From Sphingomonadales bacterium (GTDB lineage Bacteria; Bacteroidota; Bacteroidia; UBA7662): 64,000 nucleotides of DNA. Under the pieces are notes generated by a model that saw only the letters and a list, made by a program, of their open reading frames with translations, was not told the DNA's origin and made no database searches. The position numbers and the translations under genes are program-made. This document shows positions 1 to 64,000 of this stretch, piece after piece; the first letter of the stretch is position 1; the number at the start of each line of letters is the position of its first letter. The stretch covers positions 1 to 64,000 of the forward strand of contig VHAX01000008.1 of assembly GCA_016872215.1 (NCBI GenBank), in the 5' to 3' direction.

Positions 1-35
1 AAAACAACCAAACACAAAACAAGTATTAAACCCAC

Positions 36-64
36 TTAAAGCCCTGAAAAAAGGGCTTTTTTAT
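36..64. terminator. Rho-independent terminator-like hairpin
   Basis: The stem AAAGCCC (38-44) pairs with GGGCTTT (53-59) around an A-rich loop. A run of T follows on the + strand and a run of A precedes it, so it could stop transcription in either direction. The gene it would serve on the left lies outside the window. Confidence 0.65.
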
Positions 65-183
65 TAGTACAAAGTTATTATTTGTTTTGTGATGCTATAC
101 GTTTATTCGGTACAAATTTGTACCTTTCTTGTACTGAAGCCCTCCCCAAATCAGCTTAATACAAAAGTAGTAAATTTATTTAG

Positions 184-320
184 GGCTTCAGAGTAAAAAG
201 CTAAACTAGCTTATGTCTGATGAAAAAACTGAAAAATGGTTACAACAAGAAGAGAATTTGTCCGACAGCTCAATTCCCATCCAGCAATTGTTATAAGGAG
301 GCTTCAGCATAAAAAGCTAA
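184..320. repeat. Degenerate copies of the fkbM 3' end in the adjacent gap
   Basis: The first 390 bases hold no convincing gene. They contain a 21-base direct repeat at 184-204 and 300-320 (19 of 21 identical, core GGCTTCAG..TAAAAAGCTAA). The GGCTTCAG part also occurs at 395-402, inside the last codons of the methyltransferase gene. Read on the minus strand, the gene ends with codons for L-K-P-stop (CTGAAGCCGTAA), and the copy at 180-191 reads CTGAAGCCCTAA, again L-K-P-stop. An inverted TGAAGCCCT lies at 134-142. This belongs to the series of gene-edge copies listed elsewhere in the window. Confidence 0.5.
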
Positions 321-390
321 TCCCAATTGTCTTTTAGATCCTCACTAATTAAGTGACATTCAGCAATTTTAGGCGATATGGATCGGGTGG

Positions 391-1260
391 TTACGGCTTC
401 AGCGCGGGCAGATGCCGGTCTTGTGCTAATAGGAAATTGTAGGAGTGACTCTTGCCGAGGTACGCTACGGGCTGAAGTCCACGTTCTTCGTCGATGTTGA
501 AATAATGGTAGCCAAGCCCTTTGATCATCTGTTCGATGTCGCGACCAATGGAATCGTCGAGAATTTCGATTAGGATTGCCGGTTTGTAGCGCTCTAGTGC
601 CTTAAAACCAGCCAGAACCTGCGCCTCAAATTTCTCAACATCGACCTTCATCAGGTCGATTCCACTGAGGGTGCCATCGGTCAGCAGGCTGTCTATAGAC
701 CGAACGGCCACTTTGTACTCGTTTTGCGGGCGTTGTTTACCATGCGGATCGGCCACCAATGATGCTTCGTAGTGATTGTCGAGGTTATCGTAGAGCGTTG
801 CCTCCCCATCTGCCGGTCCCAATGCTATCGGAAACAGGCGAATGGGGTCGCCGTTCAGTGCATTGTTAAGTTGCAGTTGCAGGAGTACGCCCGGCACTGG
901 TTCGAATGCACAGATGTCGGCCCGGGGTTTCACCGCATACGCCAGAAGGCTGTAAATGCCGGTATTGGCCCCCACATCGAGGATGTAGTTCGATTGACTG
1001 CAGAGCGCCATCCATACAGAAGCACTCACGCGTTCCCAGCCCTTCTCTATTCCACCCCAATAGAGGAGGGTTTCTATATAGTGCCCATTGTTTTGCATGT
1101 AAAAATGCTGACCTGTATCCACCCTAATGCGCATACTTCCGTTCACAAACAGATGTCGGTAGATGCTTTTGGGCAGCAGTTGGCTCCTGCGAAGGGGTTC
1201 AAACAACCAGCGTTTGGCCGGAATGGCCGAATAGAGGACGCGCAGCAGGGAATTTTTCAT
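391..1260 (-). CDS. FkbM family SAM-dependent methyltransferase
   Basis: A 289-residue protein with the FkbM methyltransferase fold. The SAM-binding motif I, ILDVGANTGIYSLL, lies near residue 93, and an acidic motif followed by IDLMKVDVEKFEAQVLAG near residue 200 is typical of the family. FkbM-type enzymes make O-methyl groups on sugars or small molecules; the substrate cannot be told here. There is no signal peptide, so it is probably cytoplasmic. The ATG start gives a full-length family member. It is transcribed away from the recDCB operon across a 186-base gap that carries a 23-base direct repeat. No biosynthetic partner genes are visible, but the window starts just downstream of it. Confidence 0.85.
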   Translation of the reverse strand: MKNSLLRVLYSAIPAKRWLFEPLRRSQLLPKSIYRHLFVNGSMRIRVDTGQHFYMQNNGHYIETLLYWGGIEKGWERVSASVWMALCSQSNYILDVGANTGIYSLLAYAVKPRADICAFEPVPGVLLQLQLNNALNGDPIRLFPIALGPADGEATLYDNLDNHYEASLVADPHGKQRPQNEYKVAVRSIDSLLTDGTLSGIDLMKVDVEKFEAQVLAGFKALERYKPAILIEILDDSIGRDIEQMIKGLGYHYFNIDEERGLQPVAYLGKSHSYNFLLAQDRHLPALKP

Positions 1261-1295
1261 GCGGGCTGTAAATATGCGGGTTTTTTCAGATTTCG

Positions 1296-1393
1296 ATTTA
1301 GTGTGACATATGATGACACCTTTGCTTTATAGTATTGCAGTGGTCTTGTTCTTCTTTTCTTTTTACTCGAATTTAGTGTGACATAAGATGACA
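1296..1393. promoter_or_regulatory. Direct repeat with TGACA(T) half-sites between fkbM and recD
   Basis: The divergent intergenic region carries a 23-base direct repeat, ATTTAGTGTGACATAtGATGACA at 1296-1318 and again at 1371-1393 (22 of 23 identical, 75 bases apart). Each copy contains two TGACA elements whose starts are 10 bases apart, one helical turn. One copy sits 36-58 bases before the methyltransferase start and the other 54-76 bases before the recD start. The layout could suit a dimeric regulator binding at two sites, but it could equally be another local duplication of the kind seen at other gene edges here. Confidence 0.4.
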
Positions 1394-1446
1394 TAAAGTA
1401 TTTCTAGTTTTGTTGTACATTGATTTTTTTCTTTAAACCTTTGATT

Positions 1447-3258
1447 ATGTCCCGGGCACCCTCCGATTTGTCGCGCCAATTTGCAGATTTTTTTCCGGAT
1501 CCTGCGGTTCGGGGTCTGGCTACATCCTTGATGGATCGGATTCTCGATGGACATATATGCGTGCCTTGTTCAGATTTAGGGGCAGTCAGTGACAGTGCGT
1601 CGGACCAGTTTAGGTTGGATGGAGACGCGGTAAAATGGGTATCGGTCGGTGATGAGGCGCTGAACAGGCCCTTTGTGCTGTACAACGAAATGTTGTATAT
1701 GCAACGGTATTTTCGTTATGAGACAGATATCGTGGAGCGAATCCGTGCGCGCGTGGAACAAACCCACTTGAAATGGAGCGTGCGCACAGATGACCTAAAG
1801 ACTTTGTTGGCAGCGGGATATGCGCCGGCTTATGGGGCGCGTGCAGGAGAAGATTGGCGTCAGGAACAGACCGATTGGCAAACCGCTGCGGTGGTCAGAG
1901 CCCTATGCAGCGATTTTGGAATTATCACGGGTGGGCCAGGAACGGGCAAAACAACCACCCTCGTACGGTTGCTGGAAGGGGTATATCGCCTTAACCCACA
2001 GGCTCGGGTAGCTTTATCCGCCCCCACCGGAAAGGCGTCGATGCGGATGCTGGAGTCGATCCGCCAGCAATCGTCACATCTCCCGGAAAACCTGCAGCAA
2101 TGGTTGAATCAGTTAAAGCCGTTTACCCTGCACCGACTACTGGGTTACGTGCCCCATTCCATATATTTTAAGCATAATCGGGATCGGCACCTGCCCTTCG
2201 ATTGGGTGGTGGTGGATGAGGCATCGATGGTGGATGTTCCGATGTTTGCCAAATTGATGGAGGCCTGCGGGCCAGAAACGCGGTTGTTGTTGCTAGGTGA
2301 CAAAGACCAGCTGGCTTCTGTGGAATCGGGTAGCCTCTTGGGGGATTTGTGTGCTTCGGCAGACGAATTGAATCGTTTTTCCAAGGCCGAGCGCGAACTC
2401 ATCAACTCTTTTGTGCCGCGGCCTTTCCAGCAACTCGGGGCAGAAGCGGAGGCAGCTGACTTACCTCCTATGGGTCGGTGCATCACCGAACTGCGCTATA
2501 GTCACCGCTTCGACACAGCCGGTGGAGTAGGGCGTTTGGCACGTGTAGTTCTGGCCGGACAAGCAGATGAGGCGGTGCAATTGCTCCGCGATCCGACCGA
2601 AAGAAAAGAATTGTTTTGGTACCCCGATAGCGGCTCAGTTTTCTGGGAAACTGTACTTGAGGATGTTCTTCAGGCATATCAGGCTTATGTGGAGGAAGAG
2701 GATGTAGCCAAAGCGCTCGAATGGTTTAAGGGATACCGTGTACTCACGCCCGTTAGGGAGGGGCAGCAGGGACTCTATGCACTGAACCTGAAGATTGAGG
2801 AGGGCATGCGGAGGCGGTATGCGGATCGGGTCGGACAACGAGAAGTGTATTATCGAAATCGACCTCTGCTGGTGACCCGCAACGACTACGCCCTTGGCCT
2901 GTTCAATGGAGACGTGGGACTGGTGCGCCCCGATCCGACCCACAACGGACAATTGCGGGTATGGTTTGAAAGCGGTGAAGAAGGGGGAGGGTTGCGCTCA
3001 TTCCATCCCTCGGCCATCAACGCGTGCGAAACGGCTTATGCCATGACCATACATAAGAGTCAGGGCTCCGAATTCGACCGTGTACTGGTGGTATTGCCCG
3101 AACGGGAAGAGAACAAACTGCTCACCCGTGAATTGATTTACACCGGCATCACCCGTGCCCGTAGGCAGGTGGTGATGTGGGGAACCGAATCGGTGCTCCG
3201 GGCCGGGATGGAACGCAGAATTCAACGCATATCCGGACTTGCAGAACGACTGAAGTAA
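1447..3258 (+). CDS. recD: RecBCD subunit RecD (exodeoxyribonuclease V alpha chain)
   Basis: A 603-residue superfamily 1B helicase, close to the ~608 residues of E. coli RecD. Walker A (GGPGTGKTTT) lies at about residues 162-171, followed by the helicase motif DEASMVD and, near the C-terminus, AMTIHKSQGSEFD and a TGITRAR motif. RecD is the 5'-3' motor of RecBCD, which processes double-strand breaks and degrades foreign linear DNA. The reading frame opens at a TTG at 1420, but the ATG at 1447 gives the natural N-terminus. It is first in a recD-recC-recB operon, with recC starting 22 bases after its stop. The gene order differs from E. coli (recC-ptrA-recB-recD). Confidence 0.92.
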   Translation: MSRAPSDLSRQFADFFPDPAVRGLATSLMDRILDGHICVPCSDLGAVSDSASDQFRLDGDAVKWVSVGDEALNRPFVLYNEMLYMQRYFRYETDIVERIRARVEQTHLKWSVRTDDLKTLLAAGYAPAYGARAGEDWRQEQTDWQTAAVVRALCSDFGIITGGPGTGKTTTLVRLLEGVYRLNPQARVALSAPTGKASMRMLESIRQQSSHLPENLQQWLNQLKPFTLHRLLGYVPHSIYFKHNRDRHLPFDWVVVDEASMVDVPMFAKLMEACGPETRLLLLGDKDQLASVESGSLLGDLCASADELNRFSKAERELINSFVPRPFQQLGAEAEAADLPPMGRCITELRYSHRFDTAGGVGRLARVVLAGQADEAVQLLRDPTERKELFWYPDSGSVFWETVLEDVLQAYQAYVEEEDVAKALEWFKGYRVLTPVREGQQGLYALNLKIEEGMRRRYADRVGQREVYYRNRPLLVTRNDYALGLFNGDVGLVRPDPTHNGQLRVWFESGEEGGGLRSFHPSAINACETAYAMTIHKSQGSEFDRVLVVLPEREENKLLTRELIYTGITRARRQVVMWGTESVLRAGMERRIQRISGLAERLK

Positions 3259-3280
3259 ACCTTAATAGCAAACCAAAAAC

Positions 3281-6200
3281 ATGGCACTAGAGCTGTATGC
3301 ATCCTCCGCGCTTGAGAAATTATCTGATCGATTGGTGGTCGACCTCGACAGCGAGGGGGGTGGGGTGTTCGACCCGCGATGGATCATCACCCAAACCGAT
3401 GGAATGGACGGTTGGTTGCACGAGCGTCTGGCACGCGCTCGCGGGGTCTCCCTCAACGATTGTTTTTTGCGAACCAACGACGTATTGGTTGAAATATACC
3501 GACTGTTGTGTCCGGCCGCACCCCTTGCTCTGGAACGCGATACCTTGGTTTGGGTGGTGTTTTCAGCGCTCTCAGACGCTGAATTCCAGTTTGAACATCC
3601 TGGAATCGCCAGCTATTACAGCGACAGTGAGACCCGCCGTATGTCACTGGCTATGGAAATGGCCGATCAGTTCGATCAATACCAGATCTACCGGCATACG
3701 ACGGTTCAAAAATGGAACCGCGATGCAAGGGGGACTGACTGGCAGGCCGCTTTGTGGGCAAGGGTGCAGTTTCGACTCGGAAATAGCTTTGCCGATCGTA
3801 CCCGGATGGCCCAGGCGGTGTTGACGGCCCTTGAATCGGAAGCAGGGCAGACACAGGTGCAGCAGAAATTTCAGGCGATGAACTTTTTTGGTCTGGCTAT
3901 TGTCACCCCCTTCTACCTCGAGTTGTTTTATCGGCTCTCTTTGTTCATACCTGTTCGTTTCTACCTCCTGAATCCGGCCCCCAATCGGTTTTGGATGGAT
4001 TCACCTGTGAACCGGAAAATGTCAGAATGGATTGGCAGAAGTTATGATCCGGCGGGTGACGAGGATTCGTCGGTGAACCCACTCCTGCAGAGTTGGGGAC
4101 GCATTCTGCGCGAGAGTTTTAGTTTGTTGACCGAACGCGATGAATACGTCAACCTATATGAGAGTCTCGACGTGGACACGTCCGAGCAAGATCAGGGAGA
4201 GGGCCAAAGTCTTTTGCAACGGGTACAGAACGAAATTCGATTGAATAAGACCGAATCGGAACGTTCGGAAATTTCAGGATTGCCCGAGGGCGACGAATCC
4301 CTTCAATTTATTGGATGCTACACTCCGGCACGGGAGGTTGAGGTGCTCTACAACCGCTTGCTGGAGGTCTTTGCGGGCGATCAAACCCTTGGTGCACGCG
4401 ATGTGGTGGTCATGACACCTGATATAGATGTATATGCACCCTTCATTCGTGCTGTATTTGAGTCGGGCCCGGTAAAAATCCCTTACTCCATAGCCGATGA
4501 ATCAATCGACCGCGGAAACACCCTGTTCACCGACATCCGGGGTATTTTATCGATCGACCCAAACACATTCAAAGCCGAAGAGGTGTTGTCGCTGCTCGAT
4601 TCGCCCCGGGTTCGGGCGCGATTTGGGATACAGGACATGAAGGAAGTACGCCGTGCGGTTCGGGAGGCTGCAATCTACTATGGTATGGAGCCGGATCCCA
4701 AAACGGCCGTGGAGATGGAGGCAGACGATACTGAGCGTTGGATGGTGGGTTGGGATTACGGCCTGCAGAAGATGATCTATGGTTTGTGTATGTCGGGCGG
4801 GGTGGACTTCGAAATCGATGGTCGGGTGGTTCTGCCCCTCGACACGGCTGAGGGTGCCGATATGGCCGACCGCATCCGGCTGGCCCATTTTGTGCGCACC
4901 CTCAAAAAGAGAGTAGCGGCCCGCAAACAGCCCCGTAGTTTGTCGGCCTGGGCCGACTATCTATACGACTGTGTGCGCGAGCTGGTGTTGGCCGAGGAGG
5001 AAGACGATGACGACTACCGTCGGTTTCTGAGGCTGCAAGACAATCTGCTGCACCTGGATTTGTTGCGCCGGGAGCTGTTTTCCCAAGATGACGAGTCACG
5101 AGAGGAGCCAATAGGTTTTACGACCTTCCGGCAAGTCTTTTTGGTCCGCCTATCGCTCGAACAGCGGAGCAGCCTCTACACCGACAAAGGAATCTGCTTC
5201 TGCTCGATGGTGCCCATGCGCAGTGTACCATTTCGGTTCATTGCACTTTTGGGCATGGACTTCGACCGCTTTCCGAGGCAGGACAGTACCGTTAGTTTCA
5301 GCCTGCTCGGTGGCGAACGACATCAGGCGGGTGACCGCAACCTGCGTGAAAACGACAAGCACCTCTTTCTGGAGACCATATTGGCAGCGCGCGACATCCT
5401 CTATATCAGCTATTTAGCCCGCGACGCCCAACGGGGTTCGGAGATTCCCCCCTCATTCCTTGTGGATGAGCTCATCAGCTACATCTCCACCAAATGCACC
5501 AATCCCATTACTTACCGCCAAAAAGCGGTGTGCATCCACCCCTTGCACGTTTTCAGTAGGGCCTACAATCATCCGGACTCGGTTCTTCCCCCCAATTATC
5601 TGACCCGGTTGTGGTGCAGCCCGCAAAGTCAGCCCTCGATCGTGGGGGCAGGAAGGGAAGTTGTTCAAGTTATCGATTCGCTGAATCTGGATCGGTTGTG
5701 TAGCTTCTTCCAGCATCCGGTGCGCGACTATTTCAACCATCAGCAAGGGATCTACTTCCGTGATGAGGAGGAGCGCCTGCGCGAACATGAATGGTTCGAC
5801 TTCGATAATCTGCAGAAATACATGATTCAGGCCGAATTCATCCACGCCGGTTTGTCGGCGGAGGAGGTTCGATCGCAATGGATCGACCGCCGTAAGCGGA
5901 CTGGTCAACTGCCGCTTGCCCATATGGGGCCGGTACTTACCGATTCCTTGTTTGAGAAGGTCCAGCCTATGATCGAAGAGCGGAACCGTCAGTTGGGTGA
6001 CGCAGAAATGCGTATCCTCATCGTGAATTATCAGGTGAATGCAGGTCGGGAGATCGTGGGGCAAATAGAACTGTACGGAAATGACATAGTGCTGGTGGTG
6101 CCTTCGAAAAACATTATGAAGCATGCCATGGGGGAGTGGGTTCGACTGCTCTTGGCCCTGGCTCAAGAGGAATCAGCTGGCGAATGCTGCAATCTGCTGA

Positions 6201-6634
6201 TGATTTATCTGGTCGATACGGTAGCTCAGGTTAAGGTTACGCGCATTATGGGTGATCAGGAGCTCAAGGACTTTGCCCGCATACATCTTCCACTCCTTTT
6301 GAAATATTTTGAAGTTGGGCAGTGCAAACCACTACCATTTTACCTGCCCTTAGCCGAATACAAGCGGAAAAAGCCCGAGAAATTTACCCTCGAAAATTTA
6401 GAGCGATCCTACCACGCCTCTAAAGGTGAGGAGCATCCCGAGTTGCCAATTAGTGATGATGCCTATTGGGAAGCCATTGTGGAGCGGCCAAATGGGGAAG
6501 CGGTGTTGTTTACGGAAGAGGGCCTGCGGGAGGTTAACCAACTCATTGAGGATTTGTCGACCGAGTTCTTCCGGCGTTGGGATATGGTCCATCCCCCAAA
6601 GCCACAAAAAAATGATCAGAAAGCAAAGAAATAA
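3281..6634 (+). CDS. recC: RecBCD subunit RecC (exodeoxyribonuclease V gamma chain)
   Basis: A 1117-residue protein of RecC length (E. coli 1122). The N-terminal part has the RecC-type ITQTDGMDGWL segment and the collapsed helicase domains of the family. The second half includes SMVPMRSVPFRFIALLGMDFDRFPR, shortened here as SMVPMRSVPFRFIALLGMD, characteristic of RecC, where residues scan for Chi in E. coli. RecC is a non-catalytic scaffold and Chi sensor. It lies between recD and recB, and its stop codon TAA overlaps the recB ATG by one base, which indicates translational coupling. Whether a Chi-like octamer is used by this host cannot be judged from the window. Confidence 0.92.
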   Translation: MALELYASSALEKLSDRLVVDLDSEGGGVFDPRWIITQTDGMDGWLHERLARARGVSLNDCFLRTNDVLVEIYRLLCPAAPLALERDTLVWVVFSALSDAEFQFEHPGIASYYSDSETRRMSLAMEMADQFDQYQIYRHTTVQKWNRDARGTDWQAALWARVQFRLGNSFADRTRMAQAVLTALESEAGQTQVQQKFQAMNFFGLAIVTPFYLELFYRLSLFIPVRFYLLNPAPNRFWMDSPVNRKMSEWIGRSYDPAGDEDSSVNPLLQSWGRILRESFSLLTERDEYVNLYESLDVDTSEQDQGEGQSLLQRVQNEIRLNKTESERSEISGLPEGDESLQFIGCYTPAREVEVLYNRLLEVFAGDQTLGARDVVVMTPDIDVYAPFIRAVFESGPVKIPYSIADESIDRGNTLFTDIRGILSIDPNTFKAEEVLSLLDSPRVRARFGIQDMKEVRRAVREAAIYYGMEPDPKTAVEMEADDTERWMVGWDYGLQKMIYGLCMSGGVDFEIDGRVVLPLDTAEGADMADRIRLAHFVRTLKKRVAARKQPRSLSAWADYLYDCVRELVLAEEEDDDDYRRFLRLQDNLLHLDLLRRELFSQDDESREEPIGFTTFRQVFLVRLSLEQRSSLYTDKGICFCSMVPMRSVPFRFIALLGMDFDRFPRQDSTVSFSLLGGERHQAGDRNLRENDKHLFLETILAARDILYISYLARDAQRGSEIPPSFLVDELISYISTKCTNPITYRQKAVCIHPLHVFSRAYNHPDSVLPPNYLTRLWCSPQSQPSIVGAGREVVQVIDSLNLDRLCSFFQHPVRDYFNHQQGIYFRDEEERLREHEWFDFDNLQKYMIQAEFIHAGLSAEEVRSQWIDRRKRTGQLPLAHMGPVLTDSLFEKVQPMIEERNRQLGDAEMRILIVNYQVNAGREIVGQIELYGNDIVLVVPSKNIMKHAMGEWVRLLLALAQEESAGECCNLLMIYLVDTVAQVKVTRIMGDQELKDFARIHLPLLLKYFEVGQCKPLPFYLPLAEYKRKKPEKFTLENLERSYHASKGEEHPELPISDDAYWEAIVERPNGEAVLFTEEGLREVNQLIEDLSTEFFRRWDMVHPPKPQKNDQKAKK

Positions 6635-9600
6635 TGTTGTATATGAACAAGGATTTAAAGGAGTTTAATGTGTTTGAAGTGCCTCTGGAGGGTACCAATC
6701 TGATTGAAGCCAGCGCGGGTACGGGCAAAACCCATTCTGTGGCATTGCTCGTCCTCCGTATGATTCTCACCAAGCAGATGAGCATAGATCAGATTCTGAT
6801 GGTGACCTTCACCATCGACGCAGCCGCTGAAATGAATATGCGTGTCCGGAATTTTTTGCGCGATGCCGAACGCGTGCTCCGCCATAATGTTCAGGATGTG
6901 GATTCGGGGGTGCAGAAGGTGGTCGATGAGGCTGTGGAACAAGCAAATGGACAGGATTCAGTACTTCTTAAACTCATCAAGGATGCGCTTTTGGATTTCG
7001 ACAAGGCCAGTGTGTATACCATCCATAGGTTTTGTGCCCGCATGCTGGCCGAGTATGCCTTCGAGTCGAGGCAGATGTTCAGAGCCAAAACCGTGGAGCC
7101 CGATGCCTGGAAAATTCTTGTCGACGACGCCTTCCACGATGCATGGCGCCAGAAGGTCACTACACTTCCGGAGGACGTTTTAAAATTCTTGTTCGACGAG
7201 GGCTTCAGTATGAAGCGTGTCCGCGATCTGGTGCAGGGTGGATTGAACGGTCAACAAATCTTAGTTGATGGACAAGTGATTCGCAATTTCAATTCCATTC
7301 CTGAGTGGACGATTTGGTTTCGTGAGCTACTAAAATTTATTCCGACAAACACCAAGAAAGCGAGGCAAGAGTATGTCGATTCCAGTATTTCCAGGGCGGT
7401 GAACAGCCTCTCGTTAATCCTGCACAGGCAGATCGCAACAGAATTGGAAAACCGCAAGCAACAAGACGGCCTGATGACCTTCGACGATATGATTAAGAGT
7501 ATGCGCAATGTCATCTGTTCTGAAAAAAACGGTGGCGAACCCAAACTCACAGAATTGTTGCGCAAGCGTTTTCGTGCCGTATTCATCGATGAGTTTCAGG
7601 ATACCGATCCCTGGCAGTTTGATATTTTCTCCAATGTCTTCGGCGTGTGCGGAACCGGGCATGTGGTGTTCTACATCGGGGATCCCAAGCAGTCGATCTA
7701 TGGTTTCCGAAGGGCCGACCTCAATAATTATTTCTATGCCTCCCGAAGTGTAGAGCACGGGTGGTTCATGCCGAATAACTATAGGTCTACTGAGCGCTAC
7801 ATCTCAGCGATGAATGAATACTTCCAGCCCGCAGGAGAAAAAGGCGCGTTCAATTTGTTTCACAATCAGGAAATGCACTACAAACCGGTGAAAGCTCCCG
7901 CTCAGCCCAAACGGGAGGGCGGCTTGTGCTATGGAGGAAAGGTGGTTGACCCCATTAGGGTTTTGTGGTGCAAGGATGCACCAGACCTTGTGCAGCGCAC
8001 GGTTGCCTTGGTGGCTGAGTTGTTGCGCCGCCCCCAGAGTGAAGAAGAGGGGTATTCGTGGTTTGGCAGTTATGAAAATCAGCGGGTAGAGGCAGGACAA
8101 ATCGGCATATTGGTGCGCACTAATCGGGAAGGCCGTATAATCAAGGAGCGCCTTGCACGTAGGTCTATCCCATCTGTGGTGGTGGGCGATGCCCGCATTT
8201 TGGAATCGGCCGAGGCGTTGGACGTCTATTATGTGCTGCTTGGTGTATGTAGGATGACCCCCGGCGATATTCGTCGCGCCCTCCTCACCGCCCTCGGCGG
8301 CCGCTTTTGGTCGGATCTGGACACACTGGCATTCGATGAGTTGCTCGACGAATTCCGTTCCTACCAGTCGCTCTGGAAAGATCGAGGTGTCTATGCTTGT
8401 CTGCATCAATTTGTGGTTCGAAGTGGTCTGGTTACCGCTTATTTGAATGGGGGACTGGCGTATTCGGAGCGTTCGGTGGCCAATGTATTCCAGTTGATGG
8501 AGGTGCTGCACGAGGCCGAAAATGAGAAGCAGTTGTCGCCCGAGGAACTATTGTTCTGGATGAAGCGGGGCATGGAAGGCGAACGCTCCGAGGAAAACGA
8601 ACACCTGCAGCGCATCGAGAGTGATGAATCGGCGGTCAAAATCGTGACGCTGCACAGCTGCAAGGGGTTGGAGTATGACCTGGTCATCGCCCCCTACTTG
8701 GATTTGGAACCGACCGATAAGTTCAAGATAGCGCGATTCCGTTTAGCGGATTCGGATGGGAGTAGACCAACGGTCGACCAATTCGAATCGGAGGCAGACA
8801 AACCTTCGGACTCGGATTCGGGCTCTGGAACGATCGACTACATCACCGAGAAAGATGCGGTGATAGGCATGAAGATAGGCGATAAGGAACCGTCTGTTCT
8901 GGCTCGGGAACAGAAGCAGGAAGAAAATATGCGGTTGTTGTATGTGGCCATCACCCGGGCCCGTTTTCAGGCCTTTGTATTCACCCGTTCAAAGCCTAAA
9001 GCCAATGTAAATTCATGGGTTACGGCTCAGGGCCATCTTTTGGAAGCGTATAGAGATTCCGGACAGACCGAGAGCTTTCACTATGTGGGTTTCGGTGCGG
9101 AAGTCATTGCGCGTGGAGAGGAAGGAGGAGACAAAGAGAACACCAAAGACGGTTGTCCGTGGTATTATTTCACTCCGCATGCCCCCGAATTCCGATTCAA
9201 CCAACGGGTCGATGCATCAGGAACAAACACTCCACATGCAGGTCTAGTGGTAGAGGCACCTGAGGCACCCCAGATCGATTTGCCCGACCTGAACTGGCGC
9301 AAGTTGAGCTATTCCGGATTGAGCAAAAAGGGCGAATCCCCGTGGCGGGCAAGGCGGGAGGAATCGACTACCCACACCGATTATGATCGGTTCATTTTCC
9401 ATCAACTGCGCAGCGGCACCCAAACGGGTATTATGCTGCACGAATTGTTTGAACGCATCGATTTTGTGGCGCACGAGGAATGGCAACGGTACATTCAGCA
9501 GGCCTTGAAGCGCTATCCCGCCAGCGTGCGCACTTCAGAGGGAGATGGGCATATGCGGATGCAGGAGATGCTGCATATACTCACCAGTACGCCTTTGGGT

Positions 9601-10116
9601 GCGAACGAACCATCATTACAGGCGGTCGCACGCAACCGCCGTCTCAACGAGGCGTCGTTTCACCTGCCTTTGCGCAAGATGGACTGTGCCGGACTGTGGC
9701 AGTGGGCTACTCATCACTCCATCGGTTTGAACATCCCGGAATCCGGATCGCTGGAGGGTCTTTTGAATGGGGTGGTGGACTTGTTTTTCGAGCATGAAGG
9801 GCGCTACTACATCCTCGACTGGAAGTCGGATCGTCTAGGAGACTCAGTCGATGATTACAGCCTGCCTTTGTTGGAAGAAGCCATGACCGAGCGCAACTAT
9901 ACGCTGCAGTATTACCTCTACACTCTGGCTCTTTACCGCTATCTGAGGCACAGGATCCCTGAATTTGATTACGATAAGCATTTTGGCGGGGTCTTCTATG
10001 TATTTCTGAGGGGGGTGCGGGAGGGATCGGATCGGGGTATCTACTACCGCAAACCCCCATTGGCAGACATCGAGCAGCTCGAGCGATTTATGCTCGCTGA
10101 AAGTTTGGTGGCTTAA
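6634..10116 (+). CDS. recB: RecBCD subunit RecB (helicase-nuclease)
   Basis: A 1160-residue superfamily 1A helicase with a C-terminal nuclease domain (E. coli RecB 1180). Walker A ASAGTGKT lies at residues 26-33. Further motifs are FIDEFQDTDPWQFDIF, GDPKQSIYGFRRAD, KIVTLHSCKGLEYDLV and LYVAITRAR. The nuclease motif GVVDLFFEHEG..YYILDWKSDRLG is intact, with Asp, Asp and Lys in place, followed by LQYYLYTLALYRYL. It provides the 3'-5' motor and the only nuclease site of the complex. The start overlaps the recC stop; a second ATG lies 9 bases downstream. A mini reading frame resembling its own 3' end follows the stop. Confidence 0.93.
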   Translation: MLYMNKDLKEFNVFEVPLEGTNLIEASAGTGKTHSVALLVLRMILTKQMSIDQILMVTFTIDAAAEMNMRVRNFLRDAERVLRHNVQDVDSGVQKVVDEAVEQANGQDSVLLKLIKDALLDFDKASVYTIHRFCARMLAEYAFESRQMFRAKTVEPDAWKILVDDAFHDAWRQKVTTLPEDVLKFLFDEGFSMKRVRDLVQGGLNGQQILVDGQVIRNFNSIPEWTIWFRELLKFIPTNTKKARQEYVDSSISRAVNSLSLILHRQIATELENRKQQDGLMTFDDMIKSMRNVICSEKNGGEPKLTELLRKRFRAVFIDEFQDTDPWQFDIFSNVFGVCGTGHVVFYIGDPKQSIYGFRRADLNNYFYASRSVEHGWFMPNNYRSTERYISAMNEYFQPAGEKGAFNLFHNQEMHYKPVKAPAQPKREGGLCYGGKVVDPIRVLWCKDAPDLVQRTVALVAELLRRPQSEEEGYSWFGSYENQRVEAGQIGILVRTNREGRIIKERLARRSIPSVVVGDARILESAEALDVYYVLLGVCRMTPGDIRRALLTALGGRFWSDLDTLAFDELLDEFRSYQSLWKDRGVYACLHQFVVRSGLVTAYLNGGLAYSERSVANVFQLMEVLHEAENEKQLSPEELLFWMKRGMEGERSEENEHLQRIESDESAVKIVTLHSCKGLEYDLVIAPYLDLEPTDKFKIARFRLADSDGSRPTVDQFESEADKPSDSDSGSGTIDYITEKDAVIGMKIGDKEPSVLAREQKQEENMRLLYVAITRARFQAFVFTRSKPKANVNSWVTAQGHLLEAYRDSGQTESFHYVGFGAEVIARGEEGGDKENTKDGCPWYYFTPHAPEFRFNQRVDASGTNTPHAGLVVEAPEAPQIDLPDLNWRKLSYSGLSKKGESPWRARREESTTHTDYDRFIFHQLRSGTQTGIMLHELFERIDFVAHEEWQRYIQQALKRYPASVRTSEGDGHMRMQEMLHILTSTPLGANEPSLQAVARNRRLNEASFHLPLRKMDCAGLWQWATHHSIGLNIPESGSLEGLLNGVVDLFFEHEGRYYILDWKSDRLGDSVDDYSLPLLEEAMTERNYTLQYYLYTLALYRYLRHRIPEFDYDKHFGGVFYVFLRGVREGSDRGIYYRKPPLADIEQLERFMLAESLVA

Positions 10117-10149
10117 TGGATGCTCGTAGCGGCTGCTGGTAGCTTTTAA
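10090..10149 (+). repeat. Degenerate in-frame copy of the recB 3' end
   Basis: The last codons of recB run ATGCTCG...GGTGGCTTAA (10090-10114). A second stretch, ATGCTCG...GGTAGCTTTTAA, lies at 10120-10149, 30 bases on and in the same frame; it reads M-L-V-A-A-A-G-S-F-stop. Identity is confined to the two ends of the unit, so this is the weakest of the gene-edge copies in the window. Confidence 0.3.
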
Positions 10150-10185
10150 CGTTGTATTTGGACATTCAAACCCCCGAAAAACGTA

Positions 10186-10465
10186 GGGGGTCAATTTACC
10201 CGGAGTGGGGGTCGATTACGCTGGAATACACAGTTACTTCAATAATTAAGAGGCTGATACACTTTTTGATTATTGACCAAAAAGAACTCTATCACTTAGG
10301 GGCATCTTTAAAGGATTTAGGCAAAAAATGGCTCGCCTTTTCAAAAATGGATGCGCTCACTGCCGATGTTTTGGCGAAACTGAAAAACGTTAAATAAGGT
10401 GAAAATACACTTTTTCAGAGGCAAATTGAACTCAAGATGTAATTACCCAGAGAAATTGACCCTTA
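10186..10465. mobile_element. Short relic with insertion-sequence-like inverted ends
   Basis: In the 373-base gap between recB and the AAA ATPase, GGGTCAATTT at 10188-10197 and its perfect complement AAATTGACCC at 10453-10462 face inwards. The left end continues ACCCGGAGTGGGGGTCGATTAC, given here as ACCCGGAGTGGGGGTC, with a second GGGGTC; the right end, read inward, continues CTCTGGGTAATTAC. Repeated GGGGTCAATT blocks are typical of IS21-family ends in Bacteroidota (from memory of the family). The interior of about 250 bases has no recognisable transposase; an 81-codon frame across it looks random. It may be a MITE or a collapsed insertion sequence. A second inverted pair, AGAGGCAA/TTGCCTCT, flanks the right end (10417-10424, 10469-10476). 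Confidence 0.35.
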
Positions 10466-10489
10466 GTGTTGCCTCTAATTGGACCTTCC

Positions 10490-12118
10490 TCAAAACCCCA
10501 CAGGATTGCGGCCGCGGGCCCAGCCCGACGTCTCCTGAAGAAGCAGTTTTTCGATCAGCTCAGCATTGCACAGGTCCGGTTTGTAGAGGATTAGCTTGCG
10601 GTATACATTGTTGAGTTGCGCTGGTGCGAAGGCGTGTTTGGCGGCGATGCTGTTCAGGGCCCCGGCAGGGGCGAAGTCCTTGAATAGTTTGGAGATGAGC
10701 AGTTGCCGGACGGCGGTGTCGGGCGATGGTACATTCAGTTTGAAGGCCCAGCGACGGTCGTAGGCTTTGTCCATCAACGCCGTGTAGTTGGTGGTCGCAA
10801 ACAAAATCCCCTCGAAACGCTCCAGTTCGTTGAGGAACTGGGTTACAATGGAATTTTCCAGGTTTTCGAGGCTGTTACCCCGATTGGCGCGGGCGTAGAA
10901 GAAGGAGTCGGCCTCGTTGAACAGGATAATCGGCAGGCGCGACATCGTCCGGGCGGTAACTTTCAATTCGGCAAACAGACGAGAAATGTTCTTTTCGTTT
11001 TCCCCGAAGTATTTGTCGCGCGTTTCTTCGAGTCGCACGATCAGGAGGTTGCGTCGGCTTTGTCGCGCCAGTTGGCGCACCAACTCGGTTTTGCCCGTAC
11101 CCGCAGCGCCGGTGAGCATTACCTGTAATCCGGGGATCATACCCCCCGCTATGAGTCTGCTAAAATAGGAGCGCAGTCGCTCATCGCCCAGGAGGCCGCT
11201 GAGTTGTTGCCGTTCGGCATCGAAGCCTTTTGTGAATTGAAGGGGTATGGGTCGAATCGATTTGTGGTCGATGATTTCGAAGTAGGGGGAGGTGGGGGTC
11301 TGCATCCGTATGGAGCGCCGCAGTGCCGCTGGGATGATCTTGCTTTCTACTTTGGGGTGCAGTTGGATTCGCATCACCCGTCCGTCGATCAGTTGGGTGT
11401 GGGTCAGCAGGTTTTGGGTGTAGAGCGGGTGTTTGGGGTCCGACCAGGTGGCAGTGTAGAGCAAGTGGTCGACCGGGTTGGGAAAGAGGTCGCCCACCAA
11501 ATCGCTCAAATCCATCGATTTTTGTTGCGCCAACGAATAAGCAGCTGTCGCTAAAAGAGCCATTTGCTCGTAGACCTGCCCCGTAAGGCGCCTCAATTGG
11601 CGCGCCAGTGGATCGTCGTGGTAGTCGACCAAACTCCGGAAAATTTGGCCCTGCATCGACTCAAACAAAAAGTGCCCGCGGTCTTGTTTGTACCACCCCA
11701 CGGCCTTGTTCAGAAGTGGGTGTTGGTCGCCGGTCTTACAAATTTCAAGGTAGTGCGGCTGCCGGGTTTTCAGAAAGCCCTCAAGCGGTAGGCTGATTTG
11801 CAGTCCACCATCACTGCGTTCTTCATCTCCCCGCACCAGATAGCCCTTTTCGAACAGACTTTGCATGGCCAAACGCACCTCCACAGGGGGATGCGATTGG
11901 GCCGTCTTCTCTTGCAGATCATCCTCTGAATACCCCCTTCCTTCGCGCTGATGAGCGAGGAGAATCCCTAGTACCAAGGTCGCATCATGGTCGATGTCGA
12001 GCAACTGCTGAATTCCCCGCCATTGTTGCTCCTCGGATGGGGAAAAATGCGCCCCCAAACAGGATTTTTTGCCCAACTGAACGATTGTACGGTCGATTTC
12101 GAGGAGTATTTCAGGCAT
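10490..12118 (-). CDS. AAA ATPase with winged-helix-like N-terminus
   Basis: A 542-residue single-AAA-domain ATPase. The Walker A segment LTGAAGTGKTEL lies at about 335-346. The Walker B segment ILFNEAD (398-404) has Asn where the first acidic residue is common, a variant found in a bacterial subset of CDC48/26S-like AAA proteins. Sensor-type ATTNYTALMD lies at 441-450 and an arginine-rich DRRWAFKLNVPSP follows. Residues 30-115 look like a helical or winged-helix region, and the middle (120-290) is not recognised. No membrane segment is visible. It stands alone, convergent with recB and divergent from glpK. The function is unknown; chaperone-like remodelling is the family expectation. Confidence 0.75.
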   Translation of the reverse strand: MPEILLEIDRTIVQLGKKSCLGAHFSPSEEQQWRGIQQLLDIDHDATLVLGILLAHQREGRGYSEDDLQEKTAQSHPPVEVRLAMQSLFEKGYLVRGDEERSDGGLQISLPLEGFLKTRQPHYLEICKTGDQHPLLNKAVGWYKQDRGHFLFESMQGQIFRSLVDYHDDPLARQLRRLTGQVYEQMALLATAAYSLAQQKSMDLSDLVGDLFPNPVDHLLYTATWSDPKHPLYTQNLLTHTQLIDGRVMRIQLHPKVESKIIPAALRRSIRMQTPTSPYFEIIDHKSIRPIPLQFTKGFDAERQQLSGLLGDERLRSYFSRLIAGGMIPGLQVMLTGAAGTGKTELVRQLARQSRRNLLIVRLEETRDKYFGENEKNISRLFAELKVTARTMSRLPIILFNEADSFFYARANRGNSLENLENSIVTQFLNELERFEGILFATTNYTALMDKAYDRRWAFKLNVPSPDTAVRQLLISKLFKDFAPAGALNSIAAKHAFAPAQLNNVYRKLILYKPDLCNAELIEKLLLQETSGWARGRNPVGF

Positions 12119-12317
12119 AGGGCAGGGAGCTGTTGGGGTGGACTACCATGCGCACCGGTGCTGCCGGGGCGGACGAAAACCTGGGGTTCAGTAGAAGAAA
12201 ATAATGGAAATGTCGAACAAAACAAAGGACGAGGCTAATTGGTTCCCCTAAATCCCACAAAAACGTCGAAAAATAAGAACATTTTTCTACCATAATTTGA
12301 TTCCTTTCAAACGTAAG

Positions 12318-12359
12318 CATATGGGAGATCGGAGCACTGTTTGTACATTTACCCATATG
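12318..12359 (+). promoter_or_regulatory. Inverted repeat covering the glpK start codon
   Basis: CATATGGG at 12318-12325 is the exact complement of CCCATATG at 12352-12359, whose last three bases are the glpK ATG. In RNA this would form an 8-base-pair stem with a 26-base loop that hides the start codon; in DNA it could be an operator. The rest of the 238-base gap to the AAA gene is AT-rich with no gene. Confidence 0.35.
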
Positions 12360-13841
12360 AAGCACCCACCCTATGTTTTGGCGCTCGATGCCGGCACCAG
12401 CAGTTCCAGAGTGCTGTTGTTTGATGCAAACGGGCAGGCTTTAGCCACCGCACAGCGTGAATTCACCCAGTACTTCCCCCGCGAGGGATGGGTGGAACAC
12501 GATCCCGAAGAGATCTGGAACACCCAACTGGAGGCCCTGAAGGCCGTCATTACCGGTGTGAACCCCAACGAACTGGCAGCTGTGGGAATCACCAACCAGC
12601 GGGAAACCACCGTGGTATGGGAGCGCTCCACCGGAAAACCAGTCCACCCCGCCATCGTGTGGCAAGACAAGCGCACCGCCCCTGATTGCGCCGAACTCGC
12701 CAGCCACCACAGCCAAGTCTTCCGCCAACGCACAGGTCTGCTCCTCGATCCCTATTTCTCGGGCACCAAACTCGCATGGATCCTCCGGCAGCAGCCCGAC
12801 TACCTAGCGCGCGCCCAACGTGGCGAATTGCTATTCGGAACTATCGACACTTGGCTGATTTGGAAACTCACCGGAGGCGCTGTGCATGCCACCGATGCCA
12901 GTAATGCCAGCCGAACCCTGATGTTCGACATCCACCGCAGCGAATGGGATCCCGAATTGCTCGGTATTCTGGGGATCCCTGAGGTCATGTTGCCCGAGGT
13001 GTGCGACTCCAGTGCGGTCATCGGCCATACTTTGGCTGAATTTACAGGTCGTAGCATCCCCATAGCCGGCGTGGCGGGCGACCAGCAGGCGGCTTTGTTC
13101 GGACAACTGTGCATCGAACCGGGTGCGGTTAAGAATACCTACGGAACGGGTTGCTTTTGCATGATGAACACAGGAGCTGAAGCCCATGTGTCGACCCACC
13201 GCTTGCTCACCACCGTAGCGTGGCGCAGGAGCGGTACAACCACCTTCGCCCTCGAGGGTGGCGTTTTCGTGGCCGGCGCCCTCATCCAATGGATACGCGA
13301 CCAGCTGGGCCTCATTCAATCCGCCGCCGAAATAGAGGAACTCGCCCTCAGCGTACCCAATAATGGGGGCGTCACCATCATCCCGGCTTTGGCGGGACTA
13401 GGAGCGCCTTATTGGCGGCCCGACGCCACGGGGGCCATTATGGGCATCACCCGTGGAACGCAGGCGGGACACATCGCCCGGGCCGCTCTGGAGGCCATCG
13501 CCCTCAGCAGTGCCGAACTCATAGAAGCGATGCAGGTCGACAGCCAAACGAAAATACCCCTGCTGAAGGTCGACGGCGGTGCGAGCCGCAACAACCTCCT
13601 TATGCAACTACAGGCCGATCTGCTCGACACGCCAGTGGTCCGTCCCATGCAAACAGAGACCACCGCCATGGGCGCGGCGTTCTTGGCTGGACTAGCCACG
13701 GGGGTGTGGAGTAGTACTGGTGAACTGCAGCATCTGCTGCGCGACGACCGGGTGTTTCACCCCCGCAGCCCAGAACTGAGCGACCGGGCACAAATCTGGC
13801 AGCAGTGGGACCAAAACATGAAGCGGATCCTCCACAGCTAG
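12357..13841 (+). CDS. glpK: Glycerol kinase
   Basis: A 494-residue FGGY-family kinase of normal GlpK length. It starts with the phosphate-binding segment LALDAGTSSSRVLLFD and contains GITNQRETTVVWERSTGKP, GVAGDQQAALFGQ and KNTYGTGCF, all GlpK signatures. It phosphorylates glycerol to sn-glycerol 3-phosphate. The frame is open from a TTG at 12297, but the ATG at 12357 gives the canonical N-terminus. It is the first gene of glpK-glpD-glpF. An inverted repeat spans the start codon. Its last 25 bases (M-K-R-I-L-H-S-stop) are the first unit of a three-copy degenerate tandem repeat that fills the gap to glpD. Confidence 0.95.
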   Translation: MKHPPYVLALDAGTSSSRVLLFDANGQALATAQREFTQYFPREGWVEHDPEEIWNTQLEALKAVITGVNPNELAAVGITNQRETTVVWERSTGKPVHPAIVWQDKRTAPDCAELASHHSQVFRQRTGLLLDPYFSGTKLAWILRQQPDYLARAQRGELLFGTIDTWLIWKLTGGAVHATDASNASRTLMFDIHRSEWDPELLGILGIPEVMLPEVCDSSAVIGHTLAEFTGRSIPIAGVAGDQQAALFGQLCIEPGAVKNTYGTGCFCMMNTGAEAHVSTHRLLTTVAWRRSGTTTFALEGGVFVAGALIQWIRDQLGLIQSAAEIEELALSVPNNGGVTIIPALAGLGAPYWRPDATGAIMGITRGTQAGHIARAALEAIALSSAELIEAMQVDSQTKIPLLKVDGGASRNNLLMQLQADLLDTPVVRPMQTETTAMGAAFLAGLATGVWSSTGELQHLLRDDRVFHPRSPELSDRAQIWQQWDQNMKRILHS

Positions 13842-13981
13842 AGAATTAAACGCAACCACAACAGATAAAGCATAAACAGCATCCACCTCAGCTAATAGAC
13901 AGAACTGCATCCAGCATAGCTAAAGCATGAAACGGATCCACCACAGCTATTAGCCAGTACTGCACTCACCAAAGCTCAATC
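13817..13981 (+). repeat. Three-unit 54-55 bp tandem repeat joining glpK end to glpD start
   Basis: Units run 13817-13870, 13871-13925 and 13926-13980. The first 25 bases of unit 1 are the end of glpK (CATGAAGCGGATCCTCCACA...), and unit 3 matches them at 22 of 25 positions. Unit 2 shares CAT.AA.C.GCATCCACC.CAGCTA with both, and the unit ends also align (AAC.GCA.CC....AAAG). The glpD start, CATGAACCGCGAAGAG, begins at 13981, exactly where a fourth unit would begin. Unit 3 contains the mini reading frame M-K-R-I-H-H-S-Y-stop. This is a local duplication of a gene terminus that has since diverged. Confidence 0.75.
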
Positions 13982-15580
13982 ATGAACCGCGAAGAGCAAC
14001 TGCAAAAAGCCATCCAGAGACGGGAACCATGGGATGTGATTGTGATTGGGGGTGGGGCCACTGGCCTTGGCATAGCTGTGGATGCCGCATCACGCGGCTA
14101 TAAAACCCTGCTGTTGGAGCGGTACGATTTCGCGAAAGGCACCTCCTCGCGCAGCACCAAGCTGATTCACGGTGGCGTTCGCTACCTGCAGAGTGGTGAC
14201 GTACGCCTGGTGCTTGAGGCACTGAAGGAACGGGGTATCATGTGCAGAAATGCCCCACATCTGGTGCGCGAATGTAGCTTCGTGATCCCAACCTATGATT
14301 GGTGGGAAACACCGTTCTATGGGGCGGGACTCAAAATCTATGATCTGATGGCCGGAAAATTGGGCCTGAGTCCCACCCGCTTGTTGAGCCGCGACGAAAC
14401 TCAAAGGTTTATTCCCAATGTGCGTACGGTCGGCCTCCGGGGTGGGGTGATGTTCTCCGACGGTCAGTTCGACGATGCACGTATGGCCATCGCACTGGCA
14501 CGAACGGCGGTAGACCACGGCGCTTGTCTCCTGAATTATGCCCCGGTGACAGGTTTCATGAAAAATAAACAGACCATGGGTGGTGTACAGATGTTGGATG
14601 CCTTCACCGGCCAAACCCTTTCCTTTTCAGCCCGTGTTGTCATCAATGCCACCGGAGTGTTTGCCTCGGAACTGATGAAGCTCGATGAGCCCATACCCCA
14701 GATCAAGATGAGTCCCGCCCAGGGCACGCATTTGGTGTTGGACGCGGCATTCCTGAGCGGACAGCATGCTATTTTGGTGCCGCATACGGCCGACGGACGG
14801 GTGTTGTTTGCCGTTCCCTGGCAGGGAAAGGTAGTGGTTGGAACAACAGACCATGCGGTGGCCGATACTCCTGCCGAGCCTCAGGCCCGCCGGTCGGAGG
14901 TCGATTTCATCCTCGAACACGCCGGCACCTACATGACACGCCCCCCCACAAACGAAGATGTACGCAGTGTTTTTTGTGGACTTCGTCCACTTATCTCCAA
15001 AGATGCCGACGCACCAAGCAGTCAGCTGAGTCGCACGCATCAAATTCACGTGGCCCGAAGTGGACTTATTCATGTGCTGGGTGGGAAATGGACCACCTAC
15101 CGGAAAATGGCCGAAGACGCGGTCGACGCGGCTCAGTCAATTTCGGATTTACCCGACGTGCCTTGCCGGACGGCCACCATCCCCATACACGGCTACGATC
15201 CTGGCTCGGTTGTCGGCGTTGTCGTTGGCGATGATGCCGGGTCTACGGAACCACCCGCTCCGCTCGGCAACTACGGCACGGATCTTGACGAAATGCGCGC
15301 CCGCTATGCACCCACCGATTTTGAATCGATCAGTGAGCATCTATTTTTGTGTCCGGCCCAGGTGAAGTGGGCTGTTGAACGCGAAATGGCTCAAACCCTT
15401 GAAGATGTTCTGGCGCGTCGCACTCCTTGTCTGTTCCTCGACGTGGAGGAGAGCCTGCGCCTCGCCCCCCGTGTTGTCGCGCAAATGGCCGACATTCTGG
15501 CACGCCCTCCCGAATGGGCGGAGCAGCAGATTAATGATTTTACCCATGTGGCCCGCTATTTTCGACTGCCCGAGTCCTAA
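13982..15580 (+). CDS. glpD: Aerobic glycerol-3-phosphate dehydrogenase
   Basis: A 532-residue FAD-dependent membrane-associated oxidoreductase. The dinucleotide-binding segment VIVIGGGATGLGIAVDAASR is at residues 20-39, followed by GTSSRSTKLIHGGVRYL, the GlpD/GlpA signature. GGKWTTYRKMAEDAVD near residue 363 is the conserved C-terminal FAD contact. It oxidises glycerol 3-phosphate to dihydroxyacetone phosphate and passes electrons to menaquinone. It lies between glpK and glpF on the same strand. The 140-base spacer to glpK is a tandem repeat; the 67-base spacer to glpF holds a copy of the glpF start. Confidence 0.94.
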   Translation: MNREEQLQKAIQRREPWDVIVIGGGATGLGIAVDAASRGYKTLLLERYDFAKGTSSRSTKLIHGGVRYLQSGDVRLVLEALKERGIMCRNAPHLVRECSFVIPTYDWWETPFYGAGLKIYDLMAGKLGLSPTRLLSRDETQRFIPNVRTVGLRGGVMFSDGQFDDARMAIALARTAVDHGACLLNYAPVTGFMKNKQTMGGVQMLDAFTGQTLSFSARVVINATGVFASELMKLDEPIPQIKMSPAQGTHLVLDAAFLSGQHAILVPHTADGRVLFAVPWQGKVVVGTTDHAVADTPAEPQARRSEVDFILEHAGTYMTRPPTNEDVRSVFCGLRPLISKDADAPSSQLSRTHQIHVARSGLIHVLGGKWTTYRKMAEDAVDAAQSISDLPDVPCRTATIPIHGYDPGSVVGVVVGDDAGSTEPPAPLGNYGTDLDEMRARYAPTDFESISEHLFLCPAQVKWAVEREMAQTLEDVLARRTPCLFLDVEESLRLAPRVVAQMADILARPPEWAEQQINDFTHVARYFRLPES

Positions 15581-15595
15581 AACCCAATATGATTA

Positions 15596-15667
15596 ATGTC
15601 CCCGATTATTGTTGAATTTCTTTCTATTCTCAATCCTTACATGTTTTATGTCACCCTTTATCGCTGA
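15596..15667 (+). repeat. Degenerate copy of the glpF 5' end forming an overlapping upstream ORF
   Basis: The stretch 15596-15637 is a diverged copy of the first ~42 bases of glpF (15648-15689), 52 bases apart. Over the first 26 bases 21 are identical. The copy reads M-S-P-I-I-V-E-F-L-S, against M-S-P-F-I-A-E-F-L-G for glpF. Because the offset is not a multiple of three, the copy opens a separate 23-codon frame (ATG 15596, stop 15665-15667) that runs past the glpF start. Translation of it would compete with or couple to glpF. Confidence 0.6.
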
Positions 15668-16391
15668 ATTTCTCGGTACCCTCATCCTGATTTTGCTGGG
15701 TACTTCGGTCGTGGCCAACGTCACCCTTCCCGCCACCCATGCCCAGAAACAGGGTAGCCCCTTCCTGATGATCACAACGGGCTGGGCCTGGGCCGTGTTT
15801 TGTGGGGTCGCCCTGGCGGCTCCCTATTCGGGTGCTCACCTCAATCCGGCCGTGAGCCTCGGTCTCGTCCTCGCCGGTCGCTTTGATGCGCAGATGCTGC
15901 CGATTTATTTGGCTGCGCAAATGGCGGGTGCCATTGCGGGTGCGGCCCTTACTTATATATTTTATTGGATGCACATTCGTCTGCAGGGCGACGAGGCAGC
16001 CATCCGTGGTTGTTTTTGTAACGCCCCAGCCTTGACTTCTGTACCCCATAATCTGTTTAGCGAGGCACTGGCTACGGCGGTGCTGGTGGGGGTGGCGCTG
16101 TTTCTGGCGGGACCAAAATTGGAGATTGTTGGACAAACCACACGGGTGGTAGGACTAGGCTCTGTGGGGGCACTGCCCGTTGCCCTACTGGTGTGGGGAA
16201 TCGGCCTGAGCCTGGGGGGAACTACCGGTTATGCCATCAATCCGGCCCGGGATTTGGCCCCCCGTCTCGTGTATGTATTGTTTAGAGGTAAAAAGGCCGA
16301 GGCCGACTGGTCTTATGCCTGGATTCCAGTAGTTGGTCCCCTGTTGGGTGCCGCTCTCGTTGGCCTGCTCTATTCGATTTTTATTGGGTAG
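15648..16391 (+). CDS. glpF: Glycerol uptake facilitator (MIP family aquaglyceroporin)
   Basis: A 247-residue six-helix channel. Both NPA boxes are present: HLNPAVS (NPA 66-68) and INPARD (NPA 198-200). The Asp directly after the second NPAR is typical of glycerol-conducting members rather than water-only aquaporins. It lets glycerol cross the inner membrane for GlpK. The frame is open from TTG at 15609, but the ATG at 15648 gives the family N-terminus M-S-P-F-I-A-E-F-L-G-T. It is last in the glp operon, and its 3' end overlaps the 3' end of the convergent T9SS gene by 11 bases. Confidence 0.92.
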   Translation: MSPFIAEFLGTLILILLGTSVVANVTLPATHAQKQGSPFLMITTGWAWAVFCGVALAAPYSGAHLNPAVSLGLVLAGRFDAQMLPIYLAAQMAGAIAGAALTYIFYWMHIRLQGDEAAIRGCFCNAPALTSVPHNLFSEALATAVLVGVALFLAGPKLEIVGQTTRVVGLGSVGALPVALLVWGIGLSLGGTTGYAINPARDLAPRLVYVLFRGKKAEADWSYAWIPVVGPLLGAALVGLLYSIFIG

Positions 16392-17679
16392 ACAGAGTAC
16401 TTTTTTTAATAAATCGGGCGCAGGTCACCGAAGGGCCATACACCAGTAGAACGTACATCCCGGTGGGAAAGTGGCGCGTGTCGACCGATGTGGGAACGCT
16501 GCTAACGATGCCTTCATGACAAACATTCCCGAGGCTGCCATAAACCCTGAAGCGCTTCCCGAGATCCCGCTCATCACGTCCGATTTTCAGTTCATATTCC
16601 ACCGGATTGGGGTATGCAAGGGCGGAAGTAGACTCAGCCTGCCCGATGCCTGTTGCCGTTATGTTCAGGGTTACTGTAAGAGTGTCCGAAAAAATACATT
16701 CTGAAACAATCAGGCGGACGGTGTAACTGCCGGGCACTGTATATGTATGCATCGGGTCGCGAACCACTGAGGTTTGTCCGTCTCCAAAATCCCACATATG
16801 ACCTAAATTACCACTGCCTCCCGCGCCCGGGGTCGATGTGTTGCTGAAGGTGAAGGTGTTTCCGACTTGGGTGTGACTAAACACGGCCTCCGGCTCGTTA
16901 ATCGTCAGATTCCATTCAGATGCCCGCCCCCACACGGTTTGATCCGATTGCTGTTGGTAGTATAATGCACGTGATGATGCTAGTCCGCCGTGGTACGTGT
17001 TTCCAAGGCTGGGCTGCTTCCAGATGCAGCTGAACAAGCTTAGGGCTGCCACATAACTACCGTCGAGATTAGGGTGGCTGTTGTCGGACGAGTGCAAAAC
17101 GAGGCTGGTGTCGTTGAGAATGTTCTGCCAGGTTACGCCGACTGGGGAACATTGCAGGTTTAGATTGTTGCTGATTTCCGTGTAGGTGCGGGTCAGCGAG
17201 TCCTGCATGTGGTTGAAGTCGACAAATACCGGGCTGCAATAGGTATTGGTGGGGTCGCATTGCTGTCCCCCAAATCGCCTGCCCCAAGTCATGTAGGTGA
17301 TTAGCCGGGCGCATGGGTTGGCTTGTTGCGCCAGGCTTTTCAGTTGGGCCAGAGCCGGATACATATGGTTGTAGCGGTAATAATCAATCGTAGGAACCTG
17401 ACTCTGCTCCTGTACGATGATGTAGTCCCACGTCCCCTGGTTGATTTTTCCGAGGGAGGTGGGGTCGTTCATATGACCCGAAATGGTGAATCCCCCAGGC
17501 ATGGCCGCATCGTATATCAGGGTTTTGCCGGCGGAGGTCGACAAGCTTTGCACGAGTTGGGGCAGATTGTTGGCGGCTGTGTAGCTGTTTCCCAAAAACA
17601 AAACCGAAAGGGTGTCCTGAGCCACAGCGCGCATATTCATGCAGGCGCCCAAAACGATCAGCAGTATTCGAAGTTTCAT
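16381..17679 (-). CDS. Secreted SGNH-type hydrolase (DUF4886-like) with PKD domain and T9SS tail
   Basis: A 432-residue exported protein. The signal peptide is at 1-20 (LRILLIVLGACMNMRAVAQ). The segment VLFLGNSYTAANNLP (27-40) resembles block I of SGNH/GDSL hydrolases in the DUF4886 family, with Ser in GNSYT. A PKD domain follows at about 264-350 (HMWDFGDGQTSV...HTYTVPGSYTVRL). The C-terminal ~80 residues (YPNPVEYELKIG...FPTGMYVLLVYG) are a T9SS type A sorting domain. Substrate unknown; family members are often carbohydrate esterases. I start at ATG 17679 rather than 17703 because it begins the signal peptide. It overlaps glpF tail to tail. Confidence 0.75.
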   Translation of the reverse strand: MKLRILLIVLGACMNMRAVAQDTLSVLFLGNSYTAANNLPQLVQSLSTSAGKTLIYDAAMPGGFTISGHMNDPTSLGKINQGTWDYIIVQEQSQVPTIDYYRYNHMYPALAQLKSLAQQANPCARLITYMTWGRRFGGQQCDPTNTYCSPVFVDFNHMQDSLTRTYTEISNNLNLQCSPVGVTWQNILNDTSLVLHSSDNSHPNLDGSYVAALSLFSCIWKQPSLGNTYHGGLASSRALYYQQQSDQTVWGRASEWNLTINEPEAVFSHTQVGNTFTFSNTSTPGAGGSGNLGHMWDFGDGQTSVVRDPMHTYTVPGSYTVRLIVSECIFSDTLTVTLNITATGIGQAESTSALAYPNPVEYELKIGRDERDLGKRFRVYGSLGNVCHEGIVSSVPTSVDTRHFPTGMYVLLVYGPSVTCARFIKKSTLSTQ

Positions 17680-17727
17680 ATAATTATCGCCATTGACATT
17701 CATATGTTTACCTGATTCGAGGCAAAA

Positions 17728-19353
17728 TCACCGAATCATCAGCTTCACACGATCGGTTCGTCCGTCCGATTCGAGTTCTAAAAAGTAGAGTCCGGGCGGA
17801 ACATCGGGCAGGGGCAGTTCAACTTTATGTAGCCCGGGTTGATACCAGCCCGACTTAAGCGTTTCCACACGACGGCCGGTGGCGCCCATGAGATGTATGG
17901 AGGTTTGGCCACCGATGTTCAACTGGAATTCGGTTGTCACCTGTCCCCTGGCCGGATTGGGATAAGGCGGGTAGATGCGTGCGGTAAAGCGCCGCAGCCG
18001 TTCCTCGTCGACCGTGCCTAACGCAATCAACTCATCACCAGCTTCATAGGGCACAAAGCCGAAATAGCAGAGGTACATTTCGTCGGTTGTGCTTTCGCCC
18101 CACGTTATGGTGGCGGGGGGCGAATTGGGGTTGTTGGGGTTCGACGCGCGGTTGTCGTAGGTGGCCTCGGCATGCAGCACGGAACCCACAGGGATGCGGA
18201 TCAGGCGGGGAAAATGGTAGAAACCCTGCCAGTTGAAGTCCCACTGCGGAATCTCGATCAGTGGTACGGTATCGTTGCCAGGTCGAACGGTATAGACCTT
18301 CCAGGAGGTGCCAATCAGGTGGCTGTGGGGGAAGATGCTCATCAGCGATACCTCGTATGGAATCTGAAAACGCCCCCTAAAGGTGCGCACGGTTTCGGCC
18401 GGGATGATAAACGGTCCATTGGTCAGCTGCTGGGGTGTAATCGGCAGGATGCGCTCGGTGCGGGTCACAACCGTATCCCGATCATAAAATAAGTTGATGT
18501 GGCTCGAATCTGATTCGGCTACGGGACTGGGGGCGTAGTGCATTTGCACCAGGATGTCGGCGTTGGCAGGCAGATTTTTACCGATGTTGGCGGGGTACAT
18601 TTGGGCAATGGCGCCGGGGGCCCAGCCGAACCAGTTGTCTTCCGTTGGAGTAAAACCAAAGCCGAAGAATTGGGTGTAGCCATAACCGGGATCGGCCAGG
18701 TCGCGGCTTCGCCCTTGGCCGGTCACATCCGTTGCGAGTATGGCATGGTGTACAATACGGTTGTTGCCCGGTCTGAACTCAATGCCCTTAATTTTCCGGG
18801 GCTGACCAAGGTTGGTGGGCAGCACGAATACCCTAAACATATCCTGGTTGTTGCCCTGGTGTACATACGACTGCGCCATAGAAATCACAGTATCGGGCAA
18901 TCCGAGTTGCGACCCGGCAGGAAATTGGGGTACTGGCGGTTCCTGCGCAGGATTCCCCCTGAGCGCCCCTTGCTGAACCCAGTCGGTAATGGTTTGGATC
19001 TCTTGTGCGCTGAGCACACGCTCCCCAAGGAGGTGGCTGTAGTTTGGGTTGGCCTGCCACGGCGGCATGCTGCGCGCCTGTGTAGTTAAGGCGATCATCG
19101 ACGCATAGGCCGATGCCTCCTGATAGGAGGTGAAGGGCATCGGACCAATTTCCCCGGGGCGGTGGCACGAGGTGCAGTTGTTGTAGATGATCGACGCTAC
19201 TTGTCCGCTCCAGGTAACCTGTCCCTTCGCACATATGCTCGTTCCTCCAACCCACAGAATCAGGAGGAATAGGAAAACGGGAAGCTGATTGATGCGCTTG
19301 GTGTTAAATAGTTCCCATTTAAATGTCTGATTTGCGGGGTAACTAGAGTGCAT
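17728..19353 (-). CDS. Secreted cytochrome c-copper type II monooxygenase-fold fusion with T9SS tail
   Basis: A 541-residue exported protein. An N-terminal hydrophobic signal (23-43) precedes a cytochrome c-like domain with the haem motif CTSCH (60-64) and a candidate axial Met at 96 (SMPPWQ). Residues ~150-440 match the PHM/dopamine-hydroxylase fold, and the copper ligands known for that family have counterparts: His202-His203 (IVHHAIL), His272 (QMHYAP), His343 and His345 (FPHSHLIG) and Met426 (DEMYLCY). The tail from ~460 (YPPYPNPARGQ) is a T9SS type A signal. PHM enzymes hydroxylate C-H bonds using ascorbate; here the fused haem could supply electrons (inference). A secreted thioredoxin-like gene lies upstream on the same strand. 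The start is the ATG at 19353; TTG 19380 is rejected. Confidence 0.8.
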   Translation of the reverse strand: MHSSYPANQTFKWELFNTKRINQLPVFLFLLILWVGGTSICAKGQVTWSGQVASIIYNNCTSCHRPGEIGPMPFTSYQEASAYASMIALTTQARSMPPWQANPNYSHLLGERVLSAQEIQTITDWVQQGALRGNPAQEPPVPQFPAGSQLGLPDTVISMAQSYVHQGNNQDMFRVFVLPTNLGQPRKIKGIEFRPGNNRIVHHAILATDVTGQGRSRDLADPGYGYTQFFGFGFTPTEDNWFGWAPGAIAQMYPANIGKNLPANADILVQMHYAPSPVAESDSSHINLFYDRDTVVTRTERILPITPQQLTNGPFIIPAETVRTFRGRFQIPYEVSLMSIFPHSHLIGTSWKVYTVRPGNDTVPLIEIPQWDFNWQGFYHFPRLIRIPVGSVLHAEATYDNRASNPNNPNSPPATITWGESTTDEMYLCYFGFVPYEAGDELIALGTVDEERLRRFTARIYPPYPNPARGQVTTEFQLNIGGQTSIHLMGATGRRVETLKSGWYQPGLHKVELPLPDVPPGLYFLELESDGRTDRVKLMIR

Positions 19354-19388
19354 AGATTGGGGGTTAAAAAATGGAATCAAATAAAAGA

Positions 19389-19485
19389 TTTTATGGTTGT
19401 AATTGGGACAATGACAGTTGGAAAAAAGTTTGTTTTTATAATCAAAATAAATTGAAATAGAGGTAAATTTTTATGGATGTAATTG
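19389..19485. repeat. Direct repeat between the redoxin and monooxygenase genes
   Basis: TTTTATGGTTGTAATTG at 19389-19405 and TTTTATGGATGTAATTG at 19469-19485 match at 16 of 17 positions, 80 bases apart. The 136-base gap is strongly AT-rich and holds no gene. The second copy abuts the stop codon of the upstream redoxin gene. Confidence 0.45.
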
Positions 19486-19489
19486 AATT

Positions 19490-20050
19490 TTAGGGGATGG
19501 CGTTCAATAAACAGCCGACCGCTTCGGTCTGTTGGAAGGGAAACTCCTCTCCTTTCAATAAGCGTTGCAGCACAAGTTGCAGGTCGTTGCGGGTCACATT
19601 CTGCCGGCGCTTGCCGGGGGCGTAATAGCGGTCGTCGATTCGTCCCCTGTACCTCAAGCGGTTGCGCTCGTCTTTCACCACCACTTCTGGCGTGGTCGAC
19701 ACACCATACACTTTGCAAAACGCCTGCTCCGGGTCGAGCCGGATCTGCATGGCCAGATCGTGGTTCAACAAAAACTGGAGGGCGGTGGTGTCGGTCGACA
19801 ACCGATTGGGAAATACCGCCACCCAGCGCACCTGTGCGCCGAATTCCTGCTGTAGTTCGCGAAGGCGAATGGTATAAAATTGGCAGACTGGACATCCTTC
19901 TGCCAAAAAAATATAGACCGTGGGCCGGCTTGCCTCGCCCCGGGCAGGAACGGTGTTCAGTCCTGATGCGAAGAAACAACAAAAGGCGAGCAATGCACCT
20001 TTGTGACGGAATAAGCGAAAAACGATTGGGGTGAAAATGGCGCCAAGCAT
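19490..20050 (-). CDS. Secreted thioredoxin-like (redoxin) protein
   Basis: A 186-residue protein with an N-terminal hydrophobic export signal (about 18-38) and a thioredoxin fold. PTVYIFLAEGCPVCQFYTIRL, cut here to IFLAEGCPVCQFY, carries the CxxC pair Cys53-Cys56. The segment VYGVSTTPEVVV contains the cis-Pro turn of the fold. It is likely a periplasmic or outer-surface thiol-disulfide protein. It is the upstream neighbour of the haem/copper monooxygenase on the same strand, so a role in maturing or reducing that protein is plausible but inferred. The start is ATG; no lipobox is visible. Confidence 0.7.
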   Translation of the reverse strand: MLGAIFTPIVFRLFRHKGALLAFCCFFASGLNTVPARGEASRPTVYIFLAEGCPVCQFYTIRLRELQQEFGAQVRWVAVFPNRLSTDTTALQFLLNHDLAMQIRLDPEQAFCKVYGVSTTPEVVVKDERNRLRYRGRIDDRYYAPGKRRQNVTRNDLQLVLQRLLKGEEFPFQQTEAVGCLLNAIP

Positions 20051-20228
20051 AGCGGAATCCTATTTTTTGGTGCTAATGCTGGTTTGGGTGGTAGTGAATG
20101 TCCAATGCGGTCATATCCAAGATACGTGGTCTTTGAATGAAATCGTTTATCACAGGACGCGGATTCGAGAAAGGCGGGTGGTGAAGGTAGGCCAAAAGCA
20201 CAATATCGGGGTTTAGTGAATTCAAGCA

Positions 20229-21302
20229 TCACTGCTTGTAGGCGATGAAGCCCGGGCCCACTCCGGCCGCGAAGGAATCAACCAGCGTGAATGAGGGATC
20301 GAAGACATAGACCTTGCCATTCGATTGGAAATTACCCGCATCGGTGCCGTAAATGCGACCGCGCTGATCGAAGGGATCCACCGAAATATGGTACAGGTTG
20401 CGTGTGGCTACCGATTGAACGTCGAGGCGGTTCTGGTCATCGTTTGGAATGAGCAGGGAGAGGCCACCCTCGAGCCTGGAAAAAAACCGTTGACCGTCGG
20501 GGTGTAGGTTGAGGTCGGTCGGATGCTGTGTCGAAGAGGACAGATTGTAGCCCCGCGCCGGTCCGGGCACTAACCGCCAAAGCGACCCCGCCGTTTCGGT
20601 TCCTGCCCAGGATGGGGTTCCACCACACAGCAGCCACAATTCGGTTCCACGCCGCACGAAACTCTGTGGACGATCGCCCACGTAGAGGGTTCCCAATAGG
20701 CTCTGGCTGTCGAGGTCAATTTCTGTGAGGGTTTGCTCATCACCGTTGGCTACCAGCAGGCGGTTGCCCTGCAGAGCAAGCGCATTGGGAAAGTGCCCCA
20801 CATCAAATCTCTGCACGATTTGCCGGCTGTTGAGGTCGATTAGTGCAACCCGGCCGTGGTCGGTGAAGCTCACCCATTCCGTCACATAAGCAAAGCCCCG
20901 TGCGCTGTCGATGAGAAGGGCCGACGGCAATTCTAATCCAGTCGTGGTGCCGATCGACCGGAAATCTTTGAGGTTCACCCATTCGAGGGTTCCCGCATTG
21001 TTCACCACGATGAGTCCGGTCGTGCCCCAGATACCCATTTTCTGCGCGATGTTACCGAGGGGACGGCCATTCACGGCTCCAAACATATCCTGTATGGTGG
21101 TTTGGGAGTTGCGGCTTCGGTAGGTAATGCTTCCGGTCCCCTGCCCGAACGGACCCTCGTTGACCACATAGATGCCTGAACTGTAGTCGACCCCCGGCTC
21201 TGGGATGGGTTTGTCCTTTTCGCAACCAGCTATAATCAGGGCTGGAATTAGGAAGAGCATGCGAAAACTGGACAAAATGTTATTTAAATGAATAGGTTTC
21301 AT
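20229..21302 (-). CDS. BtuG-like surface lipoprotein (YncE/DUF5074-type beta-propeller)
   Basis: A 357-residue lipoprotein with lipobox LIIAGC (Cys ~27) followed by GIYVVNEGPFGQGTGSITY, the usual start of DUF5074/YncE-like propellers. Repeated blade motifs follow, such as DSARGFAYVTEW, DLNSRQIVQRFDVGHFP and LQGNRLLVANGDEQTLTEID. In Bacteroides, BtuG is a seven-bladed propeller lipoprotein that binds vitamin B12 very tightly and hands it to BtuB. Here the gene directly follows a BtuB-like receptor under a cobalamin riboswitch, which supports the same role. The functional link rests on fold and context, not on ligand residues. Confidence 0.75.
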   Translation of the reverse strand: MKPIHLNNILSSFRMLFLIPALIIAGCEKDKPIPEPGVDYSSGIYVVNEGPFGQGTGSITYRSRNSQTTIQDMFGAVNGRPLGNIAQKMGIWGTTGLIVVNNAGTLEWVNLKDFRSIGTTTGLELPSALLIDSARGFAYVTEWVSFTDHGRVALIDLNSRQIVQRFDVGHFPNALALQGNRLLVANGDEQTLTEIDLDSQSLLGTLYVGDRPQSFVRRGTELWLLCGGTPSWAGTETAGSLWRLVPGPARGYNLSSSTQHPTDLNLHPDGQRFFSRLEGGLSLLIPNDDQNRLDVQSVATRNLYHISVDPFDQRGRIYGTDAGNFQSNGKVYVFDPSFTLVDSFAAGVGPGFIAYKQ

Positions 21303-21340
21303 TGAAAATATTTTAGATTAAAATAAAAAAAATAATTGAT

Positions 21341-23461
21341 TTACTCGAACATAATAGTGAAGTTCAACTGCCTGCCGGGCATGGGGTGATAGGGAACAAG
21401 CTCATAGCGGGTGTTCAGGAGGTTGTCGACAGTGGTGCTGAGATGCCAGCGCTGAGCCTTGCCGGGCAGTCGCCATCCCGCACCCAATCGAAGGGTAGTG
21501 TAGGGTCGCAGGCGTGTGTCGTTGGGGTCGAAGACATCAGGTCTGCGATCCACCACCCGCAGGCGTAGGTCAACGAATCTCTTGGGATGCATGACACGCA
21601 GTGCGGTGAGCATTACATGTGGTGGCAGATAGGGGAGAGGCCGGCTGTCGGGCATCTGCGAACTACGTGTGAAGGCATATTGCAGTTGCGCTTCCAGAAT
21701 CGATTTCCGTATGCTTTGGCGCGCTCGTGCATCGAGGTGCAGTCCCCCGCTTCGGGTTTCCTGAAGGGCGGTGGGCCGCCAGTACCCTGCCTCTGCATCC
21801 GGAAGCCACACGATCTGGTGTTTGAGGTAGTTCATAAACAAGCGGGTGTTGATTTGCAGCAGGGTTGGCTGATGGGGTTTCGATAGGGTGATGCTACGTC
21901 CGACCTGAGCCGACCAGCCCAACTCGTTGCCCAGGTCGGGCCTACCCCCGGGCTGCCAATACAGGTCGTTGAGCCCGGGAATTCGCTGCAAGCCGGAAAG
22001 GGAGGCACTCCAAGTACCTGAAAAGGAGAGGGTAGAGTCTGTAGCTGATGGACTGGTGTTTATGCGTTTATCGTCCTCACCTGTCTCATTATTCTGGACA
22101 AGAGCCAATAAATTTAAGGATTCAGGCCTTGATAGGGCGCTTTCCTGCACTTTTCCAACGAGCGTGGGGGCCGACCAGCTGATTTCGGGAACTGGCGTCA
22201 GCCAGCGCCCGTCGACCTGCTCTATACGCACCGCGAAGTTCACTGTGTGTCGTCCCCACTGCCTGCCAAAGAGCGATTGCAAGGCCAGCCTCGATTGATG
22301 CACCCCTGTGGTGTAGGCCGACGAGCGCACACGGTGGTTTTGCAGCTGAAGGTGGCTGTTTAGCCAACAGTTCGACCAATCGCGACGCCATCCCAGCCAA
22401 GCCTGCAGGCCCTCAACCCGATGCCAACCATACACCTGGGTCGACGAGTCGCGGTAGTGGTTGTCGTCACGGCTCCAGCCTGCATTTCCCCAAAATAAAT
22501 GTCGACCATGGGCGTGACTCCAATTCAGGCTCACCCGGTGGAGGGTGTCGCCCTGCTCGGCACGCGACTGCGCGGCTGTGAGGGCCGCTGGAAGCTGTCG
22601 ACAGTGCATCTGCACCCAATGCCCCAGTCGGAAATAGTGTTCACCCAGTTGAAAGCCGAGCTGTTCACGAAGGCCGGTCCCCGATTGGGCTGCATGGCTG
22701 CGTCGGGCAATGGGCGCATCAGGTGCCGACGTGGTGGGGTAGGGGAAATCCAGATCCCAGTGCTGGGCATAGGCCCGCATTCGGTAGGTGAACGTTCCGC
22801 GGTGAAGGGTCGTTCCGATACCGCCCGAGCGTGCACCGAAGGAGCCGGTCGTAACGAACAGGCTGGCGGGCGAGGCTCCCCATTGGCCTTCCCCCGGAAT
22901 CCACAACACTCCGCCCCCGGATCCCCCGCTGATTCGTCCGCCTGCAGCCCTAGCTTCGAGCTGTGCACCTGTTGTGAGCCAGGAGGGCATCAGGCCCAAA
23001 TCGGGGGTTTGGTTCATCGGGTTCACGAGACTCATGCCTTCCCAGGTCACCATCAGGTGCGTGGTGGGGAGTCCACCAGCCGCAAGTGTGCTGAGTTGTC
23101 CGGGTCCGCGGCTGTGTATGGCCAGTGGGCTCGACCACTGCAGGTCGCGACCTACATCCGAACCCGGCTGCATCCGCTGCTGAAGACTATCGCCCGTTGA
23201 CATCAAACCCACCGATTTACGCGCCTCGGGGCGTCGCTCCCAAACTTGAATTAGTGGCAAAACGCGGCGACTGTCGACCGAATGGTACAATGAAGATTGT
23301 CTGACCCCATGAGAATCGTGGTTCACCGAATCGCGAATGGCACCGGGATTCTTAGTCCTACCACTCTGGCCCCAAGTAGACAGGGGGAGCATCAAACACA
23401 CCCACAACAGGGTGCACGGGCGGAGGATTGGGGTGCGCGTCATGCTTTGAGGCCCTCTCAT
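21341..23461 (-). CDS. TonB-dependent outer-membrane receptor, BtuB-like (cobalamin)
   Basis: A 706-residue exported outer-membrane protein. The signal peptide is at about 8-32 (PCTLLWVCLMLPLSTWGQ). A plug-like region lies at ~90-205 (SRGPGQLSTLAAGG...THLMVTWEGMSLVNPMN). A long beta-barrel follows, ending in LLNTRYELVPYHPMPGRQ and a terminal aromatic strand NFTIMFE. It is shorter than many TonB receptors and lacks the carboxypeptidase-like N-terminal domain of SusC proteins, as expected for BtuB types. The cobalamin riboswitch 100-275 bases upstream gives the substrate. The downstream gene on the same strand is the BtuG-like lipoprotein. No btuCDF genes are in the window. Confidence 0.82.
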   Translation of the reverse strand: MRGPQSMTRTPILRPCTLLWVCLMLPLSTWGQSGRTKNPGAIRDSVNHDSHGVRQSSLYHSVDSRRVLPLIQVWERRPEARKSVGLMSTGDSLQQRMQPGSDVGRDLQWSSPLAIHSRGPGQLSTLAAGGLPTTHLMVTWEGMSLVNPMNQTPDLGLMPSWLTTGAQLEARAAGGRISGGSGGGVLWIPGEGQWGASPASLFVTTGSFGARSGGIGTTLHRGTFTYRMRAYAQHWDLDFPYPTTSAPDAPIARRSHAAQSGTGLREQLGFQLGEHYFRLGHWVQMHCRQLPAALTAAQSRAEQGDTLHRVSLNWSHAHGRHLFWGNAGWSRDDNHYRDSSTQVYGWHRVEGLQAWLGWRRDWSNCWLNSHLQLQNHRVRSSAYTTGVHQSRLALQSLFGRQWGRHTVNFAVRIEQVDGRWLTPVPEISWSAPTLVGKVQESALSRPESLNLLALVQNNETGEDDKRINTSPSATDSTLSFSGTWSASLSGLQRIPGLNDLYWQPGGRPDLGNELGWSAQVGRSITLSKPHQPTLLQINTRLFMNYLKHQIVWLPDAEAGYWRPTALQETRSGGLHLDARARQSIRKSILEAQLQYAFTRSSQMPDSRPLPYLPPHVMLTALRVMHPKRFVDLRLRVVDRRPDVFDPNDTRLRPYTTLRLGAGWRLPGKAQRWHLSTTVDNLLNTRYELVPYHPMPGRQLNFTIMFE

Positions 23462-23560
23462 TATAGGCCGGGCATACAGAATAGTGCAGGGCGATAAAAT
23501 TCGTCACTGCCCAACGGCATCTGTACACCCCGCTTTTAATCCCGAAAGCCGGGGGTTTAC

Positions 23561-23736
23561 ATCCAATCGGGCAGGTATTCTGACTCATCCCACCTCCGAA
23601 GGCCTTCCCGGTTTCCCAGTGGCACAATCTTCGGGGCTTTGAGGGGATCTACAGCAGCGGGCACTGTTCCGGACTGGTACCGGATTCCCTTTTCATCCGA
23701 TCGGACGAATACGCACGATCGGTAACCTGATTGGAT
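23561..23736 (-). ncRNA. Cobalamin riboswitch
   Basis: On the minus strand the sequence shows an outer P1 stem, ATCCAATC (23729-23736) with GATTGGAT (23561-23568). It continues with GGGAATCCGGT, the GTCCGGAACAGTGCCCGCTG block, GCCACTGGGAAACCGGGAAG, and a B12 box GAGTCAGAATACCTGCC (about 23570-23587). These are the conserved parts of cobalamin riboswitches in the right order. It ends 100 bases before the TonB receptor start, so it controls B12 uptake. The remaining gap on both sides (23462-23560, 23737-23913) shows no gene; the weak CCCG/CGGG hairpin at 23542-23555 might be part of the expression platform. Confidence 0.93.
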
Positions 23737-23913
23737 ACAACAAATATACAAATAGAATGAAACATTTGCTGATGCTAATGAAAATAAAGCCAAGCAACAT
23801 AACCCCAAGCGGCATCATTTTCAGCTTGTACTTTCCTATCTTTACCCCATAATTAAGATACCCGCGACCCCACAACCGTTTTTGTTTTCACATTACGTTC
23901 CCTGCAATACTAC

Positions 23914-24921
23914 ATGCGCCACGCCATCACCCTACTTTTCACAAGCCTGAGGCGGATCATGACGATGGGCTTTGGGACACTCCTGCTTGCCTGTTGCGGG
24001 GAAGACCCCCCGCCAGTGGCGCCGACCGTCACCACCCTGCAGGTCTTCGACATCGCATCCAATAAAGCTACGGTAAGCGGACAAGTTACTTCTGATGGTG
24101 GCGCCCCGATTCTGATGCGGGGCATGTGCTGGTCTGACTCCACCCTACCCGATTTGTATGTGGGCGATACCCTCACCGTGAAGCCGGGAAAGGGCTTGTT
24201 TTTGGGGTATCTGACGGGACTAACCTCCGGGCGAACCTATCAGGTGCGCGCCTTCGCCATCAACCAGGTCGATACCGCCTATGGCCGCGCATTGGAGTTT
24301 GTGGCGGGCAGGGGAACGGATGGATGTGGACTCGCGCCGGCGTATGACATCGATAGCAACAGCTATCTGACACGGGAGATTGGCGGCTACTGCTGGATGT
24401 TGCGCAACCTGAGAGTGACCCGCTACGCGAATGGCGACAGCATCCGTTGGGGCAGCGATCCATCCCAATGGTCTTTGAATGCCGACGGCCTACAAAGAAC
24501 CTATACAGGTCAGCCTTCCTATCTGAGCACCTACGGCCGACTCTACAACTTCAAGGCGGCTACTGACCCTCGTGGGGTTTGCCCAACTGGCTGGCGCATC
24601 CCCACTTCGGAGGAGTGGACCACCTTCACCTCCCGATTGAACGGGACTGCCCAGGCCGGGGGAATCCTGAAAAGCACCCAATTCTGGTCACAGCCAAACA
24701 CAGCTGCCGTTGACGGTGGGGGTTATCGGGCTCTGCCTGGTGGCTCCACCGACGACCGGGGCATCGATGCTGGTTTGACCTATCAGGGGTATTGGTGGAG
24801 CAAAACCGAGTCAAACCCGTGGAACGCATCCGCATTTAACCTGCGCCACAATTCAGGGGCAGCCTTCGTGGTGGATGTACCAAAGAAATCCGGGTTGAAC
24901 ATTCGCTGTATTAAGAATTAG
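23914..24921 (+). CDS. FISUMP-domain lipoprotein
   Basis: A 335-residue probable lipoprotein (hydrophobic stretch ending LLLACCGEDPPP, Cys ~27-28). Residues ~40-130 look like a fibronectin/Ig-like domain (TTLQVFDIASNKATVSGQ ... RTYQVRAFAIN). The C-terminal half is a Fibrobacter succinogenes major paralogous (FISUMP) domain: YDIDSNSYLTREIGGYCWM, LRNLRVTRYANGD, RLYNFKAA, GVCPTGWRIPTSEEW and the terminal GLNIRCIKN. FISUMP proteins are surface proteins of unclear function, common in Bacteroidota. The next gene, a GH13 amylase, follows after 20 bases, so they may be cotranscribed. Confidence 0.8.
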   Translation: MRHAITLLFTSLRRIMTMGFGTLLLACCGEDPPPVAPTVTTLQVFDIASNKATVSGQVTSDGGAPILMRGMCWSDSTLPDLYVGDTLTVKPGKGLFLGYLTGLTSGRTYQVRAFAINQVDTAYGRALEFVAGRGTDGCGLAPAYDIDSNSYLTREIGGYCWMLRNLRVTRYANGDSIRWGSDPSQWSLNADGLQRTYTGQPSYLSTYGRLYNFKAATDPRGVCPTGWRIPTSEEWTTFTSRLNGTAQAGGILKSTQFWSQPNTAAVDGGGYRALPGGSTDDRGIDAGLTYQGYWWSKTESNPWNASAFNLRHNSGAAFVVDVPKKSGLNIRCIKN

Positions 24922-24941
24922 TGTTATTTTACTTTAACTAA

Positions 24942-26858
24942 ATGATAAAGTACAATAACATTAAAATATATTTGCATGTTCTGATTCTGTTTACAAGCAG
25001 TATGGCCTGGGGGCACGACAAAGGAAAGTGTTCGCACAGCCATTCGGAGGGGGTGACGGCCGAGCCGCCCAATTGGTGGACGGGCATGAGACAGCCGCGA
25101 CTACAACTAATACTGGAGGCTCCGGGCATTGCCGCCACTCAACCTTCGTTTACCTATATTGGGGTGCACCTCGATTCGGTGATCCCCGGCGACCACCCCG
25201 ACTACCTGATCCTCCATCTGAACATCTCATCCGAAGCCAATCCTGGCGAGTTGCCGCTGAAGTTTCATCTGTCGGAAAAAGGGAAACCCACGCTCCTCTA
25301 TGAATTGAACTATCCCCTGCAAGCACGTAGGGATTCGCCCGATTCCCTATCGGGCTTCGATGCTTCCGACGTGGTTTGTCTCATAACCCCCGACCGCTTC
25401 GCCAATGGAAATCCGGGCAACGACCGGGTGGCGGGCATGCGTGAGCAGGAGGTCGATCGCATGAAGCCCTATGCCCGGCATGGTGGCGACATAAAGGGGA
25501 TGATCGATCGGGTGGGATACCTCCAATCGATGGGGTTTACCACTGTCTGGCCGCAACCTATGCTCGAAAATGATATGCCGGAGGCTTCCTACCATGGCTA
25601 TTCCATTACCCACCACTATAAAGTAGACCCACGCTTTGGCACCCTGAACGAGTATATAGCCTTGGCGGATTCGCTGCGGGCGCGCAACATGAAGCTGATT
25701 TTCGACGGTGTGCTCAACCACATCGGGAGTGAACACAGATGGGTACAAAAAACCCCGCTTAAGGGATGGATCAACCGGAAGTCACCCATTGAGATCAGCA
25801 ACCACCGCCGTACGGTCCACCACGACCCCTACGCGAGTAAGGCCGATTATGGGCACATGACTCAGGGCTGGTTTGTGGAATCTATGCCCGATTTAAATGG
25901 CAGTCACCCCGAGGTGGTGCAGTACCTCATCCAACACAGTATTTGGTGGATCGAAACGCTTCGACTGGGTGGAATCAGGCAGGATACGTATAGCTACAGC
26001 GACAGTTCCCTGCTGTCGAAATGGTCGTGCCGCATCATGGAAGAATATCCAAGGATGTCGCTGGTGGGGGAGGAATGGAGCCTTAATCCGCTGATTACCT
26101 CGCGCTGGCAGGCATACCCTGGCATTCGTCAGGCTCCGGCGGGTGGATGCCTCGGTTCGGTCATGGATTTTCCCTTACAGGCCGGAATGGTGGCGGCGCT
26201 TACCGCACCCCCGCGACCCGATTTCTCGGAGGGGATGGCACGGCTCTATGAAACCCTGGCCAACGATTTTATCTATCAAAATCCCCGTCAACTGATGGTG
26301 TTTGGCGACAACCACGACATGGACCGAATATTTACACAATTAAATGAAGACACGGAACTCATGTTTATGGCTATAAATTTCTTAAGTGTAGTGAGAGGTG
26401 TGCCGCAATGGTACTACGGAACCGAGATTTTGGCCTCTAGCAGTCATGCTCGTGGTCACCACGGCTATATCCGAAGTGACTTCCCCGGCGGGTGGAAGGG
26501 CGATGCGGTGGATGCCTTTACTGGTGTCGGACTTTCTGATGCACAGAAGTCGATGCAGTCCTATATGGGCGCTATGCTGCGATGGCGTGCGCAACAACCG
26601 GCCATCCACATCGGTGGCACCCTCCACTTCGCGCCCGATGATGAATTGTATGTGATGGCACGCACCTCCCGCCGCGGTCAGGTGCTGCTGGTCATCAACC
26701 GAAGTAACCGCGCCCGCACATTGAATGCGGCTGATTATGACGAAGTACTGAGGGGACAAAGGATGCTTCAACGGGCACCGACCGGGGAGGCGGTCAACTG
26801 GAATGAATCACTCAACATACCCCCCATGTCTTCTGTTGTTCTGAAGGTAAGTCTTTAG
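24942..26858 (+). CDS. Periplasmic GH13 alpha-amylase/cyclomaltodextrinase-type glycosidase
   Basis: A 638-residue exported enzyme. The signal is at ~9-24. The N-terminal beta-sandwich at ~43-135 resembles the cyclomaltodextrinase N-domain of SusA-like enzymes. The catalytic TIM barrel follows: FDGVLNH (254-260), GGIRQDTYSY with nucleophile Asp348, LVGEEWS with acid/base Glu377, and FGDNHDMDR with transition-state stabiliser Asp459. All three catalytic acids are present. It cleaves alpha-1,4-glucans or cyclodextrins in the periplasm. No SusC/SusD genes adjoin it. An exported esterase follows 26 bases downstream. Confidence 0.9.
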   Translation: MIKYNNIKIYLHVLILFTSSMAWGHDKGKCSHSHSEGVTAEPPNWWTGMRQPRLQLILEAPGIAATQPSFTYIGVHLDSVIPGDHPDYLILHLNISSEANPGELPLKFHLSEKGKPTLLYELNYPLQARRDSPDSLSGFDASDVVCLITPDRFANGNPGNDRVAGMREQEVDRMKPYARHGGDIKGMIDRVGYLQSMGFTTVWPQPMLENDMPEASYHGYSITHHYKVDPRFGTLNEYIALADSLRARNMKLIFDGVLNHIGSEHRWVQKTPLKGWINRKSPIEISNHRRTVHHDPYASKADYGHMTQGWFVESMPDLNGSHPEVVQYLIQHSIWWIETLRLGGIRQDTYSYSDSSLLSKWSCRIMEEYPRMSLVGEEWSLNPLITSRWQAYPGIRQAPAGGCLGSVMDFPLQAGMVAALTAPPRPDFSEGMARLYETLANDFIYQNPRQLMVFGDNHDMDRIFTQLNEDTELMFMAINFLSVVRGVPQWYYGTEILASSSHARGHHGYIRSDFPGGWKGDAVDAFTGVGLSDAQKSMQSYMGAMLRWRAQQPAIHIGGTLHFAPDDELYVMARTSRRGQVLLVINRSNRARTLNAADYDEVLRGQRMLQRAPTGEAVNWNESLNIPPMSSVVLKVSL

Positions 26859-26884
26859 TACACCCCCACGAATCACACTTTTTC

Positions 26885-27985
26885 ATGAGAATTCCTACTA
26901 TTGTATGTTGCATCTTGATGCTTTCGCATGCTCATGCACAGGAGGTTCCGGTTCCATCGACCGGAAGGGTGGTACGCCACACCGACGTGTCCTCTACCTG
27001 GGTGCCATCTCGACCAGTGGATGTGTGGCTCCCACCCACCTATGATGGTAAGACCCCCCACGATGTATTGATTATGCACGATGGTCAGATGCTCTTCGAT
27101 AAATCGGGTACATGGAACGGCACCGAATGGCGGGTCGATGAGGTCCTCTCCGACCTCATAGCCAAGGGACTTGTGCGTCCCACCTTGGTAGTGGGCGTGT
27201 GGAACCGCCCAGATTTCCGCCATGTTGAATATTCCCCGCAAAAGCCCATCGACAACCTCGACGATTCCGAACGATCGGGACTTTTGTCGATGCACCGCCC
27301 CGATGGTGAACCCCTGTTCCCCGATGGTATGGTTGAATCAGATGCCTACCTCAGTTTTCTGGTCACAGAGCTACTACCTTTCATCCGCACCCATTATGTG
27401 ACCTATAAGGAATCGGGACATAACTATATGGCAGGCAGTAGTATGGGTGGCTTGATTTCACTGTATGGATGGATAGAGTATCCGGAGGTTTTCGAGGGTG
27501 CGGCTTGCTTGAGCACACATTGGCTCTTGGGATTCGATGCCAAAACCAACCACGCACCTGTGTTGCTCGAATACCTTAGGAAGTCGATTCCACCACCCGC
27601 GCGAAGAAGGCTCTATATGGATACAGGCGATCAGGAGCTCGACGCCATGTACCTCGTTCCACAATCGCAGGCCGATTCCATCTTCTTGGCTACCGGATAT
27701 ACCCCAAAACAGTTCCTAAGTCGGGTTGCGGCTGGTCACCGCCACTGCGAAGTCGATTGGGCCAAGCGCCTGCCCGGGGCTTTTCGTTTTATGATGGGAA
27801 AGGCTGATGATACACCGGCTCCCGCGAACAACAGCAAGCGGGAAGCGGCTCCTATCCGCTCTTCAGGTTCTGCAGTGGGCAGCTCAAAGGGTGCGAATGC
27901 CAACAGCGAATCGAAAAAGTCGGGTAATGTGACGAAGACTGGATCCAACGTTGGGACGAACGCGTCATCCAAACCCAAAAATTGA
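26885..27985 (+). CDS. Exported esterase of the EstD/Fes family (alpha/beta hydrolase)
   Basis: A 366-residue protein with signal peptide 1-18 (IPTIVCCILMLSHAHAQ). The PF00756-type hydrolase core shows VDVWLPPTYDG, VLIMHDGQMLF, the nucleophile elbow GSSMGG (Ser186) and the late His in AAGHRHCEVDW (His287). Family members cleave acyl or feruloyl esters. Residues ~308-366 are a low-complexity Ser/Lys/Asn-rich tail (SSKGANANSESKKSGN) that is not part of the fold and has no sorting motif I recognise. It follows the GH13 gene closely, suggesting a carbohydrate-linked role. The stop lies 5 bases before the relic crcB. Confidence 0.8.
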   Translation: MRIPTIVCCILMLSHAHAQEVPVPSTGRVVRHTDVSSTWVPSRPVDVWLPPTYDGKTPHDVLIMHDGQMLFDKSGTWNGTEWRVDEVLSDLIAKGLVRPTLVVGVWNRPDFRHVEYSPQKPIDNLDDSERSGLLSMHRPDGEPLFPDGMVESDAYLSFLVTELLPFIRTHYVTYKESGHNYMAGSSMGGLISLYGWIEYPEVFEGAACLSTHWLLGFDAKTNHAPVLLEYLRKSIPPPARRRLYMDTGDQELDAMYLVPQSQADSIFLATGYTPKQFLSRVAAGHRHCEVDWAKRLPGAFRFMMGKADDTPAPANNSKREAAPIRSSGSAVGSSKGANANSESKKSGNVTKTGSNVGTNASSKPKN

Positions 27986-27990
27986 GCCCG

Positions 27991-28376
27991 ATGCCGGTAT
28001 AGATTTGGGCGGCGATTGGGGGCGCTGCGGGAAGTGTGGCACGCTATGGGGGCCGGACTCCAAACCCGCACATGTATGGGACAATCGGCTACCCTGGGGC
28101 ACATTAATCGTGAATGCGCTGGGTAGTTTTCTGGCTGGGTTCATCTGGGCATAGAGCATACGTGTAGGCTAGGTCGACACGACGCTCAAAAACAGTGCTT
28201 ATGCCTTCGGTATGATTGGATTTTGTGGGGGATTCACCACCTTCTCAGCTTTGAGCCGTGAGGTGTTTGTGCTGACCCAAGCCGGGCAGTTCAATTATGC
28301 ACTGCTCTATATGCTCATGAGCCTGAGTGTTGGACTCCCCGGCTTTTGGCTGGGATACCGTTTGTTGAATCTGTAG
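27991..28376 (+). pseudogene. crcB: Broken crcB (fluoride channel) with three amber codons and a 1-base deletion
   Basis: Translated pieces match CrcB/Fluc: IGGAAGSVARYG at the start, then PWGTLIVNALGSFLAGFIW in another frame, then GMIGFCGGFTTFSALSREVF and a hydrophobic tail to GYRLLNL-stop. The span is 386 bases; restoring one base near 28090 (between the Y-P and W-G-T codons) makes 387, that is 128 codons plus stop, exactly CrcB size. In-frame TAG codons occur at 28000, 28152 and 28170. The intact protein would export fluoride. The rest of the 421-base gap holds nothing else. A sequencing error could explain the deletion but hardly three stops. Confidence 0.8.
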
Positions 28377-28406
28377 CGCTGGGTTATCTAACAGTCAGCC
28401 GAGCCT

Positions 28407-30815
28407 TTAGTGGACGCAGACGAATCGGGCGAATTGTATGCGCCCCCCGTATTTCGCCTCCAGAATGTAGAGTCCCGCAGGGATCGTTTGTAAGTCCACC
28501 ATCCACTCTGTTTCTCCAGAGATGCGCACCTCCGTTGGTAATACACGACCCTGTAGATCCAGGACGCGCACGGATGGGGGTGATACAAGGCCCGAAGTGG
28601 ACGGGTTCAAGGTCGTGGAGGAACTGCCATCGGCAAGGAGTACCACCCGAAGCCAGTCACGCGCGGGATTGGGATAGAGCAGCAGTTGTAGGGGTGCCAA
28701 GGTGTGCACAGCATTGGGATTGCCTTGGTTGTTGGCCGCGAATGTTGGCGAGCGGTAGGTGAACGGCCCCGTGCCATTCGGGATGCGGGCATAGGCTGTG
28801 TCGGTGATCTGTAAGGGGAAATTCACCAGATCAACCAGTTGCCCGCTGCTGTTGCTCAGCACCACATCCTCGCCCGCCGCTGAAAGTCTAAAATTGGTGT
28901 GCAGTGGACCATCCAACGAGTCTGCATCCGTCCAAATGATGAGGTAGCCCCCCGCCGGAATTGAAATGCCCGAAGGGATGCGCCACCGCTGTGGGTTCGA
29001 CTGGTCGTCCGACAAATACCAGCCGCTCAGGGAGATGGCCTGTGCTGAAGTATTGTGTAGTTCAACCCAATCGGCGAATCCACCACTTTCATCTTGCGCC
29101 CCCGATTGATTGCTCGCCACAAATTCATTGATCACGACTCCTCCACCCAAGGGCTGGCCTTGAATCCGAAACACAAATACATCATGTTCTGCGCCGGTAG
29201 GGAGGTACGAGCGACTTTGTGCACTGTTGGCCCCAATGGCTTCGATGTAGTAGCGTACTAAACTAAATGGCGTGAAGGCAGGGAGCTGGGCTCCATAAAT
29301 ACCATCGCCTGCGGCCAGGTCCTGATGCTGACCGTCGTCGAACATTGGAACGGAGGTGAACCGACCCACCACCCGATCGCTGTAGTGCAGACGCACTTCC
29401 TGTATGGGTGTACCCCCCTGGGCCATGAAGGCCCGTACCCACGATACCTCACCCGGAATGGGAGCGGTCAGCAGCTGGAGTTGACTGTTCAAGTGATGTG
29501 CTGAGTCGACCAGAGGGGCTACCAGAGCCACTTCGGCGTTGGCCAGCATATAGTTTCGGCGGTTCTGAACAAAAGTCTTGAGCGCAGGCACCCCGGAGGT
29601 GTACTGGGAGGTGGTGTATAGTTTCTTCGGATCTGAGGCCACCTGCGCCGCAATAAGGGTATTGAGCCTGTCAATCAGGGGATTCGTGATACTAGGGTTG
29701 AATACTTCCTGAAGCAGTGTCCGGTAGTGGGCCAGATAGCGCTGCCGCCACTGAGGAATATTCAACAGTTTGTTCAATAGTGGGTAGTTGGCGTTGGTGA
29801 CATTTTTAAATGGCCCCCAGCTGCTGGATGTTGCGTTGTTCGTGATGAACGTGGAATTACCATCATATTCCAGCGGGGTGGTGAGGCCTGTTTCTGGTTC
29901 GTAATAGACTATGTAGTCCATCTTTCCTTTATAGACATAACTATCGTCGTCGGTGAAGATGTTTTCTGTGGCCAGGAACCATAGGATTTTGTCGATGTCA
30001 AGGTAGGCTTGCGCGGTATCAATGCTGGTGACGCTGGTTTGGGCCAGCACCGAACAGGCCCGCATGAGGTAGGTCCACGGCTGGGCTAAATCGCTCGATT
30101 TCAGGTAGTAGTAGTTTTTATAGAGGTTGGTATCGACCCCAAGGAAGTTCATGCCGGCCGTGCCGTCGCCCCATTGGCCGCCTGGGACTCCGGCGGTTTG
30201 TCGCGTTGCCCGGATGAGTGGGCCGTCGTTACTCAAAAACCACTCATCTAGAAAGGTTTTGTCGACCGCCTGAATGTTCGGATACAGGCCCCAGTCTTGT
30301 CCGTTGAGTGACAGGCGTATGTAACTGGCTTTGGCAATGGGTATATGGCGCATAGCGAGTTGGTTGTAGAGCACCTCACGCATAAAACTGGCATCGGTAT
30401 GGGCGTTGTTGAATTTGAGGTTTCTGTAACCCATCAGTTTTTGTCCACTTCGCACAAAATCTGTCTCTATGGCAAACGATTTTTTCTGGGAATTGGTGAT
30501 GGTGGTGTAGGATGTATTTCCCCGGAAGCGTACTCCAACGCTGTCAAGTGTAAGGTTTCCCACTGTTAGGGTGGCTGGAATGAGTGTTTCACTGGTATAA
30601 TTGGCCTGCAACAGGCTCCAATAATTGGTTTGGGGAAACTGCAGGTTCACCTGCCTGATACTGTCTAACTCATACCATCCGGGGTCTGGACTCCCGCCAC
30701 CGTAGAGGATTCGGCCATCGGCAGAGTAGTAACGCTCTGGCGGCAACAATTGTCCGACGCTGATTCGGATACTCAGGAAAAGAACAAGAAATATCAGGAG
30801 AGCACGTAGATTCAT
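28407..30815 (-). CDS. Secreted CotH-kinase-like protein with lamin-tail domain and T9SS tail
   Basis: An 802-residue exported protein. The signal peptide is at 1-21 (LRALLIFLVLFLSIRISVG). A CotH domain spans ~30-430 (VRFRGNTSY, KKSFAIETDF, NLKFNNAHTDASFMREVL, LEYDGNSTF); CotH proteins are atypical kinases that phosphorylate secreted proteins. A lamin-tail domain lies at ~575-690 (VVINEFVASNQSG...DWVELHNTS...LSGWYLSDD). The C-terminal part (YPNPARDWLRVVL...PAGLYILEAKYGG) is a T9SS type A tail. The start is the ATG at 30815, which opens the signal peptide; the frame extends 27 bases further up. It stands alone between the crcB relic and a long gap. Confidence 0.83.
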   Translation of the reverse strand: MNLRALLIFLVLFLSIRISVGQLLPPERYYSADGRILYGGGSPDPGWYELDSIRQVNLQFPQTNYWSLLQANYTSETLIPATLTVGNLTLDSVGVRFRGNTSYTTITNSQKKSFAIETDFVRSGQKLMGYRNLKFNNAHTDASFMREVLYNQLAMRHIPIAKASYIRLSLNGQDWGLYPNIQAVDKTFLDEWFLSNDGPLIRATRQTAGVPGGQWGDGTAGMNFLGVDTNLYKNYYYLKSSDLAQPWTYLMRACSVLAQTSVTSIDTAQAYLDIDKILWFLATENIFTDDDSYVYKGKMDYIVYYEPETGLTTPLEYDGNSTFITNNATSSSWGPFKNVTNANYPLLNKLLNIPQWRQRYLAHYRTLLQEVFNPSITNPLIDRLNTLIAAQVASDPKKLYTTSQYTSGVPALKTFVQNRRNYMLANAEVALVAPLVDSAHHLNSQLQLLTAPIPGEVSWVRAFMAQGGTPIQEVRLHYSDRVVGRFTSVPMFDDGQHQDLAAGDGIYGAQLPAFTPFSLVRYYIEAIGANSAQSRSYLPTGAEHDVFVFRIQGQPLGGGVVINEFVASNQSGAQDESGGFADWVELHNTSAQAISLSGWYLSDDQSNPQRWRIPSGISIPAGGYLIIWTDADSLDGPLHTNFRLSAAGEDVVLSNSSGQLVDLVNFPLQITDTAYARIPNGTGPFTYRSPTFAANNQGNPNAVHTLAPLQLLLYPNPARDWLRVVLLADGSSSTTLNPSTSGLVSPPSVRVLDLQGRVLPTEVRISGETEWMVDLQTIPAGLYILEAKYGGRIQFARFVCVH

Positions 30816-31313
30816 ATGGTAGCTATCGATTGGGAAAGACAATAAGCGATGAAAGGGAAATGATTAATAATAATTGATTAATGATGAATTGTGTAAATGA
30901 TTTTGTTTATCGGAACCAAATCGGATAAGACCAATGGATATGTCAGGGGTTTAATGCTGATGGGTTGGTACTAGGATTGGTAGGGATTTTGGCAAAACAT
31001 AAATGGAGGTTAAAAATGCGAATTTCAGGGGTTTCGTAGAGGATTAGCCTTTGCAATATCGTCAAATTTCTGATAAATGGCGGGGTGGCGGGTAAAACAA
31101 ACAATACAATGGACTATTTGAAGCGCCCTCTTAAGCCGATGGCCTACCCAGAGCAGACCGAGCAGATCGTCGACAAAGCAGTTGGGAGTTGCCTGATGTA
31201 GTTAGGGTAGTATCGCTTGCGACTATTTTCTTTGACTGCAGCGCGGCAGATCAGGGTGCCGGGTTCAGTAGCGCTCCATGAGTACAAATAATTGATCCCA
31301 AGTATACCAGGGA
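30816..31313. other. 500-base gap without a convincing gene
   Basis: The region between the CotH gene and the GH92 gene is AT-rich near the CotH start, as expected of its promoter. A 30-codon ORF (31109-31201, beginning M-D-Y-L-K-R-P-L-K-P) has no recognisable relative. TCAGGGGTTT occurs twice (30943-30952, 31025-31034). The right end carries the copy of the GH92 3' terminus described separately. Confidence 0.5.
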
Positions 31314-31336
31314 GGCGGATCAGGGTACCGGGTTCA
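31245..31336 (-). repeat. In-frame degenerate copy of the GH92 3' end
   Basis: The 23 bases at 31314-31336, across the GH92 stop codon, recur at 31245-31267 with 21 identical, 69 bases (23 codons) apart. Read on the minus strand, the gene ends L-L-V-N-P-V-P-stop and the downstream copy ends A-L-L-N-P-A-P-stop in the same frame. Read-through of the first stop would add 22 residues ending in the second version. Confidence 0.65.
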
Positions 31337-34300
31337 CCAGTAGTTCATCAACAAAAATAAATGTGGGGTAGCCCGCGCCGGGGTGCCAGGAAGGCAGGTT
31401 GCCATACTGACGAGCTTCCAGTTTGATGTAGCGGTAACGCTCCGGTCGCGCAAGTTTGCCACCCATTTCTTGTAAAAAAACATCCATTCGGTTGTCGGCC
31501 TCCTTGTGGGTGAAATTCCCCAGCAAACGAAACTTTCTACCATTGTTTGAACCGTAAAACCGCACATCTGTGGGCAATAAAATCCAGGATCGGGTGTCTT
31601 GTAGGAAGCCGGCCGACAAGGAGCGGAGCTCTGTCTTGGTGCCGAGATCCACCACGGCCACGAAGTCTTTGCCTTGTATGCCCTGCCAATCGCCCTTGCG
31701 CCAGTTCACTGAACCTCGTTGACCGTCCACCAGCGAAGCCGCCCCACCAGCGGTATACATGCGGTTGGGCTCGTTGAGGTTGCGCACCTGCCAGTGGTTG
31801 GGTCGTTTGTAGACCTGCGCCTCCACCACGGCACTCCGGTTTTCAAATGAGGTGTCGGTGGCCATGACTTTGATGTGGGTACTTTCCGTTAGCATTATCT
31901 GGGCGGGGTTGGCAAGTTGCGTGGATTGACCTGGCACCGGATCGCTTCCATCCGTGGTATAGAACACCAGTATGGGCGATTGGACGGGGTTTTTCCCGCT
32001 TTTCGGCTCTTTTTGTGGGATGCTGTTGAAGGTCGGATGGTAGATGCGCACCTGGATGATGCTGTCGAAGACCGGGCCCGGTGTTTCAATAATCGGGTTC
32101 ACAAACAGGGTGGTGCCAACGCGGTATTTTGGCCAGGTGGCGGGTGGCAGACACTGGCCTGGATCGGGGTCGAGACGAATGTGCATCTGCAGCCCACTCA
32201 ACTCGTGGTGTTTGAGAATGGGTAGTTGCTGCACCCGAACCCCATTGCGGTGCAAACTCGCCGGGTATATGCCCTCGCCCTTGGTTCGTAATTCGATCTG
32301 GCTACCATTTTCCAGGAAGATTTGGGCTTGTTTGTGCAAAGGCGCCGCCACCAGCCATTCCGATGCGCCCGGGACCACAGGGTATAAGCCTAAACTGGCT
32401 AGCACATACCAGGCGCTCATTTGTCCGCAGTCCTCATTGCCAATCAAGCCATCGGGGGTATTTCGGTAGAAATCCCTCAGAATCTGGTGTATTCGTTGTT
32501 GTGACTTATCGGCGCGACCCGTGATGTGGTAGAGGAAGGCCATGTGGTGACTAGGCTCATTGCCGTGGGCATACTGCCCGATGAGCCCGGTGATGTCGGC
32601 CTGTTCCCTCCCTGTGGTGCGCGAATCGGTGGTGAACAAACTGTCGAGGCGGGCCTCAAAAGCGCTTACACCACCATGGGCCTCCACCAGGCCGGGTATG
32701 TCGTGGGGCACGAAAAACGAGTATTGCCAGGAATTGCCCTCTGTGAAGTGGTTGTTGACCTCTCGGGGGTCGAAAGGCTCAATCCAGCCCCCGTTTTTCT
32801 TGGGTCTCATGAATCCGGTTTGGGGATCGAACAGGTTTTTCCAGTATTGGGCGCGTAGGGAGAATTCATTGGCGACGGTATGATCGCCGAGTTGGGTTGC
32901 CACTTGGGCAATGCACCAGTCATCGTAGGCATACTCCAATTGCTTCGAAACGCTCTCGTGCTCGTCGTCGGCCGTAATCTGCCAGCGCTTTTGGTAGGCC
33001 TCCAATCCGAGGCGGTTCAACCGAGCGCTTTGGCACATCGCTTCGAGGGCCAGAGCACTGTCGAATCCACCAATTCCACGGGCCATAGCGTCGGCAATCA
33101 CGCTCACCGAATGGTAGCCGATCATACAATCGGTTTCGTTCGAGGCCAGTTCCCACACCGGAAGGCGTCCGCCCTGCTTGTAGATGTTCAGGAAGCTGCG
33201 TATGAAATCGGTGGTGCGCCGCCGGTCGATCAGGGTATAGAGGGGATGCGCCGCACGAAAGGTGTCCCACAACGAAAAAACGGTGTATTGGGTAGATTCG
33301 CTTTGGTGAATCTGGTTGTCGTGCCCGCGGTAGCGCCCATCCACATCAGAGGCTGTGTTCGGGTGGATCATCACATGATAAAGAGCGGTGTAGAAGATTC
33401 GGAGTAGACTATCGTTGAAATCTTCGATGATGATTTTGGTCAATTCATCATTCCAGGCTTTGTAGGCCGACCGGCGGATTTTGTCGAATTGAAAATCAGC
33501 CCACTCCGTCTCCAGGTTGCGCCTGGCACCGGTGGTGTCGGTGAGCGCGATACCGGTTTGAATGATTAGGGGTTCACCGGGCTTGAGTTGAAACCTGAGG
33601 AGCATCCGGTTGGGTGTCGATGAGGCTTCCACGCTGAATGGCGCTGAAAAGGCCACCCGGGCGTAGCAATGCTGCAGTTGGGCCCAAGCCTTGCTCAGGC
33701 GTACTATGCGCATGTGTCGATTCCCGTCGGCCTCTAACATGCCCTCCACCAGGGGGTCGCGGTGGTTGAGGTCGAGCAGCAGCAGCTGATCGGTTGCGCG
33801 GTCGGGGAATTGGATGCGCTGCAGGCCGGTGCGCAGCGTGGCCGTCAACTCAACACGAACCCCATTTTCCATGTTCACCTGGTAGTAGCCCGTTTCGGCG
33901 CTTTCTTTTTCGTGCCGGAACGGTATACCCATGGGCGTTTGACTACCTGCAGGTTTCTGGGTGAGGGGAAGGAAGTGCATATCGCCGTAGTCGCTCACAC
34001 CGGTCCCGCTGAGGTGGGTGTGACTAAACCCATAGATAAGGCTGTCTGAATAGTGATAGCCGCTGCAGCCATCCCAACTGCCGTCGATGCGGGTATCGGG
34101 TGAGAGTTGGACCATCCCGTAGGGCAGCGTGGCCCCCGGAAAGGTGTGCCCATGTCCGCCCGTGCCCACAAAGGGGTTCACAAAAGTCACCGGATCGTGT
34201 CCCTTACCCAATGGATGTCCGGCCAGGCGGGGCGATTCCTCAGCCGGTTTGGGGTCAGTTGAATTAATTTTCTGGGCCAGGCCTGCGGTCGGTAGCAGTG

Positions 34301-34355
34301 CCAAGCAAATCGTAAAAAGTAATGGGTTGCACCCTCGGAGGATAGGTTTCAGCAT
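31320..34355 (-). CDS. GH92 alpha-mannosidase (exported)
   Basis: A 1011-residue enzyme with signal peptide 1-27 (LLFTICLALLPTAGLAQ). The GH92 start motif VNPFVGTGGHGHTFPGATLP lies at ~59-78, followed by YGMVQLSPDTR and GFSHTHLSGTGVSDYGD. The catalytic (alpha/alpha)6 part includes TDCMIGYHSVSVIADA, GNEPSHHMAFLYH and GNEDCGQMSAWYVLASLGLYP. A beta-hexosaminidase C-terminal-like sandwich (~770-850, FYTTDGSDPVPG) and a discoidin-like module (~890-1005) follow. GH92 enzymes are calcium-dependent exo-alpha-mannosidases that trim high-mannose N-glycans. Last gene of the six-gene operon; its ATG lies inside the 3' end of the GH2 gene (92-base overlap). Confidence 0.93.
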   Translation of the reverse strand: MLKPILRGCNPLLFTICLALLPTAGLAQKINSTDPKPAEESPRLAGHPLGKGHDPVTFVNPFVGTGGHGHTFPGATLPYGMVQLSPDTRIDGSWDGCSGYHYSDSLIYGFSHTHLSGTGVSDYGDMHFLPLTQKPAGSQTPMGIPFRHEKESAETGYYQVNMENGVRVELTATLRTGLQRIQFPDRATDQLLLLDLNHRDPLVEGMLEADGNRHMRIVRLSKAWAQLQHCYARVAFSAPFSVEASSTPNRMLLRFQLKPGEPLIIQTGIALTDTTGARRNLETEWADFQFDKIRRSAYKAWNDELTKIIIEDFNDSLLRIFYTALYHVMIHPNTASDVDGRYRGHDNQIHQSESTQYTVFSLWDTFRAAHPLYTLIDRRRTTDFIRSFLNIYKQGGRLPVWELASNETDCMIGYHSVSVIADAMARGIGGFDSALALEAMCQSARLNRLGLEAYQKRWQITADDEHESVSKQLEYAYDDWCIAQVATQLGDHTVANEFSLRAQYWKNLFDPQTGFMRPKKNGGWIEPFDPREVNNHFTEGNSWQYSFFVPHDIPGLVEAHGGVSAFEARLDSLFTTDSRTTGREQADITGLIGQYAHGNEPSHHMAFLYHITGRADKSQQRIHQILRDFYRNTPDGLIGNEDCGQMSAWYVLASLGLYPVVPGASEWLVAAPLHKQAQIFLENGSQIELRTKGEGIYPASLHRNGVRVQQLPILKHHELSGLQMHIRLDPDPGQCLPPATWPKYRVGTTLFVNPIIETPGPVFDSIIQVRIYHPTFNSIPQKEPKSGKNPVQSPILVFYTTDGSDPVPGQSTQLANPAQIMLTESTHIKVMATDTSFENRSAVVEAQVYKRPNHWQVRNLNEPNRMYTAGGAASLVDGQRGSVNWRKGDWQGIQGKDFVAVVDLGTKTELRSLSAGFLQDTRSWILLPTDVRFYGSNNGRKFRLLGNFTHKEADNRMDVFLQEMGGKLARPERYRYIKLEARQYGNLPSWHPGAGYPTFIFVDELLVNPVP

Positions 34356-36936
34356 GATTGGGTATAAAATTCACAATTTTTGTTTGTCCCGGCAACAGGT
34401 CGAAGTAGTCGTCATCGATCCGGCTGTCCATTTGTAGGTGTATGAGTCGCGCTGCGCGCCGGCTGCGGATCTCGAGCAGGCCCATGCCCGCGGCCCGTAC
34501 CTCGAGTTGTGGATCTACCCATTTTTGTTCAAGCGGTCGATGTGGAATCCACCAATTACTATTTCGTTTCTGACCATCCTTGCTCCATTCCACCACCACG
34601 AAATAACCTGGTTTCCGCAGCCGTCTGTCGGCCAACACCGAACGCGGCCAGGGGTCGGATAGCGATGCACCAGGGGGGATGATGACTTTTTTTCGGGAGC
34701 TTCTGAGCGCTTTTCCGGCTTCGCTATGCCACAACTGCAGCGTCACCTCCACTTCTACAGGCCCGCGGGTATCGTTCACCGCCACTAGTCGCGGTCGGTG
34801 CGTTGTCGTAAGTTGGCCTATGTTTGCTACGGCCGTGTCTATATCCACCCAAACCGGGTGGTATAGGGTCTTGAGCCGGTGGTAGACCGCCTTGGGTCGA
34901 CCAAAATAATCGACCGCGCTCCAACTGATGCCGGGCCATGCGTCATTCCACTGCCAAAACAGGGTGCCCATACAGTAGGGCTTAGCCGTTCTATGCGCTT
35001 TAATGGCCGTTTCCATGGCTCTATGCTGCAGCAATTGGGTGAGGTAGGCATACTGCCGAGGATTGGTGGCTGGAGGGTAGTCGCGCCTTAAATAGGTGTT
35101 GAGCGTCGCCGACCCCGTTGGATGCCGCTGATGATGTTTCATGGTGGGCGATTCATAAAACAGGTCTGCGTCATCATCTCCTGCAAACTGCTTGAGCGTG
35201 GCCACATGGGGGAAACTCTGCATACCATACTCCGACACGAATCGACCTACCTTGCGTGTGTATAGTTCCAATGAATCGAGTCCCCACCAAACGCCCCAAA
35301 AGTGAACATCCCCTTGGCAGTAGGCTTCCGGCCGTCCCCAACCCGTCAGAGGTGAGCTGTGTGTGTAGGGCCGCCCGGGGTCGAGTTCCTGTAAGAAGCG
35401 GGGGATGTCCTCCATAAACAACTGTTCATACCCCTTCCACACCTGTGCACTGTCTTCGGTGCTGTATTTCAGGCCTTTTTGCCAGCCCCAATTGTGCCAT
35501 CCCTCGAAATTCTCGTTGTTGCCGCACCACAGCGCGAGACTGGGGTGAATTCTCAGCCGCCCGATCTGGTGGCGTAGTTCCTGTTCAACTTCTTGTCTGA
35601 AGAGGCTATCGATGGGGTACATGGCACAGGCGAAGGCTGCATCCTGCCATAGGAGGATGCCGAGACTATCAGCACAGTCGTAGAAGGCATTGCTCGGATA
35701 TTGTCCGCCCCCCCATAACCTGAGCATGTTGAGGTGCGCCGCACGGGCCCACACGACTTGGGCTATTTCGGGCTGCCGCCCCCAAATTGGGTCGCTCATG
35801 CGGGTGTCGACCAGATATCCACCCGGCACAACATTGGCGCCACGCACGAATAGGGGGTGCCCATTCAGGCGGATGTAAAAGCTGCTACCGCTGTCGTCGG
35901 ATGCCCTCACGAGTTCCACAGTACGCAGGCCCACATGCTGCTGCCGACGCTCTGTAATGGGATCGAGATAGAGGTCGTTTTCGGGCTCATCGGGCAGGTA
36001 GAGTGTTGCCGTGAGCCGATAGAGGTGGGACTGGCCCAAATCATATGTCCACCACAGATGGGGATGGGGTACGACAAACCGCGTGCGGAACACGGTGTCG
36101 GCCCGACCGAGCATGGGTTGGGTTTGTTCGAGTCGGCAATCCTGACCTGTAAGCTGCAATCGGATCCTCGATCCGGCGGGTGCCCCCCGAAATCGTACCT
36201 CCGCCTCAATCTCGGCCATGGCGGTGTCGGCACGCAGCACGCGGTGGGTGAGTTGGCTGATGCAAGGGGTTTTCGTCCACTCCATCCGCACACTTCCTGT
36301 AATGCCCCCCGCTGCTAGTCGTGGCCCCCAATCCCAGCCAAAGGTGTAGGCTGCTTGTCGGACAAAGGTCCTGTGCCCTTCAGGTAGCGGTAGGTGAGCC
36401 GAGGAAAGGGAATCGTTGAGCCTTTGAATGGGCAGTAGTTCCACTTCCAGTCGGTTGGTGCCGGTGGTCATTAGGCGTCCTACCTCAAAACTGTGGGGAT
36501 GAAACGCGTTTTTAGTCACCCCAAGCCGTTTGCCGTTGAGGTACACCCTGGCGTGGGTCATGATTTCTTCGAATACGATCCGGGCATCACCACGCACCGC
36601 TTGCGCCGAGTCGACCTCAAAATCGAGTCGACACATCCAAAGTTGTTGTTCCACCCACTGCAGACTATCCGATGTTTGACGGTTGTAGGGATGTGTTATT
36701 TTTTTCAGCCGCCAGAGGGCGTCGTAGAGGGTGAATGGAGCTTTTATATCGTTTAATTCAATGCCCGATTCGCTGCGGATATTCCATAAGGGTGACTCCA
36801 AGTCGGGCGGCGGGGGTGCCAGACAGCGGTCGCTGGATATGGACTGTGACTCCGCCTGCTGGGGAATGGCCCACAGCAGGTAGATACTGAGTAAGATATT
36901 CTGGCAGATCTTAGAGTTGGGCACGCAGATGAACAT
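34264..36936 (-). CDS. GH2 beta-mannosidase (exported)
   Basis: An 890-residue enzyme with an N-terminal export signal (~10-30). The sugar-binding and Ig-like domains of GH2 come first. The barrel then shows LRLWGGGQYPSNAFYDCAD, the acid/base segment LWCGNNENFEGW (Glu475) and the nucleophile segment SEYGMQSFP (Glu569), both in the beta-mannosidase form. The C-terminal domain ends near DDYFDLLPGQTK. It removes the single beta-1,4-mannose of the N-glycan core. The last 92 bases overlap the GH92 gene in another frame, where they encode the GH92 signal peptide; the tail T-D-R-R-P-G-P-E-N may have no function of its own. Confidence 0.92.
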   Translation of the reverse strand: MFICVPNSKICQNILLSIYLLWAIPQQAESQSISSDRCLAPPPPDLESPLWNIRSESGIELNDIKAPFTLYDALWRLKKITHPYNRQTSDSLQWVEQQLWMCRLDFEVDSAQAVRGDARIVFEEIMTHARVYLNGKRLGVTKNAFHPHSFEVGRLMTTGTNRLEVELLPIQRLNDSLSSAHLPLPEGHRTFVRQAAYTFGWDWGPRLAAGGITGSVRMEWTKTPCISQLTHRVLRADTAMAEIEAEVRFRGAPAGSRIRLQLTGQDCRLEQTQPMLGRADTVFRTRFVVPHPHLWWTYDLGQSHLYRLTATLYLPDEPENDLYLDPITERRQQHVGLRTVELVRASDDSGSSFYIRLNGHPLFVRGANVVPGGYLVDTRMSDPIWGRQPEIAQVVWARAAHLNMLRLWGGGQYPSNAFYDCADSLGILLWQDAAFACAMYPIDSLFRQEVEQELRHQIGRLRIHPSLALWCGNNENFEGWHNWGWQKGLKYSTEDSAQVWKGYEQLFMEDIPRFLQELDPGRPYTHSSPLTGWGRPEAYCQGDVHFWGVWWGLDSLELYTRKVGRFVSEYGMQSFPHVATLKQFAGDDDADLFYESPTMKHHQRHPTGSATLNTYLRRDYPPATNPRQYAYLTQLLQHRAMETAIKAHRTAKPYCMGTLFWQWNDAWPGISWSAVDYFGRPKAVYHRLKTLYHPVWVDIDTAVANIGQLTTTHRPRLVAVNDTRGPVEVEVTLQLWHSEAGKALRSSRKKVIIPPGASLSDPWPRSVLADRRLRKPGYFVVVEWSKDGQKRNSNWWIPHRPLEQKWVDPQLEVRAAGMGLLEIRSRRAARLIHLQMDSRIDDDYFDLLPGQTKIVNFIPNHAETYPPRVQPITFYDLLGTATDRRPGPEN

Positions 36937-37006
36937 ACGAAATTCTGGAGAGAAGTTGGGAATTGACTTGAAACGGGGGTGAATAATTCGTATTATTTTA
37001 ATTATG

Positions 37007-37861
37007 TTATTTTAATAAATTTAACATCAACCGAATCTCTTCCGGATCGGGTTGGGGGTCGGGTGATGTGGAATGTGTAGACCCACCTACCACAGCCGCA
37101 GAATGGTAATCGACCGCGTCCCCAAGTTGCCCAAACAACCCATCTAAATTTTCCCGCCGAATTCCCCCTCCCACCATCAGCTTCAGCCGGGGACCGATCT
37201 GTGGTGTTGCGACAGTTGATGAATACGGATGTCCAAGCTTCTGTCTGGCCTCAGTTGATGCAGCACAAACGGCATCTGGGGGTTCAAGTTGCTGTTCGCT
37301 CTGGCTTGATGCAAAAATAATTGCACCTGAAGGTATTGCATCGCGACCAATATGTTTTATGTACTTAAGGAGCTGGACAATTCCTTCTGCTGCGCCTCTG
37401 GTCTGAATCCCCGAGCTGAGGAGGTGACTGCATCCGAGGGCCATTAGCAGATCGAGCGCAGCCATTGAATCCGTACACTGATCGAAGGCACGGTGAAAGG
37501 TAAAGGGTAGGGATGGGGCAGCTTGGGCGATCGACAACATCGCGGCACAATCGGGCATTCCATCAGGGGTTAGGCACCCTCCAACCCACCCATCGACTCC
37601 CTCATCGGCCCAGCGGCGCAGTTGCTGCCGCATCTCGATGAGTTCGCCGGGGGTATAAACAAATCCCCCGCCCCGGCAACGAATCATCACCCGCACTGGG
37701 CATGGAATGAGTCCACGAAGGGGTGAAAGAGTGCCCGAAACCGGTGTAACGCCCCCTTCGGCATACGATGCGCAAAATTCGAGTCGGTGCGCACCGGCAC
37801 CGGTAGCAATGAGAAGCGCATCGGGCGTGAAACAGGCGATTTCGAGGCAGACTGGCATCAT
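37007..37861 (-). CDS. cutC: CutC family TIM-barrel protein
   Basis: A 284-residue protein of the CutC family: LEIACFTPDALLIATGAGAHR, cut to LEIACFTPDALL; LEFCASYAEGGVTPVSGT; VMIRCRGGGFVYTPGE (most members have MIRPRGGDF); GVDGWVGGCLTPDG; FTFHRAFDQC; LLSSGIQTRGAAEG; and KLMVGGGIRRENL. CutC was linked to copper handling in E. coli, but that link is disputed and the reaction is unknown. Here it is cytoplasmic, with no signal peptide, and sits inside an N-glycan degradation operon, which argues for a sugar-related job. A ~40-residue insert (185-230, SSQSEQQLEPPDAVCAAST) interrupts the barrel. Start: ATG 37861; a GTG at 37876 is possible. Its 5' end is duplicated upstream. Confidence 0.87.
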   Translation of the reverse strand: MMPVCLEIACFTPDALLIATGAGAHRLEFCASYAEGGVTPVSGTLSPLRGLIPCPVRVMIRCRGGGFVYTPGELIEMRQQLRRWADEGVDGWVGGCLTPDGMPDCAAMLSIAQAAPSLPFTFHRAFDQCTDSMAALDLLMALGCSHLLSSGIQTRGAAEGIVQLLKYIKHIGRDAIPSGAIIFASSQSEQQLEPPDAVCAASTEARQKLGHPYSSTVATPQIGPRLKLMVGGGIRRENLDGLFGQLGDAVDYHSAAVVGGSTHSTSPDPQPDPEEIRLMLNLLK

Positions 37862-37918
37862 CAAGGTCGCGTTCACTTTTGTAGGCTTGGCGTGAAACGG
37901 GCGATTTCGAGACAGACT
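37825..37918 (-). repeat. Degenerate copy of the cutC 5' end
   Basis: GCGTGAAACAGGCGATTTCG... at 37825-37853, inside the cutC start region, recurs at 37890-37918 between the asparaginase stop and the cutC start. They match at 27 of 29 positions, 65 bases apart. Read on the minus strand, both encode V-C-L-E-I-A-(C/R)-F-T-P. The upstream copy has no ATG of its own and is out of phase with cutC. Confidence 0.7.
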
Positions 37919-37931
37919 ATTAGCACTCCGC

Positions 37932-38957
37932 TTAGGGCAGTAGAAAGGGAGAATTCAGCAGTTGGGTGTCTCCCCCATCGAGGGTGCGCGCGTAGGAAAA
38001 GCCATTGCGGAGCGCAAACGCCCCGGCTTGTCCGTCGGCCCGCATCGCCAAAAAGCCGATCTGCGTGTCTCGGAGGTCGCGACCACGGCGCACAAACATT
38101 GCGTGGGCACGGTTCACGGCTTCGCGGCAGGCCTCCTCGGCCGTTCGACCCTGTCGCATGAGTTCCACTACCAGATGCGAACCCGCAATACGAATCACCT
38201 CCTCGCCATGCCCCGTGGCAGTGGAGGCACCCACCTGACCGTCGACATACAAGCCCGCACCGATCAGTGGGGAGTCGCCCACCCGACCGTGCATCTTCCA
38301 GGCCATCCCACTGGTGGTGCAAGCGCCTGAAATCCGACCTTCCGTATCGCGCACGAGCATGCCAATGGTGTCGTGGTTTTCGATGTTCACCACTGGTGTG
38401 TAGCGGGCATCCTTCAGCCAGCGCCGCCATTCGGCCTCCGACTCCGGTGTAAGTAGATTCTGCTTTTTGAAGCCCTCCTTCAGGGCAAATTCGAGAGCTC
38501 CGGAGCCGCACAGCATGATATGCGGGGTGCGTTCCATGATGGCGCGGGCTACAGAAACCGGGTGCATGATGTGCTGCAGGAATGCGACACTTCCTGCGTT
38601 ACCCAATTCATCCATGATGCAGGCGTCGAGGGTCACGTGGCCATCCCGATCAGGGCGTCCGCCATATCCCACGCTCCGCTCCTGTGGATCGGCCTCCACA
38701 ACGCGCACCCCGGCCTCAACGGCATCCAGCGATTTTCCACCCTTGCTCAGGACCGACCAGGCCTCGGCGTTGGCCTTCAAGCCGAAACGCCAGGTCGATA
38801 AGGCCACCGTTGGCGTGGAATCATTGAAGATTGAACCTGTAGGGTCATTACTTTTGTGGTTCGCACGGCTCTCATTCCGCCGCCATACCCCCACCCCCAG
38901 CAGGGTAAGGGCTCCGGCAAGGGCACTTTTGCGTAAAAAAGATCTTCGGTTACTCAT
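37932..38957 (-). CDS. N4-(beta-N-acetylglucosaminyl)-L-asparaginase (glycosylasparaginase)
   Basis: A 341-residue Ntn-hydrolase. The N-terminus SNRRSFLRKSALAGALTLLG has the twin-arginine export pattern, so it probably leaves the cytoplasm folded. The nucleophile segment IENHDTIGML places Thr197 at the autocleavage site (Asp196-Thr197), exactly as in human AGA and the Elizabethkingia enzyme. Upstream STWRFG and downstream GRVGDSPLIGAGLYVDGQ, cut to VGDSPLIGAGLYVD, complete the family signature. It cuts the GlcNAc-Asn bond, the last step of N-glycan removal from asparagine. It lies between GH20 and cutC on the same strand. Confidence 0.93.
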   Translation of the reverse strand: MSNRRSFLRKSALAGALTLLGVGVWRRNESRANHKSNDPTGSIFNDSTPTVALSTWRFGLKANAEAWSVLSKGGKSLDAVEAGVRVVEADPQERSVGYGGRPDRDGHVTLDACIMDELGNAGSVAFLQHIMHPVSVARAIMERTPHIMLCGSGALEFALKEGFKKQNLLTPESEAEWRRWLKDARYTPVVNIENHDTIGMLVRDTEGRISGACTTSGMAWKMHGRVGDSPLIGAGLYVDGQVGASTATGHGEEVIRIAGSHLVVELMRQGRTAEEACREAVNRAHAMFVRRGRDLRDTQIGFLAMRADGQAGAFALRNGFSYARTLDGGDTQLLNSPFLLP

Positions 38958-38975
38958 ATTATGGTCTTTATCAGC

Positions 38976-38994
38976 ATAATTTTGATAAAATTAT
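38976..38994 (-). promoter_or_regulatory. AT-rich perfect hairpin inside the N-glycan operon
   Basis: ATAATTTT (38976-38983) and AAAATTAT (38987-38994) form an 8-base-pair stem with a 3-base loop, flanked by two TTATCAGC copies (38968-38975, 38991-38998). It lies between the GH20 stop and the asparaginase start. It has no GC base pairs, so any hairpin is weak; it could be a binding site or a processing site. Confidence 0.3.
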
Positions 38995-39028
38995 CAGCTA
39001 TTCCAAGGCATATAACCCAATAAAAAAG

Positions 39029-40657
39029 CTACAATTGGTCGAAAAAATGCCTGGCATAGCGGTAACCCCTACGGTCGAGCCAGAGCGATTCAACTTTCAG
39101 GCGTTGCAAAAACCCGGGGTAGTGGCGGGTTTGGGGGGGTGACCATAGGACCTCGGCGAGGGCGGGCATGCGGGGCATAGCCATGTAGGTTACCTGATCA
39201 AAATCGGGCATATATTCGGTCCACACATTGCCCTGAGCACCCAAAATGTGGAGGGCTTCGGTCAGGTTCAGTTCGTGCGGTATGGGTTCGTAGTCGTAGA
39301 CCGCCGATAGTGAATTGAAGCAGCAAATGGCCAGGGGTTCGAGCGAGTCGGGCTGCGCCTGATAATGGTCGAAGTAGCAAGGCTGTCCGGGCGACATCAC
39401 GGCGTCGTGACCAGCTCGGGCTGCAGCGATGCCGCCCTCGGTGCCCCGCCAACTCATCACAGTTGCATCTGGTGCCAGTCCACCCTCCAAGATCTCGTCC
39501 CAACCAATCAATTTTCGTCCCTTTGCCCCCAAAAATTGCTCAATCCGCCGGATGAAATAACTCTGAAGCTCATGGGCATCGGCCAGACCCTCTTCCTGCA
39601 TGCGGTTGCGACAATCGGGACACGCTTCCCAACGTTTTTTCGGACATTCATCACCCCCAATATGCACCCACTCACCAGGAAAAAGCGATACCACCTCGGT
39701 CAACACGGTCTCCAGAAAACGGAATACTGTATCTTTGCCTGCACAAAACACATCATCAAAAACGCCCCAATGGGTGGCGGGTTCAAACGGCCCACCCATA
39801 CAGGAAAGCTCGGGATGAGCTGAGAGCGCGGCCAGTGCATGTCCGGGCATCTCAATTTCTGGCACCACGACAATGTGCCGTTCCGCTGCATACCGAACAA
39901 CCTCCTGAATGTCCTTTCGGGAATAATAACCCCCATATCGGATCCCATCGTAGCGCATAAGGGAAACGGGTCGGCCCACCAGCGTTTCCTTGCGCCAGGC
40001 ACCCACCTCCGTGAGCCTGGGCAGTGCCGGAACCTCCAGCCTCCAGCCTTGGTCCTCAGTCAGGTGCCAGTGAAAGCGGTTCATTTTGTAGCGCGCCAAA
40101 AGATCGAGGTAGCGCTTGATCTCGTCGACCGTAAAAAAATGTCTGCACACATCGAGGTGCATACCCCGCCAGCTGAAACGTGGACGGTCTATGATTTGGA
40201 AGGCCGGAAGCTGTCCGTCGGGGTGCTGCTCAAGGATTTGCTGTAGGGTCACAAATGCATAATACATTCCGTCGGGGTCGCCGGCCACGATCGATAGCCG
40301 TCCGTTACCGGCCTCCATACTGTAGCCTTCCGCTCCCATTTGGGCGCTGGTCGACAGATGAATGGGGTCGGGTGACTTAAACAAATTGGCTTTGGTAGAG
40401 CATTTCTTTTGCTTCCAAATGCTGCGTGCGTATTGCTGCCAAAGAGTCGCCAGCGAATCGGGGCAACGACCTTCTGTTAAAATGCGTGAATTACCGTTGA
40501 GGCGCAACACCGTGCCCGACTTCGGGTTCCACTTCAATTGTTCGGGCTGGGGAATGATGGAAACACCCAGGCGCCCTGCTGCGGAAGGTTTAACTTGTGC
40601 GCCGACAAAAATCGGGACGCATAGAAAGAATAAAACAGCCAATGGAACGCCTTTCAT
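39029..40657 (-). CDS. GH20 beta-N-acetylhexosaminidase (exported)
   Basis: A 542-residue enzyme with signal peptide 1-20 (GVPLAVLFFLCVPIFVGAQ). The GH20 N-terminal domain (~30-150) precedes the barrel, which opens with FSWRGMHLDVCRHFF and KMNRFHWHLTEDQGWRLE. The catalytic pair is Asp336-Glu337 in HIGGDECPKKRWEACPDC; VMSWRGTEGGIAAA follows. It uses the substrate-assisted mechanism to release terminal beta-GlcNAc or GalNAc, here fitting cleavage of the chitobiose core. The reading frame extends 237 bases upstream, into the transporter gene, but ATG 40657 starts the signal peptide. It begins 2 bases after the transporter stop codon. Confidence 0.93.
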   Translation of the reverse strand: MKGVPLAVLFFLCVPIFVGAQVKPSAAGRLGVSIIPQPEQLKWNPKSGTVLRLNGNSRILTEGRCPDSLATLWQQYARSIWKQKKCSTKANLFKSPDPIHLSTSAQMGAEGYSMEAGNGRLSIVAGDPDGMYYAFVTLQQILEQHPDGQLPAFQIIDRPRFSWRGMHLDVCRHFFTVDEIKRYLDLLARYKMNRFHWHLTEDQGWRLEVPALPRLTEVGAWRKETLVGRPVSLMRYDGIRYGGYYSRKDIQEVVRYAAERHIVVVPEIEMPGHALAALSAHPELSCMGGPFEPATHWGVFDDVFCAGKDTVFRFLETVLTEVVSLFPGEWVHIGGDECPKKRWEACPDCRNRMQEEGLADAHELQSYFIRRIEQFLGAKGRKLIGWDEILEGGLAPDATVMSWRGTEGGIAAARAGHDAVMSPGQPCYFDHYQAQPDSLEPLAICCFNSLSAVYDYEPIPHELNLTEALHILGAQGNVWTEYMPDFDQVTYMAMPRMPALAEVLWSPPQTRHYPGFLQRLKVESLWLDRRGYRYARHFFDQL

Positions 40658-40659
40658 GG

Positions 40660-42354
40660 TCAATCCAGGTTTTGGGCTTTCAATAGGGAAGGGACACGCC
40701 AGGCATACCAGGCCAAATAAGCAAAAGCAGCGACGGCCATCCAATAGGAGGAGTGAATGCCCACGAGGTCGGCCAGTTTGCCCTGAAGTGGAGGGAGAAT
40801 GCCACCACCCAATATCATCATCACCAGAAAAGCAGAGCCCTGAGCGGCGTAACGGCCCAATCCCCATATAGCCAGTGTGAAAATGGAGGGCCACATAATG
40901 CTGCAGGCGAGCCCACCAGACAAAAACGCATAAACGGCCACCGTTCCGGTGCTCGTCATACCCACCAACATGGCTGTCACCCCAAACAGGGCAAACACCA
41001 GTAAGTTGCGGGCAGGTTGATTGCCACCGTAGAGGGTGGCGCCCAGGTGCACAAGCAGGCAGATGGCGTAAGCATAAAGGGGCTGCATATCCTTGCCCGC
41101 GATCAGGTTAATACCCAAAACAACACCAAAGGCCAACCAGGGCACCAGCACCGTGGCGATGGTTTTGGATGTCCCCTTCAGATTAAAAACACTCAGGGAG
41201 CCCGTCCAGCGGCCGATCATCAGGCTGCCCCAATAAATGGATATGTAGGGGGCGATCTGGCTGGCCTGCCTGGCACCGAATTTAGGGTCCTTCAACAACT
41301 CAGACAGATTGCTCACGATCGACACTTCGACTCCCACATAGGTAAAAATAGCTAGCATGCCCAGCAACAGGTGGGGGTACTGTATTGCTCCCCAACCATC
41401 GGGTTTCAGTCGGCTCCGGTGACGGGCATAGAATAGATGCCCAATCACTGTAGCCAGCGCCCCAACGAGGAGCGCCATCCTCAGCAATTCGACCTGACTT
41501 TCACCAACAACTACAGCTTCACCTTGGCGGGCATAAACCAGCGCACCCGGTGATTGATAGGAATGAAAGATGAATCCAAACCAAATAAACAGCAGTAGGG
41601 TCATCAGCAAAAGGTGTCGCCATGCCCGTGGTGCGGGTTCAATGGGTTCGCGAGATACACCGGAGGGTACCTGTTTGGAAAAATGAAACAGGGTAGCTGC
41701 GGCCAGGAACAGGGCACCTACACCGGCGTAGAGGGTCACGACTTTTTCCAGCGGTAAGCTCTGGATTTGATAGTCGGTCATACTGTGGGCACTACCAAAC
41801 AGCGCGAAGGCCACCACGAGTGGACCAATTGCAGTTCCGAATGAATTGACCCCGCCTCCCAGGTTCACCCGGTCTGCACCTCTGCGGGGATCACCGAGGA
41901 GAATGGCAAATGGATTGGCGGCGGTTTGCTGTAAGGAGAACCCTAATCCCACCACGAACAATCCCCCCAGCATGGCCGCATAGGATTTGGCCTCTACCGC
42001 GAGGATCATGACCAGAGCCCCTATGGCTGAAAAGAGCAGGCCGTATACTATGCTTTTTTTGTAGCCCCAATGCGTCACAGGGTCGAATCCACGCCACATG
42101 CCAAAGCCAAATAGGCCAAGTGCCCCAACATAGTAGGCCGTGTAGAAGGCGAAGTCGATCAGTTGCGATTGAAATTGGTCGAGCTGAAAGAAATGCTTGC
42201 AAAACGGAATAAATACGCTGTTTCCGGCCGCAATAAATCCCCAAAAAAAGAATACGACCACGAGGGTTGTCAGGGCTCCCCCATAGGATTGTTCGGGATT
42301 TGCAGGAGCGCCATTCGCAGTGGACGGATTGGGCAGGTTGATAGGCGCAGACAT
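40660..42354 (-). CDS. MFS sugar transporter of the FucP/NagP type
   Basis: A 564-residue major facilitator with about 12 membrane helices. The N-terminal half has the FucP-family features FFFWGFIAAGNSVFIPFCKH, cut to FWGFIAAGNSVFIPFCKH; FAFYTAYYVGALGLFGFG; and GLGFSLQQTAANPFAILLG. FucP-family permeases move L-fucose, glucose/galactose or, as NagP, N-acetylglucosamine by proton symport. Being first in an operon with GH20 and glycosylasparaginase, GlcNAc is the most likely substrate (inference), with mannose as an alternative. The start is ATG 42354; a TTG lies 18 bases up. The 110-base gap to the divergent lectin gene must hold both promoters. Confidence 0.85.
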   Translation of the reverse strand: MSAPINLPNPSTANGAPANPEQSYGGALTTLVVVFFFWGFIAAGNSVFIPFCKHFFQLDQFQSQLIDFAFYTAYYVGALGLFGFGMWRGFDPVTHWGYKKSIVYGLLFSAIGALVMILAVEAKSYAAMLGGLFVVGLGFSLQQTAANPFAILLGDPRRGADRVNLGGGVNSFGTAIGPLVVAFALFGSAHSMTDYQIQSLPLEKVVTLYAGVGALFLAAATLFHFSKQVPSGVSREPIEPAPRAWRHLLLMTLLLFIWFGFIFHSYQSPGALVYARQGEAVVVGESQVELLRMALLVGALATVIGHLFYARHRSRLKPDGWGAIQYPHLLLGMLAIFTYVGVEVSIVSNLSELLKDPKFGARQASQIAPYISIYWGSLMIGRWTGSLSVFNLKGTSKTIATVLVPWLAFGVVLGINLIAGKDMQPLYAYAICLLVHLGATLYGGNQPARNLLVFALFGVTAMLVGMTSTGTVAVYAFLSGGLACSIMWPSIFTLAIWGLGRYAAQGSAFLVMMILGGGILPPLQGKLADLVGIHSSYWMAVAAFAYLAWYAWRVPSLLKAQNLD

Positions 42355-42464
42355 AGGATTTTTTGCGTGCAATATGCGTTTTTTTTCGACATTACACTAT
42401 TCTGGACATTGGAATGAGATATCTCGAAGCTTTAGTGGTAATATTGCGAGAATAGAATAAGGGT

Positions 42465-44453
42465 ATGACAATTCCAACGCTGGATTATTCGACGTTCAGA
42501 TTCGGCAACTCTTCCCGAAGCACGCTATTTTGGGTGGGACTATGTTTCGGGTTTCTGGCTTTCTTTATGCCTGAGTACGGACATTCCCAAGGTTTTGTGT
42601 ATGCCCGCCTGCAGGGCCAGCCCCTTATGAACACCGCTGGCTGGTCACTCATAGGAGCCGCCGGCATCGGCGACACCAACGGCGATGTGGACACCTTCAG
42701 CAATGAAATGATCCTTGTCCCACCCACCACTAATAACAGCGGTGGGGTGTTCTACAACCAACCATTGGATTTGAGTCTCTGTACCCGTTGGAGTGCGCGT
42801 TTTGATTTTCGCATTTTTGAGGGTTCTGCCGCAGATGGAATTGCGTTCTGTTTTTTGGATGTCCCACCTTCAAATTTTGTAACGGGCGGTGGCATAGGCA
42901 TCCCTACAAACGGAACCGGATTAAAAGTGGTGTTCGATACCTGGGATAATGGTTGCGGTGCCAATCCGGAGATTCAGATTTATAGCGGGCCGGGCTACAA
43001 TGAGTGCATCGCAGGTATCGTGAAGATCAACAATACAAACGGGAATCTGAATTTTATGCGGTCCAATAACTACCACACGGCTCAGGTGGATTACGACAGT
43101 GGGTTTGTGAGCGTGATGATCGACAGTGTGGTGTGGCTTAGCGGAGTATATGCACCGGCCAATTATGTGGGCTATCTGGGTTTTACTTCCGGTACCGGAG
43201 CGGCAACCGACCGGCATTCGATTCGGGATGTATTGATCTATACCGAGGGAACCTCGCTATTGGGATTTCAGTCGATCGACACAACCCGCCGAATCCCGCT
43301 GATCGAGGCTGAATGCTATAGCGATAGTTTGTGGGTACTAACGCGTGGCAAGTTTCGCTGTGCATCAGTCGATTCCGCCGGCTCCGACCTGCGTTTGTAT
43401 TCTCCGACCGGTGTGCCCATACCTATATATAGGGTACAATCATTTTGCACCGATGACAGAAGCGACTCGCTGCTGCTGCTGTTGGCCACCCGGCTGGTTC
43501 AACCGGGCGACCACCACTTAGTGGTCCGAAATGGAAGGGATGGCAATCCCATTTTGGGTGATTGCAACTCCCGAATCGATGAATTCGATTCACTTACGAT
43601 TCGGGTCGTCAACTGCTACACCTATACCCGACCTGTGGATATGCGGAATGTGAGTGTCACGCCCGATAACCAGGGAGTGAACCTGATCTGGGAAAGTCCG
43701 CCCGGCATCAACCCTGATTTTTTTCGGGGCTATCGCTTGCAGCGCAATGATCGTCCTGACGGCCGGCAGTGGACCGACATCGCCTTTTTGTCACGAATCG
43801 AAGACACGCTGTATTATACGGAAGACCCCAACCCGACCCGGGAAAGCCGCGATTTCCGTGTTATTTTGAAGGTCTACTACAACCCAGATTGTGCCCCGGG
43901 CGATTCGGTTGGTTCAATTTTTTTGCGCGATGAAACTGGATTCCTTGCGGATGCGACCCAATTTGATGGTCGACTTTCGTGGCTTCCCTACTCAGAGGCA
44001 TGGTCAAATCCCCGCTATGAAATATGGATGAGTCGCCCTGAAGTCGGACTGGACTCACAAAGGGTGACCTCCACTACAGATACTTTTGTGGATTTCTCGA
44101 AGCCCCGCGAATTGGGACGCTTTCGCTTGCATGTGCATACGGTGAACGATCTGGATGGGAGATACGCGCGCAGCAATTATCTGGATTTTGTGGTGGATGA
44201 ACTGGAACTTGAAGTGTTTAATGTGGTGACCCCCAACGGCGATGGGATTAATGATGCGTTCTATATTCGCTACATTGAGGCATACCCCCAGGCACGGGTT
44301 CGCCTGTTCAATCGTTGGGGTCAATCCGTTTTCAATCGGGTGGCTTATGCCAACAACTATCAACCTTCGGATCTGGAGGCTGGCAGTTATATCTATCTGA
44401 TTGAAGTCCCGGGAAAGAATCCACTACAGGGAATTCTGCGGGTGCAACGCTAA
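42465..44453 (+). CDS. Secreted L-type-lectin-like protein with gliding-motility C-terminal (T9SS type B) domain
   Basis: A 662-residue protein with signal ~20-41 (FWVGLCFGFLAFFMPEYGHS). Residues ~45-265 resemble an L-type (legume) lectin sandwich: GGVFYNQPLDLSLCTRWSAR, cut to FYNQPLDLSLCTRWSAR; DGIAFCFLD; GLKVVFDTWDNG; and VGYLGFTSGTGAATDRHSIR. A fibronectin-like stretch follows (~395-490). The end (FNVVTPNGDGINDAFYI...RLFNRWGQSVF...AGSYIYLIEV) is a CHU_C/gliding type B sorting domain. L-type lectins often bind mannose-rich glycans; the neighbouring N-glycan operon makes that a sensible guess. It diverges from the transporter gene. Confidence 0.8.
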   Translation: MTIPTLDYSTFRFGNSSRSTLFWVGLCFGFLAFFMPEYGHSQGFVYARLQGQPLMNTAGWSLIGAAGIGDTNGDVDTFSNEMILVPPTTNNSGGVFYNQPLDLSLCTRWSARFDFRIFEGSAADGIAFCFLDVPPSNFVTGGGIGIPTNGTGLKVVFDTWDNGCGANPEIQIYSGPGYNECIAGIVKINNTNGNLNFMRSNNYHTAQVDYDSGFVSVMIDSVVWLSGVYAPANYVGYLGFTSGTGAATDRHSIRDVLIYTEGTSLLGFQSIDTTRRIPLIEAECYSDSLWVLTRGKFRCASVDSAGSDLRLYSPTGVPIPIYRVQSFCTDDRSDSLLLLLATRLVQPGDHHLVVRNGRDGNPILGDCNSRIDEFDSLTIRVVNCYTYTRPVDMRNVSVTPDNQGVNLIWESPPGINPDFFRGYRLQRNDRPDGRQWTDIAFLSRIEDTLYYTEDPNPTRESRDFRVILKVYYNPDCAPGDSVGSIFLRDETGFLADATQFDGRLSWLPYSEAWSNPRYEIWMSRPEVGLDSQRVTSTTDTFVDFSKPRELGRFRLHVHTVNDLDGRYARSNYLDFVVDELELEVFNVVTPNGDGINDAFYIRYIEAYPQARVRLFNRWGQSVFNRVAYANNYQPSDLEAGSYIYLIEVPGKNPLQGILRVQR

Positions 44454-44466
44454 CCCATAAATATAA

Positions 44467-44504
44467 AAGGCGCCCAGTTGAGTCTTATCTCAATTGAGCG
44501 CCTT
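44467..44504. terminator. Strong terminator hairpin between convergent genes
   Basis: AAGGCGC (44467-44473) pairs with GCGCCTT (44498-44504), then after one mismatch CAGTTGAG (44475-44482) pairs with CTCAATTG (44489-44496) with one G-T wobble, leaving a 6-base loop. On the minus strand a T-rich tail (CCTTTTAT) follows, so it is a good terminator for the lysyl oxidase gene and may also stop the lectin transcript. Confidence 0.8.
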
Positions 44505-44582
44505 GATTTAGTGTTCGCCTTATTTTTATATGGTGGCGGCGTTATGTGTTGTGCGCCTAATCATTGTTTAAGGGTTATAGAC

Positions 44583-46970
44583 CTATTTCCGAATCCAGAC
44601 TCTCTGTGCGGCGGTTCCGTTGCTGCCTTTCATCATCAGATGATACACGGCTGGCACGAGTCCACTTAGATCCAGGTCGGTGTTGCCGTTGCTAAAGTCG
44701 ATTGCATCGATCTCCTGTATCAAGCGACCGAGGTTGTCGAAAACCTGAATGGAAACAGGCTTCGAATCGGGTAATCCCTGCAATCTGAATTGACCATCAG
44801 AAGGATTGGGATACGCAATGAATGAAGGACGGCGGGAAAGATCCTTGACCGATGTGGTGTTGCGTGCCACACGGAATCGGGTAGAATCGGTCTGCAATGT
44901 ATTTTTCTGGAGGTCGCTGTTTACTGCAACGCGGGGGCCGTCTAAGTAAACCAGGCTATCTGTAGTTCGGCTAAAAAACAAGCGTACGGCTGAGCGCCAT
45001 GAACCTGAGCGGGGAATTACCTGTGCAAAATTGTTCAGGGTGAACAATACCATTCCGTCGGAACCCACCTGAAATTGATGGGCTGGCATTCCACCCAAAA
45101 GAAGACTCATGGCAGAGGTAAAACGCAATCCATGTACCTGAAACTGCATGGCAACGATTCCTGCGTCATTGTTCCGCATGCTGATGTCCACAAAATTCTG
45201 CATAGTGTCGAGTACATCGATTCGAACCTGAGCGCTTTGGGCCGGATTTCTCAGACCCTGTGGAAAATTGCAACTGCCACTGCTTCCATTGAGTTGAAGA
45301 CAATTGCCCAGGTGAACCAAATCCCAAACATCAACCAGGCTGTCGCCCGTTGCGTCCTTACAAACACTATAATTAAGTGTGTCCTGAAGCAATCCTCCGG
45401 AATACAATCCATAATCCAAAGCATTCCTGAGGGTGTCGGCATTCATATCGCCAATCATAGCCCGACCGCCACAAACGCCTTCACAATCTCTAAGCGCATT
45501 ACCGTAGGCCACACCAGCACAATCGCGATAGGGAGCGCAGGAAGTATCACGGGTAAACTGCTTGCCCTGGGCATTGGTGTAAATATTGAGGCACACCTGC
45601 GCCCAGTTGTTGGTGTAATTGGTTTCATAGCGCCCCAACGCGTCGGGCGACTGGTCCCAGTTCACTTTCATGGCCAGGATGTAATCGCCATCCGGCACAT
45701 CCGTAATGTCGATCCACTGGCAGTCTAAACTCCGGCTATAGATGTCTCCACAGCCCGCAGTAATACCCATATTGCTGCAACCATATTTCGCCATGCCAGG
45801 CGGACAATCTAAATCCATCACGCAAAACCCGTTTTTAAATCCAATGGGTATGCGCGTACCTTGAGTTGTTGGTTCCGGATAAAGCACATATTCCGAGTAG
45901 CCTTCATAATGGGTGTGGTTGTGGCAATTCACGGTGTTAAACTGACCAGGGTGTGTTGATGGATTGCCGATGAAGTAGTCGCTCTGACCAATATTTCTAA
46001 TGTCTGTAGTGAAACGAATAATGGTACGGGTACCAAATCCTGTTAGGCATTTCTCCTGAACCCTGCATGTTGAGCTACTGACCGTAGAGCGTTGGAGCGA
46101 TGTTTCAATTACACCCTGTAAGATTGTGAGGTCAGGCCCTGGCGGGCACATTGGGTCGTTGTTGTAGTAGCAGGGACCGAATACGGTGGCGAGTGGACTA
46201 TAATTACAGGCGTTGGAGTCCGGACAACCGGCAATGGGACCGGCGAATGTAATATTAAAGGGAATCGGGCCAGGTGCGTTGGCGCCACCAATGCGGATGA
46301 GGTAGGTGGTGGCCGTGTCCATGTATGCCTGTACCCGGGCTCTTTGTCCACACACCGAATTGGTGTCGTTGTAGAGAATGGTTCCTGTATTGTCCATGAT
46401 CAGCTGAGGAATGCTGCAGTTGTTGTATACCCAAATTCGGGTATCCCAGGCTGCGGGTGCTCCGCAAGTGCTGATTATGTAGGCGCCCAGGCTGTCAGGC
46501 TGAAAACGATACCAGCTATTGCGCACCGGTGCCACATAGTTGCCTGTATCCACAACCAAGGCTTGTTGGCAAGACTGGCTGCTGCCGCAGTTCACCGTTT
46601 TGGTCTCATAGCGACCGAATTGTCCGCCGCTGGCCTGGATTACTCCATTCAGCAGCAACTGATAGGAGCCATTTCCGTGCGCGCAACAAATTCCATCTCC
46701 ATAGCTATCAAATATGGTGAAGAAAACGCATGTGCCGGTCGGAATACAGACGGAATCGCGGTTTACTTGTCCACCTATCACGGTATCTCTGCGCATGAGA
46801 GTGTCGCCCATCTGGTTTTGCAGAATCCAGGAAATTTCTCCGGGATAGTTGTCGGGTGTAAGGGCCACCGTTATGAGTGTTTGTCCCGTCGGGCAATTCT
46901 GGGCATCTACAGTAGGTGCCATCAAAAGGATGGCGAGGAAGGAAAATAAGGTTGTGAAAAATATCTTCAT
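44583..46970 (-). CDS. Secreted lysyl oxidase-domain protein with dockerin-like repeats and T9SS tail
   Basis: A 795-residue exported protein (signal 1-23, FFTTLFSFLAILLMAPTVDA). Residues ~25-245 are cysteine-rich beta modules. A lysyl oxidase domain at ~280-465 carries the copper motif CHNHTH (His350, 352, 354), Lys379 in GFKNGFC and Tyr411 in CGDIYSRSLDCQWIDITDV; in vertebrate LOX the equivalent Lys and Tyr form the lysine tyrosylquinone cofactor. Two dockerin-like calcium repeats follow (GDMNADTLRNALDYGLY; DATGDSLVDVWDLVHL). A T9SS type A tail (YPNPSDGQFRLQG) ends the protein. The expected reaction is oxidation of lysine or other primary amines to aldehydes, outside the cell. The start is ATG 46970; the frame extends 39 bases up. 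Confidence 0.85.
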   Translation of the reverse strand: MKIFFTTLFSFLAILLMAPTVDAQNCPTGQTLITVALTPDNYPGEISWILQNQMGDTLMRRDTVIGGQVNRDSVCIPTGTCVFFTIFDSYGDGICCAHGNGSYQLLLNGVIQASGGQFGRYETKTVNCGSSQSCQQALVVDTGNYVAPVRNSWYRFQPDSLGAYIISTCGAPAAWDTRIWVYNNCSIPQLIMDNTGTILYNDTNSVCGQRARVQAYMDTATTYLIRIGGANAPGPIPFNITFAGPIAGCPDSNACNYSPLATVFGPCYYNNDPMCPPGPDLTILQGVIETSLQRSTVSSSTCRVQEKCLTGFGTRTIIRFTTDIRNIGQSDYFIGNPSTHPGQFNTVNCHNHTHYEGYSEYVLYPEPTTQGTRIPIGFKNGFCVMDLDCPPGMAKYGCSNMGITAGCGDIYSRSLDCQWIDITDVPDGDYILAMKVNWDQSPDALGRYETNYTNNWAQVCLNIYTNAQGKQFTRDTSCAPYRDCAGVAYGNALRDCEGVCGGRAMIGDMNADTLRNALDYGLYSGGLLQDTLNYSVCKDATGDSLVDVWDLVHLGNCLQLNGSSGSCNFPQGLRNPAQSAQVRIDVLDTMQNFVDISMRNNDAGIVAMQFQVHGLRFTSAMSLLLGGMPAHQFQVGSDGMVLFTLNNFAQVIPRSGSWRSAVRLFFSRTTDSLVYLDGPRVAVNSDLQKNTLQTDSTRFRVARNTTSVKDLSRRPSFIAYPNPSDGQFRLQGLPDSKPVSIQVFDNLGRLIQEIDAIDFSNGNTDLDLSGLVPAVYHLMMKGSNGTAAQRVWIRK

Positions 46971-47074
46971 AAAAGATCGAAAGAAAGTATAAAATGCGAA
47001 GGTAAACAAAATTTATAAAGCGTTGTCCTTTGACTTACTATTTAGGTCGATAAATGATGCTATTTTTGTCACAT

Positions 47075-47950
47075 ATGGCTCGTACAGGCGATTGGAAAAA
47101 AAAATGGAGCACGCGCTACCGCTTGGTGGTGCTCGACGATGACTCCTTTGAGGAGCAGGCCTCTGTGAGCCTGTCGCGACTCAACCTGTTCGTCATCCTC
47201 AGCACGGCCATCATAGGTTTTGCTTTACTAATTACTTCTCTGGTGGTGTTTACACCATTGCGCGAGTACATTCCGGGCTATGCCGACACAGGGCAGCGGT
47301 TGAAAATGTTGCGGTTGCTGGAAACGGTCGACTCTTTGGAGCAGTCAATGGCCGGGGCGGAAGTACGATGGAGGGGATTCTCGCAGGTTCTAGAGGGTAA
47401 GGTGCCCGTCGATTCTATGAGTCAGCAGCCTCGGCCCGACACCATTTTGATTTCGCAGGCGGCCAACGTGTTTGTACGCAGCACGGCCGATTCCTTGCTG
47501 CGAAAGTGGATTGAGCAGGATTTCAATGATGCCCGCTTGTCGGATGTGAGTGGACAATTCCGATTTTTCGGGCAGAGCCTGTTTGAGCCCGTTGTCGGGC
47601 GGGTACATCGGCCTTTTAGTCCCGCCAATCCGTCAGCGGGTCTCGAAATTGCCCTCACAGGTGAACAGCCGGTGCATGCCATGCTCGACGGACGGATTAT
47701 TTTTCAAGGCTATTCCCTCTCAGACCTTTACGTAATAGTGGTTCAGCACCCTGGCAATGCCATCAGCAGCTACCGTAAATTACGCAAAACCTTGCGCAGG
47801 GCAGGAGAATCAGTCAAATCCGGTGATGTGTTGGGTCTGGCCGGTCGATCAGCAGGCGATTTCAATCAATCGGGTGACATTCCTACGATTTCGGTGCAAT
47901 TGTGGCAGGACGGGAGCGCCCTCAACCCGGAATCTTTTTTAAATTATTGA
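47075..47950 (+). CDS. Degenerate M23-family (LytM-like) membrane protein
   Basis: A 291-residue protein with a short cytoplasmic N-terminus, one membrane helix (~43-65, FVILSTAIIGFALLITSLVVF), a linker and a C-terminal M23 fold. The zinc motif HxGxD is replaced (PSAGLEIAL), and the usual HL of the second motif is KL (SSYRKLRKTLRRAGESVKSGDVLGLAG), cut to RAGESVKSGDVLGLAG. It is thus probably a non-catalytic cell-wall scaffold. It lies directly before a bactofilin; M23-bactofilin pairs shape the cell wall in other bacteria. The frame opens at ATG 47054, but the M-A-R-T-G-D-W-K-K-K start at 47075 fits the family better. TATTTTTG at 47061-47068 matches the Bacteroidota -7 consensus TAnnTTTG. Confidence 0.75.
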   Translation: MARTGDWKKKWSTRYRLVVLDDDSFEEQASVSLSRLNLFVILSTAIIGFALLITSLVVFTPLREYIPGYADTGQRLKMLRLLETVDSLEQSMAGAEVRWRGFSQVLEGKVPVDSMSQQPRPDTILISQAANVFVRSTADSLLRKWIEQDFNDARLSDVSGQFRFFGQSLFEPVVGRVHRPFSPANPSAGLEIALTGEQPVHAMLDGRIIFQGYSLSDLYVIVVQHPGNAISSYRKLRKTLRRAGESVKSGDVLGLAGRSAGDFNQSGDIPTISVQLWQDGSALNPESFLNY

Positions 47951-47973
47951 CATTTTTTTTCTAACTTCCCCCA

Positions 47974-48360
47974 ATGATTAATCCGATAAAAAACATTGTT
48001 CAGGCCGGACAAAACCTAAATCTTCTTGTTGAAGGATCCAGTATTCAGGGTGACTTAAACGCTAATGGTGACGTTCGCATCGATGGCGAACTTATGGGCA
48101 GCATAAATTCCACAGGGCGCGTGGCTCTAGGTCCCAAGAGTAAGGTTACGGGAAACGTAATTTGTCAGTTTGCCGATGTGGGAGGCCATGTCGTGGGAAA
48201 TGTCGAGGCCGCTGAATCACTCACTCTGCGTGCACATTGCCGCATTAACGGCGATATCAAAACGGCGCGACTCGTAGTGGAGGAGGGTGCACAATTCTCT
48301 GGTGTCTGTAGTATGCAGACAGCTGGGGTCGAGAAACTGCGAACGGTTCGGGAGGCATAG
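47974..48360 (+). CDS. Bactofilin (polymer-forming cytoskeletal protein)
   Basis: A 128-residue protein consisting almost wholly of the bactofilin beta-helix: EGSSIQGDLNANGDVRIDGE, then GSINSTGRVALGPKSKVTGN, VGNVEAAESLTLRAHCRING and DIKTARLVVEEGAQFSG. Bactofilins form nucleotide-free filaments that anchor cell-wall enzymes. It follows the M23 protein by 23 bases and precedes atpZ by 19, so the three are likely cotranscribed, the order commonly seen in Bacteroidota. Confidence 0.92.
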   Translation: MINPIKNIVQAGQNLNLLVEGSSIQGDLNANGDVRIDGELMGSINSTGRVALGPKSKVTGNVICQFADVGGHVVGNVEAAESLTLRAHCRINGDIKTARLVVEEGAQFSGVCSMQTAGVEKLRTVREA

Positions 48361-48379
48361 GATCGATCCAAAAGGTCAT

Positions 48380-48733
48380 ATGATGGATGATTTGCCTACG
48401 CAGTCTGTACAGGAAGTTAAGTCTGATTTCCCATCCAAAAAACCGCAAAACAACTCACCCATTCGCGTTTGGGCCAAATTTTCGTCACTAGGCATACAAT
48501 GGACCGTAATGCTTTTGTGCGCGGCATGGGTCGGTCTGAAATTAGACGACTGGGCGGGAACAAGCCGTCCCTATTTAACAGCTTTAACTAGTTTACTAGC
48601 CTTAATCGGGGTGTTTCGCTCGCTCCTGCGATCCCTTTCCGGTCTGGAAAATGTTGGAAAAAACCTTAGGCAACCCCTTGAAAAGTCGTCTGGTTCCGGG
48701 CAGAGATCAGATTGCGGAGGTTCATCCCTTTGA
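48380..48733 (+). CDS. atpZ: AtpZ/AtpI-like two-helix membrane protein
   Basis: A 117-residue protein with a charged N-terminus and two membrane helices (WTVMLLCAAWVGLKLDDWAG; YLTALTSLLALIGVFRSLL), the layout of AtpZ-type F-ATPase accessory proteins. AtpZ-like proteins are thought to help assemble the c-ring or to carry magnesium with AtpI. ATG 48380 is followed by a second ATG. It precedes atpB by one further gene. The C-terminal ~25 residues are polar and not conserved in kind. Confidence 0.7.
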   Translation: MMDDLPTQSVQEVKSDFPSKKPQNNSPIRVWAKFSSLGIQWTVMLLCAAWVGLKLDDWAGTSRPYLTALTSLLALIGVFRSLLRSLSGLENVGKNLRQPLEKSSGSGQRSDCGGSSL

Positions 48734-48780
48734 TTTTGTGTACAGCAGAACTAAAATAACAACACAATTCCTGCTAATTA

Positions 48781-49200
48781 ATGCCAATCTCAACCAAGAG
48801 CAACAGCCATTTCAGGTTTTGGATCATGTATCTGGTGGTGGTCGGGGTATGTATTCTCTTTTTGGAGTGGGGTCATGCTGTGAAGAAATGGAACGGATTG
48901 GATCAGGCAAAACTTATATGGAAGACCCAAGCCTCTTTAGTGGGTGGATTGTTTCTTTTTCTGTATCCTTTACGCAAGGTAATGGGATCGCGATACGAGG
49001 TAGCTAAAGTCCCCATTTCTCTGGTATTCCTGACCATTCACTTTATTCTTAGCCTGTTCCTGATCGCGTTTTTTTACAAACGGGAGGGCAGCCTGTCCCC
49101 GGGATTTTTGTTTTCATTTGCGCTTTTTTTTCTGATTTTTTTTGGGGTGCTATTGTTCGGGATTTTCTCTATCTTGCGACCGATTTCGAAATCAACATAA
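48781..49200 (+). CDS. Hypothetical membrane protein in the atp operon (AtpI position)
   Basis: A 139-residue protein with four predicted membrane helices (about 12-31, 50-66, 78-98, 109-131). It has no motif I recognise. It sits where atpI lies in other F-ATPase operons, and its stop codon touches the atpB ATG with no spacer, so it is translated with atpB. A role in c-ring assembly is inferred from position only. Confidence 0.65.
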   Translation: MPISTKSNSHFRFWIMYLVVVGVCILFLEWGHAVKKWNGLDQAKLIWKTQASLVGGLFLFLYPLRKVMGSRYEVAKVPISLVFLTIHFILSLFLIAFFYKREGSLSPGFLFSFALFFLIFFGVLLFGIFSILRPISKST

Positions 49201-50310
49201 ATGCGGTATACGCTTCAAAAACACGTGAAATTTGTTAAGCTGTTAAGCCAAAACCTGAGTAAATCAAATTTTTCGCTGCTTTCCCTGTTTTTGTTTGTTG
49301 TTTTTGCATCATCTGCTGCGCTCGCCTCTGAAACCGCAACTCTTAAAGATTCAACTTCTACTGAAGAGGAATTTAACCCGGTTACCACCATTCTGCATCA
49401 CGTGCTCGACAACCACGACTGGCATTTGTTTGATATGCCAGATCACGATGGCACTACACATCCCGTTTCACTCCCACTCCCCATCATCTTATATAGTGAA
49501 GGTCAATTTGACATATTTATGTCGAGCCAATTCGAGCATGGGCATGCCCACGTGAATAGGGGTGAACGTGAATACGCGATGGATGAACACGGGAATATCA
49601 CAGATCTTGCGGGGCATTCCGTTTTGGATTTTTCCGTCACTAAAAATGTAGCCTCCATGTTGGTGGCTATTCTGTTGTTGCTTTTGATTTTCACACGGGG
49701 CGCCAAATCTTATGAAGGGAGTCACAGCAAGCCGGTGGGATTAGCCAAAGTGGTAGAGCCCCTCGTCTTATTCGTGCGCGATGACATCGCTATCCCCAAT
49801 ATTGGTCACCACTACAAACGATACCTGCCTTTCCTGTTGACCTCTTTCTTCTTTATTTGGATCAACAACTTGCTGGGACTCATTCCTTCTGGTGCCAACT
49901 TCACGGGAAATATAAGCGTTACAGCCACATTGGCCGTTTTTACCCTTCTAATCACCAACTTCAGCGGCACCAAAACCTATTGGGGTCATGTATTCACGCC
50001 GCATGTCCCCATGTGGCTCTACCCCATCATGATACCCGTTGAGATGGTTGGCATAGTGGCCAAGCCCATTGCCCTGATGATTCGTCTTTTTGCCAACATC
50101 ACGGCCGGGCACATCATTATTTTGAGTCTGGTCTCCCTCATTTTCATTTTCAAAAGCCTGCTCATTGCCCCGGTATCCCTGGCGTTTGTGCTCTTTATAT
50201 CATGCATCGAACTACTGGTCGCTGCCCTGCAGGCCTATGTTTTTACCCTACTTTCGGCTCTGTTCATTGGTCTTGCCTTGGAGGAGCCGCATACCGAAGC
50301 AAATCATTAA
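49201..50310 (+). CDS. atpB: ATP synthase F0 subunit a
   Basis: A 369-residue subunit a, longer than the ~270 of E. coli because of an N-terminal part with a signal-like helix (SLFLFVVFASSAALAS) and a His/Asp-rich segment (residues ~60-145), as is common in Bacteroidota. The conserved core has FFIWINNLLGLIPSGANFTG and the essential Arg295 in MIRLFANITAGHI. It forms the proton half-channels with the c-ring. It starts immediately after the upstream hypothetical gene and precedes atpE by 34 bases. Confidence 0.94.
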   Translation: MRYTLQKHVKFVKLLSQNLSKSNFSLLSLFLFVVFASSAALASETATLKDSTSTEEEFNPVTTILHHVLDNHDWHLFDMPDHDGTTHPVSLPLPIILYSEGQFDIFMSSQFEHGHAHVNRGEREYAMDEHGNITDLAGHSVLDFSVTKNVASMLVAILLLLLIFTRGAKSYEGSHSKPVGLAKVVEPLVLFVRDDIAIPNIGHHYKRYLPFLLTSFFFIWINNLLGLIPSGANFTGNISVTATLAVFTLLITNFSGTKTYWGHVFTPHVPMWLYPIMIPVEMVGIVAKPIALMIRLFANITAGHIIILSLVSLIFIFKSLLIAPVSLAFVLFISCIELLVAALQAYVFTLLSALFIGLALEEPHTEANH

Positions 50311-50332
50311 ATCTCATTTCCTTTAACCCTAA

Positions 50333-50557
<225 letters not shown>

Positions 50558-50629
50558 TCATCAATTCTAAGAGTGGTTAAGGACTGCTCGCCCGGTCCGA
50601 ATGAGTCTATAATATAAATCTGTCTAAAT

Positions 50630-51127
50630 ATGAATGAGCTTATAGAGCCCAGTCTTGGTCTGATTGTTTGGACCAGTGTCTCGTTTTTGATCCTGATGTT
50701 TGTTCTGCGTAAATTCGCGTGGAAACCCATTTTGGATGCAGTAGATGAGCGCGACCAAAAGATTTCCAAAGCCATTCAAGCGGCTGAGGAGGCTCGTCGA
50801 GAGGTGGGTAGTTTGGCAGGTGAGCGCGACAGGCTGTTGGCCGACATCAAAGACGAGCGCGATAAAATCATGGCGGATGCTGCTAAGACCCGCGATTTTA
50901 TCGTATCGGAGGCCAAAACTAAAGCCGCTGAAGAAACAGCCAGAATGCTGGGGATAGCCCGTGAAGCGATTCACAACGAGCGGAATGCCGCAGTAACTGA
51001 GGTCAGAAACATGGCCGCCAAACTGGCGATTGATGTGGCCGAGAAAGTTTTAGGCAGGCATTTCGCCGACCAGGCCCGTCAGGAGGAATTTGTGCGCAGC
51101 GAAATGGACAAAATCAAACTCAACTAA
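50630..51127 (+). CDS. atpF: ATP synthase F0 subunit b
   Basis: A 165-residue subunit b. One N-terminal helix (LGLIVWTSVSFLILMFVLRKF) is followed by the conserved FAWKPILDAVDERDQKISKA, cut to WKPILDAVDERDQKI, and a long charged coiled coil. It is the peripheral stalk joining F0 to delta/alpha. The 72-base spacer from atpE is the longest within the F0 genes; atpH follows after 9 bases. Confidence 0.94.
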   Translation: MNELIEPSLGLIVWTSVSFLILMFVLRKFAWKPILDAVDERDQKISKAIQAAEEARREVGSLAGERDRLLADIKDERDKIMADAAKTRDFIVSEAKTKAAEETARMLGIAREAIHNERNAAVTEVRNMAAKLAIDVAEKVLGRHFADQARQEEFVRSEMDKIKLN

Positions 51128-51136
51128 GCATTAACC

Positions 51137-51694
51137 ATGGCAGATATTCGCGTTGCCCAGCGTTATGCCGCCTCGCTTATGCGGTTGTCTACCGAGCGCA
51201 GTAGGCTGGAAGAGGTTTACCGTGATATGGAATTCTTAGGGAATGCCATATCGGGCAGCCGTGAATTGCTGGTTATGTTTCGCAGCCCGGTAACCCGTCC
51301 CGAATCAAAATCGTCCGTAGTGGATGCGCTGTATTCAGGTAAAGCAGATCCGCTCACCACTGCATTCCTCCGCCTCGTAATCAAGAAAAAGCGGGAAGCA
51401 GTTATACCTGGTATGGTTCAGAGTTTTGCTCGAATGTATCGCGCCCACAAAGGCATCGTACGAGCCCGATTGGAGACTGCTGTGGAATGGCCACCTAATC
51501 TGATTGCCGAAGTGTCCGCCATAGTGGCCCGACAGACAGGGTTGACGGTTGAACTCAGTACAACCATCAATACCGAGATCATGGCAGGTTTTGTTATTCA
51601 GGTGGAAGATCGTCGCTACGAACGCAGTGTGGCTCGTTCCCTCCAGGAAATCAGGCACTTATTTTCCGACAACCTCTACATCAAAAAATATTAA
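51137..51694 (+). CDS. atpH: ATP synthase F1 subunit delta
   Basis: A 185-residue OSCP/delta subunit: an N-terminal helical domain (VAQRYAASLMRLSTERSRLE) and a C-terminal GFVIQVEDRRYERSVARSL, cut to VIQVEDRRYERSVARSL, which matches the family end motif. It links the b stalk to the alpha3beta3 head. Only 3 bases separate its stop from the atpA ATG. Confidence 0.92.
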   Translation: MADIRVAQRYAASLMRLSTERSRLEEVYRDMEFLGNAISGSRELLVMFRSPVTRPESKSSVVDALYSGKADPLTTAFLRLVIKKKREAVIPGMVQSFARMYRAHKGIVRARLETAVEWPPNLIAEVSAIVARQTGLTVELSTTINTEIMAGFVIQVEDRRYERSVARSLQEIRHLFSDNLYIKKY

Positions 51695-51697
51695 GAA

Positions 51698-53275
51698 ATG
51701 GCACATATCAAGCCAGATGAGATTTCAGCGATTCTCAAAGAGCAACTTTCAGGTTACAAATCAGCCGCTGAGCTGGAAGAAGTAGGAACGGTGGTTCAGG
51801 TGGGTGATGGTATCGCCCGTTTGTATGGCCTCACACGCGTTCAGTCGGGCGAACTTGTGGAGTTCGACCAGGGCGTTCGCGGTGTGGTGCTGAACCTTGA
51901 GGAAGACAATGTAGGGGTCGTTCTTTTGGGCTCGGCTGAGGGTATTAAAGAGGGTGACACAGCCCGGAGAACAGGTTTAATCGCCTCCATTAAAGTGGGT
52001 GAAGGCATGCTGGGTCGCGTGGTGAATACCTTGGGTCAACCCATCGATGGTCGGGGTGTGATAGAAGGCGAATTATTTGAAATGCCGATTGAAAGAAAAG
52101 CCCCCGGGGTTATCTTCCGACAGCCTGTGCACGAACCCTTGCAAACAGGTGTCAAGGCAATCGACTCTATGATTCCGGTGGGTCGTGGGCAGCGAGAGCT
52201 GATTATTGGTGACCGCCAGACGGGAAAGACTGCCATCGCTATCGATACCATCATCAACCAGAAAGAATTCTACGATGCGGGTAAACCCGTTTATTGTATC
52301 TACGTGGCAGTCGGTCAGAAGGCCTCCAACGTGGCACAAATTGCCAAGATTCTCGAGGAAAAGGGCGCCTTGGCCTACACGGTAATCGTAGCAGCCTTCG
52401 CCTCCGATCCCGCACCCCTGCAATTCTATGCACCTATGGCCGGTGCGGCGGTGGGTGAGTTCTTCCGCGATACAGGTCGTCCGGCCCTGATCATCTATGA
52501 TGATTTGTCGAAACAGGCTGTGGCCTACCGTGAAGTTTCCCTCTTGTTGCGTCGCCCTCCAGGACGCGAAGCCTATCCGGGCGATGTATTCTACCTGCAC
52601 AGCCGCCTGCTCGAGCGTGCTTGTAAACTCAACTACAACGACGACATCATTGCCGAAATGAACGATTTGCCGGCTTCTCTAAAGGGCAGAACCAAAGGAG
52701 GCGGATCACTTACAGCCCTGCCGATCATTGAAACACAGGCGGGCGACGTTTCGGCCTATATTCCAACGAATGTAATTTCGATTACAGACGGACAAATATT
52801 TCTGGAGTCGAACCTCTTCAACGCCGGTGTTCGTCCGGCCATCAACGTGGGGATTTCTGTTTCCCGTGTAGGGGGCAACGCCCAAATCAAGTCGATGAAA
52901 AAGGTGGCGGGCACGCTCAAACTCGACCAGGCTCAGTACAGGGAGTTGGAGGCTTTTGCGAAGTTCGGTTCCGACCTTGATGCGGCCACAAAAGCCGTAC
53001 TCGATAAAGGTTCGCGCAACGTGGAAATTCTCAAGCAACCCCAATATGCACCTTTTAGGGTTGAAGAGCAGATTGCAATTCTGTATCTGGGCACCAAAGG
53101 CATTCTCATGGATGTGCCCATAAATCGGGTGAAAGAATTTGAATCGAAATTCCTCGACCTCATGAGGGGCTCGCAGCAGGAAACGCTCGACGCCCTCAGA
53201 GTTGGAAAATATGATGATTCGCTCACTGCGGTGCTCGAAAAGGTGGCCAAAGACCTGAAATTACAGTTCATCTAA
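51698..53275 (+). CDS. atpA: ATP synthase F1 subunit alpha
   Basis: A 525-residue alpha subunit. Walker A GDRQTGKT is at 171-178, and [17 protein letters not shown] carries the catalytic-site Arg contributed to the beta subunit. Length and motifs are standard. It binds nucleotide at the non-catalytic sites. It lies between atpH and atpG (14-base spacer). atpD and atpC do not follow atpG, so the catalytic beta subunit must be encoded elsewhere. Confidence 0.96.
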
Positions 53276-53289
53276 AGATAAGCGACGGA

Positions 53290-54174
53290 ATGCCTAACCT
53301 CAAGGAAGTTCGTGTTCGGATCGGTTCGGTAATCTCGACACAGCAGATTACCAAGGCTATGAAAATGGTGTCGGCGAGTAAATTGCGCCGTGCCCAGACA
53401 TCCATTCAACAGCTCCGGCCCTACACCAGGAAGTTGTCGGCCGTTATCGACAACCTAAACGCCAGTCTTGAGGGGGAAATCGAATTACCTTTGGCTACTG
53501 ATCGTCAGGTGCAACACCTTGCGGTAGTGGTGGTCACGAGCGACAAAGGCCTGTGTGGTGGTTTCAACGCCAATCTGATCAAAACCGCACGAAAAATTAT
53601 CCAGAACTTCCAGAAACAATCAGGTGGAAAGGGTATGTGCACGGTCATTCCAGTGGGAAAAAAGGGAATGGACTTTTTCCGTAAATCAGACCTGCGGATT
53701 GACACTCGTTTTGTTGGCCTCATACAGCGCCCCTCGTTTGATCAATCGGCCACCCTGGGCACTGCCTTGATGGATGACTTCCTAAATGGCATCTATGATT
53801 CTGTTCAAGTGGTGTATAGCGAATTCAAGAACCCCGTGATTCAATATTATCGTGCGCATACTTTTCTTCCTATGGTGCAGGATTCGGGAGAAACTAGTTC
53901 TGATAAGAAGCGTACCGATTATATTTTGGAGCCCAATGCGGCCCAAATCATTGCCGAGATGATTCCAGCCTACCTGCGTCTTTCCCTGCACCGTGCTATT
54001 CTGGATACCAATGCCTCTGAACATGGTGCGCGGATGACATCGATGGACAAAGCCACCGAGAACGCGGGTGAACTGCTGAAGGGATTGAAATTGCAATACA
54101 ACCGCGCCCGTCAGGCGGCCATCACCACCGAAATCACCGAGATTGTAGGGGGTGCAGCGGCATTAGTCGGGTAA
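53290..54174 (+). CDS. atpG: ATP synthase F1 subunit gamma
   Basis: A 294-residue rotor shaft. The N-terminal helix has VRVRIGSVISTQQITKAMKM, and the C-terminal helix AATTEITEIVGGAAAL is the conserved end, here ITTEITEIVGGAAAL. The middle Rossmann-like domain contains VTSDKGLCGGFNANL. Last gene of the operon: a 235-base gap without a gene follows, before the metalloprotease. Confidence 0.95.
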   Translation: MPNLKEVRVRIGSVISTQQITKAMKMVSASKLRRAQTSIQQLRPYTRKLSAVIDNLNASLEGEIELPLATDRQVQHLAVVVVTSDKGLCGGFNANLIKTARKIIQNFQKQSGGKGMCTVIPVGKKGMDFFRKSDLRIDTRFVGLIQRPSFDQSATLGTALMDDFLNGIYDSVQVVYSEFKNPVIQYYRAHTFLPMVQDSGETSSDKKRTDYILEPNAAQIIAEMIPAYLRLSLHRAILDTNASEHGARMTSMDKATENAGELLKGLKLQYNRARQAAITTEITEIVGGAAALVG

Positions 54175-54409
54175 CGTTTCGTTTCCCGTTAGCGACCCAC
54201 TCCGGGGGCTGGATTTTTGAAATCACTTTTTTTGGTGAGCGGGGTTTCCCTGTATGTTTTCCATATTTGCCCCGTCGAACAAAGTGATTTAATAGATTTT
54301 GTATTGAATTTCTGATTGGAAATCCGGTCTTAACCCTTTGTTTTGCGAAAAAAAACCAGTGCTCTACATCTCGGAAACATCTCCACGTTCGTTCGGTCCG
54401 CCTTCATTG

Positions 54410-57049
54410 ATGAAGCATACATTTAATTTGTCGATATGGTTCTTCCTTTGTTTCTGTGTTGCTTTCTTACCCGATACAGTCGCGCAATCCAAACGAAGAA
54501 ATTCCGACAAACAGCCGGAATTCGCAAAAACAGCCGCGGATTCAAGTATAAAGCGGGAGAAGGGTATAGAAGACAAAATCAAGGCCTGCAGGAAGTTTGA
54601 GGGGTTGTTTATCGTCTATCAGGACACTACCGATGGAAAGTTGTTTCTTCTGGTGAAAGGCGAGCAGCTGAATCGCGACTACATCTACTGGAGTTACGCT
54701 GAAAACGGACCAGTGGGTGCCGGCATGAATAGAGGGTCTTTTCGCTACAATGAACTGATCCGATTGCGCAAATATTTTGACCGGATCGATTTTGAGCTCG
54801 TCAACAACCGCTACTATTTTGATCCGGTAAATCCCCTCAGCCGTAGCGCGGAGGCTAATATTAGTCACGCCCTACTATTGTCCGAAAAAATTGTAGCGCG
54901 CGACGACAGTACCAATCGCTATCTGATTGAGGCAGGCAATTTGTATATCGATGAGAAATTAGATCGCGTACGTCCGCCCAGAACTGATGGTGCGCCGGCA
55001 GGTGTTTTGGGAAACCTCAATAAGGGAAAGTCACGCGTTTTATCGATTCGGAATTACCCCAGGAACACCGATGTGGTGGTGGAACTGGTCTATGACAACC
55101 TCGGTTCTTCTTCCACAGGATCCGACGTGGCCGATAGCCGTTCCGTGTCAGTTCGGCTTCAGCACACCTTCCTCGAGGCTCCGTCGGGCGACTACAAGCC
55201 ACGCCGCGATGACCCACGAATCGGGTTTTTTCTCACCCAGTTTGATGATATGACATCAACCGAATCGGTCAACTACCGCGATTTTATCAATCGATGGCAC
55301 CTGGTCAAAAAGAACCCGGAACTGAAAATCAGCGAACCGGTGGAACCCATTGTTTGGTGGATAGAGAACACCACTCCATTCGAATATCGCCCCATCATCC
55401 GCAAAGCCGCACTTCAGTGGAATTTGGCATTTGAACAAGCCGGGTTCCGCAATGCCATGGAAATCCGGGAGCAGCCTGATACGGCCGATTGGGATGCGGG
55501 CGATCTGCGCTACAACGTGCTCAGGTGGACCTCCTCGCCATTTCCACCCTTCGGAGGCTATGGCCCCAGTTTTGTGGATCCACGGTCGGGACAAATCCTG
55601 GGCGCCGACATCATGCTCGAACAGGTATTCGTGCTGAACAGACTGAAGCAGTCGGATTTGTTTGGCCAATCAGCCGGGGCCGGGGCAAGCCATCAATTGA
55701 ATGACGGACACTACATGCATCGAACGCATGATGGTCGTCCTGCCGGATGTGATTTCGGCCGGTCGCTGCACCAACAAATCATGATGGGCTGGCAGGCGAT
55801 TGAAGGATTGGGGGGCAACGACACACGTAAAAAGCAGTATCTGGAGGAGTCGCTTTATTATTTGGTGATGCATGAATTGGGGCACACCCTTGGGCTTAAC
55901 CACAATATGCGCGCGAGTCAGCTCCACGATCCGGGCGATATCCACAACGCTGAGCGTACCCGTGCCATTGGCCTGTTGGGATCGGTTATGGACTACCCCG
56001 CAGTTAATTTGCATGTCGACACAGCCAGGCAGGGACAGTATTTCACCACAAGGCCGGGGCCATACGACCTATGGGCCATAGAATATGGCTACTCAACTGC
56101 ATTGCCCGATTCTGCCGCGGAAGTGGGTCGGCTCATGAGCATTGCAGCCCGGAGTACCCAAAGGGAATTGGCTTTTGGCAACGATGCCGATGACATGCGT
56201 TCACCGGGAAAGGGTATAGATCCGCGTATTAATGTTGGGGATCTGAGTTCAGATGCCATACAATATGCCGCCGATCGCCTGGCATTGGTTAGGCAGTTGA
56301 CCAGCGGATTGATGCTCAAGCAACGCGAGCGGGGGGAGTCACACCAGAAATTGGTTCAGGCCTACTCCATTTTGGGGACGGAAATGGCTCAGACCGCCTC
56401 TGTGCTGAGTCGCTACATCGGGGGTGTATACATCGACCGTGCTTTCGTAGGCCAGGAAGGGGCTGGTCGTCCTTACAGCCCGGTTCCTGTGTCGGATCAG
56501 AAAAAGGCGTTGGACATCATTTGTGTTCAGCTATTGGGTCCTGATGCATTTCAGCAAGTTGATTCCTTGTATGCCTATCTGCAGATCCAGCGCAGGGGGT
56601 TCAACTTCTTCTCGCAGACAGAGGATCCGAAAATTCACCAGAGGGTTTGGTCGATACAAAAGGCAGCCCTCGATCACCTGCTTCACCCAACAACTATGCA
56701 GCGGCTTGAGGACAGTCGATCCTATGGCAGCGAATGGGGCGGTGCCGATGTACTGGCCAGGATCACTAAATCGGTATATCGCGATGAACCGTTCCGACTC
56801 AATACGTTTCGGCAAAATTTGCAGATGGAGTATTTGTTGATGCTTATTGAGGTGGCTCGCCCCATTGGCATGATGGGTGGTATACAGGGGCCGCGCTATG
56901 GGCAGTTGGCCCGTTCGGCAGCTTTGGCTGAGCTCCTCCGTCTTAGGAAAGAACTCACCCGTCAGGCTGAGCAAGAACCACTTGCGTTGAAAGGACATTT
57001 TGAGGTGCTCAGGTATCGGGTGAGCCGCGCATTGGATCCCCGGAATTAG
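54410..57049 (+). CDS. Exported zinc metalloprotease (metzincin, DUF5117/DUF4953 type)
   Basis: An 879-residue exported protein; the signal peptide is at ~5-26 (LSIWFFLCFCVAFLPDTVAQ). The zinc site HELGHTLGLNHN is at 488-499 with Glu489 as the base, followed ~30 residues later by the Met-turn VMDYPAVN. This HExxHxxGxxH plus Met-turn layout defines metzincins. The flanks (YINRWHLVKKNPELKISEPV-like segment, then IVWWIENTTPFEYRP and FPPFGGYGPSFVDPRSGQI) match the large DUF5117/DUF4953 proteins common in Bacteroidota. Natural substrate unknown. The TTG at 54338 is rejected because ATG 54410 starts the signal. It stands between the atp and cox operons and seems to be a single transcript. Confidence 0.87.
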   Translation: MKHTFNLSIWFFLCFCVAFLPDTVAQSKRRNSDKQPEFAKTAADSSIKREKGIEDKIKACRKFEGLFIVYQDTTDGKLFLLVKGEQLNRDYIYWSYAENGPVGAGMNRGSFRYNELIRLRKYFDRIDFELVNNRYYFDPVNPLSRSAEANISHALLLSEKIVARDDSTNRYLIEAGNLYIDEKLDRVRPPRTDGAPAGVLGNLNKGKSRVLSIRNYPRNTDVVVELVYDNLGSSSTGSDVADSRSVSVRLQHTFLEAPSGDYKPRRDDPRIGFFLTQFDDMTSTESVNYRDFINRWHLVKKNPELKISEPVEPIVWWIENTTPFEYRPIIRKAALQWNLAFEQAGFRNAMEIREQPDTADWDAGDLRYNVLRWTSSPFPPFGGYGPSFVDPRSGQILGADIMLEQVFVLNRLKQSDLFGQSAGAGASHQLNDGHYMHRTHDGRPAGCDFGRSLHQQIMMGWQAIEGLGGNDTRKKQYLEESLYYLVMHELGHTLGLNHNMRASQLHDPGDIHNAERTRAIGLLGSVMDYPAVNLHVDTARQGQYFTTRPGPYDLWAIEYGYSTALPDSAAEVGRLMSIAARSTQRELAFGNDADDMRSPGKGIDPRINVGDLSSDAIQYAADRLALVRQLTSGLMLKQRERGESHQKLVQAYSILGTEMAQTASVLSRYIGGVYIDRAFVGQEGAGRPYSPVPVSDQKKALDIICVQLLGPDAFQQVDSLYAYLQIQRRGFNFFSQTEDPKIHQRVWSIQKAALDHLLHPTTMQRLEDSRSYGSEWGGADVLARITKSVYRDEPFRLNTFRQNLQMEYLLMLIEVARPIGMMGGIQGPRYGQLARSAALAELLRLRKELTRQAEQEPLALKGHFEVLRYRVSRALDPRN

Positions 57050-57161
57050 TCATTTTTTTTGCTTTTTTCGTCTGTTTTTCGGGCTGATTCATTGAGCCTT
57101 TATAGTATATTCGCATCGAGTTTTACACCCGTTTTTATACTTTGTTAAATAGCTCAAACGC

Positions 57162-58601
57162 ATGAAACCGAACAGGTACTTTACCCTAGTTTTTCGTTCT
57201 TTTTTTCTAGTGATGGTCAGTTTGTCGGCAGGAATTTTCCCGCAGGCCCTGAGTGCTCAGCCATCGGGTCAGGAGTTATTTGCCAACAACTGTGCCTCTT
57301 GCCATAAAATTGACCAGCCTATGGCGGGTCCTGCTTTGGGCGGTATCGATAAGCGACGCGATGGGGCTTGGTTGTTGAAGTGGATCCGCAACTCAGCCGC
57401 GGTCATTGCCTCGGGCGATCAATACGCAGTCGATTTATTTAACCAATACAACAAAACCGCTATGCCGGCATATGACTGGTCCGACGAGGAGATCAAATCG
57501 GTGTTGGCTTATATAAAAGAAGAAGAAATTGCCTTGGCCAATAAGCCTAAGGCGGCTGATGGGGGCGATGGCACTGCCTCTTTGGCAGGGGGTGGAGGAC
57601 CAACACGAGGTGAATCGGCGCTGATGATTTTAGCGTTAATCGTTTTTGGCGCGTTGCTTTTGTTTGCGGGTCGTTTGTTGTCGGCGCAGTACCGTCTGCG
57701 CGGCATTCGACTATTCAATTGGAATTCCATCAATGCCGGTCTTTTTGTTGTGTTTTTGGTTGTGGGTATGGCTTTGGTTGGACTTCAATTTGCGCGGTTG
57801 ATGCGCCATACCCTACCTGTGGCGGCTTCTGAACATGGTGTTGTCATCGACCAGATGCTCGTGATTACTTTTTGGATTACTTTTGTGGTATTTGTAATAA
57901 CACACTATATATTATTTGTATATCCATGGATTTACAGAAGAAGGGGCGCGGAAAGCAAGGCTTTGCATTATGCGCACAACGATCGGCTTGAATTCGCATG
58001 GACGATTGTGCCGGCTATAGTGCTCACAGTTTTGATACTTTATGGTACCAAAGTATGGCGTGAAATAACCCAGAGCGAGCCCGGTAAAGACGCTCTTGAA
58101 ATCGAGTTGTTTGCATACCAGTTCGGGTGGCAGGCGCGACTACCTGGATCGGATGGTATGTTGGGCAGACACGATTACCGTTTGATTGGAGCAACCAATT
58201 CTATGGGTATAGACCCTGAAAGTAAGGAGGGGAAAGACGATCTTCTGGTGCCTGAAGTGTACCTTCCTGTCGGAGAGCCCGTTGTTCTGCGTTTGAGAGC
58301 CAGAGATGTGATTCACTCCGCGTATTTGCCACATTTTCGGGTTCAAATGAATGTGGTACCGGGCATGCCCACACAATTTGTGTTCACCCCAACCATCACA
58401 ACCGAGGAGATGCGGGAAAAGATTAATAACTATAATTTCAACTATGTGCTGGCCTGCAACAAGATATGCGGTGTAGCACATTTTAATATGCAGATGAAGT
58501 TTGTGGTGGTCACACGCCCGGAATATGACCAGTGGCTGGCCAGGCAACGAACTTATTTCAAGAGGCCCGAAACACAAACCGCATCTATTCTGTTACCTTA
58601 A
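57162..58601 (+). CDS. Cytochrome c oxidase subunit II with fused N-terminal cytochrome c
   Basis: A 479-residue protein. A signal (~8-32) leads a class I cytochrome c domain with CASCH (44-48) and candidate axial Met101 (AMPAYDW). Three membrane helices follow (~152-170, 190-208, 232-256), then the subunit II part with a further helix (~278-296) and the CuA domain: His385 (VIHSAYLPHF) and CNKICGVAHFNM with Cys432, Cys436, His440 and Met443. All CuA ligands are present. The haem is N-terminal, whereas caa3 oxidases carry it at the C-terminus. It accepts electrons and passes them to subunit I. First gene of the oxidase operon, with a 112-base gap before it. Confidence 0.9.
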   Translation: MKPNRYFTLVFRSFFLVMVSLSAGIFPQALSAQPSGQELFANNCASCHKIDQPMAGPALGGIDKRRDGAWLLKWIRNSAAVIASGDQYAVDLFNQYNKTAMPAYDWSDEEIKSVLAYIKEEEIALANKPKAADGGDGTASLAGGGGPTRGESALMILALIVFGALLLFAGRLLSAQYRLRGIRLFNWNSINAGLFVVFLVVGMALVGLQFARLMRHTLPVAASEHGVVIDQMLVITFWITFVVFVITHYILFVYPWIYRRRGAESKALHYAHNDRLEFAWTIVPAIVLTVLILYGTKVWREITQSEPGKDALEIELFAYQFGWQARLPGSDGMLGRHDYRLIGATNSMGIDPESKEGKDDLLVPEVYLPVGEPVVLRLRARDVIHSAYLPHFRVQMNVVPGMPTQFVFTPTITTEEMREKINNYNFNYVLACNKICGVAHFNMQMKFVVVTRPEYDQWLARQRTYFKRPETQTASILLP

Positions 58602-58620
58602 TAATAGTCAACCAAGCATC

Positions 58621-60531
58621 ATGTCGAACAGCAACCCATCTGCATCAACGGCCCACGGACACAACCACGGGCATGACCATGGTCACCACAAGGATACCTT
58701 CATCACCAAGTATATTTTTTCTCAGGATCACAAGATTATTGCCAAGCAGTACCTGCTTACCGGTATGTTCATGGCTGTTGTGGCCGCGCTTTTGTCGCTC
58801 CTGTTCCGCTTTCAGTTGGGCTGGCCGGAAGACACATTCCCCTGGATGGAGTCTATCCTGGGTGATTGGGCCAAGGGTGGCCGACTGGATCCCGGTTTTT
58901 ACCTGTCATTAGTGACCATGCATGGTACCATCATGGTGTTTTTTGTGCTTACAGCTGGACTAACCGGCACCTTTGCCAACCTGCTCATACCCTTTCAGAT
59001 TGGTGCACGCGATATGGCATCGCCCTTTTTGAATATGTTGAGCGTCTGGATTTTCTTATTATCGACGGTCATCATGCTGCTTTCGCTATTCATCGAAAGC
59101 GGTCCGGCCGCGGCAGGATGGACGATATATCCACCCCTTTCCGCTTTGCCCCAGGCCATGCCTGGATCCGGTTTGGGTATGACGCTCTGGCTAATCAGTA
59201 TGGCCCTGTTCATTGCGTCCTCTTTGATGGCAGCTCTAAACTACATCACGACTATCTTGAATCTCCGTACACCCGGTATGACCATGACCAGGATGCCCCT
59301 TACGATATGGTCTTTTTTCACCACCTCTATTTTGGGTGTACTTTCTTTTCCCGTATTGCTCTCGGCAGTAGTTCTCCTGATTTTTGACCGCAGTTTCGGA
59401 ACGAGTTTCTACCTGAGTGAGATTTTCATAGCCGGTGAAACTCTGAACCGCACCGGGGGTTCACCCATACTTTTCCAGCATTTGTTCTGGTTCTTAGGTC
59501 ACCCTGAAGTGTACATTGTATTGATGCCGGCCCTGGGAATAACCTCGGAGGTCATAGCGACCAATGCCCGTAAGCCGATTTTCGGATACCGCACCATGGT
59601 GGGTTCTCTGCTGGGGATCTCCTTCCTTTCCTTTATCGTTTGGGGTCACCATATGTTTGTGACGGGTATGAACCCATTTTTGGGCAATGTCTTTATGATT
59701 CTGACCCTGGTAATCGCTGTACCCTCTGCGGTCAAGACCTTTAATTACCTCGCTACCTTATGGAAGGGAAATATTAGGTTTACCCCGGGTATATTGTTTG
59801 CAATCGGTTTGGTTTCCTTGTTTATCTCGGGTGGTCTTACCGGCATTTACTTGGGCAATGCAGCACTCGACATCAATTTGCATGATACATACTTTGTGGT
59901 AGCCCACTTCCACCTGGTGATGGGCTCGGCATCACTTTTTGGTATGCTGGCAGGCGTATACCATTGGTATCCCAGAATGTTTGGGCGCATGATGAACGAG
60001 AAGTTGGGTTATCTGCACTTTTGGTTGACCTTCGCTGCCGTTTATATGGTGTTCTTCCCGATGCACTTCATGGGAATTGACGGTGTACCCCGCCGCTATT
60101 ATAATTTTACCGGCTTTGAATATATGGCTGAATGGATGGATCTTAACCGTTTTATCTCTATTTCGGCTATTCTAGGCAGTGCTGCTCAGTTGATTTTCAT
60201 TTGGAATTTCTTCGGTAGTATGCGTTGGGGCAAAAAGGCGCCTATGAATCCTTGGAATTCCAATACGATCGAGTGGACGGCTCCGGTTGAGCATATACAC
60301 GGAAATTGGCCTGGAGAAATTCCCCATGTACATCGGTGGCCCTACGATTACAGCCGCCCAGGTGCACCTAAAGATTTTATTCCGCAAACGGTGAAGGACG
60401 ACGATTTGCCTGAGGAATTGCGCAAACCAGCAATGCAGCCTGCTCCGCAATATGCATCTAAAGAAGCAGTTCCCTCTGAGACATTGTTGTTTGGCCGTTT
60501 GTTGCAGGTATTGGGTATTAGAAAAGCGTAA
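58621..60531 (+). CDS. Cytochrome c oxidase subunit I (A1-type haem-copper oxidase)
   Basis: A 636-residue, roughly 12-helix protein. Haem and CuB ligands are visible: MHGTIMVFFVLT, FWFLGHPEVYIVLMPALG (His, Glu and Tyr of the active site; the Glu marks the A1 subfamily), VWGHHMFVTGM and HDTYFVVAHFHLVM. The N-terminus has an unusual His-rich stretch (HGHNHGHDHGHH, residues 12-23), possibly metal binding. It reduces oxygen to water and pumps protons. ATG 58621 is chosen because the 120 bases of open frame before it lie inside subunit II. Confidence 0.95.
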   Translation: MSNSNPSASTAHGHNHGHDHGHHKDTFITKYIFSQDHKIIAKQYLLTGMFMAVVAALLSLLFRFQLGWPEDTFPWMESILGDWAKGGRLDPGFYLSLVTMHGTIMVFFVLTAGLTGTFANLLIPFQIGARDMASPFLNMLSVWIFLLSTVIMLLSLFIESGPAAAGWTIYPPLSALPQAMPGSGLGMTLWLISMALFIASSLMAALNYITTILNLRTPGMTMTRMPLTIWSFFTTSILGVLSFPVLLSAVVLLIFDRSFGTSFYLSEIFIAGETLNRTGGSPILFQHLFWFLGHPEVYIVLMPALGITSEVIATNARKPIFGYRTMVGSLLGISFLSFIVWGHHMFVTGMNPFLGNVFMILTLVIAVPSAVKTFNYLATLWKGNIRFTPGILFAIGLVSLFISGGLTGIYLGNAALDINLHDTYFVVAHFHLVMGSASLFGMLAGVYHWYPRMFGRMMNEKLGYLHFWLTFAAVYMVFFPMHFMGIDGVPRRYYNFTGFEYMAEWMDLNRFISISAILGSAAQLIFIWNFFGSMRWGKKAPMNPWNSNTIEWTAPVEHIHGNWPGEIPHVHRWPYDYSRPGAPKDFIPQTVKDDDLPEELRKPAMQPAPQYASKEAVPSETLLFGRLLQVLGIRKA

Positions 60532-60548
60532 TTAAGTTTGGTATCGGT

Positions 60549-61628
60549 ATGAGCCAACTATCCGATCGGCGCTCTACCCGTGAAGTCCATCTGACTTTCA
60601 TTCGGGCCAATACTTTAGTGTTGGTCTTGCTCGGCTTGCTCATTTTGGCGGGGGGTATTGTGCGGAGTTCTGGTTCTGGAATGGGTTGCCCGGATTGGCC
60701 CCGTTGTTTTGGCCTGTGGATTCCACCTGTTCAGGAAAATGAGTTACCAGTCGATTATCAGAGTATTTATGCGGACAGAGGTTACGCCGATACTCGATTC
60801 AATGCAGTAAAAACGTGGACCGAGTACTTGAACCGCCTATTGGGAGCATTAACGGGCTTGGCCGTTTTGCTGCATATGATTTTCGCGCTACGTACTTTTT
60901 GGGGTAAAAACAAGTCCGTTGTGGTTTGGTCTTTTGTTGCATTGCTACTCGTAGTGGTACAAGCTGGAGTTGGTGCCTTGGTGGTTATGACTCACCTTCG
61001 CCACGGGGTTGTTACCTTTCATTTTGTATTGGCACTGGCAGTTGTGGCGCTTGTTTTAAAGGCCCGTTATTCCGCTATGCCTCTTAATACTAAGATTCCT
61101 GCTTTCACGGGGAGCCCCTCCACAATTCTACCACTGCGTTGGCAGGCGTGGCTGGTATTGGTTTTGATGTTGGTTCAGATTATTTTGGGGACGCAAGTAC
61201 GGGAGCAGGTTGATGAGTGGGTTCGATTGAGTGGAACAATTTACTTGAACACTTCGGAACTTTTCAGATCCCTGGGATCCGTTTATGAATGGCACCGTAA
61301 TTTTTGGATGGTAGTTTTGATGGCGTCGATCTACCTATTTTATTCCGTGGATCGAAATTTGGGGCCTGGTACGCTCCGAACCTTGGCGTTGGGTGTGTTG
61401 ATCTTGTTGGGGCTACAAGTACTGACGGGTGGACTACTGTCACGCCTTGGTTTGCCTGCCACCCCCCGTGCCCTTCATATCCTGTTTGGGTCCATTTCAT
61501 TTTCCTTGACCATGGCACTAGCTTTTAGGTTAGAGCACGTATTCAGACAAATGCTGAATTCAGCCACAGATCGGTTCAGATCCGATGACCTTACAGCGAA
61601 TCGAAACACAACACAAATCCATGGATAA
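60549..61628 (+). CDS. ctaA: Heme A synthase (CtaA/COX15)
   Basis: A 359-residue, eight-helix membrane protein. LILAGGIVRSSGSGMGCPDW with WPRCFGLWIPP is the COX15 signature of the alphaproteobacterial and mitochondrial type. Repeated helices carry His residues for haem (LNRLLGALTG; MTHLRHGVVTFHFV; YEWHRNFWM). It converts heme O to heme A for subunit I. It starts 17 bases after coxA, and its stop overlaps the start of ctaB by 8 bases. Confidence 0.93.
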   Translation: MSQLSDRRSTREVHLTFIRANTLVLVLLGLLILAGGIVRSSGSGMGCPDWPRCFGLWIPPVQENELPVDYQSIYADRGYADTRFNAVKTWTEYLNRLLGALTGLAVLLHMIFALRTFWGKNKSVVVWSFVALLLVVVQAGVGALVVMTHLRHGVVTFHFVLALAVVALVLKARYSAMPLNTKIPAFTGSPSTILPLRWQAWLVLVLMLVQIILGTQVREQVDEWVRLSGTIYLNTSELFRSLGSVYEWHRNFWMVVLMASIYLFYSVDRNLGPGTLRTLALGVLILLGLQVLTGGLLSRLGLPATPRALHILFGSISFSLTMALAFRLEHVFRQMLNSATDRFRSDDLTANRNTTQIHG

Positions 61629-62481
61629 GTTGCGTGATTACGCCCAATTCTTGAAGCTGCGGCTGGCCAGTTTGGTAGTGTTTAGTTCGACATTGGGCTA
61701 TTTAATTGCTGCTGGACCCAATTGGGAATGGTCGACCCTAATTGGGTTAACGCTGGGCGGATTTTTGATCGTGGGGGCATCCAACGGAATCAACCAGATC
61801 TTGGAGCGGGAGAGCGATTGTCTCATGCACCGAACACGAAACCGTCCAATGCCAGATGGGCGAATGAAGAAAGGTGAGGCGGTTGTGGTAGCGTTTCTGA
61901 CAGCTATATCGGGCATATTTATGATCTACATAAGCACCCATATCCTCACGACCATATTGTCAATTATGGCGATGCTCAGCTACGGTTTCGTGTATACACC
62001 TATGAAGCGGGTGAGTCCGGTAGCGGTGTTTATAGGCGCCTTTCCAGGTGCTTTGCCCGTACTCATCGGATATTCCGCCTTCAGCGGACACCTCAATTTT
62101 GAGGCAGGAATCTTGTTTTTGGTTCAATTTATATGGCAATTTCCCCATTTCTGGTCGATTGCATGGGTGCTGCATAAGGATTACTCCAGAGCTGGTTTTC
62201 GTTTGCTTCCTGGGGGTGGCGACCCGAGTATTTTTGTGGCCCGCTACATACTATTCATCACATTGTTTTTGGTCCCTGTCGGATTAGCCCCGGCATTCCT
62301 GGGGTATACACCCTTCGGATTTGGTGCCCTTTCAATCCTTATGGCCGGGGCATTCCTCTATCCCTGTTGGAAATTGGTGCAACAGCAACAATTGTCACAG
62401 GCCCGCAAACTCATGTTGGCCAGTTTTGTTTATTTGCCTGTGATGCAATTGGGACACTGGCTCTTTAAATTGCAGTGGTGA
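61621..62481 (+). CDS. ctaB: Heme O synthase (protoheme IX farnesyltransferase)
   Basis: A 286-residue UbiA-family prenyltransferase with about nine helices. The first Asp-rich motif NGINQILERESDCLMHRTRNRP, cut to ILERESDCLMHRTRNRP, and the conserved YTPMKRVSPVAVFIGAFPGA, cut to YTPMKRVSPVAVFIG, identify it. It adds the farnesyl group to heme B, making heme O, the substrate of CtaA next door. ATG 61621 overlaps the end of ctaA by 8 bases; an earlier ATG at 61585 would give a 12-residue extension and is less likely. Confidence 0.92.
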   Translation: MDKLRDYAQFLKLRLASLVVFSSTLGYLIAAGPNWEWSTLIGLTLGGFLIVGASNGINQILERESDCLMHRTRNRPMPDGRMKKGEAVVVAFLTAISGIFMIYISTHILTTILSIMAMLSYGFVYTPMKRVSPVAVFIGAFPGALPVLIGYSAFSGHLNFEAGILFLVQFIWQFPHFWSIAWVLHKDYSRAGFRLLPGGGDPSIFVARYILFITLFLVPVGLAPAFLGYTPFGFGALSILMAGAFLYPCWKLVQQQQLSQARKLMLASFVYLPVMQLGHWLFKLQW

Positions 62482-62528
62482 TTGGATCATTGGTTTTAAA
62501 CTATAGAATATTTGGTCAGTGGCTTATA

Positions 62529-63125
62529 ATGTATAGAAATATGGATGCAACCTTACCTCGCGCCACAGTTCCGGCGCGCAAGAAAAACAAACTGCACGCC
62601 AAAGAATTTTTGCTTTGGGGGTTTATGGTGAGCGTATTTATGATTTTTGCAGGGCTCACCTCCGCGGTGATTGTGCGCAGAGCCGATGGAAATTGGCTGG
62701 AATATGTTCTGCCTTCCGCGTTTTGGTGGTCTACCGCCCTCGTCCTATTGAGCAGCATCAGCCTGCAGTGGTCGGTCGGACGGGCACGACGTGACGAACT
62801 CAGACAACTTAAAATAGGTTTGATCTTAACCTTAGTTATGGGTCTTCTTTTTTTGCTTTCCCAGTGGATGGCCTTCCGTCAGATGGTAGATGTGGGACTT
62901 TATGTTGTGGGCAATCCATCCACTTCTTTTTTGTATGTGATTACCGGCCTGCACGCCCTGCATATGTTGAGCGCAGTAGTCGTTCTCTTCGTTATATTTG
63001 CCCGGGTTTTTCAATACAAAGTGCACTCCAAAAATATGCTCTCTATTCGTCTAGGCACACTTTACTGGCATTTTTTAGGACTTCTTTGGATTTACCTCTA
63101 CGTTTTCTTCCAATTGGTTTTTTAA
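62529..63125 (+). CDS. Cytochrome c oxidase subunit III, first paralogue
   Basis: A 198-residue protein with five helices and the subunit III features FLYVITGLHALHMLSAVVVL and LGTLYWHFLGLLWIYLYVFF. Bacteroidota oxidase operons usually carry two subunit III-like genes, and this is the shorter and more divergent. Starts at GTG 62475, ATG 62529 and ATG 62541 are all possible; I take 62529. The GTG would overlap ctaB by 7 bases. The second paralogue begins 10 bases after its stop. Confidence 0.85.
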   Translation: MYRNMDATLPRATVPARKKNKLHAKEFLLWGFMVSVFMIFAGLTSAVIVRRADGNWLEYVLPSAFWWSTALVLLSSISLQWSVGRARRDELRQLKIGLILTLVMGLLFLLSQWMAFRQMVDVGLYVVGNPSTSFLYVITGLHALHMLSAVVVLFVIFARVFQYKVHSKNMLSIRLGTLYWHFLGLLWIYLYVFFQLVF

Positions 63126-63134
63126 AAAAGATGC

Positions 63135-63824
63135 ATGTCCGCAACCCAGACGATTTCCGCTGATTCAAATTCCACCGCCCGCTTGTGGGGTGGGGGTGTT
63201 GAGCCTTTCGGAGCGAGTTACGGAAAACTCATGATGTGGTTTTTCTTGCTCTCAGACGCATTCACATTTTCAGCTCTCCTGCTTGCCTATGCAGCCCTTC
63301 GGTTCAGCGCAGCGAGTTGGCCTTTGCCTGATGAGGTCTTTTCGGCCATACCGCTGATTCATGGAAAATTCCCTCTGATTTTTGTCGGCATCATGACCTT
63401 CATACTCATCGCCAGTTCGGTGACCATGGTGCTTGCTGTTGAGGCTGGTCACCGTGGATCTCGTAAGGAGGTGGTCAAGTGGATGATTTATACGATTATT
63501 GGTGGTCTGATGTTCCTTAGTTGTCAGGCTTGGGAATGGACTCACCTACACCATTATGGAGCCTGGTGGGGCAGTAATCCCTTTTTGAATGCTGATGGTT
63601 CTCCGGGTATGGTCAATTTCACCAATCTTTTCTTCACCATTACCGGTTTTCACGGTTTCCATGTGTTCAGTGGGGTAATTATCAACATCATTATCACCAT
63701 CATGACAGCAACCGGTGTATTTGACCGCAGGGGCACCTATGAAACCATCGAGAAAGTGGGCTTGTACTGGCACTTTGTTGACCTGGTCTGGGTATTCGTT
63801 TTCACCTTGTTTTATCTGATTTAA
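63135..63824 (+). CDS. Cytochrome c oxidase subunit III, second paralogue
   Basis: A 229-residue protein with five or six helices: KLMMWFFLLSDAFTFSALLL, LIASSVTMVLAVEAG, FLSCQAWEWTHL, FFTITGFHGFHVFSGVII and VGLYWHFVDLVWVFVFTLF are subunit III signatures, with the conserved Glu and His residues in the W-E-W-T and G-F-H-G-F-H segments. It stabilises subunit I and its proton uptake path. It is followed after 21 bases by subunit IV. Confidence 0.92.
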   Translation: MSATQTISADSNSTARLWGGGVEPFGASYGKLMMWFFLLSDAFTFSALLLAYAALRFSAASWPLPDEVFSAIPLIHGKFPLIFVGIMTFILIASSVTMVLAVEAGHRGSRKEVVKWMIYTIIGGLMFLSCQAWEWTHLHHYGAWWGSNPFLNADGSPGMVNFTNLFFTITGFHGFHVFSGVIINIIITIMTATGVFDRRGTYETIEKVGLYWHFVDLVWVFVFTLFYLI

Positions 63825-63845
63825 TAGCCGACTAAAATCATCTCT

Positions 63846-64000
63846 ATGTCGCAAGAACATACATCAGAATTTAAGGTAAAAGACATTTGGCGTGTATTTT
63901 GGGTGCTCGCCTGCATCACAGCGGTTGAGTTTGTCGTGGCACTTGTCATTCCAGAGACGGTTATGCCCAAACCCTTCAAGGTTGGACTCTATTTGGTGCT
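63846..64000 (+). CDS. Cytochrome c oxidase subunit IV (partial, cut by window end)
   Basis: The first 51 codons begin M-S-Q-E-H-T-S and include the first membrane helix (IWRVFWVLACITAVEFVVAL) of the small prokaryotic subunit IV. That is the gene expected after subunit III in Bacteroidota. The frame is open to the end of the window. The assignment rests on helix pattern and position. Confidence 0.7.
   Translation, partial: MSQEHTSEFKVKDIWRVFWVLACITAVEFVVALVIPETVMPKPFKVGLYLV

Follow-up and report, generated by a model that had tools for sequence, protein, structure and literature searches.

Animals use lysyl oxidase for collagen cross-linking, and the gene at positions 44583-46970 of the minus strand (ATG start at 46970, 795 amino acids plus stop) in the 64,000-nucleotide stretch of Bacteroidota DNA analysed here, referred to as the window, raises the question of what such an enzyme does in a bacterium whose own genome gave no match to the collagen family. 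Judged from its sequence, the protein is confirmed as a true lysyl oxidase (LOX), and it is part of a bacterial family that is conserved but has yet to be characterised. Our overall reading, which we hold with moderate confidence, is that it would be a surface-displayed or released copper/LTQ amine oxidase of an aerobic, uncultured aquatic member of the Bacteroidota, and that it would cross-link surface or matrix proteins. The protein is laid out as follows.

46902..46970, minus strand: Sec signal peptide, residues 1-23 (MKIFFTTLFSFLAILLMAPTVDA followed by Q, cut predicted before Gln24, read by eye)
46587..46898, minus strand: N-terminal beta domain, residues 25-128 (AlphaFold2 strands and invariant alignment columns)
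46233..46583, minus strand: second beta domain, residues 130-246 (alignment and AlphaFold2 model)
46143..46232, minus strand: short Cys loop GCxDxxACNYxPxATxxxxC, residues 247-276 (invariant columns)
45543..46139, minus strand: lysyl oxidase catalytic domain, residues 278-476 (PF01186, and LOXL2 5ze3 by sequence and fold)
45909..45926, minus strand: copper-binding motif C349-H-N-H-T-H354, with His350, His352 and His354 (LOXL2 alignment and conservation)
45834..45836, minus strand: Lys379, the LTQ precursor lysine (LOXL2 alignment and conservation)
45738..45740, minus strand: Tyr411, the LTQ precursor tyrosine (LOXL2 alignment and conservation)
45714..45725, minus strand: DCQW block, residues 416-419 (LOXL2 alignment; nearly invariant)
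45270..45482, minus strand: type I dockerin, residues 497-567 (family profile, loop ligands and helices in the model)
44853..45254, minus strand: predicted cohesin-fold beta sandwich, residues 573-706 (AlphaFold2 model and Foldseek)
44586..44825, minus strand: T9SS type-A C-terminal sorting domain, residues 716-795 (PF18962, TIGR04183 and a fold match to 8glk)

The two beta domains that precede the enzyme have no Pfam match, and the second belongs to no named family; the first carries four family-invariant cysteines (26, 75, 81 and 128). The Cys loop that follows them has a median identity of 57% over 47 homologues. The full-length AlphaFold2 model (48-row alignment) reaches a mean pLDDT of 83.7, and the active-site stretch, residues 340-400, is its weaker part, with pLDDT 58-74.

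The assignment of the catalytic domain rests on several concordant comparisons. Pfam Lysyl_oxidase (PF01186) is matched at residues 291-466 (E=5.1e-31, 108.3 bits against a cut-off of 20.4), the closest solved protein in a phmmer search of the PDB is human LOXL2 (5ze3, E=3.1e-23; about 36% identity over 167 residues), and the same structure is the best PDB fold match of the full-length model (E=1.6e-12). In the LOXL2 alignment CHNHTH falls on CHRHYH, GFK379 on GHK653, DIY411 on DMY689 and DCQW on DCQW, Lys653 and Tyr689 being the residues that we take to form the LTQ pair of LOXL2. All eight structural cysteines of the LOX domain align with those of LOXL2, and C460 and C478 presumably make up the fifth disulfide pair, by analogy with LOXL2. 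The likeness to LOXL2 and animal LOX thus covers the catalytic domain, the copper histidines, the LTQ lysine and tyrosine, the DCQW block and the eight cysteines, whereas the SRCR domains of LOXL2 are missing and the flanking parts are of bacterial type: two beta domains ahead of the enzyme, with the dockerin, the cohesin-fold domain and the T9SS tail behind it. The protein also differs from animal LOX in lacking the first 'copper talon' histidine, which is reported to be non-essential and absent in bacteria (PMC4448552). The combined LOX motif is not a chance pattern: a six-frame search of the window finds it a single time, and none of 20,000 shuffled versions of the protein contains it.

These results bear out the claim of the sequence-only reading that the protein is a LOX with complete copper and LTQ residues. 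That reading had also likened the site to the vertebrate one down to the spacing to the DCQW block, which is right for the residues and for the step from Tyr to DCQW (5 in both proteins), but not for the distances from the third His to Lys (25, against 23 in LOXL2) and from Lys to Tyr (32, against 36). In the solved structure of the LOXL2 precursor, too, the LTQ lysine and tyrosine lie at a large distance from each other, and for this reason the distance between Lys379 and Tyr411 in a precursor-like model refutes nothing.

Two further features named in the sequence-only reading, dockerin-like repeats and a T9SS tail, hold as well. The repeats form a two-loop dockerin: the family profile matches the C. 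thermocellum CelS dockerins 1daq and 2mte at residues 497-552 (E=0.002), and the two calcium loops read D508-M-N-A-D512...D519 (ligands D508, N510, D512 and D519) and D539-A-T-G-D543...D550 (ligands D539, T541, D543 and D550), with D508, D519 and D550 invariant in 48 homologues. Pfam Dockerin_1 (PF00404) is matched by 9 of 48 relatives, and the window protein on its own lies below its threshold. The domain that follows the dockerin did not figure in the earlier reading. An AlphaFold2 model of residues 476-708 (pLDDT 89, pTM 0.83) predicts a cohesin fold for residues 573-706: the nine best Foldseek PDB matches of the model are all cohesins, with probability 1.00 and, for most, a TM of about 0.5 normalised by target. 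A cohesin by sequence was rejected, as an hhalign comparison of this domain with eight cohesin-like domains from the same genome returned a probability of 0.25%, and a profile search with it found no PDB cohesin and no sequence family. Because the predicted fold matches but the sequence profiles do not, we call it a cohesin-fold domain rather than a cohesin. Cohesin-bearing glycoside hydrolases of Clostridium perfringens (2jh2, 2vo8, 2w1n) and the CelS dockerin (1daq) likewise join a secreted enzyme to a dockerin or cohesin-fold module; here, in contrast, both modules lie in one LOX chain, and the likeness to cohesins is one of predicted fold only.

The two modules may pack together or may anchor the enzyme within an assembly at the cell surface. 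For this scaffold step alone, we give about an even chance to an arrangement in which the dockerin serves no scaffold but binds the cohesin-fold domain of its own chain, so that the pair would connect the enzyme to the T9SS tail as a stalk. The dockerin adjoins the cohesin-fold domain in every aligned member and the joint model of both modules is confident (pTM 0.83), which favours such a stalk, but a partner in trans is also possible because the genome carries other dockerins and cohesins: it has 18 dockerin and 10 cohesin matches, among them a T9SS protein with three cohesins. The latter (L158:975-4286, on C16 of the same genome) is 1104 amino acids long and scaffoldin-like, and a second protein (L159:5603-8119) combines three cohesin-like repeats with a dockerin.

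The T9SS tail matches Por_Secre_tail (PF18962) at residues 720-793 (E=5.5e-9, 36.6 bits against a cut-off of 27) and TIGR04183 (E=7e-8, 32.4 bits against a cut-off of 23), and its fold matches the C-terminal domain of the T9SS protein NucA (8glk). The genome (2.09 Mb) encodes a T9SS, a call based on SprA (2507 bits) and on type-A tails, of which there are 52 matches. An active, T9SS-exported LTQ amine oxidase is the likely identity of the protein. Its signal peptide would direct it through the Sec pathway into the periplasm, where its paired cysteines would form disulfides; His350, His352 and His354 would bind copper, and Lys379 and Tyr411 would self-process to LTQ, as in the animal enzyme; the sorting domain would then lead the protein through the T9SS to surface attachment or release, as expected from T9SS biology. 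At the cell surface, oxygen-driven oxidation of primary amines, most likely the lysines of exposed proteins, would yield aldehydes, hydrogen peroxide and ammonia, and surface or matrix proteins would become covalently cross-linked.

How far do known prokaryotic enzymes support this? LOX was reported in Bacteroidetes and four other bacterial phyla by Grau-Bove et al. 2015 (PMC4448552), and the archaeal enzyme HTU-LOX of Haloterrigena turkmenica has copper-dependent amine oxidase activity in vitro, with lysine-containing polypeptides and polymers among its substrates (PMC6452851), which makes activity of the window LOX likely. The remark in the sequence-only reading that bacterial LOX proteins are scarcely studied is therefore fair as to little study, but they are not new, being known since 2015 (PMC4448552), and an archaeal LOX is active (PMC6452851). 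What sets the present family apart is its architecture. All but three of the prokaryotic sequences in the 2015 survey are simple LOX-only proteins (PMC4448552), whereas a multi-domain T9SS architecture of about 800 amino acids is the rule in about 90 Bacteroidota homologues, and neither extra modules nor a T9SS tail are reported for HTU-LOX. In the open-licence literature, we found no publication on a LOX linked to type IX secretion or built with a dockerin/cohesin-fold architecture. By these comparisons the enzyme family is ordinary and known, and its T9SS/dockerin/cohesin-fold setting is uncommon.

That the main job of the enzyme is to cross-link the cell's own surface or matrix proteins is a tentative proposal. 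Its live rival, which we consider the less probable of the two and rather unlikely, is a scavenging amine oxidase that acts outside the cell on amines, whether free or bound to polymers (for instance polyamines, taurine-like amines or foreign peptides), instead of the cell's own proteins, either for nitrogen or as a means of disarming cationic peptides and of releasing hydrogen peroxide against competitors. HTU-LOX offers a precedent for such a role: it oxidises small amines including taurine, as well as polymyxin and aminoglycosides, its specificity is relaxed, and its native role was called 'cryptic', nitrogen gain or competition being suggested by the authors (PMC6452851). The lysine-poor T9SS cargo of the window's own genome (median 2.3% in 22 proteins read, from L111-L140) also speaks for scavenging. 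With 1.6% lysine, the LOX does not stand out from these other T9SS proteins, and lysine depletion as a sign of self-protection was rejected. Gene neighbourhoods bear on both proposals. A family-wide conserved partner or substrate gene was looked for among the neighbours of the homologues and rejected, links being found at the level of clades only; this speaks for scavenging, but no amine-uptake or aldehyde dehydrogenase gene is conserved next to LOX over the family either, and the family-wide dockerin and cohesin-fold architecture is more suggestive of an enzyme held in place at the surface than of a simple catabolic one. Cross-linking of surface proteins is plausibly the function that best fits an anchored enzyme.

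In the window itself the LOX gene stands alone, divergent from an M23 peptidase gene and convergent with the following gene.

42465..44453, plus strand: L-type-lectin-like protein with a T9SS type-B tail, convergent neighbour of LOX

This neighbour adjoins LOX in two genera and contains 0.9% lysine. A closer association is seen in ten marine Flavobacteriales loci (L066, L035, L045, L050, L051, L052, L060, L062, L065 and L075), in which a CotH kinase gene directly follows LOX on the same strand at a distance of about 2-45 bases, an operon-like arrangement. The partner in L066 (L066:9557-12610) combines a CotH kinase domain, a lamin-tail domain (LTD) and a T9SS type-B tail; its domains were read in this locus, and the other nine were assigned by similarity. 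Because the LOX domains of the paired loci have diverged to as little as 67% identity, the pairing must be old in marine Flavobacteriales, and its survival suggests that LOX and the secreted CotH kinase, two secreted protein-modifying enzymes, may work together, although CotH is common anyway (66 of 100 relatives) and is not adjacent to LOX in the window's own genome. The window does hold a T9SS-A protein at 28410-30815 (minus strand) with a CotH kinase domain at 29547-30533, about 14 kb from LOX and unlinked to it. Elsewhere in the window, a cobalamin riboswitch (23553-23745, minus strand, 102.7 bits) lies just upstream of a 706-amino-acid ORF (21344-23461) that resembles a TonB-dependent receptor, an ordinary arrangement.

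Conservation of the active site argues for catalysis. A scan of genome contigs gave 221 places that encode relatives, of which 80 were retained, nearly all from Bacteroidota metagenome bins as judged by title or by neighbouring genes. The complete homologues have about 700-1,200 amino acids, most of them around 800, with a constant domain order wherever they were aligned. No exception at His350, His352, His354, Lys379 or Tyr411 occurs among 88 unique homologues, selected with a motif filter that required CHxHxH and CQW and hence favours the histidines, not the lysine or the tyrosine. Five loci outside the filter, which read CNW or CQF where the others have CQW, likewise retain all of these residues, and the homologues detected by profile only (L082-L106) agree on the invariant His, Lys and Tyr; the LTQ lysine and tyrosine are invariant in all 93 homologues read. 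Lys379 is moreover the only invariant lysine of a lysine-poor family (0.4-4.3%), as would be predicted for a residue that forms the cofactor. Among members of the genus, the LOX domain shows 93-95% protein identity, a dN of about 0.03 and a dS near saturation, and purifying selection on it is strong by this comparison.

LOX was found in 15 of the 17 genomes of the window's own family by whole-genome search, the two without it being 85% and 87% complete, in none of four order mates and sporadically in the class; among 396 genomes drawn from the phylum, four have any LOX match, the window's own genome included. Some members of the family carry tandem LOX paralogues side by side (L008, L009). A locus titled 'Euryarchaeota archaeon SP189' (L067) has LOX amid the gene neighbours seen in Flavobacteriales bins; most probably the contig was mis-binned and the LOX is not archaeal. 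A phage, plasmid or viral origin was rejected, as no LOX relatives were found among phages, plasmids or viral contigs and PHROGs gave no match either.

More distant LOX-like proteins also occur in the Bacteroidota, four of about 700-840 amino acids (L107-L110) and two shorter (L175, L176). They keep the LTQ lysine and tyrosine and mostly the histidines: L108-L110 read H-x-x-H-x-H-x-H and so have the first 'copper talon' histidine that is reported absent in bacteria, and L107 is without the copper histidines. That the LOX fold has lost its oxidase function, and persists in a surface adhesin for copper binding or as a structural element, finds a precedent in the divergent L107 but is very improbable for the window's family, in which both cofactor residues and the three histidines are completely invariant and no other large domain is nearly as well conserved as the catalytic one (58% median identity across 47 homologues, against 18-41% for the others). 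A tree of 35 rows joins the window's class to LOXL2 and separates both from the distant Bacteroidota LOX-like proteins (support 99/97); as the branches are long and the rows are Bacteroidota and LOXL2 only, other phyla being absent, this suggests only that the class is the more animal-like of the Bacteroidota LOX groups and does not place animal LOX.

An exported, active amine oxidase that cross-links surface proteins is thus the reading we prefer, and it leads to a broader, speculative picture to which we give a low probability: some aquatic Bacteroidota might build a covalently matured protein coat, a counterpart of the animal extracellular matrix, in which a T9SS-exported LOX, placed by dockerin/cohesin-type modules, would modify and cross-link surface proteins, with a secreted CotH kinase co-expressed in marine Flavobacteriales. 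The family bears on the question of what LOX does in bacteria, and what it did before animals applied it to collagen. It offers a testable case, namely a near-core, strongly conserved LOX that is predicted to reach the cell surface and has an active site of the animal type, although no collagen is recognisable in the genome. Should it act on proteins, it would represent a new bacterial means of covalently hardening a surface or matrix, and LOX could be produced from it without animal cells.
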